This document shows, in pieces, positions 1 through 64,000 of a stretch of 64,000 nucleotides of DNA. The stretch is taken from NCBI GenBank assembly GCA_025603075.1, contig MU626275.1, forward strand, positions 62,001 to 126,000. Direction: 5' to 3'. The notes beneath the pieces are model-generated. The model saw nothing but the letters and a program-made list of their open reading frames with translations, was not told where the DNA came from and made no database searches. Made by a program: the position numbers and the translations under genes. The first letter of the stretch is position 1. Each line of letters begins with the position of its first letter. The stretch comes from Neoconidiobolus thromboides FSU 785. Lineage: Eukaryota; Entomophthoromycota; Entomophthoromycetes; Entomophthorales; Neoconidiobolaceae.

Positions 1-1218
1 GAATATATTTTATTTAAATTAGTAATAAGAACTTCATTATTGAGGGTCTGAATAAAATCCTATAATAGAAACTATTTTTTCATCTTTTAAAAAGTTAGTA
101 TTTCTAACTCTCATCTTTTATTAGTTGATATTTTTTGTTAACTTTATAGCTACGCCTCTTTACGTATAACTTTTGAAATGAATATAATGAAATAATTATG
201 AACAAAATAAATCTTATTACTGAAGCATGTTAAATTGTGAACAAATTAATTGATTTTTTTCAAACCCATAGAATATTAAAGAAGATTCATTATACCGCTA
301 TCCTATAGTGCGGAACTACAAGTATAAGAATCATAGAATCTTTTAGGAAAGTATCCTCTATTCAGTAAAAATTCAATAGGAAATTTAATTAATTTTGACT
401 AAATTTATTATATAATAGTACATTATTTTAAGTATACTTAGAGTAAAACTTCAAATAAATTTATTTGGCTTTTATATTTGATAAATAAACCTTTTTAACT
501 TGGTTTTGAATAAGAAATAATATTTGAAATTCATTTAAAATCGCTGTCAAGAATGGGCAAATCCTTATTCTTTATATAAATCCTACTCTCTTATTAAATT
601 GTAGTATCTTACTACATCACTTCATTTTATAATATCAATATCTTAAAAAAATACATTGATTCTTTTCAAAAATTAACGGATTTTTGAGATAAGAGATCAT
701 TTATAAGAACAATATTACTTTATTTTAGTTATTGATAATAGAAAGATAATGAAACACAAGCTAAATTAGGAGAGAGTATTAAAGGAACACGAAGGATTTT
801 ATTATTCCAGGTTTTACAAATAGTCACGCCTTATTATTTAAAACAAAATTTTAATAAGGGTAAAGTGAAATAACATTTAAAAACTCTGAGTATCTAGGAA
901 GAATCAAAATCATTAATAAAATAGCCTTGTTTTACAAAGAAATATGATTTAGTAATTATAATATTTTATATTAGGATCGCTTCCACAAAGTATATAATAT
1001 GGCAATAGCTTTCTATTCAAATCATTATATATGAGAGAAAGTCATTTTATAGTAAATTTTTATATAAATTAGTTTATTAAAACGGATAAAAATTATACAT
1101 TTGTTTCTGATATTAAGATTCTAAATCAGACAGTTTAATTTAGCAGAGATATTGTATAAGAATAAAAAATTATTATAAATACTGTTCAATTTCAAAGTAT
1201 TTGCTTGTTAAATGGAAT
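1..1218. other. AT-rich intergenic DNA, faint old duplicate
   Basis: No open gene is seen. Short stretches resemble the DNA downstream of the intact MFS gene: the segment around 265-310 (with the words ATTAAAGAA and ATACCGCTATCC) parallels 5903-5945. This suggests the block is the decayed left copy of a duplicated unit. Nothing else is recognisable. Confidence 0.4.
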
Positions 1219-1356
1219 TTAAGAGCTCCTAAATTTAGAGCCAAATAAGACTTTCTTTGACTATTTGTATGTAATCCATAGCTCTTAATTTTTTTTATAT
1301 TATTAGCTTTAGGTTTTATTTCAAAATCATCTTTGCTTATTGTCATTCTTTGTTAA
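1219..1356 (-). pseudogene. MFS transporter relic with internal deletion
   Basis: This minus-strand remnant matches both ends of the intact MFS gene at 6551-7936 but lacks its middle. Positions 1219-1247 match the last codons and stop (6551-6579). Positions 1239-1356 match the first ~45 codons (7808 to about 7925). The two parts join at the 9-mer AGCCAAATA, which occurs in the intact gene at 6571-6579 and 7808-7816, so a repeat-mediated deletion of about 1.24 kb explains the structure. Further substitutions and a shortened start region show it is dead. The match is read by eye. Confidence 0.75.
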
Positions 1357-1700
1357 ATATTATTTATCTTCGTATATTATAATATTTTGATTTTATTTAA
1401 TTAAACTGTATTTCCTTAGCCAGTATTATTTTAAAATATATTTTTTTAATTTTGTACCATAATTCACTGATTTATAACCATTTTTGATGTTAATAATTAG
1501 ATTTTACTATAGTCATGTTAAAATATCTCAGCTAACAAAATCGATTTTTTAAAACAAATGATAATTAACATGAATCTTTGTTTTTTTGAGTTTAATACTT
1601 TGTGATATTTAAATGTCCCTTTTTTTTGGCTGAATCTTGGTTTTTTACTTAAGCCATATGTATATGTATATTAGAATCTTTAACGTTTTAGTATTGCGAT
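1357..1700. other. Intergenic, no feature seen
   Basis: AT-rich DNA between the MFS relic and the repeat-flanked block at 1701-2201. No coding or RNA signal was recognised. Confidence 0.5.
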
Positions 1701-2201
1701 ACCTTTTGATTTATTATAATTTTCTTAAATCAGTGTCAGAAACATTGTGTTTTATTGTATAGAAAAGGAAAAATCCGGCTTAACCTGGAGAGAAGTCAAA
1801 AATAGAAAGGTCTTTCAACCTGAGGTTTAAAGCTATGTTAAAGGGTAATGAGAAGCAATTGGTTATAGATGAAGTTAAAGCCTGAGGTTTAGGAGATTTT
1901 TTGGGTTGGAGTTTAAACAGAAGGAAGGTCACTTCCTTTTTAGAAGACTCATACCAAGTGAAAGTAAGTAAGAAAGGTAGAAGGAGAGGAGAACTGGAAA
2001 ACAGTCTTTCTGTATGTACTGGTAGTAGAGCTAAAACTGTTGAACATACTAATAGAGAGAATCGCTGTAGGGAACATTGATGAGAATTGATCAAACCAAG
2101 TAAGGCCGACAAGAGAAGGTGGGATGAAGCTAAAAGTAACATCAAAGTAACAAGAAATGATATAGGCCCATAACCTTTGATTTATTATAATTTATTTAAA
2201 T
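1701..2201. repeat. GC-elevated block flanked by direct repeats
   Basis: Near-identical ~29 bp direct repeats (both containing TTTGATTTATTATAATTT) at 1701-1730 and 2173-2201 enclose about 440 bp that is visibly less AT-rich and purine-rich on the plus strand. The minus strand is open over 1780-2145 (121 codons, hydrophobic start), but no family is recognised and base composition may explain the openness. It could be an inserted element or a remnant bracketed by short terminal repeats. Confidence 0.4.
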
Positions 2202-2267
2202 TAAAATTTTACTGAGATCTAGTCAGTTTTCAAGAATTAATTTTATCAGCTAAATATTTATACTATA

Positions 2268-2367
2268 TAGGGATGTATTTTTTTGCTTGAGGATTTTACT
2301 AACAATTTTTCTACTCAAATAATGCTTAAAAAATGGAAAAGTAATGAAACCAAAAAAAACATCCCCA
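2268..2367 (+). mobile_element. Fold-back MITE copy 1
   Basis: One of 25 copies of a ~100 bp element. Ends are TAGGGATG and CATCCCCA, with TA on both sides. Forward orientation is defined here as the strand reading TTTTACTAAC before TGGAAAA. Confidence 0.85.
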
Positions 2368-2881
2368 TATAGTGATTAAATAAAGTTAAGAAAGGTAGTG
2401 GACATAACTTGTCAAAATGAAGGAATGGGTTAATAAAATTTTGAACAAGGCTTACTTTTTTCCTATCTATTTTGAACTTCCAACCATTTTCTTTATTATT
2501 ATATTTAAGCTTTAAAAATTCACTTCCTCAAATAATATATATAACTTTAGCTTGAAGTTGAAATACAATGTAGTCTAAAGACTATTTTTAACTCATGGTT
2601 AATATAACTTAGCTTTTGACTTAGGCTTTAAGATCTTTTTTGTCAATTTCATTTATGAATTCCACACTGTATCTTTATTAATTTGCAAAATGTAATTAAA
2701 AAAATCAATACAAATTACATTGTCAACATCAGTTGTGAAAAAGCTACTTATATATTTGCAATAAAATCATGGTAATAGCTCATATTTTTAATTTTTTAAT
2801 ATGCAGTGCTTTAACCCAAAGTTACTGGTTTTGTAAAACTTTTGCCAGCGATTCTAAAAACTTCTGACCAGCTTAATAAAT
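2368..2881. other. Intergenic, no feature seen
   Basis: AT-rich spacer between fold-back copy 1 and the longer inverted-repeat element at 2882-3157. Nothing recognisable. Confidence 0.5.
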
Positions 2882-3157
2882 ATACGGGAATATTTTTTAC
2901 CAATAATCCTTTTTTGCTATTTAAAATTTAGAAATAAACTAATGCAACTATTTAAGTTCGAATGTGTGCTGGTAAATGATAAATTTTATAAATGACTATT
3001 TTTTCTATTATACTAATTTAAGATTATTAACTTAATTTTTACTTTAAAATGAATAATTAGCTAGTACACATCTAAGTTTGGACAGCATACCAGTTAATTA
3101 ATTTCGAAATTTAAAGATAGCAAAAAAGAATTATTGGTAAAAAACATTCCCATGTAT
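2882..3157. mobile_element. 276 bp element with ~45 bp terminal inverted repeats
   Basis: The left end (2883-2929, containing GGGAATATTTTTTACCAATA) is repeated in inverted orientation at the right end (about 3105-3155, containing TATTGGTAAAAAACATTCCC), with few mismatches and TA at each border. The ends differ from the ~100 bp family, so this is a second non-autonomous element type. It has no coding capacity. Confidence 0.65.
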
Positions 3158-3286
3158 ATTATCCATAAATTAAGCTACTTATACTAGTTAGATAATTAAG
3201 GCTTATATTATTTAGACCGTTAAAAATAATAAAAGCAATAGTTTATATTGAAAATAGTGTACAAGGCTCTTGTACAATTGACTATA

Positions 3287-3382
3287 TGAGGATGTGTTTA
3301 AGGATTTAAGGATTTTACTATTTTTCGATACAAATAACAGTTAAAGATAGAAAAAATGATAAGTCCAAAAAAAAACACCTCA
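3287..3382 (+). mobile_element. Fold-back MITE copy 2 (diverged)
   Basis: Ends TGAGGATG and CACCTCA with TA borders. The interior keeps GATTTTACTA but is more mutated than most copies. Confidence 0.75.
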
Positions 3383-4608
3383 TATTATAGAGCAGTAAGT
3401 AGGAATTTTAAATAGCAGGGTTCTACCTTTAAATAATTATATAAAATTTTATAACATAATACTATAAATCATTGATCAGGCGTAGTGCTCTAATAGAGAT
3501 TTATTTTGTTTAAATATATTGGCTAGTTTTAATTAATAGTTAAATGGTATTTTATTACTTATACAAACTTGATAGCAATTTATTAGTTTTATATAATAGT
3601 AAAATATAAAAGCAAAAAGTTGATTTTTTAATGATGGATTTATTTATATTAATTATGTGTAACATGATAATAATGATTTGATAAGTTTTATTATATAAAA
3701 GCAATAAAAATTGACACTTAACTCAGAAGTGGTGTCAATTTTAAAATTTGTAAGAATTCAGCACTATAAGTTGTTATAAAATATTTATAATTTAAAAAAT
3801 ACAATAAAATTATAATTGTGTAATTTATATTAAAAGTTGATTATAAATAGCAAACGTTTAATATATTACTTTACCTTTAATTAGAAAAAATATATTGAGT
3901 AATAATCTAAAAAGCGTTACAAGTAAAAAATAAAAAAGTTAATTAAAAGTATAATTTGTAATTAATTTAAATTAATTTGTACAGTTTACTTTTTGCGTTT
4001 TATAATCAAAATTTGTTTTCCATTTATAAAGTTATTCTAAGTATCATATTGATTTTTTATTTCTATTATATATAAGTCACATCTTTATTTGATATCTATT
4101 ATGCTTGTAATAATATATAATATTTTGGATTACAATAATAAATCTTTGATACTTTATCTTGTATTGTAAATTTTCTTCTATTTCCTTTATAAATTAATAT
4201 ATCAGGCTCCTTTTATGGAAAATACATTATGCAAATTTTCTGTAAATAGTAAGATAATAAACACAACCTTATAACAATAAGCAGGATTTTAAGCAAAATA
4301 ATATGCTAGCAAGTTGAATCACAAATCGGTATTTAAAATAGCAAATAATTCACTCACCTTATAAAATAAATAACTAAATCTTTTGATCCGTCTTAAACCA
4401 CAAATTATAAAGAAAAATAAACTTCTCGTAAATTTTATTTTAAAAAAGATATTTTATTACTAAACTTGGTACAAAAATGATCTAAACATTATACTGGGAC
4501 TTATAGGTTAATAGGTTAAGAATTATCTTTTGGATCGAGAAGTATATAAACAAATTAAATTTACAAAGAGCTTCTTTTATCTTTTAATTAAATATTAGTA
4601 AATTTATA
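3383..4608. other. Intergenic upstream of PRXL2 copy A
   Basis: About 1.2 kb of AT-rich DNA. A few words (for example around 4278 and 4491) resemble 10497 and 10875, upstream of PRXL2 copy B, as expected if the two upstream regions are old duplicates. No coding signal. Confidence 0.4.
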
Positions 4609-5376
4609 ATGTATTGCGTTTCATGCTTTGATCGAAACTCGGATGAAGCGACTGCTAATATCTTAGAAAAAAGACAATCGAGTGAGTCCTTGGAAGAATT
4701 GATAAGAAAATATCGAGAAAAGAATAAGATAGATGCAAGTATATTTGAGGGTATAAAAGTAAGGACAGTTGATGGTAATGAGGTGTTATTAAGTGACATA
4801 TGGAAAAAGAGACCTGTGATTTTGAAAGTATTAGCTAGATTAGGTTGTACCCTTTGTAAACATGAAGCTAAAGTAATGTCTGATTTACAACCATTTTTTG
4901 AAAGACAAGGTATTGGATTAGCTGCTGTTGTATTTGAAGATGTAGATTTGAAATCATTTTTATCTTGTGGTTATTGGAGATGGGATATTTATATTGATCC
5001 AGAGAGGAATGTGTATAAAGCTGCTGGACTAACGAAGGTTACAAGAATGTATCATATGTCATGTATGGTGAATAAATATTTTATGAAGCTATTAATAGGT
5101 TTAAATCTGAATGGTATTATTAACAACGCAAAAGGAGACCTTCGTCAGCTTGGTGGGCTATTTGTTATCAATACAGATGGTCAAATAGTTTATGATTTTA
5201 GACCCAAGAAGTTTGCAACTTATCCAAGTATGAAAGAACTTTATGCTTCTGTTGGGGGGGATCCAACTGAAATTGATGAAGAACTTTCTGATGAATATAT
5301 CTACACTCAATACAAGCTAGCTGAAGATACAGTTAAAAGTAGAGCTTCTTCTCTTTCTTCAGCTTCTACGCTATGA
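4609..5376 (+). CDS. Peroxiredoxin-like 2 protein, copy A
   Basis: Intronless gene for 255 aa of the AhpC/TSA-2 (PRXL2/FAM213) thioredoxin-fold family, which is linked to thiol redox chemistry. The active-site CxxC is in GCTLCKHEA (C80, C83), preceded by the strand PVILKVLARL. Family features follow: VFEDVDLKSFLSCGYW, the DPERNVYKAAGL helix and RQLGGLFVIN. The start is unambiguous: MYC begins an N-terminal CxxC (C3, C6) also seen at the start of copies E and F. The tail is Ser-rich. No signal peptide, so probably cytosolic. The substrate cannot be inferred. It is the left-most of six paralogues in the window and looks intact. Confidence 0.9.
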   Translation: MYCVSCFDRNSDEATANILEKRQSSESLEELIRKYREKNKIDASIFEGIKVRTVDGNEVLLSDIWKKRPVILKVLARLGCTLCKHEAKVMSDLQPFFERQGIGLAAVVFEDVDLKSFLSCGYWRWDIYIDPERNVYKAAGLTKVTRMYHMSCMVNKYFMKLLIGLNLNGIINNAKGDLRQLGGLFVINTDGQIVYDFRPKKFATYPSMKELYASVGGDPTEIDEELSDEYIYTQYKLAEDTVKSRASSLSSASTL

Positions 5377-6550
5377 TATTTTACTCTTAATTTATTAAAC
5401 ATTCCAATATATTGAATATTTGGATTATGGTAATTCCAATTTTTTTGTTTTATCCATCAATTGAACCATAATAAATGGTAAATTCCAGTCGTTTGGTGTG
5501 ATTATAAAATTACAAATAAAAGTGATCATCTAACTTTTATAGCATATTTAAACCTTTCATGTTATTTTTCTACTTCTTTTAGGATAAAAAGCGAGTCAAT
5601 TTATTGTCTAATTTCTTCTTTAAATTGATCACCTGGAATTATTTAGTTTTATTCTTCGATTCGAATGTCTGGATAAATTTGAATATCCAGTTGAAATTCG
5701 AAATAACTTTTTACTGTTTAATTTAGGTCTATATTTGCAAAATTAAGCAAGGAAACAGTTATTTTCATAATACTTTGCTGAACGCAACTTTTATCATAGA
5801 TCAAAACTATTAAAAAAACTATACCTTGGATTTAAAGTAACCAAATCTAAAATATTAGAGAATATGACTGAATAAATTAATTAAATTTTCAAGTTATAAA
5901 TTATTAAAGAATACTTATAATACCGCTATCCGTAATATATGATTAAAAGAAGAGTATACATAGTCTCTCGGTTTTAGCATAAACATAACTCTTGAAAAAT
6001 ATACGAGGTCATTGTAAATAAAAAGTAAAAAGAATGTTTTTTAAAGCATCATAGCTTTTGCTTTTTTTTCTAGCTCTAAATGATTCTTATCATTATTATA
6101 TACTAGGATATGAGCACTTAAAGTAGGAAGAAATCCATCACTTTTTAAAACTACAGATTATTTGAGAAATTTTTGTAAATCTAATTATAATTATCAGGAT
6201 AAGATAAGGTCTCTTCTGCCTCATTCTATATCTAAACAAGTTAATTTGCAGTGTTTTAGAAGAATTTTAATTCTAAGCTTAGTAAGCTGTTCTAATTTTG
6301 TTTAATTTTTGAACTTTTGATCTTATTAAAAGTGGACAAAACAAAGCAAAAATTACACTAATTTGCATATACTCAAAATCGGATGTTCTTTTTAAAACAA
6401 TTCAAATAAGCAATTAGACGCTTATTTTAAAACAGAAGGAATGATGAAATATTAGATCAATTTAATCTAAAAGGCTTATTATAAGAAAACAAAAATGTTT
6501 ATTAAATAAAAACAATATTTGGTTATTAAAAACGCTTAACGAAATATCAA
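5377..6550. other. Intergenic between PRXL2-A and MFS gene
   Basis: AT-rich, no ORF of note. The part around 5880-5950 resembles 240-310, supporting an old tandem duplication. Confidence 0.45.
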
Positions 6551-7936
6551 TTATGAGCTTCTAAACTTAGAGCCAAATAGAACCAAAAATATTAAAATTC
6601 CAATTCCAGCTATTTGGATAAGCGAAAACATTGTAAATGTCCATCCATAATCTAAAGTGTCTAAAATAATAGAGTTAACTGTAATAATAACACCAGCACC
6701 TATCATACGTACTGCATTAGAGACAGATGTGATTGAAGCACCAAATTTAGGATACAAATCAACCAAATAAGTTGAGATACATCCAAAAGCATAAGTCATA
6801 CCAAAACCAACTAAGAATTGACTAAATAAAACTAAACCCAAATGGAGTTGATAATGAATAAACCAGCCATCCAACATTAATCCTATTAGTATTGCTATTG
6901 CCCCAATGAATGAAGAATGTAATCTTATTTCTGGTTGTACTTTACTGTCTTTTGATTTTGCAACTGCCCTTCTCAATATTATATCTGATATTCTTCCTCC
7001 ACATACTGAACCCACAATATTACCTACTCCTAATGAAATGAAAGTTAATCCCGTCTTTGAAGAATCTAAATGATAAAATGTGAACATTGCTCTATTTTGA
7101 GAAATTGAAACTGAGTAATAAGCAGCAAAAATAATAGCAGAGTAAAAAGATCCCAATGCAACATTGATATATCGAAGATAGTATAATGGTTTCAAAGGAT
7201 TGAAAAATTTACCATTAGAAGTAAATTTTAAGGGGCTAAAGCTTAATTTTACTGGAAATGCTTCAGTTCTATTCAATGGTAGAGTCTCTTTTAAGAAAAA
7301 AAAGATGATAAGCACAATTAAACCAGATAACCCAGTCATCAACCAAAAAATAGATCTCCATCCTAAATATTCTGCTAAAAATCCTCCAATGATAGGTCCA
7401 ATAACTGGTCCGATTAATGGGCCAATAAAGAACAAACCTAATGCTGTACCCCTTTGTTCACGTGGATAAATATCACTGATAGTACCGATTCCAACTACCA
7501 ATGGAGCAGAAGAACCAATGCCTTGGAACACCCTCATAATAATAAATACATTTACGTCTGGGGATAAAGCACAACCAATACAAGATAAAAAGAATATCGA
7601 TTGAGAAATGATATATACCCATCTTCTACCATACAAATCAGAACTCGTACCCCATACTAATGGGGCAAGAGCTAATATAAAGATAAAGATAGAAACGGTG
7701 ACATCAATTAAAGTATCAGTAGTTTTGAAATCTTTTTTGATTTGTAATAGAGCAGGAAAAAAGATAGTTGAAGCCATTGGAGCCATTAATCCGCTTAATC
7801 CTACCAAAGCCAAATAAAACCTTCTTTGACTATTTGTATATAATTCATAACTCTCAACTTCTTTAGTATTATCAACTTCGAGTTTCATTCCAAAATCTTC
7901 TTCTTTAATTACCATTTCTTGTTGACTGTCGTTCAT
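6551..7936 (-). CDS. MFS drug:H+ antiporter (DHA1-like)
   Basis: Single-exon gene for 461 aa, the usual size for a 12-TM major facilitator. After a ~38-residue acidic cytosolic N-terminus come the membrane segments. Motif A reads WGTSSDLYGRR (95-105), then RVFQGIGSSAP (motif B region), then the antiporter motif C GPLIGPVIGPIIGG (172-185) followed by GWRSIFW. This signature places it with fungal DHA1 multidrug/polyamine exporters of the Qdr/Aqr/Tpo type, acting at the plasma membrane. The substrate is unknown. It sits ~3.17 kb upstream of PRXL2 copy B on the opposite strand; a deleted copy lies at 1219-1356, similarly placed relative to PRXL2 copy A. Confidence 0.9.
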   Translation of the reverse strand: MNDSQQEMVIKEEDFGMKLEVDNTKEVESYELYTNSQRRFYLALVGLSGLMAPMASTIFFPALLQIKKDFKTTDTLIDVTVSIFIFILALAPLVWGTSSDLYGRRWVYIISQSIFFLSCIGCALSPDVNVFIIMRVFQGIGSSAPLVVGIGTISDIYPREQRGTALGLFFIGPLIGPVIGPIIGGFLAEYLGWRSIFWLMTGLSGLIVLIIFFFLKETLPLNRTEAFPVKLSFSPLKFTSNGKFFNPLKPLYYLRYINVALGSFYSAIIFAAYYSVSISQNRAMFTFYHLDSSKTGLTFISLGVGNIVGSVCGGRISDIILRRAVAKSKDSKVQPEIRLHSSFIGAIAILIGLMLDGWFIHYQLHLGLVLFSQFLVGFGMTYAFGCISTYLVDLYPKFGASITSVSNAVRMIGAGVIITVNSIILDTLDYGWTFTMFSLIQIAGIGILIFLVLFGSKFRSS

Positions 7937-10189
7937 TTTTTTATATTAAATAATTCTAGTTTTATCTTATTTTTTAATCAATATTTGTTTAAAATAGTTA
8001 CTTATTTATACTTTCAATTTTTTATGATTTAATTATAATTCATTTAAAATAAACTTTCATTAATAATCATAATAATTTCTTTCAACTTTCCTACCTTGAT
8101 GGAATTTCGGAGAATGCTTAATTTTTTAGCATCACTTTAAATATGTAATGTCCCCTTTATTACAACTGCTACACTTCTATTTAAACTAATTTGCGCTAAC
8201 TTTTAGAGCCATTTATTCATTTGTTTCAGTTCTTTAATGGTTGACATTTATATTCTAGCTGGTTTCGAGGAGTTTTGTCGTAAAATGAACAGTTAATTAA
8301 GTCGCAATAAAGTCATAATAGTTGTATAGCCTAAAGACTATTTATAGCTTTTAATCAAGGAGAAACTTCGCGTTTAATTAAAATTTCCTCAAGAATTTCT
8401 TGATATATTTTCACTTAAAAACTGTATACTTCGATTTTGAAAACTATTAGCAGCATGTATTTGAAATAAACTTAGCCCAATTTCATATTACTAATATCAA
8501 CCATAAAAATAATTTTCAGTGATTATTTGAGCGATAAAAGTATAGGAATACATGTTGATTTCTAACTTAAACAATACTTTACTTTAATTAGATATAGAGC
8601 GTATCGGTGGATGGAATTTTTCTTAAAAATAATGGGGTTCAATCCTTAAGCTATTTAATTGGATAAGTTTATATAGTGTAGTATTCTAATGAAGGATTTA
8701 TTATATCTAAGCATTATTATTTGTATCGGCTAATAGTTTATTTAGAACTTATCATTTATGTAAACTTAATTCTTATTCAATAATCTTTATATATAATAGT
8801 AAGATATAAAAACAATTTTACTTATTTTAATACAGAATTATTTTAAGATTTTATACAAAAATCAAGTATAAATGCTTTAATAAGTTTTATTATAAGAGTT
8901 CAAGTACTAATATCTGATCTAGAAATTTTGTAAAAGCTAGTTTGTTCTATTGTTCATTAAAGTTCAATATACCAATTTAAGCATAAAACATTTCAGGACT
9001 TATTTATTTGAATTAAATTGATATAAAATACTTTATCTTAACATTTGCAAAATAGTAGCGATTAAACCTTAAATTGGTATAATAACGACGTTTGAAATAA
9101 CTTGTAACTATTCAGTATATGTGTCATTATTTTAAAAACTTATATTTAGCCTAATCATTATTATTTAAGTAACAGCTTTACTTAAATACACAGTGTTTTA
9201 ACATTATAACTCAACTGTTGACGATTTAATTATTAGTATTTATATTAAGGTTTAATTATAAAAATGACATAATAAAGTATAAAACTATTTAATGATAGAA
9301 ATTATGCCGAAGTGCTTTTTATTTATTATTTTTAAAATTTAATATCACATAAAAAACTCTACTTTTTATATTCATGTTATTTGACAAGTTTTATAGTTAT
9401 AACTTTTTTTGATAATACATTCGTATGGAAGATTCTTTAAACTGTTTTAAGGAATCAAAGAGTACTGATATGGAATATGTAAAGAAAATTTAAATATTTC
9501 AGAATAGTTTAATGGCAATCGAAACTTTCACACTTTAACTAGTTATCTTATGTTTTGCTAAACTCAAACCAAACTTTAATAAATATAATTTTAATTATTA
9601 AAATAAAGTGAAAAAATCACTGAGATACTATGCTAATATAAAATTTATTTATAATTCATGTATACCAACAAACTACTAGAGCTTTATAGCCATGTTTTTT
9701 AATTAAAAGCTCAACTTTAATATCTTTTAGACAGCTTAAAGAATGAATAAACATAATTTAACTCTTTTTTATGGCGCAAGTGGCAAGAGTAATTAACTGC
9801 AACTATGGAATCAATTATAAAATTCAGTCTAATTATCAAAATTAATTCCAATCAAAAAAATATTATCTAAAAATTTTTAATTTACTTTCACTATAAATTA
9901 GTTTATTTTACAATCATCAATAATAAACCATTGGCTATTTTATATTGGTTAAAAACTAATACTATAGTGGAAAGAGTTATTTAGCTGTCTTAATCTAATC
10001 AATAAAAATATCTTATAATAGTCTAATATACTAAATAAGATTGAACGTAAACGTCTTTATTTTTTCCTATTTAATTCATAAATTATTTGCAAATAATACA
10101 TAACAAAAGTAAAAAACTTACACCTTTTAGAATACGTAGCTAATTAATCACCATACAGGCAAGGAATTACTAGTCAAAAAGTAATATTA
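7937..10189. other. Gene desert
   Basis: About 2.25 kb of AT-rich DNA with no open gene, fold-back element or RNA gene that I can see. A stretch near 8022-8052 resembles the direct repeats at 1701 and 2173, consistent with the old duplication. Confidence 0.45.
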
Positions 10190-10261
10190 CTCTCGAGCGG
10201 GGAATTGAACCCCGGTCTCCCGCGTGACAGGCGGGGATACTCACCACTATACTACCCGAGA
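10190..10261 (-). tRNA. tRNA-Asp (GUC)
   Basis: A 72 nt cloverleaf on the minus strand: acceptor TCTCGGG pairing with CTCGAGA (one G-U), anticodon stem CCCGC/GCGGG around loop CTGTCAC (anticodon GTC), T-arm CGGGG-TTCAATT-CCCCG, and discriminator G. Internal A and B boxes (GGTTCAATTCC) are intact, there is no intron, and a T5 pol III terminator follows at 10180-10176. It is identical to the plus-strand copy at 33660. Confidence 0.95.
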
Positions 10262-10577
10262 TTCGATATATTGTTAATTCAGAAAAAAAATATATAATAT
10301 TAATTAGATACAGTATTTTAGTACCCTTTATGTAGTTTACTATAACTAAAATTTTAATTATACTATTTACCACATATTTTTAAAGCAGTAGTTTTATTTC
10401 ATGGTACAAAATATTTCTAGATACAAAATAAAAAACTAATTATATTTATCATGTCTTTGTAGATATTTAACTACCAATAAATATAAAATAGTATTATAAG
10501 CAAGATTCTTTATTATAAAACAATTAACCATATTTAAAAATTCGTTTAAATTGTACAATTTAAACATTTTGTAGATA
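10262..10577. other. Intergenic, no feature seen
   Basis: AT-rich spacer between the tRNA gene (its 5' flank) and fold-back copy 3. Confidence 0.5.
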
Positions 10578-10676
10578 TAGGGATGTTTTTTTGATTTCAT
10601 TACTTTTTTCATTTTTTAAGCGCTATTTAAGCGGAAAAATTGTTAGTAAAATTTTTAAGCAAAAACTATAACCCCA
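10578..10676 (-). mobile_element. Fold-back MITE copy 3
   Basis: Ends TAGGGATG and ACCCCA. Reverse orientation (reads TTTGATTTCATTACTTTTTC on the plus strand). Confidence 0.85.
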
Positions 10677-10943
10677 TATGGATTTTAGCTTACTCCCCAG
10701 CTCAAAAAAATTAAATTATATCTCAGAGTACTCAGACCTAGCCAAGTAAAAATTAAAGAAAGTTAAATAAAATCAATTTTCAAATTGAAATTTAATTTAA
10801 CTAATGAATTAAGGTATTTGACCTAATAACAGATATTATTAGGATAATTGGTGCCGTTTTATATAAATATAAATACTGGGGCTCTATACTTCTTATTATC
10901 AAACAGGATTATTTAAGTTCAGTATAATTTTATTTTTAAATTA

Positions 10944-11044
10944 TGAGGATGTTTTTTTTTGATTTCATCACTTTTTCCATCTTTCAAGCACTATTTGAAT
11001 GAAAAAATTGCTATAAAATTATTAAACCCAAATATATGTCCCCA
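10944..11044 (-). mobile_element. Fold-back MITE copy 4, at PRXL2-B promoter
   Basis: Reverse-orientation copy ending 58 bp before the likely ATG of PRXL2 copy B. Its interior is open in the same frame as that gene, so an upstream ATG at 10959 inside the element could add 48 residues. Confidence 0.85.
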
Positions 11045-11102
11045 TGTATTGGATAGTTTATTTTTTTGTCTTAAAGTGATATTGGTAAAATATGATGACA
11101 GG

Positions 11103-11729
11103 ATGTATTGCGATAATAGCATCTATAAAAAGAGTTACGATGACACTCAGTGTAAAACTTCCAGTGATTTTAGGATCAACTTTGATGCAGGTGTTTTCAA
11201 TGGAATAAAAGTAAAAACTATTAATGGAGATGAAATATTATTAAGTGATACATGGAAAAATAGGCCAGTAATTTTAAAGGTTTTAGCAAGTTTAGGATGT
11301 GCTTTATGTAAATATGATGCAAAAGTATTTTCTGAGTTACAACCTTTATTTGAGCATCACAATGTTGGATTAGTTGCAGTAGTATTTGAAGATGTAGATC
11401 TATACTCTTTTTTGAGCTCTGGATATTGGACTTGGGATATTTATCTTGACCCAGAACGAGATGTTTACAAAACTGTGGAGTTGACTAAAGTATCAAGGTT
11501 GTATCAACTAAAACTATTAACATATATCATATATAAAGGTCAAAAGCCAAACATAAGTGGTGGTTTGAGACAACTAGATGGAACGTTTGGAATTTATCCC
11601 AACAATAAAGAGGTTCGTAGCTTCAGGCCTAAAAAAGCTGCCATGCATCCTAGTTTTAAAGAAATATACTCATTAGTTGGTGATGGTCTAGAAGATACTG
11701 AAGAACAGCTTCCTTCTAAATATATATAG
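11103..11729 (+). CDS. Peroxiredoxin-like 2 protein, copy B
   Basis: PRXL2-family protein of 208 aa from the ATG at 11103. The frame stays open back to an ATG at 10959 inside a fold-back element, but homology starts at MYC, as in copy A, so 11103 is preferred. Active site GCALCKYDA (C66, C69) is intact. Bases 11200-11459 are identical to 13027-13286 of copy C, whereas both flanks differ, which points to gene conversion. Outside the tract the protein is eroded: the second N-terminal Cys is lost, YKTVEL replaces YKAA(G/K)L, GGDP is altered, and it stops at PSKYI without the Ser-rich tail. It may be functional or degenerating. Confidence 0.8.
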   Translation: MYCDNSIYKKSYDDTQCKTSSDFRINFDAGVFNGIKVKTINGDEILLSDTWKNRPVILKVLASLGCALCKYDAKVFSELQPLFEHHNVGLVAVVFEDVDLYSFLSSGYWTWDIYLDPERDVYKTVELTKVSRLYQLKLLTYIIYKGQKPNISGGLRQLDGTFGIYPNNKEVRSFRPKKAAMHPSFKEIYSLVGDGLEDTEEQLPSKYI

Positions 11730-12422
11730 TATCAAGAAAAACCAAAAAACAGCGCCACCAAACCGAATTTAATGCTATCCACGGATCAATATTGTCTATA
11801 GATTAACATATTCAATATGTTTATTGTTAATAGAGAATATTCAATAACGAAATCATAGCAAATCATTCTGTATATCATATTATACGTTCTTGACATATGC
11901 CGCTTCATATTTAATTAATTCTAATCTCACTTTTAAAGTTATATGATAAACTTAATTTCTTTTTATTGCTATTTTTTTATAAATCTAACATACAAAACTT
12001 AAATTTTGCCCAGCTCTATATACTTTACAAATTATATTATTGTAAAAAATAGGAATCCTTATTAAAAAACTTTATCATTAAAATATATATTCAAGTAAAC
12101 ATAGTGCAGTATTTAATATTCTAATATAATTCTAAAAACTATCAAGATCAAGGAAAAATTATAATTGGTGAAAAATAAGCTATGTGTTGGAGCCCAATAT
12201 TTAACTTTGCAATAATAATTTAAGTTAATTATTAGATAAATTGAATGGGGCTTCTTTAAACTGACAACAGACTCTCATCAACTATTTGAAGTATATTAGT
12301 TAATAAACTACTTAAGAGCTTAGATCTTTCAAAAACATAACGAAGTTAATAATAAATAGTCTAAAAAGCTTCGTTGTCAAATATCAAAAATGCTTTGATG
12401 TAGTGATTATAAATCGGTGATA
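11730..12422. other. Intergenic, no feature seen
   Basis: AT-rich spacer between PRXL2 copy B and fold-back copy 5. Confidence 0.5.
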
Positions 12423-12523
12423 TGGGGATGTTTTTTTTGGCTTCATTATTTTTTCGACTTAAAAAGTGCTATTTGAGTAGAATAATTGTTAGTAAAATTC
12501 TTAAATACAAAAATACATCCCCA
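12423..12523 (-). mobile_element. Fold-back MITE copy 5
   Basis: Ends TGGGGATG and ATCCCCA. Reverse orientation, TA at the left border; lies 364 bp upstream of PRXL2 copy C. Confidence 0.85.
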
Positions 12524-12791
12524 TGTTATTATATGGATTCCGATTTTAGTTCGGGATTGATTTTAAAATGAGAAGAAACTTTGAGAAATTATTTTTATTT
12601 TATCCTTGAAAATCATAAACAGGTAATATATATATTTGTATAATCATACTTAGCTCGAAAGGCTTTCATTTGAATTTATACTCCAATCATACTTCTGTCA
12701 TGATAGTTATGGTTCATTGTGATTAATCATTAATTGGAAAATAAATATTAAATACTAAATTATTAAATATCTACTATTGTTATTACTAAAC

Positions 12792-12798
12792 TGAGTCA
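12792..12798. promoter_or_regulatory. AP-1-like site TGAGTCA before PRXL2-C
   Basis: A single TGAGTCA heptamer lies 90 bp before the ATG of PRXL2 copy C. bZIP factors of the Gcn4/Yap1 class bind such sites. With one occurrence in AT-rich DNA it may be chance; I see no equivalent at the other paralogues. Confidence 0.25.
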
Positions 12799-12887
12799 AA
12801 TTAAAACTTAATGTGAGAACTCTACAACTAAAATTTATATAAAGTAAACTTTAGGATAAATTTTTCATTTTATTTTTAGTTATTAAT

Positions 12888-13652
12888 ATGTTTACCTACA
12901 GCAACCAAAGTTATTGCACGAAATGTCCCCAAAAAACAAGTATTCAATTTATGGATGATTTCTCTCCCACTCTCAACGAAAAGCGAAGGAATAGGAATGT
13001 TAGAAGGTTTGATGCAAGTATATTTGATGGAATAAAAGTAAAAACTATTAATGGAGATGAAATATTATTAAGTGATACATGGAAAAATAGGCCAGTAATT
13101 TTAAAGGTTTTAGCAAGTTTAGGATGTGCTTTATGTAAATATGATGCAAAAGTATTTTCTGAGTTACAACCTTTATTTGAGCATCACAATGTTGGATTAG
13201 TTGCAGTAGTATTTGAAGATGTAGATCTATACTCTTTTTTGAGCTCTGGATATTGGACTTGGGATATTTATCTTGACCCAGAACGAAATGTTTATAAGGC
13301 TGCTAAATTAACTAAAATATCAAGAGCATATCAGCTGAAAGCATTCTTCTCTAAACACATTTTAAAAATGGTAAGGTATATTAAGACTAAAGGGCTTAAA
13401 CTAAACATGAAAGCTGATCTTCGTCAACTTGGGGGAACGTTTTTAATTAATCCCAATAATGAAATAGTTTATAGTTTTAGACCCAAAGAGCTTGCGATAT
13501 ATCCTAGTATTAAGGAGATATACTCATTAGTTGGAGGTGACCCAGGGGAAATTGATGAACAACTCCCTGAAGAATATGTTTATACACAGAAAAAATTAGA
13601 AGAAAAATCTATCAGCTCAAGTTCCATCCTAACTGCAGGTTCTTACAATTGA
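12888..13652 (+). CDS. Peroxiredoxin-like 2 protein, copy C
   Basis: Intronless 254 aa PRXL2-family protein. Active site GCALCKYDA (C80, C83); N-terminal CxxC at C10/C13 (SYCTKC), slightly further in than in copies A, E and F; VFEDVDLYSFLSSGYW and RQLGGTFLIN follow. The C-terminus has the complete IGGDP-like stretch (VGGDPGEIDEQLPEEYVYT) and a Ser-rich tail, so this is the likely donor of the 260 bp tract shared with copy B. Fold-back elements lie 364 bp upstream and 165 bp downstream. Redox role inferred from the fold; substrate unknown. Confidence 0.9.
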   Translation: MFTYSNQSYCTKCPQKTSIQFMDDFSPTLNEKRRNRNVRRFDASIFDGIKVKTINGDEILLSDTWKNRPVILKVLASLGCALCKYDAKVFSELQPLFEHHNVGLVAVVFEDVDLYSFLSSGYWTWDIYLDPERNVYKAAKLTKISRAYQLKAFFSKHILKMVRYIKTKGLKLNMKADLRQLGGTFLINPNNEIVYSFRPKELAIYPSIKEIYSLVGGDPGEIDEQLPEEYVYTQKKLEEKSISSSSILTAGSYN

Positions 13653-13817
13653 TTTTGTTATATTGTAAATTTCCACTATTCCACTCTAAATATTAGTTAC
13701 TGCAATTTTTTCCAAAATGTTTTTCCTTTTTATTAAATGTTATTTTGTACTTATTTATGTATATAGAGTAAATTTATTTTTATAGTTATACTTTATTTCA
13801 ATAAAGTCATTAACATA

Positions 13818-13914
13818 TGGGGATGTATTTTTTTGAAGAATTTTACTAACAATCTTTCCACTCAAATAGCGCTTAAGAAATGGAAAAAGTAATGAAATCA
13901 AAAAAACATCTCCA
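13818..13914 (+). mobile_element. Fold-back MITE copy 6
   Basis: Ends TGGGGATGTATTTTTTTG and AACATCTCCA, TA borders, forward orientation. Central GAAG deletion relative to the consensus. Confidence 0.85.
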
Positions 13915-14572
13915 TATATTTAAGCTTTTAGCCTATAGTGCTTGCTTTTTATTTAATATATCATTAAATATAAATACTTATTGTTTAGTAAACTTGGTCT
14001 GCATTTTGTAATTTCCAAATAGATATAAATTCAAAGTAGGCTTATAGAAGCTTAAATTAATATGTGACTTTACCTAATAATAACATTGGCTTTAGGATTT
14101 ATTAATGTTCGCAAATAAATCTTAATAAAATCATTAAAATCATTAAAATTACAAAATAAAAGCTTAAAATGATATATGAAAATACCTAATAATAGTAATA
14201 GCTTATTTTAATTAATTAATTTATTAATGTTTGCAAACAAATTTTGTTGAAGTAATTAAACTATAGAATAAAATCTAACATTCAAAGTAGGAATAACAAA
14301 TATTATTCGTCCATAGTGAGTATTTAATACTTATATAAAACAAGATGTCAATACTATTATAGTATCTTTTATCTTTGACATTTGCTTAATAACATACTAT
14401 TTTTGATCATTTAGGTGTTTTTTAATAAATTGTACATTCCTAGATTTATTTTACATTTAATTTTAATACAACATAATGTAAGCCCTACGCAACATCTTTA
14501 CAAATAACAATAAAATAGATTAATAAAAATTCGATTATTTCAAAACTTTCAAATAAAGTTTGAGGAAACATT
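13915..14572. other. Intergenic, no feature seen
   Basis: AT-rich spacer. Two loosely repeated stretches (around 14035-14105 and 14160-14230, each with AGCTTAAA...TATG...CCTAATAATA) look like a local duplication. Confidence 0.35.
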
Positions 14573-14672
14573 TGAGAGTGTTTTTTTGACTTCATTATTT
14601 TTTCCATTTTTTAAGCGCTATTTAAGCGGAAAATTTGTTAGTAAAATTTTTAAACACAAAAATACATCCCCA
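14573..14672 (-). mobile_element. Fold-back MITE copy 7
   Basis: Ends TGAGAGTG and ATCCCCA, reverse orientation. The central palindromic words AAGCGCT and AAGCGG are kept. Confidence 0.85.
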
Positions 14673-15514
14673 TTTGGTAAATTTTATTCCAATTTTATAA
14701 CTAATTTAATTTAATTTTTATATTGAACACATTGAAATAAGCCTTAAATAAAAAAGAATATACGGAAATAAAAGATTTATATTTTCTTTTCTTTCAAAGC
14801 ATCGAACTTTTTATAAAAACTTAAAAAGTTAGTTATCACTAAGTTTTTAAAATCCATAATTTTAGTTATTTGTTTTATTTTTATTCTTATTTTTATTTTT
14901 AATTATAAGACAATTTATGAATCTTTTTTAAAATTGATAAATTATTGAGACTTATTATTTGAAAACATCTGATTCAATTTACAGTATTTTGAGTTTACTT
15001 GATTGATCTTATTTAATATAACATAATACAATATAATGCATACACTATATGTAAAATTCATAAATGTGGTGCTGTACTTACTAAAATTGAGTTTGGCTTG
15101 CTTGTTTCGTTTTTTTACTATATATTTTATACAGTCATTTAGAATAAAGCTATAATTAACATAGTTAATATATAGTTAAATATATCAATATAAAAATTAT
15201 TTGTAAGATTACATTTATAGATTAACTTAAATAAACTTGGTAACTTTAAAACGATAGACTTTGAAATACAAACTCTGATTATGGCTGAAAGGCTAAAAGA
15301 AACATTGTAGTTATAAAATAAAATTTTAAATATTGATCAACATGCTTTTTTGAGCAATATAAAAAACTTTTTATGACGTTATATTTTTATGTGAAATACA
15401 TGAGATTTAATTCAAAGTTTGAAAATATTACTACAGTAATAGATGATAGCTAAAGTTACAATAGCATTTATTATGAAAACCAGAACATGAAGAATCACAG
15501 TAAAGTAGGATTTG
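14673..15514. other. Intergenic, no feature seen
   Basis: AT-rich DNA between fold-back copy 7 and the 3' end of the PQ-loop gene. Confidence 0.5.
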
Positions 15515-16612
15515 TTAGGGAGTAGATTGATAATTTGGGTTAGTTGTATGAATTTTAAGTTGAATAGGGGTGGAGGCAAGGTTAGTATCTGAAGAGAAGG
15601 AAGGTTTATAAGAGCTATCATCTGAAAAGAAGGAGTTAACATTGTGCTCGTTTATTAATGTGTTTTTATTAGCAATATTCCAAGGCTTTGGTGTTTCGTC
15701 AGTTTTACCATCTTCAATTTGATTTAGCATTCTTTCAGTTTCAATTGAATTAGTGACATTGCTTCTTGAATACAATATAAATTGATAAAACAGTATACCA
15801 TCTGCCCACATTGTTCCTGCACTTCCTATTATAAAGGGTAATGAAGGGTACAATAATTCTAATTGAAATTTGGCTCTTAATATAATTGATAATGAATAAG
15901 TTAAATTTCCGAAAAAAGCAAATAGAAACAAATTTAAACTAAGCCCTTCTACAGATTTTCTTTTAAAATTCTTGACAATTTGTGGGAATCGACTTAAAAC
16001 ATATAGAAAAGTACATGTCCATGATATTATTACACCAATGTTATATGAGGCCTTATTAGTGATTTGTAATAATATTACTGGTGGAATATTAGGTAATGGG
16101 GATAAATCGTAGAATTGGAAATAAATGACTGTTAATGTAATAAATGATAGCCCTACACCTAATATTACATTACGCTTCATTGCATTATTATATACTATTC
16201 TACGTGGTATTAAACTTCTTAATAGTGTTGGGCATCCTTGATGATTATTGTACCTTGGATGACTGTCTTTATTATAAAAATAATTGTAATAAATACATTG
16301 TATAACAGTTAATATGTCCATTAGAACAAAGTAAGCAGCCAAATAAATTTGAAATGGCAATTGATCAGTTAAAATACCACCTACTAAATTTGTAGAATCG
16401 CCTAAAAACCATATCGTCAAAAATGAATAACTTAATGATTCTACCGATTTTCTACAGTAATTTTCCCATAGCTGTGGAAACAATACATTAATCCAAAAAC
16501 ATATCGATATATATCCTAATATTATACTAAGCCCATCCATCGAATCATAAGCACATTCTTTAAATATATTATAAAATATAGGTATAAAGTTGGGTTGACA
16601 AACTGAAGCCAT
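15515..16612 (-). CDS. PQ-loop vacuolar amino-acid transporter (Ypq/PQLC2-like)
   Basis: Single-exon gene for 365 aa with about seven hydrophobic segments and two PQ-loop repeats: FPQLWENYCRKSVESLS (PQ at 46-47) and FPQIVKNFKRKSVEGLS (PQ at 210-211), the second followed by FFGNLTYSLSII. This arrangement is that of the Ypq1-3/Rtc2 (human PQLC2) family, which exports basic amino acids from the vacuole or lysosome; localisation and substrate here are by family. The region between the repeats is His/Tyr/Asn-rich and the C-terminal ~90 residues are hydrophilic and disordered-looking. Upstream start MASVCQ fits the family's short luminal N-terminus. No neighbour suggests a more specific role. Confidence 0.85.
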   Translation of the reverse strand: MASVCQPNFIPIFYNIFKECAYDSMDGLSIILGYISICFWINVLFPQLWENYCRKSVESLSYSFLTIWFLGDSTNLVGGILTDQLPFQIYLAAYFVLMDILTVIQCIYYNYFYNKDSHPRYNNHQGCPTLLRSLIPRRIVYNNAMKRNVILGVGLSFITLTVIYFQFYDLSPLPNIPPVILLQITNKASYNIGVIISWTCTFLYVLSRFPQIVKNFKRKSVEGLSLNLFLFAFFGNLTYSLSIILRAKFQLELLYPSLPFIIGSAGTMWADGILFYQFILYSRSNVTNSIETERMLNQIEDGKTDETPKPWNIANKNTLINEHNVNSFFSDDSSYKPSFSSDTNLASTPIQLKIHTTNPNYQSTP

Positions 16613-18148
16613 TGTAAATTGTTTATGATTGTAAAATAAGTTTAAAAAAGATCTAAGGATATTAACTAATAAAAATGTTAAATACGCGGTCTAGAATATA
16701 TATCGAATATAACTCTAAAATTTAAATAAAAAAATAATCTTAAAACTTTTTAATTAAATCTCCTTTATTTTGTTTATATACTCCAAGTTATGATTTTTTT
16801 TATAAGTAACAGTTATCAGGTTGGGTGGAAAAAATTAATATTACTGGTGAGTCATATTGATCCATGCCTTTTAATTTCCTTTTTTGTGTTAATCAGATGA
16901 TCTATAACTAATTGATTGAAATTTCGAATAGAGCTCAGATCATTTAACTATACAATTAAGCCATCTTTAAAATATGGTATTAAGCTTACAAATTGGTTTT
17001 ATTAACAACAAACTTTGTATTATGATATATAGTAACTGTAGATGGCTTAAAGAAATATAAATAATTTTGAATAAATTATGGCAAATTTTGACTCAGATAA
17101 ATAGAATTGATTGGTTAATTAATTAAATTTTGATTAAATTTTTTCAAATTGCTCCAATTAAAGCAATTCTTATTATAATGAGGATTTGAAAGTTATCTGG
17201 TCTTTTACTATATTAAGTCTTGCTCTAGTTATCTTACATACTAAGTAAAGCCCTTAAGGAAAGGAGATAAAGATCAGGCTAATGATCAGGTCAAATGTGA
17301 ATTTACTAAGCTTTCTTGTTTGACAGTCCTAACTTTTTTGTGAGTGATACCAAATATTTAAAATGTTTTATTTGTTTATTAATACATTTAATTAGGTTAA
17401 ATCTGATAGTTATAATATAATCATGATATTATCAATAAAATCACCAGTTAACTATTCCTACTTTCATTTTAAGCTTACATTAAAGCCATCAAACAAATAT
17501 TTACTTAAATTATAATTTTATAATAATTAAATAATTAGCGTATCCATTTTGTCATTTATTTTTACCTCTCTTCTTGATTCCCTTTAACTTTAAACAGTAA
17601 AGTAAAATTGAGTATTTTTTAAATGTTCCCACGCTCTATAGACCAGTACTCTAATTATAATACCAGGTTTCAGTTTTAAGAAAGTTCTTTAAAAAATCAA
17701 GCCTCTCTTTTTATATCCTAAAACCTCTCAATTTTAGCCCTTTATAAATCATGAATTAAAATCAGCGAGTTTTTATTTACTGATATTTGATTGACTTCAG
17801 TAAATTTAAAATATCATTTATCAGTAAGTCAAATTTAACTTAAGATTAAGCAATAATTATACTATTATATTTAAATCAAATAGTTAAAATGAAAATTATT
17901 AATTGATTTAACAAAATAATAAATTTTTATATTAGCTTTATATTATCTAATTTTAATGACTAAAAATAACGCAGCTATAGCTAGCATAGAAGAAAGAAAC
18001 AAAGAAAGAAATACAAGTCTTTTCAAAGCTATAAGCCCTTGTAAGAAAAAGTTATAGCAACTGCAAAATAAAGAAAGCTCCACTTTTGAAGCATTGATTG
18101 ATAAAAATAATAAAGGGAAGCGAAATGGTACCGCTAATAAGAATAAAT
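16613..18148. other. Intergenic, weak broken ORF at right end
   Basis: Mostly featureless AT-rich DNA. At 17956-18174 the plus strand reads a 72-codon frame with a single internal TAG (MTKNNAAIASIEERN..., ending HLNSDS), which overlaps the 3' end of the DUF1636 gene in antisense. It could be a pseudogene fragment or chance. Confidence 0.3.
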
Positions 18149-18927
18149 TTAAGCATTTGAATAGTGATTCTTAGGTGGAACACGGGAGGTAATAGTGGCC
18201 TTTAAAGTATCAGGCCTGGTCTTGTTTTTTGAATAACCATCTTCTGATTCAATATAGTATGCTGAAAAATCCAGAATATCATCTACTATTTTAGGATTAT
18301 CTTGATTAAGTTTGGCAAATTGATAAGCAAACTTGGTATCAGGGCCGTTTAAAGCAATAGCATTACCTTGTTCACAAACTGAGAGACAACGAGTAGGTCT
18401 TATCTCAAATTTTTTACGGAATTTCCTTGTTGGACTATTAGGTTTGCCGTGGGCTTTAACCAATTTATGATACAATATTTCTCCACTTTTAAGTTTAACT
18501 CCTTCTTTTTCTTTATCTGCTACTAATTCTTCCATGTCTTGATCTATGATTTTATTTTCAGGGTGTTCTAATTTACAATCTATTAAACTTCCGCAATTCG
18601 TTTCTTTGTAAGTGCATCTCATACACACAAATAAAACATGTCTATCCTTTAATTCTTTTTCTAATTCATTCTCTCTTATTTCTTCTTCTTTACTATCTTC
18701 ATCTTTTCCAATTATTATATCTGGTTTTCCATTCCCTTTTTCAATTTCCTAAAATCGAATGTTATAAAACTAAATATGAAATAATAAAATCTTACCTTTG
18801 GTTTAATTGAGTAAGTTTTTCTAAATTCCCTAATCTTTAAATCCAAAATAATTGTAGCGCCAATAGCAAATCCACCAAAAATAATAGCAGGTAGAAAGTT
18901 GGTTATTGATATATCCTTCAAAGCCAT
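18149..18927 (-). CDS. Membrane-anchored DUF1636 metal-binding-type protein
   Basis: Two exons (18796-18927 and 18149-18748, 47 nt intron GTAAG...TTTTAG) give 243 aa. Residues 10-30 form one membrane segment (NFLPAIIFGGFAIGATIILD). After a charged linker comes a domain resembling DUF1636: VLFVCMRCTYKE (C86, C89, then C96, C102), RPTRCLSVCEQGNAIAL (C165, C169), a YYIESEDGYS stretch and a final ITSRVPP. In bacteria this family is a predicted 2Fe-2S/metal-binding protein often found near cobalamin genes. The fusion to a membrane anchor suggests an organelle-membrane protein, perhaps mitochondrial, but that is inference. Function unknown. Confidence 0.7.
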
Positions 18928-19647
18928 TTTAGTTGTTTATATTTAACGATGAGAGAGATAAAATAGATAAATTCTGGATTTTATCAGATGAGTTATCAGA
19001 TAAATGATATCATTCTTTAGCTACTTAAGCTCAGTCAACTATTGGCTAAATTTTAATATTAATTATGAGTAAACTATGAGAACAGGTCTATTTTGTCAAA
19101 TAAATTTAATATTAAATCCTCATGAATATTTTTTTTGTACCCTTATCTGATAATGATACAGTCAATCATAAGAATATTGAGTAAACCCTTTTAATATAAA
19201 AAAGTCGACAATATTCATTATATACCGATAAGGCTGATAAGTAAAATAGTTTAAAAAGAAAACAATAATAATAATATTGAAGTAGTAATCCAACAAATCA
19301 AACTTTTAAATGAAATGTAATTAATTTCGATAATGTTACTATTATAGGGCATTATGGCTTAATAGTTAAATTATTGCTTATATTGAAAGAATATTTTGAA
19401 AAATGCAAGTTCATTTTCAAAACTCAATATTATCAAAGTATAAATTCTTTGATTTAAAACCTTAATATTTAATTTGTAAAACGAAATTCTCAAAATTTAA
19501 ATAATAATAAAGTCATTAAAAAAGGTTTAGTAATTCTTATTATAAAAATAACAGATAAACTATTGTTATAGGATTATAAATTTGTGAAGCAACAAAATAC
19601 AAATTTAATACAGGGCTTTTGTTTTATAATATAGTTAGTATATTTTG
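18928..19647. other. Intergenic, no feature seen
   Basis: AT-rich DNA between the DUF1636 gene start and the lysozyme pseudogene. Confidence 0.5.
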
Positions 19648-20283
19648 CTACTTTCTAGCAAAAGTTTGAAGGTTAGTATAACTACCGTTAAAGTAATCTT
19701 GGTCACCAGGGTTTGGACCACTATCAGCATATTGCCAAAAAGTATGAAAGTACCAACCAGCTGGCAAAGCTCCGGGAGAGCTCGCCTAACGGGTAACCCA
19801 TAATGAATTAGTATTCCCAAAACTAGCATTATTACCAGTACATTGTTGCCACCAACTTGTAGTAGTATAAATTACTGGATATCTACTAGTTTTAGCACAA
19901 TAAGTGTTACTAAAACCTCGAATACAATCAAGTATAGCTGCTTAAGATAAATTTCTACAATCAGCTTCGAGATCAAGGGTATTAGATAAAGTTCTACCAT
20001 CATTACCCATTCCCCACCATTAGCTATAAAATAATTAGCTTAAGCAACACCAGAAGAGGATCTACGACGAGCAAAATGTCAAGCAAAATGAATTAAATCT
20101 ACATCTATTGTACCAGTATATCGAGAATTAAATTGAAGGTTTTTATAAGTAGTGCCTTTAGTAGCTTTAATACATACAAATTGAATTTCAATTAACATTG
20201 GGTTGAGAACTACCAACATCTATTCCTTTGGGATTTGCTGCTAATACTATCTTATTAAATATAGTAACGATAAACAATTTTAT
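19648..20283 (-). pseudogene. Secreted GH25 lysozyme, inactivated
   Basis: The minus strand reads, in broken frames, a glycoside hydrolase family 25 (Chalaropsis-type muramidase) protein: a hydrophobic leader KLFIVTIFNKIVLA, then NPKGIDVGSSQPN, IKATKGTTYKN, HFARR, a DLEADCR segment, YPVIYTTTSWWQQCTGN, ASSPGALPAGW, FWQYADSGPNPGDQDYFNGS and LQTFAR before a stop. The start codon is ATA. There are five in-frame stops (two TGA, two TAA, one TAG), and some codons are missing after the GIDVG segment. Two stops sit where homologues have Gln (CAA to TAA) and at least one where they have Trp (TGG to TGA). The family degrades bacterial peptidoglycan. Confidence 0.85.
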
Positions 20284-20366
20284 AATGTAAGATAAATGAG
20301 TGGTAAAAAAATGATGACATTCAATAGTAAATAAAAACTTTAAAGATAAGAGGATAATTTAATAAA

Positions 20367-20466
20367 TGAGGATGTTTTTTTGGCTTCATTATCTTTTCCA
20401 TCTTTTCAGCACTATTTGAGTGGAAAAATTACTAGTAAAATTCTTAAACACAAAAATACATTCCCA
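20367..20466 (-). mobile_element. Fold-back MITE copy 8
   Basis: Ends TGAGGATG and CATTCCCA, reverse orientation; the only copy within the central gene-rich block, 84 bp upstream of the broken lysozyme start. Confidence 0.85.
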
Positions 20467-21791
20467 AATATAAGTAATGTATGTTGGTCCTATTTATATT
20501 TTTATCAATATAAGACTTAGACATTTAAGTTGGGTAAGTCGTCGATTTGAAATTTTGTTTACCCTTTACTTATTTCTATCAACATTCTATTTTTTAGCTT
20601 GAGTAATGCAATGTATATTCTAAAATATTGATAATGAGGTTTAGTTTATTAAGTAATTGATACATGACAATAAGGAGCTTAAAAATAAAGCATACTTCAA
20701 TCAAGGAGGGAAATTAAATATTTCAATTAGTTGATAACTTGGTATCTAATTAAGATAGAATACATCTTATAAATCATAACAAGTTACACCAAATGTCATA
20801 ACCGTAATATTTTAATACCATCTCAATCTAGTTTATTGAGTAGCAAATTAAGAAATAAAGGATTTTTATTTTTATTTTAGAAAAATAAAAGTTCTTGATA
20901 AAAAATAGCATGACAAAATGTTCAATTGCTCATATTTGAATTCAAGTTAAAAAATAGTTTGTATATACACTATTTAATATTACTATTTTTTAGTCACATT
21001 TTGATTTTTTAAAATTTAAAATTCCAGCTCTACTTGGCCAAAAAAAATCCCAATTCCAACAATTTCAATTCAAATATATTTCACTATTTTTTTAAAATCA
21101 AATTAGTTTGTACTATGATATTAATTGAAATGATCCTATTCATGTTTTGGCTTTAAAGTGAGAGAGTGTTGATATTATGATTGATAATCCAAGCAAAACT
21201 GATATTATAAAAACATAAAATAGATAATGGAAGATTGATATTGATAGCAATGGACTGGGATAATAAGATAAAAATCCTAATATTCGATCAAGTTTTTATT
21301 ATTAAATAAGAGTGAATGATTGCTAATATTTTATTATTTAATGACGTTAATATAAAATTAAGTGGCTTAAGTTCTTTGAATTTCAATCAAAATTAAGATA
21401 TTAGAGATGATAAAGTTGTATTTACAAATAAAAACAATTCAACTTAATTTTAGAACATTATTAAATTGCAATTTCTTTATTAAATACATCTTTTTTTATA
21501 TTGAAATTCATTAACTAATAAATAAAACTATATATTTATTAAACTATTCCAGTTCTTAATTTTAATAATTTGTAGTAATAAATCTTTTTCTAAATTAATT
21601 GATCCTTTCTAATTTATACAATAAAGGATTTTTGAAATCAATTAATAAACCATTTCTAACTAGCATCATGGATAAAGATAAAGGAAATAAATCAAAATGA
21701 TAAGTACTAAAAAAATTATCTTAAAAAAGTATAAAAAAAGCTTAAAATTTAATTTTCAAGACAGTATTAGAACTCTTTCGTGGAGTCCAAT
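20467..21791. other. Intergenic, no feature seen
   Basis: About 1.3 kb of AT-rich DNA, no coding signal. Confidence 0.5.
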
Positions 21792-22028
21792 TTAAGCTAG
21801 AGAAAAAAATGTTAGTCAATATAATTATACTTTAATTCAAACCTTACCTTCTTTCTTTTCTGCTTTTTGTTGGTCTAATTTGACATAGAATTCAGAGATC
21901 TTATTTTGAGTTGGTAAATGGTAATTATTCCAATAAAAATAACCAAACACTAATCCTAAGGAGATCGAACCTACAATATCGTTACGTATACTACGTGCTA
22001 ATTTTCCGCGAATTGGGGCAATGGCCAT
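21792..22028 (-). CDS. COX9: Cytochrome c oxidase subunit VIIa (Cox9-like)
   Basis: Small inner-membrane subunit of respiratory complex IV. The protein MAIAPIRGKLARSIRND... has the Cox9 pattern: a short basic N-terminus beginning M-x-IAPI, one membrane segment (about residues 18-34, IVGSISLGLVFGYFYW), then the polar FYVKLDQQKAEKK tail; total ~61 aa against 59 in yeast. The frame ends at 21837 as EGKV, but a good intron (21797-21847, GTAAGG donor, CTAAC branch-like site, TTTCTCTAG acceptor) would instead give ...KKEA and a stop at 21792-21794, closer to the family's end. It is divergent with the mitochondrial IleRS gene, 224 bp apart, with a CCAAT box between them. Confidence 0.8.
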
Positions 22029-22152
22029 ATTTGTTGATTTTTTTTAAAATAGGTTGGGTATGAAAAGATTCAAATTTCAAGATTGATGGTAAGATTTACT
22101 CAAACAATTCCTCAAATGGAATTGAAGGATTTGTGGGATAGAGTTTTCAAAT

Positions 22153-22169
22153 TTGGCCAATATGACTCA
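22153..22169. promoter_or_regulatory. CCAAT box plus TGACTCA in a bidirectional promoter
   Basis: The 224 bp between COX9 (minus) and the mitochondrial IleRS gene (plus) holds TTGGCCAAT (22153-22161, CCAAT at 22157-22161) and, two bases on, TGACTCA (22163-22169). In fungi CCAAT is bound by the HAP complex, which activates respiratory genes, and TGACTCA by Gcn4-type bZIP factors of amino-acid control. Each suits one of the flanking genes. Function is inferred from motif and position. Confidence 0.5.
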
Positions 22170-22252
22170 TTTTCTAATTTTAGGTCAAAAAAATCAAAAA
22201 AGTCAAAAATCAATATTAAAGTGTAACTGGATTATTTTAATTATATTTTAAT

Positions 22253-25067
22253 ATGTTATTCAATCGGTTCCATTCATTAAATAAACAGGGGTTAATCCAA
22301 TCTGTATCAAAAAGAAGCATTAAATTCTATTCAACTCTTAAAGATGATAATAGCAATAAAAATTATTCGGATACATTATTATTACCAGAAACTTCATTTA
22401 AATTAAGATTCGATCCCTTGATGGAAAAAAAATATAGAGAAAAAAGTACTACAGAGGTTTATCAATGGCAGGTAAATTACATTGAAAAAAATTAAAAATA
22501 GCAAAAAAAAATTCTTCCGCATCATATTTTAATTTGATATCATGGATGATAAAGAGTTCATTAGAATTAAGAGTATTAATCATTTTATCTTTTAAATAGT
22601 TGAAAAAAGAAAACCGACCCAATTTTATATTGCATGATGGGCCACCGTATGCTAATGGTAAATTACATTCGGGTAAGTTTAGTTGAAAAAAAAATTAAAA
22701 TAATTTTTATGAATTAATTATTTAGGTCATGCTATGAATAAAATATTAAAAGATATAATTAATCGTTACAAATTATTACAAGGTTATAAAGTTAAGTAAG
22801 TTATGACATAATAGAAAAATAGATAAAATGAATTAAATGATGATTCTCGTTTTTTTTAGTTATATACCAGGTTGGGATTGTCATGGTTTACCTATTGAAT
22901 TAAAAGCATTAGAAAAATTTAAAGTAAATGTTTTTTATTATAATAACATTATCAATAGCTTGATTTTTTACAAAAGAAAGGGCATTTTTTTTTCATTCAT
23001 TAACAATATAATTTCATTGACAATAGAAACAAAAATTAACACCCGTTGAGATACGTAAAGAAGCAAGAAAACTAGCATTAGAGACAATAGAAACACAAAA
23101 GGAAGATTTTAAAAAATTTGGTATAATGGCTGATTGGAATCAAGTTTATAGAACTTTAGGTAAGTCATAGAATAATTTAAAACAAAGATTTTTACACTAC
23201 TATTTTTCATTAAATTAATTATGAAATTTTATTTTAGATACTGATTATATAGTTCGTCAATTAAACGTATTTAAAAAATTTATTGAAAAAGGTAAATTAA
23301 TTGAAATTTCATTACAAATTAAAATATTAAATATATTAAATATATTAATATTAAAGGTTATGTCTATCGTCAATTTCGTCCTGTTTATTGGTCTCCATCA
23401 ACACTGTAAGTGAAATCAATAACCTAATTAATTTAAAAAAATAGTTAAAGATATTAAATATATTTATTAATTATTAATTAGTACTGCACTTGCTGAATCT
23501 GAATTAGAATATAAAAATGACCATAAATCAACAGCTGCTTATATTAAGTTTAATGTTGAAAGTGAGTTATTTTTATTTACTAATATATAATTAATAAATT
23601 TTACATTTTCAATAAAAATAGAGAATCATTCGTTATTCAATACATTACCAAAAGAAGCAGAAGTTAATGTTATCATTTGGACTACTACCCCTTGGACAAT
23701 TCCTAGCAATCAAGTAAGTATTGTTTTATTTTTATAGTTATAAAATTCAAATGTTAATATTTAATAGTTATTTATTATTGTTATTTTCTAGGCCATTTCA
23801 GTTCATCCTGAAATTAATTATGGATTATTTAAAGAAAAGAATGTAGAAAAATATTTTATTATAGGTGAAAAAGGAGTGGAAAATGTCAAGGAATTTATGA
23901 ATTCATTAGAATTAGTAAAAATAATCAAAGGTATCAATAATATAGAATAATTCATATTTAAAATATTAATTAATTATTAATAGGAAAGGAACTAGAATTA
24001 ATAAATTATTATCATCCAATTAATAAAGAAAAATTGAAGATTATATTGGCTGATTATGTATCTGAAACTTCAGGCACTGGTAAAATATTAATTGAATCTA
24101 CAAGTTAAAAAAGAATGTATTCATATTAAATTTAAAAATTTAAAAAATAGGATTAGTTCATTGTGCCCCAAGTCATGGCATGGATGATTATCGTACTGGT
24201 CAAAAATATGGAATTACTGGAAAGAATTTAGGTAATTTTTAAAAGAATTGAAATCAATGTTATAATAATAATATTATTATAATATCATCATGTAAAAATA
24301 ATTAATTTTAATTTAATTATAGTGGATCAATATGGTAAATTTACTTCTGAAGCAGGTGAATTATTAGCTGGTAAAGCTGTTTTGAGAGAGGGCAATACAC
24401 TGGTATTAGGATTATTAAAAGAAAGTAATAATCTAATTAATTCATATGATTATATTCATTCTTATCCATATGATTGGAGATCAAAAAAACCTGTTATTCA
24501 AAGGTAAATTAATATTAATATTAATATTAATATCATAATTAATTTATAATAATGATATACTAATGATGTATTAAACTAATTTTATTTTTAGAGCTACTGC
24601 TCAATGGTTTATTAATGTTCAACAAATTACTAAAAATGCAATTAATAAATTAAATCAAGTTACTACAATACCATCTTCAGGTAAAAATCGATTAATTCAA
24701 TTTTTAAATGGAAGAGAAGAATGGTGTATATCCAGACAAAGATCATGGGGAGTACCAATTCCTGTATTCTATGATAAAAATGGTAAATTAATAATAATAA
24801 TAATAATATAATAATATAATATTAGTTAATTAATTTTACATTTTATTATTAAATATAGGCAATCCTTTATTAGATAATAAAGTTATCACACATGTAATTA
24901 ATATAATAAAAGAAAAAGGAGTAGATAGTTGGTTTGAATTATCAGTGAAAGAATTGTTACCACTAGAATATGATAGTCAATCATATACTAAAGGAATGGA
25001 TACTATGGATGTTTGGTTTGATTCAGGAACTAGTTTTAGTTTAATTGAAGAATTAAAAGAAAAAGAA

Positions 25068-25121
<54 letters not shown>

Positions 25122-26495
25122 TATATTTCTGATGTTTATTTAGAAGGATCAGATCAACATCGAGGTTGGTTTCAATCTTCAATATTATTAGCTACAGGTG
25201 CTTATGATAAATTACCATATAAAACCTTAATTACACATGGGTTTTTATTAGATGGAAAAGGAATCAAAATGTCTAAATCAATTGGTAATATAATTGAACC
25301 ACAAATAATTATTGAAGGTGGGAAAAATAAGCAATATCAACCAGCATATGGTATTGATTTATTAAGATTTTGGATTGCTAGTTCGGATTATTCAAAAGAT
25401 GTATCATTAGGAAATGATATATTAAAAATGAATAATCAAGCATTATTTAAAGTTAGAAATACTATTCGATTTATATTAGGCAATGTTAAAACAAAAAGAG
25501 AAATATCATATAAACAATTATTTCCTTTAGATCAATATATATTACATGAATTATTTCAATTGCAAATCAATTGTCAAAATTATTATGAAGATTATCAATT
25601 TCATTTAGTAATTGCAGAAATATTAAAATTTTCCAATTTTTTATCCAGTTTCTATTTGGATTCTATAAAAGATCGAGTTTATGCAGAGAAAATAGAATCT
25701 CAATCTAGAACTAACGTAGAATATGTATTATTACAAGTATTAGAAACTTATTTAAGTTTACTTGCTCCAATTACCCCATTAATGATTGAAGAGGCTTATG
25801 ATTTAAGTAAACAGCTTTTGAAAGATGAAAAAGAATCAGTGTTTCATAGAGAATTTGTTAAATTAGTAAGATTTATTTGTACAAGTTTTTTTAAAAATAA
25901 TATTGTTTTAACAATCATTTTTATTTTAGAATCAAGAATTTCATAATATACAATTAAAACAAGAATGGGAAATAATTTTACAAATTAAACAAAATATTTA
26001 TTCGTCAATTGAAAAGTTTCGAATTGAAAAGTAAGTTTATTTTAATTTTAATTATTATTATTTAATGAATATTAATTATATTATTATTTAAATTTAGTAA
26101 AATTACCAATAATTTACAATTAAGATTAAATTTTTATAATTTAAATAAAGATATGGAGGATTGGTTATTGAAATTAGAATTGAATCATCATCAATTATCT
26201 GATGTATTATTAATATCAGATATTCAATTTAAACAAACAGAAGATCTCAGTGAATTAAATTGTTTTGATATTAAAAATATTAATGGTAAATTTATTAATA
26301 AGAATATTTAATAATTATGTATTAATATATTAATTTTTATATTTTATATTCTAATTAGATTCAAACATGAATAATAAAATCTATTTTCAATTACAAAAAA
26401 TTGAAAATCAATTTAAATGTCCAAGATGTTGGAAATATCATAGTTTAATTGAAAATCAATTATGTCAACGATGTGATCAAGTAATTAAATATTAA
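22253..26495 (+). CDS. ISM1: Isoleucyl-tRNA synthetase, mitochondrial
   Basis: Class I synthetase charging mitochondrial tRNA-Ile. Eighteen exons, all phases closing, give 984 aa: 22253-22471, 22600-22672, 22726-22795, 22860-22923, 23027-23159, 23238-23291, 23357-23405, 23482-23561, 23622-23713, 23792-23930, 23984-24079, 24151-24231, 24323-24503, 24592-24782, 24859-25865, 25930-26030, 26098-26285, 26359-26495. HIGH appears as HSGH (96-99, after PPYANGKL), [10 protein letters not shown] and [12 protein letters not shown] (editing domain) follow, then [19 protein letters not shown] (644-648) and a C-terminal zinc motif CPRCW...CQRC. The Ser/Lys/Arg-rich start looks like a mitochondrial presequence. 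An 18-Asn run (25068-25121) sits just before [10 protein letters not shown]. The cytosolic enzyme is expected elsewhere. Confidence 0.93.
25068..25121 (+). repeat. (AAT)18 microsatellite encoding poly-Asn
   Basis: Pure AAT repeat in frame in exon 15 of the IleRS gene, giving 18 Asn. Similar AAT-type runs in Asn phase occur in the synergin-like gene at about 27979-28023. Confidence 0.95.
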
Positions 26496-26641
26496 AAATA
26501 AAATCAATAAAATATATTAGACAAAATAAAAAATGAAATAAAAAAAATAAAAAAAGATTAAATATAATTTAGTTATTATTATATTATTATATTATTGTAT
26601 CACCTTTTATTGTTATTATTAATATATTATTGAAATTATTA

Positions 26642-27044
26642 TTAAATTAATAATTCCATTTTATTATTTAACTTATTTTTAATATTAATACAAGTCAAAT
26701 GAAATTTCAATTCATTATCTTTCATTAGAGGTAAATAACATACATTACAACAATGATTTGGATTAATATTTTTAGGTAATTTTGGGATTTCTTTATTAGG
26801 CTAAAAAAAAGAAATTAATGTATATTATTAATAATCAAAACTAGTATATTGTTATTATTAAATTAATTAAAACTTACAATTGTTAAACTTAATCTCATCA
26901 TTAATTGAATTATTGTTGAAAATAAATTTTCTAATAATCCCGTATTATTACTATTATTATTGTCCAATTCCAATTGTAACTTATTATAATTAATAGACAA
27001 TTCCAAACGTTCAATCACAACTTTAAATTCAAATAAAGCTAAAT

Positions 27045-27075
<31 letters not shown>

Positions 27076-27976
27076 ATATTAAATTTACCTTTTAAATAAA
27101 AATTTAATGGATTGTATTCTAACAAAATTAATCTCTCATTATTATTTAATATTAAATCTAATTGTTTTAATTTTTCAATAGCTAATTGAAATTGATTTTC
27201 AATATAAGAATACATCTTAAACCAAGGTTCAATATCTAAATGACTATTATAAAATTATAAACATACAATATTCTAATAAAATTATTATTTTAATATATTA
27301 CCTTAATACTTTTAATGCTTTAGTAGGGGTTGATGAATCTAAAACATGAAAAATTAAACATAATAATAATAATAATAAAACTTACCTTTATTCCAACTAT
27401 TCTTTCGATTTTCTTTCTTTTTTGTTATAATTTTTGGAAAATAATTTTTATCTAATAATTCAAATTCATCAATTTGATGATTATTTAATTTTTGTTTAAT
27501 ATCTAAAGATAAACTTTTGTGATGTGTTTTGTAATCCATTAATTGACTTTCTTTATCTTTATCTAACATCATTGTTTTTGAGCGTAAAATTGGACGACTG
27601 TTATTTGTTAGTGTTAGCTCTGTATTATTATTATTGTTATTATTATCCTCAAGTTCCGCTGTTACAAAATCTCCATACAAATCTTGATCATTAGTATTTA
27701 CATTTATATTATTATTGATATCTCCATTACTTTCTTCAAATTGAGTAAATAAATTGAATTCATTCCATTCATCTTTATCATCTTTTTTATCGTTCTTTTG
27801 TTCATTTGTATTATTAGCAAAATTATCAAAATCATCTAATAAATTATTATGTTTGTTAAAATTATGATTTATATTTTTATTAATGTCTTTATTTCCATTT
27901 GCACTACTACTAGTAAACCCTTCAAATTCATCTAATAAATTGATTGTATTTACATTGCTCTGTTTTTTATCCATAA

Positions 27977-28022
<46 letters not shown>

Positions 28023-28699
28023 GCTATTCGTTGCCATAAAATCAGCAAACTCATCTATCAACACCTCATTCTTTGAGCTCTGCTTCTGTATAGTTTTATT
28101 GTTATTATCATTATTACTATCCGCGGTATTCATAAAATCACCAAAACCATCAAATAGGTCCCCTTTAGTTGTACTTTGTTGATTTCCTTCTTTGTTATTG
28201 TTGTTATTACTTGTACTCATAAAATCACCAAAGCCATCAAATAGATCCTTACTACTTAATTGATTTTGATTCTTATTATTTCCTTCAAATTCCCCAAATA
28301 AGTCCGCTTGTTTCTTTTGGTTTTTTTCATACTGCTTACCCTCATTTAACACATCAAATAAATCCATTTGAACTCCTTTTTTCCCATAATTACTATTAAA
28401 ATTCGATTCACTAAACAAAAAAGGTATATAAATAAATCATTAATTGGTACCATTCAAGTTAAAATATTAACAAAAATTTCCATTTACCTTAATTTACCCA
28501 TACCTATACTCCTACTACTCTCCTCTTCTTCCATTTCTTGAAATGCTAATTCGTTATCAAATAAATTAGCCACTCTATCTTCGCTAACTGTTCGCTCATT
28601 GCTCATTGCTGAAACCGGTTCGTCATCATCAAAGAGTAATGACCGATTCTCTTCTTTTTTTTTGAAACCTAAACGGAAACCAAAATTACTAAAATTCAT
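26642..28699 (-). CDS. Synergin/aftiphilin-like AP-1 accessory protein
   Basis: Six exons (28488-28699, 27386-28410, 27302-27338, 27089-27243, 26878-27038, 26642-26800) give 582 aa with closed phases. The middle is Asn-rich and carries about seven acidic-Phe motifs (FGEFEG, FDGFGDF twice, IDEFADF, LDEFEGF, LDDFDNF, LYGDF), which resemble the DFxDF motifs that bind adaptor-complex ear domains. The C-terminal half is helical and ends in a Cys/His segment CCNVCYLPLMKDNELKFHLTC, like the end of gamma-synergin. From this a role in clathrin/AP-1 trafficking at the Golgi or endosome is inferred; family membership is moderately supported. It converges on the IleRS gene, 146 bp between stops. Confidence 0.55.
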
Positions 28700-29154
28700 A
28701 TTATGTATATTCTACAATTTTTGTATTGTTATTGATATTGCTGTTATAGTTATTATCGTTAATACTATTGATATTATTGGTACTATTAGTGTTTAGTTGC
28801 TAGTTAATCTATTGAGAAAGAATATTAAGTGGCTTTTTTTAGTCACAATAGTTTTTTAAAGTTTCCAATTTTAAGATAAGGAATTAATGGAATATTTATT
28901 GCTAAATTTAAAAAGAATTAATAGAAAATAAATACAGAGTTAGAATTCAAGTTGAATATCATTTTTCAAAAACTAATAATGTATATTTGAACTCATATGG
29001 AATTATATAGCATTTTGCCAAAAGAAAATGAAAGACATATTAGATATGTTTCAAACAAACTAAAGTTGTAAAGAAATAAATATTTTTTTAAAATTTTATT
29101 ATAAAAAATGAAGTCAAAAAAACATCCTGATGTAATAAAAAAACAAATATTATA
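28700..29154. other. Intergenic with a MITE fragment
   Basis: Upstream region of the synergin-like gene. Positions 29104-29131 match only the right end of the fold-back family (ATGAAGTCAAAAAAACATCC), an orphan fragment 24 bp before a full copy. Confidence 0.5.
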
Positions 29155-29253
29155 TGGGGTTGTTTTTTTTGGCTTCATTACTTTTTCCATCTTTTAAGCA
29201 TTATCTGAACGGAAAAATTGTTAGTAAAATTCTTATACAAAAATACATCCCCA
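29155..29253 (-). mobile_element. Fold-back MITE copy 9
   Basis: Ends TGGGGTTG and CATCCCCA, TA borders, reverse orientation; next to the orphan end fragment at 29104-29131. Confidence 0.85.
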
Positions 29254-29370
29254 TATTGTGTTAAAAATATAGTAAATTAATCAATATTTTTAAGCTAAGT
29301 TAATAAAACACTCTAATTACTAGTTATTAAAATACTAGTTCAAAATATTTTCAAGTTAAATTTAATTATA

Positions 29371-29465
29371 TAGGGATGTATTTTTTATTTAAGAGTTTTA
29401 TTAACAATCTTTCCACTTGAATAGCGCTTAAAAAATGGAAAAATAATGAAATCAAAAGCATTACT
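29371..29465 (+). mobile_element. Fold-back MITE copy 10 (right end lost)
   Basis: Left end TAGGGATG intact, interior conserved to ATGAAATCAAAAG, right terminus decayed to GCATTACTATA. Confidence 0.75.
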
Positions 29466-30373
29466 ATATATATTATTATATTTTAATTAAATTTTGATAT
29501 TAAATTTTAAAATAATAGCAACATCTATACAATTAAAGTTGCTGTTAAAATTAAAATCCTTTATTTTTATCTTTAATTAACATGTTATATAATAAAAGCA
29601 ACAACATATCATAACTAAATAAAGTAATGTTACTAAGTCACTTTTTTAATTTATTTAGTTAATAAATAGGTTCTAGAACCAAATGCATGATAAATTCATT
29701 TATATATGTTTGAAAATCGATATATTAATGTATATTCTTAATATTTCATTTTATTATTATATAATTGAATTCAATATCTAGTTTGAACATTAATTCTTGT
29801 AGTTTTTTTAAAATATTATTTATTTTTTCATTCAATATAAGAATTATCCTAGTTTTTTTTTAATCTATTTATTAATATTTTATTTTATTTGAAACATAGG
29901 AATAATAACTTTATTTGATATTAAAAGTGGTATAAAATTTAAAGTGATAAATAGGTTAAATAAGGGGGTAAATATAATAAAAAATTTATAATTTCAATCT
30001 TATTTTTTTATAAAATATAATATAAAAATTGAACTTTATTTTTAAAAGTGAGATGAAAAGAAGACAGTAATTAACCAAAAAAAATAAAAATAAAGATATT
30101 TTTTAAATGTTATAATTAAATATAAAAAAACAACTTAAGTCTATTAAACTAATTTTTATCAATACAAAGTATTAAAATAAGTATTAAGATCATTTTTGTA
30201 TTAAAATAAAAAGTAATGATCAATTTTATTATAATTATTTTATTCTTTTTATTCCTTTTTATAAATAATTATCGGGTAAATCAAATATCCAAAATCAAGT
30301 TAAAAAAAGCAAAATAAATAAAAGGGGGGATAATTTTCAAATAAAGGGTTAGAAATGATATACCTGTCTAGAA
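29466..30373. other. Intergenic, no feature seen
   Basis: Very AT-rich with many A and T runs; no coding signal. Confidence 0.5.
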
Positions 30374-31120
30374 CTATAGGGAGTAATTTGATGACGAAGG
30401 TGAACTAATATTATATTTTACATTATATATCAATTCATCTATTTCATCCATATCTGCATTTAGTAAATTAAGTATATATTTAATATCTGGGAATGGGGAT
30501 TGTTTTGAGGGTTTAAAAGAGTATAATATTTCACTATTTGAATTGATTAAATAAGTTTCACCAGAATAAGTATCTTGTTTAGTATGACTATGACTTAATA
30601 AGGACTTAATATTGGAATATTTAAAAAATTGATTGAATTTGGGTAATTTTGTAGAGTTTAATATAGATTCGGATGCTTTAAATACTTTACTTGTAGGATC
30701 TAGATATAAGTCCCATTTCCAATAACCTGAACTTAAAAAAGTAGTTAAATCTAAATCTTTTAATACTACAACTATCATCTTTATATTATTTTTTTCAAAA
30801 GAAGCTTGAAATTCGGATAACATTTGGGCTTCATGATGAGCTAATTTACAATCTAAGTGTGGCAATACCTTTAATATTACTGAATTGTATTTCCATAAAT
30901 CACTAAGATAAATTTCTTCTCCATCTAATTTTTTGATTATAATCCCATTAAACATCTTTGCGTTATCTTTGACAATACCACTATTATTAGATGAGCTACT
31001 TAACAAGGAAGAGCTAATATTTATTAGATTGGACTCATAATATACATCTCGTTTTGACTTAGAAATGTCATGTAACTGTGGATTAATTTGACAATAAATT
31101 TTATTTCGAGTAGTATTCAT
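30374..31120 (-). CDS. Peroxiredoxin-like 2 protein, copy D (altered active site)
   Basis: Intronless 248 aa PRXL2-family protein and the most diverged of the six. Fold markers remain (SVILKVLPHL, VVVLKDLDLTTFLSSGYWKWDLYLDP, YLINSNSEILYSF, Ser-rich tail), but the active-site CxxC reads DCKLAHHEA: C91 is kept and the second Cys is Ala94. The N-terminal CxxC is also lost (MNTTRNKIYC). RQLGG is replaced by YSGET, and VKYNISS replaces the EEY(V/I)YT(R/Q)(E/K)(R/K)L end. It may work as a one-Cys enzyme, have a new non-redox role, or be drifting. It is followed closely by copy E on the same strand (366 bp). Confidence 0.85.
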   Translation of the reverse strand: MNTTRNKIYCQINPQLHDISKSKRDVYYESNLINISSSLLSSSSNNSGIVKDNAKMFNGIIIKKLDGEEIYLSDLWKYNSVILKVLPHLDCKLAHHEAQMLSEFQASFEKNNIKMIVVVLKDLDLTTFLSSGYWKWDLYLDPTSKVFKASESILNSTKLPKFNQFFKYSNIKSLLSHSHTKQDTYSGETYLINSNSEILYSFKPSKQSPFPDIKYILNLLNADMDEIDELIYNVKYNISSPSSSNYSL

Positions 31121-31486
31121 TTAAAATTAAGTTGGAATGTTAAATTGAATTGAGATTTATATTTGAAGCTATTTTTATACAACTCCAATTAAACATTCAA
31201 CTTTATCATCAATTTCTCCACAGACTAAATTTACCCCAAAATAGTCTGGGGGATTTTATCATGGAATAAATTAGATTTATTTGAAAAACTAGTAAATTTA
31301 AACTAGTTTATAATCAGAATACAATTTCCGTTTTAAAAATGCTTTAAAATCTTTTTTTTGAAATTAGAACCCAATTCAATTACTATACATTAAACATAAT
31401 ATGTATTATAAATTAATATTTTAATTTTAAAAATAGGCTAAAGTAAAAGAAAAAATGATTATATATTTATTAATATAAAACTGAAT
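31121..31486. other. Intergenic between PRXL2-D and -E
   Basis: AT-rich spacer upstream of copy D, no specific signal. Confidence 0.5.
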
Positions 31487-32227
31487 TTAAAAGGTACGTG
31501 AGCTTAATCTAGAACTTGAACTAAAGCTTTCTTCTTCGTTTAACCTTTCCCTTGTATAGACATATTCTTCAGGTGTGTCATCATGAATTTCATCTGGATC
31601 ACCACCAATCAACCCATAAATTTCTTTAATACTTGGAAATTGTCCAAATTTTTTTGCTTTAAAACTATAAATTATTTCACCACGTGGATTGATTACAAAA
31701 GTGCCACCAAGTTGACGAATACTACCTTTTTGAATGGTATTAGGGATCCCTTTATCTCTTAAAAATCCCACTAAAGATTTTAAAATCCTTTTTCTCAATA
31801 CATAAAATATATAAGATAATGATACTTTATGTAAGCCAGCAGCTTTATATACTTTTCGTTCATAATCCATATAAATATCCCAGTTCCAATAACCAGAAGT
31901 TATAAAAACACTTGAATCAACATCTTCATGTGTAATAGCAACTAAACCAACATTATGTTTTTCAAATAAGGGTTGCATCTCGGATAGCATTTTAGCTTCT
32001 TGTCTACATAAACAACATCCCAACCTTCTTAATACTTTAACTATCACTGTTCTTTCTTTCCATAACTCTTTGACTTTAATATCGTTACCAAATCGATCTT
32101 TAACTACAATATCTTCAATCACTTTGGATAATTTACCATTTAATGTATAATGATGATTCAAAAATGGATCTTCCTTTCTATCACTGTTTATTGAGGTTTC
32201 ATAATGCTCACAAGAAGTACACTGCAT
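31487..32227 (-). CDS. Peroxiredoxin-like 2 protein, copy E
   Basis: Intronless 246 aa PRXL2-family protein starting MQCTSC (N-terminal CxxC, C3/C6). Active site LGCCLCRQEAKML (C71, C72, C74), ITHEDVDSSVFITSGYW, DYERKVYKAAGLHKVS, RQLGGTFVIN and IGGDPDEI are all present, with the Ser-rich tail. It resembles copy F most, sharing the extra Cys in GCCLC and AKKFGQFPS. Probably a functional cytosolic thiol redox protein; substrate unknown. Confidence 0.9.
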   Translation of the reverse strand: MQCTSCEHYETSINSDRKEDPFLNHHYTLNGKLSKVIEDIVVKDRFGNDIKVKELWKERTVIVKVLRRLGCCLCRQEAKMLSEMQPLFEKHNVGLVAITHEDVDSSVFITSGYWNWDIYMDYERKVYKAAGLHKVSLSYIFYVLRKRILKSLVGFLRDKGIPNTIQKGSIRQLGGTFVINPRGEIIYSFKAKKFGQFPSIKEIYGLIGGDPDEIHDDTPEEYVYTRERLNEEESFSSSSRLSSRTF

Positions 32228-33394
32228 TTAAAAAAAGTATAAAAAAACAAAAATGCAAATTAATTAATTTTTAAAATTGTTTTATACCTCGAGTTGACCC
32301 CATACTCAATAATCTAAAGTTCTAAACACTAAAATCGAATAAAAGATTCATAAATTCGAATAACTTATTTTATGCTTCTATATAAAAACTTATTTTAAGC
32401 TAATTTTTTTCCACTTGATTTGGCTATGGTTTTTTCAATATTTACTACATAAACTATCTATTTAATTTTATTTCATGTGTAAACTATCTATTTATTGTTA
32501 CTCCCCTTATCAGCCTATTTATAAACATATCTGATTTAAATAAGTTTTTCTATTTTTGTTATAATTTTTTAAGCAATATGAAATAATTGTTGAAAATGTT
32601 CATTGTATTGTTTTGTTGACTATTTAATTACACTTAATCATGTACACTTAATTTCTCTGTTACCAGTAATATTGTGATCGAACTTATATTTGATTTTTGG
32701 ACTTATTGTCTAATTTTACTATTTAATAAAAAGTTTCCTTTAATTATTATTTATTTCATAATTATAAATAGTGATAGTTTCAAAATTTACTTTACTTGTC
32801 ATTACAGTTGTATAATAAACTCGCTATTAAAGTTTACTAATTATATTAGTTTCTAATATTTTACTTGACTTGATATACATCATTGAATCAAGATAATTCT
32901 TTACTAGAGAATATTTCAAACTAATATAATTAGCATTTAGTTATTTAATGAATATTAATAATATAAACAATTTTTGATATCTACTTTATATATATATTGC
33001 TTATTTCAAACCTTAAATTTTTGTGTAAATTGAACTAATATTTAATATTTAGCTTTAATAATATTATTCATAATTCATTTTTTTTTAAAAAAAATATTTT
33101 ATTAAATTTTATTTTCAAGAATAACGGTTCAAATAATACAATTTATATAGTTTTAATATACTTGAGAATAAAGTATATAAGGTTTTAATCTTTAAAATAT
33201 CCAAAGTATCCAAAATATGGTTTTATTACTGTCAAAGTTTAGTCATTTCATTATTAAATTGTAATAAATATAATAGTTTTAAAGATTAAGTCTTATCTTT
33301 ATAGCGATAAACTTTAGAATGTTAATACTATTTTGACATTGTAAAAACTGTTGAATAAAGCTTTGCTATAAAGGTATAATTTTTGCACTATTAT
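32228..33394. other. Intergenic, no feature seen
   Basis: About 1.2 kb of AT-rich DNA upstream of PRXL2 copy E. No convincing gene. Confidence 0.5.
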
Positions 33395-33492
33395 TGGGGA
33401 TGTATTTTTTTGTCTAAGAATTTTACTAATAGCTTATTCACTCAAGTAGTGTTTAAAAAATGGAAAGCAGTGAGACCAGAAAAACACCGCCA
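33395..33492 (+). mobile_element. Fold-back MITE copy 11
   Basis: Ends TGGGGATG and CACCGCCA, forward orientation. Confidence 0.85.
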
Positions 33493-33659
33493 TTATTAGA
33501 TTCATTTTTTGTAAAATTTACTCAGTAGCATGAAATAAATTGAATAAAAATAGCTGGAATAAAAATTACTATTAAATTACTTTAAAACCATCTAAATCGC
33601 ATTACATTGATATTGCTTCTGAAAGAAATTTAAATATACTAATTACTATTTAGTTTCAA

Positions 33660-33731
33660 TCTCGGGTAGTATAGTGGTGAGTATCCCCGCCTGTCACGCG
33701 GGAGACCGGGGTTCAATTCCCCGCTCGAGAG
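33660..33731 (+). tRNA. tRNA-Asp (GUC)
   Basis: 72 nt, identical in all positions to the minus-strand gene at 10190-10261: anticodon GTC in loop CTGTCAC, intact A and B boxes, no intron, T5 terminator at 33737-33741. The flanks of the two genes are not alike beyond a few bases. A fold-back element starts 48 bp downstream. Confidence 0.95.
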
Positions 33732-33778
33732 TATAATTTTTCATTATTTGGTTTTTTATTTTTCACTCTTTCATTATA

Positions 33779-33879
33779 TGGGGCTGTTTTTTTTGGTTTC
33801 ATAACTTCTTCCATTTTTCAAGCGCTATTTGAGCAGAGAGATTATTAGTAAAACTATTAAGCAAAAAAATACATCCCCA
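33779..33879 (-). mobile_element. Fold-back MITE copy 12
   Basis: Ends TGGGGCTG and CATCCCCA, TA borders, reverse orientation. Close in sequence to copy 23 at 53417 (both carry GAGCAGAGAGATT), so these two are a recent pair or subfamily. Confidence 0.85.
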
Positions 33880-34398
33880 TATATTGTCAATTATTTTTTT
33901 AGAAATTGGACATCGGTGATAGTGTTTATTAAGATATAATAATAAATAATAGAGTTTATATCAATTTCAGTTGTATATCATATAAATAGAGTATTAGGAC
34001 TAAAGGAGACATTATCTAGGATCTTAGAATTAATCGACTAATTTAAGAACGTACTTGTAAATTATTATAGTGTTTTTGATGAATTCAATGTATTGTATGT
34101 GAGATGATAAATAACTCAGACTTAAAATATTGTTATCATCTAAATTATTACATTGTAACTAGAATTATTAACATCTGTATTTAAAATAATAAAATGAAAT
34201 AAACGTATCAGTGCTATGTTTTATCAACCATGAATTCAGTAAGTTAATAGAAGATTCTTAAACTACAAAAGTAATCTAATGGCACCACATTACACAACAT
34301 TATTATTTTTATTATGAAATTAAGAAAATGAGATAAAATATTAATAGATAAAATATGAAGTATTATCGATACTGTTATAATTAAAATTCTTAAAAATA
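33880..34398. other. Intergenic, no feature seen
   Basis: AT-rich spacer between fold-back copies 12 and 13. Confidence 0.5.
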
Positions 34399-34496
34399 TG
34401 GGGATATATTTTTTTGTTTAAGAATTTCAATAACAATCTTTCCCTTCAAATAATGCTTAAAAAGGAAAAAATGATGAAGCCAAAGAAACAGCCTCA
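34399..34496 (+). mobile_element. Fold-back MITE copy 13
   Basis: Ends TGGGGATA and CAGCCTCA, TA borders, forward orientation; 245 bp downstream of the PRXL2-F stop. Confidence 0.85.
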
Positions 34497-34741
34497 TATG
34501 TTTTAGTTTAAAAGCTAGCCTTTATAAATATTAGCTTCTATCTGAGTTCATTTTATATTTCATTTAAAAAAAATCAATTTCAATATTATCTTTATCAAAT
34601 ACAGTAACTTATAACATAAATATAGCTCGAGCCTAAGTATCAAAGTAAAAATTTCACACTTTAAATATTTATTTAATAGGCATAATAGTATGATAAAATA
34701 ATTAGAATAGGATTTCAAACCCTTTTTTTAAATAGTAAAGT

Positions 34742-35515
34742 TTAAGATGTATCACCAGATAAAATGGAACTTGAGCTAATGCTTGAATCGCCGCTCAATC
34801 TTTTTCTAGTGTAAATATATTCTTCAAGGAAGTCTTCATTGATCTCATCAGGGTTACCGCCGATCACCTTATAAATTTCTTTAACACTTGGGAATTGCCC
34901 AAATTTTTTTGCTCTAAAACTATAAAGGATCTCTCCATTAAGGTTTATTACAAAAGTACCACCAAGTTGTCTAAGATCGCCTCCTTTAATGCTATTAGTC
35001 ATCCCTTTATCTCTTAAATAAGCAAATAATTTTTTAAATGATCTTGTGGCTAATGCTGATAATAAATAAAATACAGACACTTTGTTTAACCCAGCAGCCT
35101 TATACACATTCTTTTCTGGATCAAGATAAATATCCCAATCCCAATATCCCGATTCTAAAAACGCCTCTAAATCAATATCTTCAAAAGCAATTGCCGCCAT
35201 TGTAACATTATGCTTATCAAAAAGTGGTTTCATATCCGATAACATTTTAGCTTCTTGTTTACATAAACAGCATCCTAGCTGCCTCAGTACTTTAATAACA
35301 ACTGTCTTTTCCTTCCATAACTCATTTACTGGGACCTTTTCACCAAACCTATTTTTTACTAGAATATTATCAAACATTGTGATGCCAATGTTTCCATTAA
35401 TAGTCGATCTGCTAGAATTTGAACCACTATAGATACCCTTTTCCAAATCAAAATGGGTACTGGACAGATAGCTTTCTAATCCAGAATCATCAAATCTGCA
35501 GGCTTCACAGTTCAT
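34742..35515 (-). CDS. Peroxiredoxin-like 2 protein, copy F
   Basis: Intronless 257 aa PRXL2-family protein starting MNCEAC (N-terminal CxxC, C3/C6). Active site LGCCLCKQEAKML (C82, C83, C85); AFEDIDLEAFLESGYWDWDIYLDPEKNVYKAAGL, RQLGGTFVIN, a GGNPDEI stretch and a Ser-rich tail follow. Nearest to copy E. All family landmarks are kept, so it is probably functional. Confidence 0.9.
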   Translation of the reverse strand: MNCEACRFDDSGLESYLSSTHFDLEKGIYSGSNSSRSTINGNIGITMFDNILVKNRFGEKVPVNELWKEKTVVIKVLRQLGCCLCKQEAKMLSDMKPLFDKHNVTMAAIAFEDIDLEAFLESGYWDWDIYLDPEKNVYKAAGLNKVSVFYLLSALATRSFKKLFAYLRDKGMTNSIKGGDLRQLGGTFVINLNGEILYSFRAKKFGQFPSVKEIYKVIGGNPDEINEDFLEEYIYTRKRLSGDSSISSSSILSGDTS

Positions 35516-36586
35516 TTGGACTAATTTGAAAAGAAAAGAAAAAAAAAATAGTTTTATTTGATTATTTTATCCTTGGTATTTATACTTTTGGTCTTCCGCG
35601 GTGGATTCAATAATGCTTGATGCTATAATCTATCCCTGTATTTGTTCTATAAAATTATTTTGCTTTTAAGAATAAAATATTATTAAATCATCATATTTGA
35701 AATTGAACCATATAAATTATAAGTAATTTAACTATTTACTTTAATTTAAAGTTAAAAGTAGTTTATCAGCCTTTGTTGCCATTACACACGAATACTTGAA
35801 ACTATATATCAACTTTTATCTTACTAAAATTTATTGCACTAGAATATAAACTGTATGGATATAAAAAGTCAATAAATTTAGTGATTTTTGGTCAGATTTT
35901 GGAATTTAATTTTTAAATTATAGTGTATTTAGAACAAATCAGTGATTCAATTGAAGTTTCTATTAACCACTAATATTAATATCTAATGAAAAAGTCCTGC
36001 TGGTTTAATTTATATTGATTAAGTAGAATTTAAGGAGATACGCTTATTACATTCAATTGAAACTTTGCAGTTAAGTTTTATAGCTTTGGTACCCATACCT
36101 AACAGTAGGCTCTATTTAGATATTTTCTAATTTTATTCCAACATAATGTGAGTTAATTCGAACCAGTGTTTTTTCTACCACATCACATTTTTAGTTAAAA
36201 GCGAATATTACTTTTAAAGGAACATGGGCTATTTTATCTAAAATTAAAAACTAAGACTTATGAGTTTCTTGTACTTAAAATAGACAATAAGCAAATAAAG
36301 TTGAATCAAACAGGAAAATAATTTACAAATTATAATATAGAATATTTTTATATTCTTGGAAGTCTTACTTTAAGTCCAAGTATTTTAATAGATGAATAAA
36401 CTTAAAGCTTAATAAAAAGCTTAAAGGATGAGTTTGAAAAGGTGATTGTGGAATAACAACCTTTTAGGAAGGATTTTTATCAAGTATTAATTACTATCCC
36501 GATAACTTGGTTTACTCTCTATAAGCGATATGATAACATTTCACCCAAGGAACTTGGAACTATTAATGAGTTTATCCACATCAATA
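35516..36586. other. Intergenic, no feature seen
   Basis: About 1.1 kb upstream of PRXL2 copy F; no coding signal. Confidence 0.5.
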
Positions 36587-36687
36587 TGGGGATGTATTTT
36601 TATATTTAAGAATTTTGCTAACAAATTTTCCACTTAAATAGGGCTTAAAAAATGGAAAAAGTAATGAAGTCAAAAAAAATACTCCCA
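36587..36687 (+). mobile_element. Fold-back MITE copy 14
   Basis: Ends TGGGGATG and ACTCCCA, TA borders, forward orientation. Confidence 0.85.
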
Positions 36688-37277
36688 TATGTTGATTTAC
36701 AATTACCACATGATAATGTCTATTTTCTATTTATTTGATAAAAAAATAGAAAGCATTAGCGACTTTTTTAAATGTACTCTGTGCAGTATAATTTAAACAA
36801 GCTAATATTATATATAGGCATATTAATACTAAATTGATTTAAAACAGTTAGTAACCCCTTTCCGAGTAAACTTCTGATTTTACTAAGTCGAATAGACTTT
36901 ATGTAATGGTTCTAAACCACTAGTAATTAATTGGCAGTTACTGATTTCATTTTAATATAATATGTATACAGTATTTTCAACCTATTATGACTATAACAAG
37001 AGAAAATTCAACAAACTGAAAGAAAGATTTTGACGATGATTTCTAACAAAAGTAATCAAAATTTCTAATTTTATAGCGGAGTTTCTTAATTTTATCCATT
37101 TTTTTTGAACTTATTATTGAAATTTTTTACCTGTTTATTAAAAATTTTCTCTTCCTATTACCGCAATGCGTTAGAAATACTGTATGAAAAATTGTCCTTA
37201 ATAAGAAAATGCCAAGGTGTTCATTTTTTTATCGCAGTATTAATGTTTGGTATAATGATGTATTGGATAAAATGGTA
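36688..37277. other. Intergenic, no feature seen
   Basis: AT-rich. A 92-codon open frame from 37105 runs into fold-back copy 15 and is not taken as a gene. Confidence 0.5.
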
Positions 37278-37371
37278 TGGGGATGTCTTTTTGTATTTAA
37301 GAATTTTACTAACAATTTTTCCACTCAAACAGCGCTTAAAAGATGGAAAAAATAATGAAAAAAACACTACA
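37278..37371 (+). mobile_element. Fold-back MITE copy 15
   Basis: Left end TGGGGATG; right end decayed to ACACTACATA. Forward orientation. Confidence 0.8.
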
Positions 37372-38480
37372 TATATTAGCTAAAATTATGCATTTAATAA
37401 AATTGGCTTGGATTTCATCAAAAGCATTCTTTGGTCATAAATAACTTCATTAATTAACCTTGTAATATATTATGATAGTTATACTCAACTTTAATAATGG
37501 ATTTTGATATCATTGTACATATATAAAATATCCTGAACACTATGAGAATTATAGTCATGGTATATGGAAAAATTGAGCACGAAAAACATACTGATTGATC
37601 AAACATTTAGCTTTCATTATGTTACTTTTGTGTTGCAAAGTATAACATGTATTACCAATGAATATGAATCAACCTAGAATATAATAAATGGTTTCAAGTC
37701 CTTTGATATTCAAATCGGTATTTATTTTTTTCAGCTCCTTTTTATTAATATTGCATGATAAACTATCGTTGTATAGGCAATTGATACTATTATTAAAGTA
37801 AAAAGAGATAAAAAATTAAAAAATATATACTAATACGCAACATCTTTTTTTAGAGCATATATACAGATATTTTCAGTATTAGTTTTATTAAGTATTGTAA
37901 ATAGCACCCTTAATATTAAAAAGATTAATACTAAAACTATAAAAATAAAATATTTGATAATTTTATCATTTTATATTGATATTTTATGTTTAATAGATAT
38001 ACTGAAGTTATTACTGTTAAATGTGTTACTGAGGTAGAAACACTAAATAAATTGAGCCATTGAAATAGATAACAAATCAACAGTAAATCCTTTTTATTAA
38101 ATAATAATTCAAATAATATAGATCTAATATATAACTTTTTTTAACAGTATATAAACTGTTGGTGTTATTTTTATAATAATTACATATATTATTATGGCTA
38201 TTATTTAGTCGATTTATTATTTTTTAGATATAAATCAACTGTTAGCTCTTCGATTATTTACTGAATTCACTAATGTAAACTAACTCAATAAAAATATCTA
38301 TTAAATACAAGTCCATCTTGTTAAAAAGTATTGTCACTAAATTTTATGATTTTGCAGCTATAAGCTGAGCCAAAATTTCCTTTTTAAGCAATAATCTCAT
38401 TCTTAAACCAATAGTTCTCATTTTGTAAAAATAGGTTAAAAATTATAATTGAGTAAAATTTACTTTGATATTTAGTTAAG
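37372..38480. other. Intergenic, no feature seen
   Basis: About 1.1 kb of AT-rich DNA upstream of BUD13. Confidence 0.5.
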
Positions 38481-39659
38481 ATGGAGACAGATGATGAGAG
38501 AATAAAGCGTCAAAAATATTTACTTAAAAATTATCTTGGGGGAGAAGAAAAAGAAAAAAAGAAGAAAGTCAAGTCAAATCAAAACAGTTCAAAGAACTCA
38601 AGAAGAAAAAGAGATACTATCATTGATGAAGATATGGATGGTTTTTTAGATATTGATGATCAAGAAGATGGTATATATTTTATATTGAAATTAATTGAAT
38701 ATTAATAAAATTTAGATGATCCTGTTATAATACCACCTACTCAACAAAAAGTGCCTAAAATTTTCAAAAATAAGAAAGATTCTGGTTGGAAAACAGTTCA
38801 AGGAGAAGATTTAGAATCAGAAAATGAAGTAGATACAAATAAAATAGACAAAGATGAGCAAGATGAAGGAGGAATCGGTATTTTTATTTTAATTATAGTT
38901 AATTAGTAACCATTTTTAGAACAACGTATGACAAATGGTGCTAGAGTTGGATTACAATCAGGTAAACAGGTTGCAGCAGATATTAGAAGGCAGGAAATCA
39001 TGATCAAAAAGAAATTAATGCAATTAAAGCCTGAAGAAATTGGAAGAGATGCAGAAACTATTTATCGTGACGCTAAAGGGAAAAAGATAGATATGGAATT
39101 AGAAAATGCCAGATTACAAGCTGAGCGCCAAGAAGAGGAAATGATTGAAAAGGCAAGAACCGAAAGGAACAAGGGTATGGTCCAACAAGAGCTTGCACAA
39201 AGAAGAAAAGAGGAATTTTTAAGGAATAAAGATGGACCAATGGCAAGGTAAATCAGTTTGAAAGAGATTGAGAATAAATTGTAATTTAAATTTAGGTATG
39301 CCGATGATGATGAGATCAACAATGAACTTAAACAGAAAGAGCTTTGGAACGATCCAGCAGCTAAATTTTTAACAGTAATTTTATACAAAGTTTACCTTAA
39401 AATGGTTTAATTGTTTTTTATAGAAAAAAAAGAGCAAGCTAAGATATCCACAATACCAAGGCAGAGCACCACCAAATAGATATAACATTCCTCCTGGATA
39501 TAGATGGGATGGGCGAGGTAAACGATTTGTTTCTATTTTGGTATTTTTATTAATATTTTAGATCGCTCTAATGGTTTTGAAACCAAATTATTTGAGAAAT
39601 TCAATGCCCAGAAATACAAATTACAAGAAGCTCACGCCTGGTCCACTGAAGACATGTAA
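38481..39659 (+). CDS. BUD13: Bud13/Cwc26, RES-complex splicing factor
   Basis: Subunit of the pre-mRNA retention and splicing (RES) complex, acting in the nucleus in the activated spliceosome. Six exons (38481-38670, 38716-38877, 38920-39247, 39296-39374, 39424-39517, 39562-39659) give 316 aa with closed phases. The N-terminus has a Lys-rich KKKKVK stretch after KNYLGG. A long charged helix runs through the middle. The diagnostic end reads [25 protein letters not shown] and finishes HAWSTEDM, the conserved Bud13 C-terminus that contacts the other RES subunits. Length is between yeast (266) and animal proteins. Confidence 0.92.
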
Positions 39660-40539
39660 TTCAACTAAAAATCAATTCTTTTTAAATCTCAGTTAATTTA
39701 ATTATGTATTTTATTATAAAAAATTATGTTTTCGTTCCTTTCTGTTTTATAATTCTCAATACAAAATAAAACAACCTTAAGTTCTTAATTAAACCAATAT
39801 ATTAATGGTTTGTGAATTAAACATTTATTGCAACAACCATTTTAAATTAGTTATTTGCGTCAAAGTATAAATCTGTTAGTATTGCGTATAATCTTGTGGA
39901 TATAACACTTATTAATTACAAACCTTTAAATATAAATATTAACAAGAAGTATAATGTTTTAGATTTTTTGAATGTTATATAATATGTAATAAATTTGGCT
40001 AATACAATACATCAAATATCATTTTAACTTCTGACTTCGTAATTTTAATATTTTCTGGATCCCTGCATACTTTTGTCTAGTATGAAAAATAGTTTATTTT
40101 ATTTTATTTTATTTTAGAGTATTATTTATATGACTTAAATAAATACAATGTCACTTATGATTTCAACTAGAATAGAAATAACACAGTCATGATAATAATG
40201 AAAAAGATTTGGAAATGAATGAAAAATAATAAACAAAAAAGTCAAGTTTAGTATTGAATTTTCACATAAGGATATAAAAACAATCATAAATTGTTGTATA
40301 ATTAAAATCAGTAATAAGCTCTAAACAATATAAAATGTAAAAGTGGCATAATAGTTGTTTATATATATTGTTTGGTAGGTCATATTTTCATTAAAATTTA
40401 TAAGTCAAATGTTGATTTAAGTCATTGCACTTAGGGTTTAGCTAATAAATTTACTATTTTTTCAAATTGTAACATCCAATGAAATAGTATTCAAAATAAA
40501 TACCAAAAACTTCATTTTTTCAATTTCAATTAAATTAAA
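39660..40539. other. Intergenic, no feature seen
   Basis: AT-rich spacer between BUD13 and the taxilin-like gene; TTTTA repeats near 40095-40115. Confidence 0.5.
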
Positions 40540-42517
40540 ATGGGAAAGGCGAAAAAGAAAGCTCAAGCTCCACAAAAGGTATGAGAAATTTAGCTAAAAT
40601 GTAAAAGATTACATTATTAACTTTTTTCTATTTTCTTACCTTTAATTTTAGAATCAAAACAACAATTCAAATAACAATCAAAAAGAAGCTCTAAAGCCAG
40701 TTAAAGAATCTACCGCTTTCATTTTAATTGACGAATTTAAAGACGAAGAGCTTGGATTAAATTTTAAGTGGGAGGATAAAACCAGCACCACAGCAAAGTA
40801 TGGATTAGATCCAGCTACGGTGCTCGATGAACTTTTAGCAGCAATGACAATTGACCCTGAGGCAAACGATCTATTTGATTATATAAAAGATAACAGAAAT
40901 TTACCTAAAGGTAAAAAAGACAAGATATTGGCAGACATTGAAGAGAACCGAAAAAAAGGGGATGAAGATATTAATTTTACACCGTTACCAGTTTTAGAGG
41001 AAGGAAAGCGTACTACCCATTTTTTTTATGAAATGTTATCTAAAACGAAAGGGTTTGCGACAGAAGTAGCAACAGAAGGTTGGTTCAAAATAGTCGAATT
41101 TATAGCTTTTTATAAAACTTATTAGGAGAAGATTATGATAATGACAATAGCGATCAATTATTTGTTGGTACTATAAGTCATATAGCGTCTGAATTGAATA
41201 GTATAATCGAAAATCAGCCTACTTATGAAGACAAATATTTAGCAATATACCAAATTTGTGTAGAAACGGTTAGACTTTTTAAAAGATATAAAAATTGCAA
41301 CTAAATATTTAGATAAATGAAGCATCTAAACTTGAAGCAGAACTTAACGAAATAAAGGTCAAGTACGATTTATGTAAAAAAAGGACATTGGAAGATAAGG
41401 CAGAAATTGCTAACCTCTTGGAAAAACGAGCTGCGCTTGATATTTTAGTTAAACAATATGAAAACCAAAATAAGGAGCTAATAGTAAATTAGATTGCTTT
41501 GATTTAAGGTTATATATTAATATATTTGTAGGAGGTATTGATTTAATTCACAGTCAAACTAGGATTTATTCTGTTTTTACTTTTAGATTAAAAGAAAACT
41601 AGAACAAGAAAAAGATAAAAAAATACCGCCAACTGTTTACATAAATGAGTAATATCAATCAATCAATTTATTTATTCATTTGTCGATTAATTTGTTAATA
41701 TAGATTAAAGAAAAGAATTAAGACTATTTGGGAATTTTATACACTTAGAGATAAGCATGTTATGGCAGTTAAAGAATCCAGGGAGTTACAACTTATAATT
41801 CTCAGAGAGAAATTCAAAGCTGTAAAAGAAGCTCACGAGAATGATCTCAAAGAGGTAGAATACTAAATTTATTACTTTGAATACATTGACAATTTATAGC
41901 TTGTACAAGCGAGGGCGAATATCAAGGAATTAAAAAAGACAGAAGAAGGATTAAAATCGACAATTGTAGATAATCATAACAAACTAAAGGAAATGGAAAA
42001 CACATATAATCAACAAAATATGCAAATAAGTAAATTAAAAGAAGAATATATTCAAGTAATTAATTCAAGCATTTTTTAAAATGAATCTAATAATATTATT
42101 AGATTAAGAAAAAGAAAGACAAATCGGAAGCTGATAATAAAATATATGTGGAACGACTTAATGCAGCAAATGATAAGAATATAGAGTTAGAAGCCAGGGT
42201 AAATTTTTATCGTTTTTGTTAATGAGCTTTTTCAAAGACATTTTTAGCGTGAGGCTCTAGAAAAAGAATCAGCAATCTACAAAACACGATCAGAGAATGC
42301 AGAGGTTATTATGAAAGAATTAAAGGTATTTTTACTTTCATTTTAAAAATCAAATATTAATGAAATAGGCTAAAGCTGTAAAAGCGGAAAAAGAAGCTGA
42401 GTTCATTCGACGACATTTGGCAGAATTTAGAAAGTAAACTGGAATTGAGGATTTAAATTTTAGATTCTAAACTATTTTAGGATGAAAGGTATTGAGTCAC
42501 CTACGTCTAATGATTGA
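40540..42517 (+). CDS. Taxilin-like coiled-coil protein
   Basis: Eleven exons (40540-40578, 40652-41078, 41126-41268, 41313-41483, 41587-41648, 41704-41854, 41900-42055, 42103-42198, 42248-42325, 42369-42433, 42481-42517) give 474 aa with phases closing at the TGA. The Lys-rich start MGKAKKKAQ leads to an acidic segment of no known family, then ~280 residues of coiled coil. The stretch KTIWEFYTLRDKHVMAVKE followed by LREKFKAVKEAHE resembles taxilins, syntaxin-binding vesicle-traffic proteins; this is the basis of the call and is only moderate. Two introns have unusual donors (GTTGGT at 41079, GTTAGA at 41269) and are only 47 and 44 nt. If they are retained, the frame is broken. Confidence 0.5.
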
Positions 42518-42800
42518 ATTTAGTTTAATGCTTTGAAATCGAAGGCACTTCATAATGAACAATATCTTATTGTTATTATGACTCTTTATTAAATTTTAAT
42601 CAAAATTTGAGCAAGTCCTACAAATAATTTTAATAAAGTATTAAGAATAGTTTCGCTTAAGAGTATAAATATCAATAACAGTTATGTTTCAAAGACTCAT
42701 ACAGTGAATTTTTACTTTTTAAGCATTGTCTTACTCATCTAAGTTTAAAAAGTTTATAAAACATGCTTTAATTTATTAGGTTTTTATAATATAGCTATTA
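42518..42800. other. Intergenic, no feature seen
   Basis: AT-rich 3' flank of the taxilin-like gene. Confidence 0.5.
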
Positions 42801-42894
42801 TGTGAGCATGCATTTTTTGTTTAAGAATTTTACTAACTTTCTCACTTAAATAGCACTTAAAAAATGGAAATAGTGATGAAACCAAAGAAAACCA
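42801..42894 (+). mobile_element. Fold-back MITE copy 16
   Basis: Left end TGAGCATG, interior shortened (TACTAACTTTCTCAC), right end AACCA. Forward orientation, diverged. Confidence 0.75.
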
Positions 42895-43136
42895 TATATT
42901 GAATATTATCCTTGCTTTTTCTTATAATATATTTTCTAAACCCTCTTTTAACGTAATTTTTACCAAAAACCCTATTATTTAACTAAAATTTTATTAAAAC
43001 AATTGCAATTCAATATAAATTTCACTTAAATCTATGCTATCCAGTTTATAAATTTATGAGTAAAGTAAAAACCATTAAATATTTTAATCTTATTGATAAA
43101 TTACATCAACTCTTCTATTAATATTAGCATTGTACC

Positions 43137-43791
43137 TTATTCAATTGCTAATTCATGAGCTGCCCAATCCTCATAAGATCCATCAGGTAAATAACGTCTT
43201 ACAACAAAAGGAATAGTTCTTTGCTCTAGTTCTTTGCAAGCAATTTCATATGCATCAGTTTCGCCATGTAATTCAACTAATACTGGAGCATTCAAACTAA
43301 AAAATTAGTAAAAAAAAATAGCATTTGACTAAACGCTTACCTTAATTGAAGAGCCCTAGTACCAATAATACGTGCTTTTTCATATTTAGTCATATAGGGG
43401 GTGGTCAATCTTTCCTTTTGTTCTTTAGCTTCTGCTGTTAATAAACCTTTAGTGAAATAAGCAACGGAGTCGTCCACTACTGACTCAATAAGAAAAGGCT
43501 CTCTTGCTTCACTTTGAGTTGTGTCTCTTACAATTGGCTTCTTGGCATTTGGGTCTTTAGTTTCTCCTACTCTTAATTCATGAGGCCTATATTGATCATT
43601 GAGATCATTTGGCCCGTCATCAAGGTCATCTAAAAAGTCCTATTTTGGTTATTAAAAAATCTTAAAAGAATAATAATAATACATCTTCGATTTCATTATC
43701 ATAACTATAAATCAAAAAATTAGATTAAAATAACATATGTAATTTGTTTTATTTACTCGTCTTCATATCTATTGCTTTCAGCGTCCGACAT
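43137..43791 (-). CDS. RPB6: RNA polymerase subunit Rpb6 (ABC23)
   Basis: Shared subunit of RNA polymerases I, II and III, binding at the clamp base. Four exons (43757-43791, 43683-43704, 43341-43639, 43137-43296) give 171 aa against 155 in yeast. The acidic N-terminus ([14 protein letters not shown]) and the conserved C-terminal half [38 protein letters not shown] and [17 protein letters not shown] are typical. The extra length lies in the linker (residues ~35-85). The first two exons are very short (35 and 22 nt). Confidence 0.93.
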
Positions 43792-44712
43792 TTTTATAGA
43801 ATAACCTGAGTTTATTTTTAAATTTTAAGTTTGAATATTTTAATATTGAGTTGGGATCCCATAAGAGTTCATGATTCAAGGATTGAATAATACTCTAAAA
43901 GCTTGATTAAATTTAGAATAAGCTAAAATAGTGAAGCTATAGCAATTTGCTATAAAAAAATTGCATTAGAATTTCAATTTGTTATTTCGGAACATGACAA
44001 AGATATGCAGATGTATTTTCAACTTCAAGTAGTCGCTTGTCTTTATTAATTATTACCAGTTAAAACATCCAAGTTTTTACTTTTTGGGGGTTTAAAGAAA
44101 CCATCTGTTCACTTTTTAAGCTTGAATTTTGAATAAACTATTAGTATTAGTTAAATTGACAAAAAAATTAATGCAAGACAATTTGGGTTCTATAAACTAG
44201 TTCTATTAATAATAAATAAAACCTCAACTATTTGTATTTACATATAAAATATTTTATCTTAAACTTTAAACTGTTTGAATTTTGTAAAATACTTTTTTCT
44301 ATATGAAAAGAAATAAAAGAAGCACTTTCTAAAAATACCTTATTACCTTTACATCCAGATACTATTTAAAGCATATATGGAAATTTAGAAGGTTTCAAAA
44401 ACAAATTAAAACTTTGAAAGGTCACTTTCCATGTAGAACTGCTGATACGTATTTTGGAAACAAAGTGCTGTTTTTTCAGCATAAGTTGTTAAAAATTATT
44501 CTTATAGACAGGTTGTTATTTTTGAAATTAATTTTGTAAAAATAATATATGCCTAACTTAAACAACTAATATTCAAAAGTAGCAATTTCAATTGTTAAAT
44601 TTTCAAATGTAACGTTAAACTAATTAGGCCCAATGCATGATTATTTGAGCCCCTTTACGTCATAAAAAGTATAAAGAAAAAAGAAAGAAATTTTTTTTAA
44701 ACATTTTTAAAC
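43792..44712. other. Intergenic, divergent promoters
   Basis: Region between RPB6 (minus) and the SCP2 gene (plus). No motif stands out. Confidence 0.5.
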
Positions 44713-45718
44713 ATGTCTGTCAACGTTGAAGGTTATAAAGCAAGTGAATATTTCTCAAAAATTGATAAATTCTTAAAGAGTGTTGATGCCAGCAAAAAAC
44801 AAGCTCTCTTAAAAAAGGTAATAGTAAAGTTAGTTTATTCGTTCAAAATATAACTTTTGAAAAAGAGTGCTGGCGTTTACCAATTTGATATCAAAAACGG
44901 TGGTAACGTCCAAACTTGGACTTTAGACTTTAAGAATGATGGTACCGTATCAACTAGCAAACCAAAGAAAGCCGATATTACTATTACTTTAGACGACAAC
45001 GTATTCGTTGAGCTCGCTTCTGGTAAAATTACTGGTAAATTATTATATATATATATGTGATTTTATTGACTATTTGTTAAGGACAAAAAGCTTTCATGAC
45101 CGGTAAACTTAAGGCCAAGGGTAACCTCAACTTGGCAACTAAATTAGGTAAAAAATTCATAGTACTTTTAAGTTTTACCTCATATTTCAAAAGATGCCTT
45201 TTTCACTGAAGTACGTAAGAATGAAGGTGCTTCAAGCAGTACAAGCTCAAAAACTGAAGCAAGTAAACCAGCTGCTGCCTCAAGCGGCTCAGTTGAAGTT
45301 GAAGGCTTTAAAGCAAGTCAAGTATTTAAACAAATCGATGCTTGGTTAAATAGCTTACCAGAAGCTGAACGTAAGAAACAAGTCAGTCAAATTAAAGGAT
45401 TATTCCAAATCGATATTAAAAACAGTGACAAAGTACAATCATGGACCCTTGACCTTAAGAATGGTAGTGGAGAAGTTTATGCTGGAAAAGCAAAATCAAA
45501 GGCTGATGCCACTTTATCTCTCACTGACGATGTCTTTGTTTCTATGAGTCAAGGAAAATTAACTGGTAATCAACTTTTACAGCCTTAAATTATATAATAA
45601 CATTATGTTTTTAGGTCAGAAAGCTTTCATGACTGGTAAACTTAAGGTTAAAGGCCAAATGATGTTAGCTACCAAATTAGATGCTGTTTTCAAGAAACTT
45701 CCATCTTCTAAACTTTAA
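44713..45718 (+). CDS. Tandem SCP2 sterol/lipid carrier protein
   Basis: Five exons (44713-44817, 44866-45034, 45082-45147, 45194-45565, 45615-45718) give 271 aa made of two SCP2 domains. Both contain a [10 protein letters not shown] / [10 protein letters not shown] helix, a VYQFDIKN / LFQIDIKN strand, WTLDFKN / WTLDLKN, and [11 protein letters not shown] before a TKLDA helix. A Ser/Thr/Ala-rich linker (residues ~120-145) joins them. SCP2 domains carry sterols, fatty acyls or other lipids; many are peroxisomal, but the end SSKL is only near the SKL signal: it is a real C-terminal S-K-L, so peroxisomal targeting is likely. An intron lies at the same place and phase in both domains. Confidence 0.9.
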
Positions 45719-46027
45719 ATAAATTATAAATTAACTTTTGATAATTTCATAAATATATTTTTTACGATAGCTTATAGCTTTTATTAAAATTTTGGCAACT
45801 CTTGTTTCAATATCAGACCCTATTTTGCCAGATTTAACTATTATCAAAAACTTATAAGTAGTAGCATTTATCAAACTTGTTATGTTTATCAGCAGAAACA
45901 AAACAACTTAAATGGATATTGAAAGCAATAGCCAATCATATTGACCTTCAAACTATCTAATTGCCAACGTAATACCAAATTTATTATAACAAGGAAATTA
46001 ATTTCTAATTATATTCAACCAAAAAAG
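45719..46027. other. Intergenic, no feature seen
   Basis: 309 bp between the SCP2 and nicotinamide riboside kinase genes. Confidence 0.5.
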
Positions 46028-46881
46028 ATGAATAAAGATACATTAGTAATAGGGATAAGGTAAATTAGTTCAACAAACTACAATGATAACTATTTAAAAT
46101 TAACTAGCGGATGTTCATGCTCTGGAAAAACAGTAATACAAGGCTAAATTAAAACTACTTTATTATTTATTTTTATAGTCAATAGGTAAATTATTAAATA
46201 GCTTGTTGAACAATAGTGTCGTGATACATCAAGATGAGTATTATAAGTTAGACCAATACATTCCAAAAGATAGTGAAACAGGATACGATAATTGGGATAT
46301 ACCTGAAGCTATTGAAATGGACCAGTTTTATAATGAAATTGTAGAAACTATAAATAGAGGTCTTAATAATAAAGGCTCAACAAAAAATGAGTCTGTCAAC
46401 AGTGAAAATTCTACAAAAGCTGGAATTATAGAAGAAATAAAGTTAAGAAATAAAGAGGTTTTGACCACGTTAAATAAACAGTATAAAAAAACTGTTATTG
46501 TTGAAGGATTTCTTTTCTTCCATGAAGAACGCTTTCTTAAATTGATTACTAAAGGCTTTTTAATATGGACCAACTTTGATACCCTACTTCAAAGAAGAAA
46601 CTCAAGGGATGGTTATGAAACAAAAGAGGGTAAATTATTAAAGTAAATAAGTTTCTGTTTTTTATTTGTACCACATTTTCTTAGGCTTTTGGAAAGATCC
46701 AGAAAATTATTTCGAAAAAATTGTATGGCCTTCTTTCCTCAAATATTATTCCAAGTTCATAAGATATAACCAAAATGATATTTCACACAATCATGAACCT
46801 TTTGGATTGGCCTTAGTTGATACTAATCCTCCACATACTGTTTCAGATTCTGTTACATCTTTATTAAATCAATTAATTTGA
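46028..46881 (+). CDS. NRK1: Nicotinamide riboside kinase (Nrk1-like)
   Basis: Phosphorylates nicotinamide riboside to NMN in NAD salvage. Four exons (46028-46059, 46108-46132, 46179-46629, 46685-46881) give 234 aa, near yeast Nrk1 (240). The P-loop GISGCSCSGKT is split over the first two exons; IHQDEYYKLDQYIP has the catalytic Asp in the expected place, and YDNWDIPEAIEM follows. VIVEGFLFF and the GYETKEGFWKDPENYFEKIVWP segment match the family. The kynurenine-monooxygenase-like gene at 55 kb would serve the other, de novo, NAD route. Confidence 0.88.
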
Positions 46882-47196
46882 TTTGTACATTGCTTATGTT
46901 TGTGAATTTTATGACTTTTATTCTTGAAAATGTATGTTTCCTAAGTTGTCTATGTGATTAATATTTTGACTATTACTTATATAAATACTTGATACAATAT
47001 GTCGTAGATGATTTTAGCTTTAGAAAGTAAATATAGTCTAATATTACTGTTAAGTTGCGAATAAATGTAGAGTAATCGTACTTTAGTATTATAGCCAGTG
47101 TAGCAAATTCATGTTCTTTTGTTTTTAATCTTCAAATAAAAAATATTTATTTATTTATTTAAATTTTTGAACTTTTATCTTTATAATTAATACATA
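46882..47196. other. Intergenic, no feature seen
   Basis: AT-rich 3' flank of the kinase gene. Confidence 0.5.
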
Positions 47197-47297
47197 TGAG
47201 AATGTACTTTTGCGTTTAAGAATTTTACTAACAAATTTTCCGCTTAAATAGCACTAAGAAAATGGAAAAAATAATGAAGTCAAAAAAAACACCCCCA
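47197..47297 (+). mobile_element. Fold-back MITE copy 17
   Basis: Ends TGAGAATG and ACCCCCA, TA borders, forward orientation. Confidence 0.85.
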
Positions 47298-47460
47298 TAT
47301 TTAAAAGCATAAGGTATAAATGGGCGATATAGCCTGCATCATCAAGCATTAATCGACCACCGCCCTTATGCTTAAATGCTACTTTGGCGCCCTTGTACAA
47401 TATACTAACTTTGGACTAAATGATATATTGGGCTAAAGGCTATGAGTATATTTTTATTAT

Positions 47461-47561
47461 ACGGGGATATATTTTTGTGTCTAAGAATTTTGCTAACAAA
47501 TTTTCCACTTAAATAGCGCTTAAAAAACGGAAAAAATAATAAAATCAAAAAAACACTCCCA
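47461..47561 (+). mobile_element. Fold-back MITE copy 18
   Basis: Ends ACGGGGATA and ACTCCCA, forward orientation, 163 bp after copy 17. Confidence 0.85.
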
Positions 47562-48349
47562 TGTTAAGATTTTGGAAATTTAATAGTTTTAAACCAATGA
47601 TTTTAATAGACTTTTTATAGACTTATAATTTTCTTAAAATTATGAAAAAAACTAAGCAACATTGAACAATAAATTATAGTAGACTATCGGTTGTATTTCA
47701 GCTCAATATAGCAAATGTATGCATATAGATTAAGCCTATTGAATCCACTACTTATCATATAGCGTTGAGTTTATTTTTTGTATTTGTATTATATTTTCAA
47801 AATTTAATTCAAAAATTCTCAAATCATCAATCAGCCAATAATATTTAAAGTAATTTTCGAAATAGTATTTCTCCCACAACTTTAAAAATCTCCACACCTA
47901 CGGCAATCTATAAAAACAATTATGTACTCCTCGAATTCTTTAGTCCTTTCCTTTATTCAGTTTTCAAACGAATAGATCCCTCGCCTTTTACTAGAGATCT
48001 CCGTGGATGAAGGAACTTTAAAGGACTTTGCCAATCTTTGGAAACCCTTTGGGTATAATCCTAATAATAATTTAAAAATTCTAAAAAAGTAGCAAAGGTC
48101 TATTATTTGACGATGCTAATGTTCTCATATTAAAACATGAGGGAAAGTTGGCTTATCAGAATAGTATTACTTTGAAAGCATCCATTTTTAATTAGAAAGA
48201 TTCATGATTAACTTAACTTTTAATGAATAAAAGTTCGATTTTCCAATAGAGTATGTATTAAGTAAACAACTTTTAACAATTGCAGGATTTGATGAAAAGG
48301 ACTAATGAATTAAGACAAAAATTGAGATGTTAATTTGTATTCTAGTAAA
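47562..48349. other. Intergenic with a weak coding-like stretch
   Basis: Between 47922 and 48090 the plus strand is less AT-rich and reads MYSSNSLVLSF, then after a stop IPRLLLEISVDEGTLKDF and ANLWKPFGYNPN. This may be a gene fragment; no family is recognised. Confidence 0.3.
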
Positions 48350-48449
48350 TGGGGATGTATTTTTATGTTTAAGAATTTTACTAACAAATTTTCCACTTAA
48401 ATAGCGCTTAAAAAATGGAAAAAATAATGAAGTCAAAAAAACACTCCCA
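48350..48449 (+). mobile_element. Fold-back MITE copy 19
   Basis: Ends TGGGGATG and ACTCCCA, forward orientation; pairs with copy 20, 137 bp away in inverted orientation. Confidence 0.85.
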
Positions 48450-48586
48450 AATGTTTTTATTTTAAAAGCTATTATAAAATAGTTGATTAACTTCAAAGTA
48501 AAATAATTTGAATATAAGTACATCAAGGTTTAGATTATTATGAATCACATTTCATCATAAGTTATAAAAACGGTATAAGAAATACA

Positions 48587-48686
48587 TGGGAGTGTTTTTT
48601 TTGACTTCATTATTTTTTCCATTTTTAAGCGCTATTTAAGCGGAAAGTTTGTTAGTAAAACTTTTAAACAAAAAAATACAGCCCCA
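48587..48686 (-). mobile_element. Fold-back MITE copy 20
   Basis: Ends TGGGAGTG and AGCCCCA, reverse orientation, inverted relative to copy 19. Lies 126 bp from the 3' end of the GPALPP gene. Confidence 0.85.
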
Positions 48687-48812
48687 CATGGTCATTTTCA
48701 AGAGATGCTTTCTATCAAAAAAACCCTCAATTTTTTGTAATATCATTTATTAAAATAAATACTAGGCTTAAAAAATATTGTATTTTATTTTGCATTCAGA
48801 AGTGTCGATCAA

Positions 48813-49892
48813 TTAAATTCCCTTACTATGAGAAAATCTATTATTTAAATTACCAGAACCTTTGACGATTTCAGCTTGGCGTTTTGGATCTAATCCATTT
48901 ACAGCCATATCTTTTTCACGATCGAATTTTCTATTTCTAGGATCATCATCAACTATACCTTTTTTGTTTTGAGATGATTGATGCATTTCTAACAATGAAG
49001 CTTGTTTCTCCTCTCTAAATTTTACTTTTAAAGCCTTTTTCTCTTCTTCTAGATATGGATTAGCATTGATTGGTTTACTTTTAGCTTTGATAACTCCATG
49101 TTTAAGCCTTTCTTCTCTTTCCTGTGGTGTTTCTGTCCATAAGCTATTATCCAACTCTTGGTTTTCTACTTCCCGAGTTCTAAATTGCCTTGCTTTTAAC
49201 TTTAATGGATTCCCAATAAGCTTTGATTCAGGCGGTACTGTCATCCATTCGCCACGCTTTAAAGTTTCTTGTTCCTAAATCGTAGTTTTAATAATAACCA
49301 AAATAAAGTTAAATACCTACCTTTTGTGGTCGTGCTCTTGCTTCAACCTCTCTAGCTATTCTCGAAAGATTATCATTCTATTTATTATCAGTATATTTTG
49401 TTAGCAATACTTATTTTACTAACCTCGTTGTGATCTGGATCTACAGGCATTGGTCCTATTACACCATCGTCCGACTCTTCTTTTTCTGAATCTTGATCAT
49501 TTGGTTCCTCTATCACTGTTCTTTCTAAATTAGATATTGGATATAAATAATAGATAATAAATAATAGATAAACAAAGCTATACTTTCTACATGAGGCATT
49601 TGAGGCCCTATTGATACACTATGTCTTACTTTAGTTACCTTTTGACCTTTTTCTTCTTTTTGCTTATCCTCTATTAGTTATTTCAATATTTAAATCTACT
49701 TTTTAAATCATGTTTGGATTAGAAATTACTTTTAAATTGTGAAGGTAATTGAGGCCCTATGCTTGACTTGTTTTTGTTTTTTGAATTGTCTTGATGAGAG
49801 GGTGAGTTATCTGTGTTTTTTTCTTTCTCATCATTTCCATCTTCACTTTGTCTTCTTCTCTTTAAATGGGGTGGTAATGTTGGTCCAATCAT
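48813..49892 (-). CDS. GPALPP-motif / DUF3752 protein
   Basis: Five exons (49730-49892, 49584-49670, 49424-49524, 49321-49377, 48813-49274) give 289 aa. Short IGP-x-(L/M)P motifs recur: IGPTLPP at the start, IGPQLP, IGPQMP and IGPMPVDPD, the hallmark of GPALPP1-type proteins. The C-terminal half (GEWMTVPPESK, ARQFRTREV, DNSLWTETPQER, SLLEMHQSS, DREKDMAV) matches the DUF3752 domain. The proteins are nuclear and of unknown biochemical role. One intron has a GTTAGT donor. Confidence 0.88.
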
Positions 49893-50191
49893 TATAAAAA
49901 AGAAGTAAAAATATTTTTTTGAAGCATTTATTTTGTTTTAGTGTGTTTTAAAGCAAGCATATAATAAAGGAAATATTTCACTAAAATTTTACAAATGATT
50001 TAAATAAAAATAAATTATCTGATTATTTGATTTTTATATAGCTTTTATTTTACGATATATATGTAGTTTATGATCTAGTTATAAATTTAATAGTATTCTA
50101 TTTTTTTGAAAGTTTAAGATAACAACTAGGTAATTTAATTACAAAATCTACTAAAAACTAAATATTCCTTTTATTTTGATTAGTACTGTTA

Positions 50192-50833
50192 TTATACGCA
50201 TTCAGTAGATATATCAACAGTATCGGACGGACAGGGTTCTCCAACCCTATTATAAAAGCAAGACCATTCCCCCAAAAAGAAGCTAGGGTCTCTCCAGCAA
50301 TTTGGTGCAAACTTTTCGGCCACAATAAACGTTTTTCCAAAATAAATACAAGCATGGATTTTGGGCTGACAATCTTTAATTCTCCTATATCCATTATTGG
50401 AGCCATACTGACACTGTTGGATATCAACACCACCCTCATTTTGACATTGTAAACTCTTTCTACATTGCCATTTCAACTCAACATCCTTTCTTAAAAATAG
50501 ATCTGGGTTTGTTTTAGGTTCAGTGGGTGGAATCCAACAATTAGGTCCTTCACTACCTAACGACGTCATGGCTTCATATTTTTTACCATCAAAATCACAG
50601 TGTTGTGTTGCTGGAGGACAAGGTAAAGTATCGTAAATGTTTTTTACATGTAACCCATTTCTCCTTCTTAATTCTAACTGCATTAAAGCAAACATATTTA
50701 GTGGTTCAATGGGCTTAGGAGATTCTATTGTCGTTGTATCGTTTGCTTTTTTATACTCATTTTTATTATGTTTTTTCGAGTTAATAACTGTAAGTTGTAG
50801 AACAAAAATTAAAATTAATTTATTAAATATCAT
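50192..50833 (-). CDS. Secreted protein with two six-cysteine repeats
   Basis: Intronless 213 aa protein with a clear signal peptide (MIFNKLILIFVLQLTVINS). After a ~60-residue linker come two related Cys-rich units of six cysteines: C-x6-C, a spacer of 18 or 16, CW, a spacer of 24 or 12, C, a spacer of 5 or 8, C-x10-C. Unit one starts PCPPATQHCDFDGKKYEA and unit two DCQPKIHACIYFGKTF; both have NCW. Twelve Cys suggest six disulfides in an extracellular protein. No known family was recognised. It could be a cell-wall or secreted effector-like protein, which is speculation. Confidence 0.8.
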   Translation of the reverse strand: MIFNKLILIFVLQLTVINSKKHNKNEYKKANDTTTIESPKPIEPLNMFALMQLELRRRNGLHVKNIYDTLPCPPATQHCDFDGKKYEAMTSLGSEGPNCWIPPTEPKTNPDLFLRKDVELKWQCRKSLQCQNEGGVDIQQCQYGSNNGYRRIKDCQPKIHACIYFGKTFIVAEKFAPNCWRDPSFFLGEWSCFYNRVGEPCPSDTVDISTECV

Positions 50834-51224
50834 TGTAAGTTGAATAAAAAATATTCTATATGACTTTAAATAAAATTTGAGTTTTATTTAATGAGAATTT
50901 AATTCCTCCTTAAATTAAACTGATCTTCAATTTTGGACTTTGAAATTTATTTCTCTATCAACTAAAACTTTAGAATTGTTTTGTATATTCTGATCTTTCC
51001 TACAATAGAAGGAAAAGAGTGTATTAATGAACTTATTAAATTTGAAGCTTTTGATATTTGAATATTCAAATTAATTTATTTACTTGTTTATAAATAGATA
51101 AATCCTATATTATCAAAATATTCGAATTTTTCAATAAAATTGTAAATATTAATTTATCTTTAGTTTTCTTTCAATTATGTCTTAAAACCACTGTACTTAA
51201 TATTTACAATTGTCATTCACTATT
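50834..51224. other. Intergenic, no feature seen
   Basis: Upstream region of the secreted Cys-rich gene; AT-rich. Confidence 0.5.
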
Positions 51225-51319
51225 TGGAGACATATTTTTTAAGAGTTTCAAACAATCTTTCCGCTCAGATAGCACTTAAAAAATGGAAAAAGTGATAAAA
51301 TCAAAAGGAAATATAACCA
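51225..51319 (+). mobile_element. Fold-back MITE copy 22 (diverged)
   Basis: Left end TGGAGACAT, interior ACAATCTTTCCGCTC and TGGAAAAAGTGA conserved, right end decayed to ATAACCA. Forward orientation, left of the transposase gene. (Copy numbers run 1-20 and 22-26, so the total is 25.). Confidence 0.75.
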
Positions 51320-51793
51320 TATGGTAGGATCAAAGTTAAGGTAAGGACAGGAGCGTTTACTTTTAATTAGTTAAAATAGATTAATCGATTTATATTCCTT
51401 TACTGCCTAAGGATTAGTCCTTTTTTAAAATAGATAAAAATTTGCAAACAAGTCCTTATTGTTCCTGACTACCACTGTTATGATTGAGATTTAAATATCT
51501 TTTTATACAGTATTGAAGCAGTAAACAGTGAAGTAAATCAAATAGAACAGGATGAAAATAGGTGTAAAATAAAGAAAAAGTTGTTATCTATTGATAATTC
51601 AATGCTTAAGATTAAAATGTTTGTTAATACAAATTAATGATCATACTACAATGATAATAAATTAAACTACTAAAAGTAAAAACAAAAGACTAACCCATTT
51701 TAATTTATTAAATTTGTATTCAAAACAACAGAATATTTAATATTATTTATTTCATTTATATTTTTTTGATTAACATAGAACTGTTTTATATTT
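51320..51793. other. 3' flank of transposase gene
   Basis: AT-rich; I could not find a terminal inverted repeat matching the other flank of the transposase. Confidence 0.45.
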
Positions 51794-53278
51794 TCAATTA
51801 ATCTTCTTCACACTATCTGTTATTAACAAAGTCTCCGGTTTAAAAATATTTCCTTTAAACATACAATTATTCTCACATGGAGTTATATAATTTCTTACAT
51901 GTTGAAAGTAATTGTTACAATGTTTAGCATCTCCAACTTTATTTTGAACTTTTAATATATTTTTAATAACATCTGAATTTTCACAATGTGGTAATTTATT
52001 CACCCCTACTTTTAATTCATTAAAAAACAATTCGATTGGGTTTAAGAATACAGAATATTCAGGTAAAATTAATATAAATGAATTGGAGTATCTAATGGCT
52101 TCTTTTAGTTCATTAGGGATAACATGAGGATTTGTGCTATTGAATACATACACAATTTGTTTATGTCTATTTTTGGAATATAAATCCATTATAAATTTAT
52201 TGAAATCCTCTTGATTATTGGTATTCGTTTTTTTCTTATCAATTATTTTAAATGTTTCAATTTGAAATTGAGATATAGCTCCAATATAATTAATACTTTT
52301 AGGTGTTGATTCTGGTGTTAATATAATTCTTTGTCCTTCAGATGCAAACTCACCTTGATTAACAGCATGACGATTGAAATAGATTTCATCAATGTAAATA
52401 AATTCACATGTCATTAATATTTTATATTCTTCAATATATTGTTTTCTTTTTAATATTATATCTTTATCATTCCATCTATTTCGAATTTGTATTTTTTGTT
52501 TATATGTAATATCCAAATTATTTTTAAGTCGACTTATTGTGGATTTAGATATATCAATTTGTTTTGTTAACAAGAAATCTCTTACTTGTAATAATGTAGT
52601 TTCATGATTTCTCGATATATAATCATAGATAAAATCATTTGTTTCTTCATTGACTTTTTTGTTATTCCCATTTTTTCTTAAATCATCAATACCAATATTA
52701 TTGGCTATCTTCTTTTTTTTCCTACAAATTCTTGTATGAAATGTATTATAACTTAAACCTAATATTTCAGCACCCGTTTTGATTGGTATTTTTCCATCTA
52801 AAACACCATTAATGATCATATCATCATTACTTTTTTTAATTAATTTATCTTCACTTGAACATTCTTTCTTTTTACGTTTTAATAATTTCACTTTTTTTGA
52901 ACCAAATAAACTATTGAATTCAACCATTTGTTTATTAATGTCAATTATCATTTTTTTTAATTTATTATATCTTTCTTTGAGTTCTGAATTGGCACTAATT
53001 AACTTTAATGTTTCTGTTTTGTTAAGAACATCTTTACTAATTTCGTCATATATCTTTAAATCTCCAATCTCTACTTTATTAAATACATAGAATTCATTAT
53101 TCATATTATTCTGCTCGTTACTTACATTATCATATTGGCTCCTTTCAAAAATATCATCATTCATTATAATTTGATTAATACTATTGATAGATATATTATT
53201 ACCTCCCATTATATATTTTGCAAAAGAAACAAAGAAATAAAGAATAAAATTGAAATTATTTTTATACATTTGAATCAA
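51794..53278 (-). CDS. IS630/Tc1-like DDE transposase, altered triad
   Basis: Intact intronless frame of 494 codons; later Met (24 or 39) may be the real start. A helix-turn-helix (KTGAEILGLSYNTFHTR, ~168-182) and a second one (LQVRDFLLTKQIDISKSTIS) precede a DDE_3 domain: FIYIDEIYF (D297), then VYVFNSTNPH where the family has a DN..H motif, so the second Asp is Asn380, then LPEYSVFLNPIELFFNELK (E416). The spacing suits DD35E enzymes. With D2 changed, catalysis is doubtful although the frame is open. Inverted copies of the ~100 bp fold-back element lie on both sides (51225 and 53417). Confidence 0.85.
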   Translation of the reverse strand: MIQMYKNNFNFILYFFVSFAKYIMGGNNISINSINQIIMNDDIFERSQYDNVSNEQNNMNNEFYVFNKVEIGDLKIYDEISKDVLNKTETLKLISANSELKERYNKLKKMIIDINKQMVEFNSLFGSKKVKLLKRKKKECSSEDKLIKKSNDDMIINGVLDGKIPIKTGAEILGLSYNTFHTRICRKKKKIANNIGIDDLRKNGNNKKVNEETNDFIYDYISRNHETTLLQVRDFLLTKQIDISKSTISRLKNNLDITYKQKIQIRNRWNDKDIILKRKQYIEEYKILMTCEFIYIDEIYFNRHAVNQGEFASEGQRIILTPESTPKSINYIGAISQFQIETFKIIDKKKTNTNNQEDFNKFIMDLYSKNRHKQIVYVFNSTNPHVIPNELKEAIRYSNSFILILPEYSVFLNPIELFFNELKVGVNKLPHCENSDVIKNILKVQNKVGDAKHCNNYFQHVRNYITPCENNCMFKGNIFKPETLLITDSVKKIN

Positions 53279-53416
53279 TAAAAGTATTAAATTAGGTTAC
53301 GCAATCATTGCATTTAAATGAAACGAATCAGTAATTAAAATTATCATTTACATTTACTAAAAAATACTAAATTCATGAAATTATTATAGGTTTAAATAAA
53401 ACAAAAACTATTAATA

Positions 53417-53515
53417 TGGGGCTGTTTTTTGGTTTCATAACTTTTTCTATTTTTCAAGCTCTATTTGAGCAGAGAGATTGTTAGTAAAACTATTAAGCAA
53501 AAAAATACATCCCCA
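53417..53515 (-). mobile_element. Fold-back MITE copy 23
   Basis: Ends TGGGGCTG and CATCCCCA with TA on both sides, reverse orientation; very similar to copy 12 at 33779. Lies 138 bp upstream of the transposase frame. Confidence 0.85.
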
Positions 53516-53720
53516 TATCGACTTATAAAAAAATATTTTTTTGCTTTATTGTATTAAAATAATATTTTAAATTTTAAATTTTAGATGCTATATATAAAGT
53601 TGTACTGGTTTATGATAATTAGATCAAATTTTAAAAACAATATTATACATCTCTTTTATAAAGATGAAGTTAATAAAAATATAAAATTGAATTGATAAAT
53701 TCTTTTATACCAATTTTAAA

Positions 53721-53810
53721 TGGAGATGTCTTTTTAAAGATTTTACTGACAATCTTCCACTCAAATAGTGCTTAAAAATGGAAAAAGTAATAAAACTAAA
53801 AACATCCCCA
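53721..53810 (+). mobile_element. Fold-back MITE copy 24
   Basis: Ends TGGAGATG and CATCCCCA, forward orientation, slightly shortened interior. Confidence 0.85.
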
Positions 53811-54033
53811 AATATCATAAATAGAAAGTTGATTATTAGAAATATTAAAAATAGTATTGTAACAAAATATTTTACTATTTTGATTGTTTGGTATTACTAT
53901 TTTATATTACTATTAAATACATAATTTAAAATTTAAAAATTGTAAGTTATATAAACAAATAATAAACAAATAGTGACTTAATGTTATTAAATATAGTTAA
54001 ATATAGTTAAAATAAATATATTCAAATTCCATA

Positions 54034-54134
54034 TGAGAATGTATCTTTGTATTTAAGGATTTTACTAACAAATTTTGCAGTCAAATAGTGCTTAAAAGAT
54101 GGAAAAAGTAATGAAGCCAAAAAAAACATCCCCA
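54034..54134 (+). mobile_element. Fold-back MITE copy 25
   Basis: Ends TGAGAATG and CATCCCCA, TA borders, forward orientation. Confidence 0.85.
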
Positions 54135-54960
54135 TATTTTCAACTTATTTTTTATTTTTTTACTAATATAAATTTAATGCTTAAAGTTAAAACCTTAAAC
54201 TAATAAACTAGATATAAATTAGTAAGTTTTGGCCTATATAACTAAGATAAACTTAAATCATAAAAAATAACTTAGAAAAAGAATTGTTATATCAAAAAGT
54301 TTTTATAGTTTGCATTGGGGTGTCATGCATAAAAAGTGTATTTAATTCATTAGTGCAATTATCTGAATTTAATTAAATCTATCATATAAATTATGATTAA
54401 ATTGGTTATAAAAGTATAGCTACTATTATGATTATAAAGCTAATAGAGCAATATTTCATATTAATAAGCATCGTTTTAGAAAATTAACTTAAGCCAGTAT
54501 TAAAAGTAGAAAAATAAAAGGTAGTTGTATAAATTTAAGCTTCTAATATAATAAAATCTAAGTCTTTAGCTACTACTAGAGCTTTTTATAGATGATATCA
54601 TAAATAAATATTTTATAATGTTAAGTTATAAACATAGGTGATATTAAACAATAATTTTTTTATTTTTATAAACCTTTTAAAAACCACCCTAAAATAATAT
54701 TTGAGGGATACTTTATTAGTTTCTTTTTTTTGAAGTCATGTGTTGAAAGTTGGTAGAGTACTAATTTAAATAAAATTGTTCCAAATGGGTCGGTTTGGAA
54801 TAGTACTTATTAATTGATTATAATATTAAAACTTAATTCTTTTTTTAAGTTTGCTCATAATAAAAACATTATTGTTTAACTAATAATAAGTTCATAATAA
54901 AGGTATCATTTAGTAGTGTAATTCGATTTTAAATATAATTTAATGGTAATAATATTAGGA
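54135..54960. other. Intergenic, no feature seen
   Basis: AT-rich 3' flank of the monooxygenase gene. Confidence 0.5.
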
Positions 54961-56445
54961 CTACTTTTTAAAGTAACCTTTGGTTAAAAAATAAACAAAC
55001 GAAAGTGTACTTAATAAGAGAACACTACAACCCTTTCTAAAATGGGATTTGCGAGCGGATAATACCTCTGAATAAGGAATTGAAGTTTGAGAAAGTAAAT
55101 GCATAACATTAGGTTGAATGATACCGAAAGGCAATAATCGAACTAAAATATTACGAATAATATCAAATACCATTCGAATTTCGAATGTTCTTGTATGACG
55201 TTCAAGGACATATTGTTGTGATATAATTTGGATAGCTTCGGTTTCTTGTTTTCTTTGTTTAGTAAACATAGCTGGTGCCTTGGTCCAATCGTCCTTAGTT
55301 TGGTCTAATATTTGATTTAATTCGAAAACATCTTCAAAACCACAATTGATCCCTTGGCCAACAGTTGGTACCATAGTGTGAGCAGCATCACCAATTATCA
55401 TAGCAGAAGAGGTAGGATGATGAAATTGAGAATAATAAATCGTTTCAAATCCATGTTTAGGAACGGTCAATTGTTCGGCTGATTCCTTGGTTTTGTAGGA
55501 ATCTAAATTTTTCACACCGAATCGCTTTGCAAAATTTTGATACATTACCTCTCCAATATTGGGAAAATTAGCGATAAAAAAGCGATATAAATCATTACTA
55601 TCTTTCATTGTGTGACAGCATTGATATAAATCACTTTGTTTTTGTTTTTGTTTTTGTTTTTCAAGTTGGCACCATGGATTAAGTGCAAATCCAAAAGAAT
55701 CATGATTTGGTAAAATAATAATGTTACCATTGTTAGATCTTGGTTGTACGGTATACATACAATCTTTTTCAAATGATAACCCATGCTCAGTAAAATCAGA
55801 ATGTGAGATGTTTACTGAAATATATGGCTCAACCTCGGATGTACACTGATACTTAATTTCTGGGCATTGATCCCTTAATGCTTTACCAACCCCAGAGCGA
55901 GCACCATCACAACCAATAAGTATATTAAATTCAACTGCTTGATTCTTTCCATTCTCTTCATTAGCATTGTTATCTAAAAAATGAACTATTTTATTTTCAA
56001 AATCAACATCAATCACTTTTTTTAAATATTCTATTTGAATTTGGTCTTTATAATTTTGTTCAATATAATCTAACAATACAACTACTACATCACTCCTTTG
56101 AATGGACAATCTTTCTCCACGTATGACTGCCTTCATACCCTTACCAAGATCATCTACTCTAATACAATTGATGATTTTTTTGATAATTATACCAGAGTTT
56201 ATTACCTTATCCTTTAATGTTGAAATTTGAGCAAGTGCATTCAACCCTCTATGGCTCAATGTCAAATTGTAATTATGGCTATCTTCTTTTTGGTATCGGA
56301 TATTTTCAATGGCTCTTTTCTCATACACTTTTATTTGAGGGTATAGCTTGTTTCCGTTGGAGTCTTTGCGTTTTGCTAAATAAATTGCAGTTAATAATCC
56401 TACTGGACCAGCTCCAATAATCACTGTTTTTTCGTTAATTGACAT
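54961..56445 (-). CDS. BNA4: Kynurenine 3-monooxygenase-like FAD enzyme
   Basis: Intronless 494 aa flavoprotein hydroxylase. FAD site GAGPVG (11-16), the kynurenine-monooxygenase-type YNLTLSHRGLNAL (59-71), the DG motif IGCDGARS (177-184), IIILPNHDSFGFAL (where KMO has its LPN strand) and GDAAHTMVPTVGQGINCGFED (352-372). A hydrophobic helix near 470-488 fits the C-terminal outer-mitochondrial-membrane anchor of KMO. KMO makes 3-hydroxykynurenine in tryptophan-to-NAD synthesis. A (CAAAAA)n-type repeat encodes QKQKQKQKQ near 264. Some identity is left for a related monooxygenase, so the symbol is tentative. Confidence 0.75.
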   Translation of the reverse strand: MSINEKTVIIGAGPVGLLTAIYLAKRKDSNGNKLYPQIKVYEKRAIENIRYQKEDSHNYNLTLSHRGLNALAQISTLKDKVINSGIIIKKIINCIRVDDLGKGMKAVIRGERLSIQRSDVVVVLLDYIEQNYKDQIQIEYLKKVIDVDFENKIVHFLDNNANEENGKNQAVEFNILIGCDGARSGVGKALRDQCPEIKYQCTSEVEPYISVNISHSDFTEHGLSFEKDCMYTVQPRSNNGNIIILPNHDSFGFALNPWCQLEKQKQKQKQSDLYQCCHTMKDSNDLYRFFIANFPNIGEVMYQNFAKRFGVKNLDSYKTKESAEQLTVPKHGFETIYYSQFHHPTSSAMIIGDAAHTMVPTVGQGINCGFEDVFELNQILDQTKDDWTKAPAMFTKQRKQETEAIQIISQQYVLERHTRTFEIRMVFDIIRNILVRLLPFGIIQPNVMHLLSQTSIPYSEVLSARKSHFRKGCSVLLLSTLSFVYFLTKGYFKK

Positions 56446-56713
56446 ATTGTTATTGCTTCTCTCGTCTTTATTTTTTGGTTTTGTTACTTTAATTTATATA
56501 TATAAATTGGAATTTTATCTTTAACGTTTTCTATCTGATTTTATGCTTTTTAAAATGATTTGTTAATATGGAGAGAACACGTAACCAATTGATATCAAAC
56601 TAAATAACTATAAATGTCAATTTACAAAATAAACCTGTTGTAGTCTACAGTATTTGCCCAAATTTCAGGAATGTTTGTAATGAGCTAGCAAACAGATTTA
56701 TTAAATAAATATA

Positions 56714-56814
56714 TGGGGATGTATTTTTGTGTTTAAGAATTTTACTAACAAATTTTCCGCTTGAATAGCGCTTAAAAGGTGGAAAAAGTAATGAAATCAA
56801 AAAAATCATCCTCA
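56714..56814 (+). mobile_element. Fold-back MITE copy 26
   Basis: Ends TGGGGATG and CATCCTCA, TA borders, forward orientation; 269 bp upstream of the monooxygenase start. Right-most copy in the window. Confidence 0.85.
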
Positions 56815-58147
56815 TATCTTAATTGCTAATAAATCAAAAAGTTAATATTGTGTATCACTTTAAAATCATACACTTATTGTCATTTGCTATGTATTAAACT
56901 TGTAACAGATTGTAACATGTTATATACATTTAAAAGTGTTTTAAATATGTAATTTTACTAAGTTAGCTTCAAATCCCTTATCAATTTCAAAGATCTTGCT
57001 CATCTCCCCAAACTCCCAAACTCGGTTTAATCTTTTTCCTTGTTATAGAAGCAATTGAATATTTAAGATTTGTAACTAAGGTGCTCTTTATTAACTTTCA
57101 AACTTAGATGACTGCCCAATTAAAATACAATCTAAAAGATATTTATTTTTTTAACAATTTTAATGCTATGGCTCTATTTAAAATAAGTAAAACTATTTAC
57201 TGATCATCTCTTATTGAAACACTCTCATTTATTTGGAGTAGAGTTATATAAGGTTAAAATATTTACAAACAGTGAATGGTAGTGGTCAAAAATAGTAGGA
57301 ACCTTTTTACAAATTTTTATTCCTTTTGATAAAGAATTAATTTTTAACATTAAGTGAACAGAAGCTGATTAATTCATTAACTAATTAAAAGTTAAATCCT
57401 ATCCTAACCTCCCTAATTCTAATTCAACCCTAATATTTACTGTATACAGGTTATTTTTCTAAGCTTTTAATCTATTTGATTGTTTTTGATTACCATTTTT
57501 TTTAACTATAGAGTAATAAAAATCTGCAAAAGATTTTTACTGTCCTTAAGCATCACCTTACTTTATTCACATTTAATGAAGCAAGTAATAATAAAATACT
57601 TCTTTTGCATCTAAACGCAATGCATGATGACATTAATCAATTATTTTAATTTATTAGTCTATTAATAATCTTTTAAATCGTTATTTTGGTATATTTGATA
57701 AATCCTTGTTAATTTATCACATAATCAAAAATGATGGATTATTAAGAATTTAACCTACATAATTTAAAAAATACCTTCGCTTTTTATGTCTTTATTTGAA
57801 ACTACATTTTGGCCTTTAGAAATGATACTTCGCAGTATTGGCTATCTTGTAGTTTATAATCAATATTGATAGCCAACCATAAAGTTATGATCGAAACAGT
57901 CACCGTATCGTCAAGAAAATTGATCATAGCTAGGGGTACCATAGAAAAGAAGTAGAAATCAAGAAAACAAACAAAGAAATAATATAAACAATATCGTCCG
58001 TAAACACCTATAAATCCCCCCAAAACAACTTAACATTATCCAATAAATTAAAATTTCAAATCCATAGACTAAGTAAATTTTCAACCTCAATAATAAAAAG
58101 TATACAAAGTTTATTTATAAGAGCCATCAACCAACCCCATTTATTCA
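56815..58147. other. Intergenic with a doubtful small ORF
   Basis: The minus strand at 57802-58023 is open for 73 codons and very hydrophobic (MGGFIGVYGRYCLYYF...). It might be a membrane-protein exon, but no introns or family were seen. The rest is AT-rich DNA. Confidence 0.3.
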
Positions 58148-58993
58148 TCACTGCCACAAAAAGCAACTAAGCAAACTAAAATTAACTATGAGTAAGAAAT
58201 GATTTACATTACAATATGTTGTTCCAGAGATCAAGCTTCCAATATCAAACTCGGGCTCATCATTATTTAATTTATTATTAGGCGTTAAAGTTTCTGTATT
58301 CACTTTTGTGCTTTTGGTTTCTGTTTCCTCATCCGTACTGGTTGATTCTGTTGTTTTTGTAGGTTCATCATCACTTGATGTTTCTCCTGCACTTGATGTT
58401 TCTTCAACACTTGTTGGTTCCTCCGTTGGACTAGCTTCTTCTGTTGAATGCTCTTCTTCTGTTTTACTTTCTTCCTCTTTTTCACCATCAGTTGAAGTTT
58501 CACTTGTCTCCTCAGTTTGACTTGTCTTTTCAGTTTGATTTATATCTGTCGGCGTCAATTCAGCATTAACTGGTTCCGTGATCTTAGAATAAAAACTGGA
58601 CTGACAGTTTAATAAACAGCCTGACACATCTCCGCCTCCTGCTTGACATGCAACTGAACAATCAATGTGCTCTTGGGCTAAAAAAGGGGATTAATTTAAT
58701 TTTTTATATTATCTAACTGAGCGTTAACTTACCTTGCGTCAGTATTCTACCCTGAATACACTGAGTAATGCACAGGAAGTCGGAATCGCTACATGCGCAT
58801 CCCAGACCAGCTATTATTTTTATTAATAAAACTTTCAATCAAATTAACTTTTGAAATTACCTTTAACTAATTTAGATAGTTCATTTTTATCAATTTTGTT
58901 TACATGTTTATTGATGTTACTCGCTTTTTTCTTGGTGTTACTGGCTTGAATTAGAAACAAAAAATAGAATAAAAGTGACAAGTTAATTATCAT
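58148..58993 (-). CDS. Secreted CX3C-repeat protein with Ser/Thr/Glu stalk
   Basis: Three exons (58861-58993, 58733-58810, 58148-58677) give 246 aa. Signal peptide MIINLSLLFYFLFLIQA; then an eight-Cys domain of ~50 residues: GCAC, x6, CITQC, x14, CSVAC, x9, CLLNC, i.e. C-x-C followed by three C-x3-C pairs. The CAC-SDSDFLC part recalls the second half of CFEM domains but the rest does not. A ~100-residue Ser/Thr/Glu-rich region and a hydrophobic C-terminus (FLLIVNFSLLSCFLW) follow, as in GPI-anchored wall proteins. Surface location is inferred; function unknown. Confidence 0.75.
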
Positions 58994-59773
58994 TTTATTT
59001 TTTTAGTAGAATGATTATTTGATTATGAATTTCTGTATTAAATGTTCTTATTCAAGTTTTAAAGGTTATTTCATGTAAATAAAAATTTGAAAACTAAACT
59101 TGATTTAATTTTTTTTCAACCTTTATTTATAACCTCTATTCACTCTTGCTTCTCTTTCTCTCTATTGATAATTAAATGCCAACGTATTCACTTGATTAAT
59201 AATATCAATATCATTGGTGTTATTCTCATTCTCTCATTCAATCCTCACTAAGAGGTTTAAATCTACTAATAAACCCTTATTATATTCTAAAATTCACACT
59301 ATTTAATTCAATTCTTTGTTTGAAATGAATTTTTAGAATTTCTCGATTGATGATCAAATATCTCCCATTCAATTCAAACTTTAAATGAGTCCCATTTCAT
59401 TGGTCAGTTTGCTATATGCTGCATTAAAAATTATAGCTAAAGTTACAATTTGGAAAGTGTGAAATGATTGGCTAGCTGGGCTTAAAAATCTAGACAAGGA
59501 AAGTTTAGTAGGAGGTATGGACTAACTAGCCTCCTTTTGGATTTTTAATAATAATATAATAATGAAAGCGCATATTTCCTATTCGCTTAATTAAAATACT
59601 ACACTTATCACACTGTTTTCATCATACATAAAATTACATTCAAGAGATCAAAAGCGGTGCTCAAAATTTGCACTAAAACAGAAAATCCAAAATATTCCTA
59701 TTTCATTGGCTTAAATTCCAATATCATTATAAACCCAATTTTCTATTAACTTTATCTTAACAAGTTCATAATC
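58994..59773. other. Intergenic, divergent promoters
   Basis: Between the CX3C gene (minus) and POP4 (plus); no motif stands out. Confidence 0.5.
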
Positions 59774-60654
59774 ATGAACCCAAACCAAGCTAATTTATAT
59801 CAGAGACTGAACACAAACAGTAAACCAAAGGTAGCCCAATCTCGAACTAACATTTAATATCATCTAATAACTACGTAAACTAGGAAGATGAAGGCAATTA
59901 TTTAAAAACCTGGGTAAAGCAAACGCTGTTACAAACAGATGAATTTGAAAAGATGTTTAAAGAAAAAGTAGAAAATAAAATAGTGCATCTCAGTGGGATG
60001 AGCTTGATTAAAAGTAAAGAGAAGAAGCGAATACTTGCAATAGTTAAAAGGATGAAGAAGGCAAAGCCATTGACGTGTAAAGAGAAGAGAGAGTCAGGGA
60101 TCTATGAGATACCAGAGGAAGCTAAAAAGTAAGTTTGAATATAGGAAATAAGAAGTTAAATTTTGATCTTAGCTTTAAATAGATATGAGTATTTTGTCCC
60201 ACTGAACAAACTGTGGCAGCAATATGTAGATGAGCTGGTTTGTAATGAGGGGAAGGAAAAAATAAAAAATCAGTTACTAAAGATGGATTATCATGGATCA
60301 ATATTAAAAGGTAAATCAGAGCCTATATATTGGAAATGACAACAGCTTATTATTTATTAGTCATAAGGTCGACGAATCCAAGTTTAATTGGGAAACAGGG
60401 GATTGTGATTCAAGAAACTAAAAATGTATTTAAGATGATACAAAAGGATGATAAAGTTGTTAGTAAGAAATATATTATTTTTTATTTCTTGATTTTGTTT
60501 AATCTTTATTTTAGTAATACCAAAAAATAACAGTGAGTTTGAGATTCAAGTTAAATCTTTTAGATATAGAATCATGGGCTCTAATTTCTGTTATAAGCCA
60601 TATGAACGAGCAAGTAAAAAGTTCAAACTTAAAAAGAACAATCCATTTTGTTAA
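59774..60654 (+). CDS. POP4: RNase P/MRP subunit Rpp29/Pop4
   Basis: Protein subunit of ribonuclease P and MRP, for tRNA 5' and rRNA processing in the nucleus. Five exons (59774-59830, 59884-60128, 60183-60310, 60361-60462, 60515-60654) give 223 aa. The UPF0086/Rpp29 core is clear: LWQQYVDELV, then IRSTNPSLIGKQGIVIQETK and FKMIQKDDKVVIIPKNNSEFE, ending with a basic tail. The N-terminal part (EKMFKEKVENKIVHLSG) is the eukaryote-specific helix region. Yeast Pop4 is 279 aa. Confidence 0.9.
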
Positions 60655-60750
60655 AGTATAGAAGAAAATAAATTTAATTTATAAATGATGTTGAATTTTT
60701 TTAATTAATTTATTTGTAAAAAAGATCAATTTAGAAAGAACTTATTATTG

Positions 60751-61405
60751 TTATTCTTCAATATGCTTAATAACCTTGGCTGGATTTCCAGCCACTACTA
60801 CATTATCTGGTACATCTTTAACTACGACTGATCCTGCTCCAATAGTTACTCCATTTCCAATAGTTACCCCAGGACAGATGGTGACATTTCCACCAATCCA
60901 ACAGTTATTTCCGATCTTAACTGGTTTAGCAAACTCAAACTCGAGTCTTAACTTAGGCTCGATAGGATGGGTAGCTGTATATATATGTACGTTTGGTGCG
61001 ATAAAACAGTTATCACCAATGGTTACAGTAGAAACATCTAAAATGATACAGTTGTAATTCATTTGAAAGTTGCTTCCTAATAAGAAAAATAAGCTATTAG
61101 GTCGAGTTAGATAGTAAATCAGCTATTTTCTTACCTACGAATATATTGTATCCATAATCGACCTTAAAGTCAGGTTCAATAAAAGCGTTGTTGTCTTTGA
61201 CGCTACCAAAGAGTTGGGATACCATCTTCTTACGTAACTCTATATCCTTAGCTTCAGTAGTATTGTATTTTTTCATCCATTCGCGTGCTTTGAGGCGATC
61301 TTCGCAAAGTTGAGGATCACTAGGTTGGTATGGATACCCCTTGATCATTCTTTCCTTTTCATTCAAGCTATCGAATTCAGCCTTGTCTTTGATATAGTTT
61401 TGCAT
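60751..61405 (-). CDS. Maltose/galactoside O-acetyltransferase (LacA/Maa type)
   Basis: Acetyl-CoA-dependent sugar O-acetyltransferase of the left-handed beta-helix family. Two exons (61135-61405, 60751-61076; 58 nt intron) give 198 aa. The N-terminal Mac domain ([35 protein letters not shown]) is followed by hexapeptide repeats: [20 protein letters not shown], with the catalytic His in [23 protein letters not shown], then NPAKVIK. Such genes are common in fungi; the physiological acceptor is unknown. It is convergent with POP4, 96 bp apart. Confidence 0.92.
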
Positions 61406-61993
61406 GTTTGAAATTACTCTGTGTTAGTTTATATCAATTTTTACTTTTTTATTGAGTTTATATAGGTTAGTGATATTATGGATTGTTAATTAAACTGTTT
61501 GCTTTTGACATTATTTGTGAAATGTGGTACCAATCATTTATTTCCATTTTATAAAGTTATTTATATTTATGATTTCAATGCTTTAATATTTTGATAAAAA
61601 AATATTTCAAAGGATAGTTAGAAGTCACATTGTCTTATAGCTCTAAATAGAATTAAGAATTCTGGACTATTTTTAGATTTGTTAATAAAAGACAAAGCTA
61701 TCTTTAAAATAGGAGGAAGGAAATAGTAGAGCTATTATTTTGTTCTGATTTTTTTGTTTTAGGTATTTTCTAAAATATTATTGACCTTCACACTTGAACA
61801 AATTTTTCAGTTTTTAATAATTAAATTTTAGGCTGTATTTAGCACATTAAAACTGAATAAAATCCTGGATACAGGCTAATCCATCTACCAATAGACCAAG
61901 GAATATCAAAGAATAGCCTAAAATCTAAAATAAAGCCAAAAAATATAAAATACTCTCATAATTTTCTTTCTTATTTTTGTTTTTCATACAAAA
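61406..61993. other. Intergenic, divergent promoters
   Basis: Between the acetyltransferase (minus) and the lyase-like gene (plus); AT-rich, no specific motif. Confidence 0.5.
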
Positions 61994-63078
61994 ATGTTAC
62001 AATCTATTCCATTTAAGCTACTTGAAACAATGCTCTACGAGTCTGATAAAGATGGTATTATAATAAATTCAATATCGAACCATTAACTAACATCTTTCAG
62101 ACATCGAACTCTGGCCATATCATCTAGCTAGATTACAGAAGAGTATTGCTAATTTCCAACTGGGAGTAAAACTTGATTTTATTAAACTTCGTCAAGCTGT
62201 TGATGCTAAGGTTAAAGAATTTAAATCTCAAGAATCCAATTTAGTCTACTATTCTTTCTATAAAGATGGGCAAGAAGTAAAAAAAATACTGAGATTTAGA
62301 GTAAGTGGAAATAAGTTAAGAAATACAATCAGTTAATACAATACTAATAGATAAGGTTATTACTCTCTCACGATGGCACTTATGAAATTCAAGTTGCTAA
62401 TCAAGAGCCAATGAGTAATGGTGGGATTAATTACACAGCATATTTTTTAAAATTCAATAACATTAAAATAAAATAGAACTTGGTAAACTCCCAACAGTCA
62501 ATGTGAAACTGGATTCTGCTCCAATAGACAAAGATAGTCCATATTTATATTATAAAACCACTTTAAGAGATGTTTATAATCAATCTAGAGAAAGGATGGG
62601 TAAGTTATATTTAACTAAATGATATATTATTATATTATTAATTTATACCACTTTTATTCATTAGGTATTAATAAACCAGAGAATGGATTATTTGATGTCA
62701 TCTTGTATAATCATAATAATGAAATTACCGAAACAAGCATCGCCAATTTGGCTTTAGAAGTGGAAACTAATGGTCAAAAGAAGTTCATTACACCTAAATT
62801 AGAATGCGGTGGGTTAAAAATTTATTCATTTAAGTTTAGTTGATTTATGATTTTGTTATTTAGGGCTACTTATGGGAACTAAAAGGGCATATTTATTGGA
62901 GAATAACAAAGAGTTCCAAGAAGGGGTAATTGGCAAAGAGCAATTGGTAGAGGCAGTAAAGGTACGGTTTATCTTTTTTGTTTTTATTTTGTTGATTGAG
63001 TGCTTTCTTTAGGATGGTAAACAGCTAATTGGCTTTAATTCGGTACGTGGCGTGTTTAAGATGAATTTAATCATTTAG
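61994..63078 (+). CDS. Class IV PLP enzyme, 4-amino-4-deoxychorismate lyase-like
   Basis: Seven exons (61994-62054, 62101-62300, 62351-62420, 62477-62599, 62665-62808, 62864-62961, 63013-63078) give 253 aa with closed phases. Landmarks of the aminotransferase class IV fold: LETMLYE...YHLARLQKS near the start, RLLLSHDGTYEIQ, YYKTTLRDVYNQSRERM (probable PLP lysine in KTT), DVILYNHNNEITETSIANLALE, TPKLECGLLMGTKRA and a final FNSVRGVFK. This resembles fungal Abz2-type lyases that make p-aminobenzoate for folate. A D-amino-acid or branched-chain aminotransferase is the alternative. One donor is GTGGGT (62809). Confidence 0.75.
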
Positions 63079-64000
63079 TAAAGCTATTGTTAAAGTATTT
63101 TATTATATTAAAATATTTTTTGCATTTGTAAATAGCTGCTTTTATTTGATTCAGATAAATTTTTGCTTCTAATGTTATTTTTTAATTTTTTATAAAATTA
63201 TTAAACATTAACTAAAAAATCTAAATTATTTTCTGAAATCTAGTAACAATAAAAATCGTAAACATTCTCGTTTAAATATAATTCTAAATTATCCTTATCA
63301 AAAAACAGCCCCTTATTACAATTGATAGTATATAGGCCATTTTATGAAATTATATATAATTATTATATATAGCTAACTCCTAAGTTCCAGGCTTGAATTT
63401 CTTAGGAAGCCTAAATAATTTTTTCAAAATTGCAAATCTTATTAGTATCTAGTTTTAAATTATAAAAATTAGAAAAGTATTTCTTAATTGTGGTTTATTG
63501 TTGTAAATTATTATAACTAGAGCTTTTTGTTATATTTTATATTATATAAAATTTAACAGTCCTTTTTGCCATAGAATTTTTGATGAAAATGAATATTGTT
63601 TAATAGTTTTTTTAATGGAAAAAGACATATTAACCTGGATGGAATGGAAATCAAACTTGAGTTCCATAAATAGTCAAATGAAGTGTGCTCTGTATTTACA
63701 TGTTGTATTTATATATACTATAAACTGTGAAATTCGATCATTAATGTATTTATGTTTTTTTACTCTAGTTTCTAAAAATGATTTAAATTCATTATTGTAT
63801 TGATAAAATTTACTTTTATTCAAGGGATAAAGAAACAATTCGGTTTCATAAACAAATAAACTTTGATGTAATAAATAGGATCTTTTAAATAAAGGTAGAG
63901 GTAAAGCTTAGTTAAAGAAAAAGAGATAAAGATTAATAGGATCACAATTTTTTTATAAAGAGTGTCTTCCTCATTTAACTATTATTACTTAAATTAGTTT
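63079..64000. other. Intergenic, no gene seen
   Basis: AT-rich right edge. A short CAAAAAACAGCCCC word at about 63299 resembles one end of the fold-back family but no full copy is present. The open frame at 63615-63803 shows no family features. Confidence 0.45.

Follow-up and report, generated by a model that had tools for sequence, protein, structure and literature searches.

Genes and repeats of the PRXL2-like cluster

The window, a stretch of 64,000 nucleotides of DNA from the entomophthoralean fungus Neoconidiobolus thromboides FSU 785 that forms part of contig C18, holds six PRXL2-like genes (Table 1), the number given by a first-pass annotation of the sequence. All six proteins score above the 27-bit cut-off of PF13911 (AhpC-TSA_2), at 28.8 to 72.6 bits. 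Two of the genes, A and B, lie 1.8 kb apart; the others are named by their contig position in kb. Over the whole of C18 there are ten complete PRXL2-like frames (p35, p42, p56, p61, p66, A, B, p92, p93, and p96), of which p61, at 61.1k, lies immediately to the left of the window, and the start of the contig cuts one further frame (p3). Another six complete frames are found on C35 (three) and on C156, C167, and C183 (one each). The search of the genome for PRXL2 returned 146 matches, and 17 open frames were used. Matches on C57 and C24 were excluded as short or apparently intron-split. Other matches were set aside because they fell on the first 40-70 residues of the query, which are transposon-like, as the query ran from stop to stop. 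Plasmid records gave no match to B, which is uninformative.

The first 443 bp of C18 are exactly the last 443 bp of C183. This unmerged join lies inside a PRXL2-like gene, and the exact overlap of the ends indicates that C183 probably adjoins C18. The cut gene p3 is identical to the C183 gene over 402 bp across this overlap and was for that reason excluded before pairs of genes were counted.

Table 1. Positions of genes, shared tracts, and repeats in the window
Feature	Position	Strand	Basis
Gene A, PRXL2-like, 208 aa; rapid evolution outside the tract, no C-terminal tail, 9-residue gap	11103..11729	+	ORF; PF13911 E 3.2e-8; alignment; P0002 is the identical protein
Gene B, PRXL2-like, 254 aa	12888..13652	+	ORF; PF13911 E 1.6e-19; prostamide/PGF synthase 9us9 matched in the PDB, E 6.7e-16
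Tract within gene A, the probable recipient of a conversion; coding, with the CxxC	11200..11459	+	260/260 identical to 13027-13286; dS 0 vs 1.2-2.6 outside
Same tract in gene B (probable donor)	13027..13286	+	Identity, assembly search, dS; direction from rate comparison
p66, paralogue with near-identical tract in common with p61	4609..5376	+	Sequence comparison
Tract of p66 in common with p61, runs of 167 and 196 exact, 4 mismatches in 386	4684..5069	+	Run comparison
p92, degenerate CxxC (CKLA), no long run in common with other copies	30374..31120	-	PF13911 match; run comparison
p93, paired with p96 as a control; longest run 18, no tract	31487..32227	-	PF13911 match; shuffle test
p96, control pair with p93	34742..35515	-	PF13911 match; shuffle test
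MITE-like copies	10955-11048, 12433-12526, 13798-13923, 14582-14675, 48347-48456		Repeat search
Open 500-aa frame	51797-53296	-	DDE_3 / IS630-like transposase match (NCBIfam match below its cut-off)
DUF1636 protein	18152-18748	-	PF07845, E 7e-18
tRNA-Asp(GTC)	10190-10261	-	Within inverted repeat, 98% alike over 81 bp
tRNA-Asp(GTC)	33660-33731	+	Within inverted repeat, 98% alike over 81 bp

By sequence and predicted fold, the cluster genes are PRXL2-like (peroxiredoxin-like 2; AhpC-TSA_2) and encode a thioredoxin fold with a CxxC pair, with a putative prostamide/PGF synthase or peroxidase activity. The human prostamide/prostaglandin F synthase, whose gene name we take to be PRXL2B, was the only PDB molecule matched by the B sequence at E ≤ 1 (phmmer E 6.7e-16). 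It also gave the first three Foldseek matches of the AlphaFold model of B, which was built from 11 sequences and has a mean pLDDT of 69, with ten-residue blocks at 78-95 across the tract described below. The human enzyme (9us9/9usa) is thus the best match in both sequence and fold, and it shares the thioredoxin fold and the CxxC pair, named as C44 and C47 in the title of 9usa. It differs in that identity is only ~20-23% and in that the cluster proteins carry long variable N-termini and Ser-rich C-termini. The CxxC motif is present in A and B; its second cysteine is gone in p92 and c35_34. In p92, whose frame is open, 10 of the 33 conserved core residues are changed, a conserved residue being one kept in at least nine of ten reference proteins, and p92 is possibly a non-redox paralogue.

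MITE-like elements of ~100 nt, starting with GGGGATG and ending with CATCCCC, occur between window positions 2251 and 56822, with 9, 14, and 9 members in three overlapping repeat sets. A copy used as a query against the genome gave at least 46 matches, with the best 40 of 3,179 first-look candidates scored. One copy ends ~55 bp upstream of the start codon of gene A. No long terminal inverted repeat pair was found in a search for one bracketing the open transposase-like frame. DUF1636 is mainly bacterial, so horizontal transfer of the gene for the DUF1636 protein is possible. In Entomophthora muscae two PRXL2-like proteins, P0006 and P0007, have near-adjacent locus numbers (DSO57_1015959 and DSO57_1015957), and the family may therefore be tandemly duplicated in this second entomophthoralean fungus also. 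The protein comparisons give no evidence of conversion in that species, as they show an ordinary conservation pattern both for P0006/P0007 (79% identity in the core, 59% right, 53% left) and for P0006/P0008 (50%, 38%, and 18%).

Identical and near-identical tracts shared between paralogues

Genes A and B share a tract of 260 bp that is identical at 260/260 bases and is bounded by mismatches at 11199/13026 and 11460/13287. It lies within the coding sequence of each gene, read in one and the same frame, and encodes the CxxC site GCALCKYDA. The exact tract, the change of sequence directly at its edges, and its coverage of the active site had all been read from the letters by the first-pass annotation, and all three hold. 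In B the encoded residues are 48-133, which make up the thioredoxin fold's first half and include C80 and C83. A repeat search (seed 20, minimum length 60) assigned the two to family D4, where they stand at 96% across 300 nt and a third member, 4729-5028, at 73%. When the whole assembly (23.1 Mb, 392 contigs) was searched with the tract, the A and B sites were returned with six weaker matches at 71-77%; no third copy was found, the next best match being 77%.

Synonymous divergence between A and B is 0 over the 86 codons of the tract, ~1.2 over the 89 codons to its right, and 2.6 over the 33 codons to its left, the last two values being near saturation and to be read simply as large. Identity outside the tract is 68% on the right and 50% on the left. 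Comparison of synonymous divergence inside and outside the tract was the check proposed for the earlier claim of recent conversion; it reveals a collapse inside only, with divergence far from uniform along the pair. Shuffling the 134 differences between A and B among 624 aligned coding sites never gave a run longer than 58 in 10,000 trials. The probability of zero synonymous differences over 53.7 synonymous sites is ~4e-22 at the flanking pS of 0.6. Since none of the 10,000 shuffles reached 260 and this probability is so small, chance identity of the tract is excluded. With 0 differences in 260 sites, divergence since the event is at most ~1.1% per site (95%), or ~5% on synonymous sites.

The A/B tract is one of several. 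The 16 complete genes form 120 pairs, and the length of the longest exact run per pair is bimodal, with five pairs at 113-386 bp (p56/p61 386, A/B 260, p35/p42 247, p61/p66 196, p56/p66 113) and the other 115 at 30 bp or less. Four pairs in one cluster of roughly 60 kb (A/B, p35/p42, p61/p66, and p56/p61) bear tracts of 247-526 bp, each at least 247 bp when up to four mismatches are allowed; the internal mismatches number 0, 0, 4, and 1, and the borders differ between pairs. Over the columns of the A/B tract, dS is 0.06 for p35/p42 (0.75 right, 0.91 left) and 0.03 for p61/p66 (0.64 right, 0.55 left). For p56/p61, whose own tract sits further right, it is 0.22 over the same columns, 0.10 right, and 1.45 left. 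Noncoding sequence beside p35/p42 and p61/p66 still aligns, at ~40-82% per 50-column block with values dropping away from the gene, so the tracts of these pairs, at 99-100%, stand out from their surroundings.

In shuffle tests, the observed run was reached in 0 of 10,000 shuffles for each of the five tract pairs, and in 377 to 3,668 of 10,000 for six control pairs (p93/p96, c35_129/c35_131, p66/B, p61/B, p66/p35, and p93/p35). Neither p93/p96, which are neighbors, nor c35_129/c35_131 on C35 has a tract. Gene p61 combines p66-like and p56-like pieces as a mosaic: it is identical to p66 at 133/133 bases of CDS 79-211 and to p56 at 273/273 bases of CDS 465-737, and its ends have 0.53-0.74 identity to both. 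The CxxC motif lies inside all four tracts, with a joint probability of 0.127 under uniform random placement within genes. Targeting of the active site by conversion was rejected on this basis, as coverage by four tracts is no more than chance.

Probable gene conversion and its alternatives

The A/B tract very probably records a recent short-tract ectopic gene conversion between old tandem duplicates, as the first-pass annotation had proposed; the contrast in synonymous divergence, the sharp borders, and the recurrence of such tracts in sister pairs together support that proposal strongly. The signature of conversion is present in that near-identity is confined to the tract, diverged homologous flanks lie on both sides, synonymous divergence collapses inside only, and the differences are distributed non-randomly. 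A and B would be old tandem duplicates of one PRXL2-like gene. Most likely, A suffered a break or lesion and was repaired by homologous recombination with B, 1.8 kb away, as the template. Repair would have copied 260 bp of coding sequence non-reciprocally into A and left the flanks unexchanged, for example by synthesis-dependent strand annealing, too recently for a single substitution to have followed. The core may have been the part transferred because it still resembled its counterpart closely enough for pairing, and a process of the same kind would have produced the tracts in p35/p42, p61/p66, and p56/p61.

The mechanism is already known and the instance is new. In PMC3924818, interlocus conversion tracts in yeast are given as ~50 to several hundred bp, with which the tract lengths in this cluster agree, and the efficient pairing segment in experiments as ~200 bp. 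The same paper places interlocus conversion mainly at roughly 80% identity or more, with a low rate below that. The A/B case resembles the conversion between duplicated genes described there in its short tract, unchanged flanks, physical closeness, and ~200 bp or more of identity. It differs in that the A/B flanks are far below 80% and in that four tract-bearing pairs occur in a single cluster. Flanks of 50-68% identity are awkward for conversion. Either the core was more alike beforehand, kept similar by earlier conversions, or conversion occurred here across a larger divergence, an improbable event. PMC3728101 reports a similar mosaic in the GOT1 paralogues of the copepod Tigriopus californicus, duplicated enzyme genes with some regions much diverged and others little; conversion there fails to keep every copy functional in all populations. 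Several populations were compared in that study and one assembly here. No description of this PRXL2 cluster appears in the sections consulted of PMC3924818, PMC7466969, and PMC3728101, and the open-access search results inspected included no study of interlocus conversion in this fungal lineage. Two candidate causes were considered. That mismatch repair has been lost, allowing conversion between diverged copies, is not supported: MutS_V pieces occur on four contigs and DNA_mis_repair (MutL-type) pieces on two, all from predicted mismatch-repair genes. Nor is it favored that conversion was set off when the small transposon-like element lying upstream of A was excised, as the element is still present and the tract starts ~150 bp away.

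The low identity of the flanks is what a longer-running form of conversion would explain. In this variant, which is compatible with a last conversion, the core has been converted repeatedly since duplication while the flanks escaped, and the 260 bp are the remnant of a longer homogenized zone kept pairable by its own identity. It accounts for recombination despite 50-68% identity outside, and it suits both the four tract-bearing pairs in one cluster and a pairing segment of the length cited above from PMC3924818. An eroding zone is expected to leave a gradient at its borders, and the left borders are somewhat softer in three pairs, where identity over the 30 bases next to the tract and over the rest of the left side is 0.60 and 0.45 (A/B), 0.80 and 0.74 (p35/p42), and 0.83 and 0.72 (p56/p61). 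The right borders are without one (0.70 vs 0.68 for A/B, 0.57 vs 0.78 for p35/p42, 0.63 vs 0.80 for p61/p66), and so is the left border of p61/p66 (0.53 vs 0.71). These abrupt borders favor a discrete last event, and we regard long-running concerted evolution as possible, though on balance unlikely.

The remaining explanations do without conversion. An assembler or gap filler might have put the core of B into A, as an exact repeat of 260 bp is longer than short reads usually are, and the unmerged overlap between C18 and C183, which lies inside a family member and counts against the conversion reading, shows the assembly to be imperfect there. Against this, 115 of the 120 pairs have no exact run above 30 bp, so that k-mer assembly would have little chance of merging two cores that did not really share an identical stretch. 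The two joins, moreover, show no seam and keep both register and reading frame; tracts occur in four pairs, with differing borders and internal mismatches; and the only other near-exact repeats in the window, under the repeat-search settings given above, are the tRNA pair and the transposon-like family. An artefact is accordingly improbable. Purifying selection directly at the DNA or RNA level, through an overlapping gene, a regulatory RNA, or extreme codon constraint, would act where the protein family is best conserved, which is the core. Yet the tract is only 71-77% identical to other copies, its dS against p66, p61, p35, and p96 is 1.1-1.3, near saturation, and no Rfam family was found at it. 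Because zero dS is specific to A/B and no other copy exceeds 77% in the assembly search, such constraint is excluded as the main cause, and we give it a very small probability. The least credible account is that the whole gene was duplicated recently and its ends then diverged very fast. The right half of A has evolved about three times faster than that of B, as this account would need, but synonymous sites are near saturation outside the tract and unchanged inside it. No single date fits both dS values, which refutes it.

Probable direction of transfer and the state of gene A

Within the conversion reading, B was probably the donor and A the recipient, as the tract evolves at the pace of B, unlike that of A. 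In one rate comparison on an eight-taxon tree with fixed topology, the tip-to-rest branch ratio was 0.053 for the tract (bootstrap 0.025-0.091), 0.089 for the right half of B (0.049-0.138), and 0.204 for the right half of A (0.118-0.314); the tract was closer to B than to A in 100/100 bootstraps. Right-half branch lengths in a one-omega fit were 5.6 for A and 1.6 for B. Of 30 conserved residues in the right half, 13 are changed in A and 5 in B; in the tract the same 2 of 33 are changed in both. This contrast proves nothing alone, since c183, which has no long run in common with other copies, also combines a good core (3/33 departures) with a poor right half (10/30).

Gene A contains no stop, and it lacks the C-terminal tail of the family and several conserved glycines. 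Its fitted omega is ~0.1, and freeing it gained 0.02 in lnL in both site sets, a weak test with synonymous sites near saturation. With the omega of B free, the right-half fit ran to the omega bound with a lnL gain of 1.1. In neutral simulations over the aligned codons of B outside the tract, no stop had arisen after 34, 67, and 100 substitutions in 11.5%, 2.8%, and 0.7% of runs. We therefore did not retain A as a pseudogene, with no stop and no raised omega, although the codon-model test is weak; A is likely under constraint. The first-pass annotation had suggested that an eroded copy, which it called B and which may correspond to gene A here, was perhaps resupplied with its catalytic core. 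If the two correspond, erosion of the recipient outside the tract has moderate support from the departures in the right half and from the rate of the tract. The purpose implied by resupply is unproven, as coverage of the active site by four tracts is within chance (about 0.13).

A wider role for these exchanges is a speculation to which we give little weight. In a core-sharing family, recurrent short-tract conversion, at a divergence normally too great for it, would re-issue the redox core between copies and leave the N- and C-terminal parts free to diversify; if so, new combinations of ends would be tried on a working core. Giving each paralogue one gene tree is a mistake in this cluster, where core and ends differ in history, and attempts to date copies, call orthologues, or test for selection with whole genes are consequently misled. 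With four tract-bearing pairs and adjacent controls, the cluster offers a compact natural case for asking how diverged genes can be and still convert.
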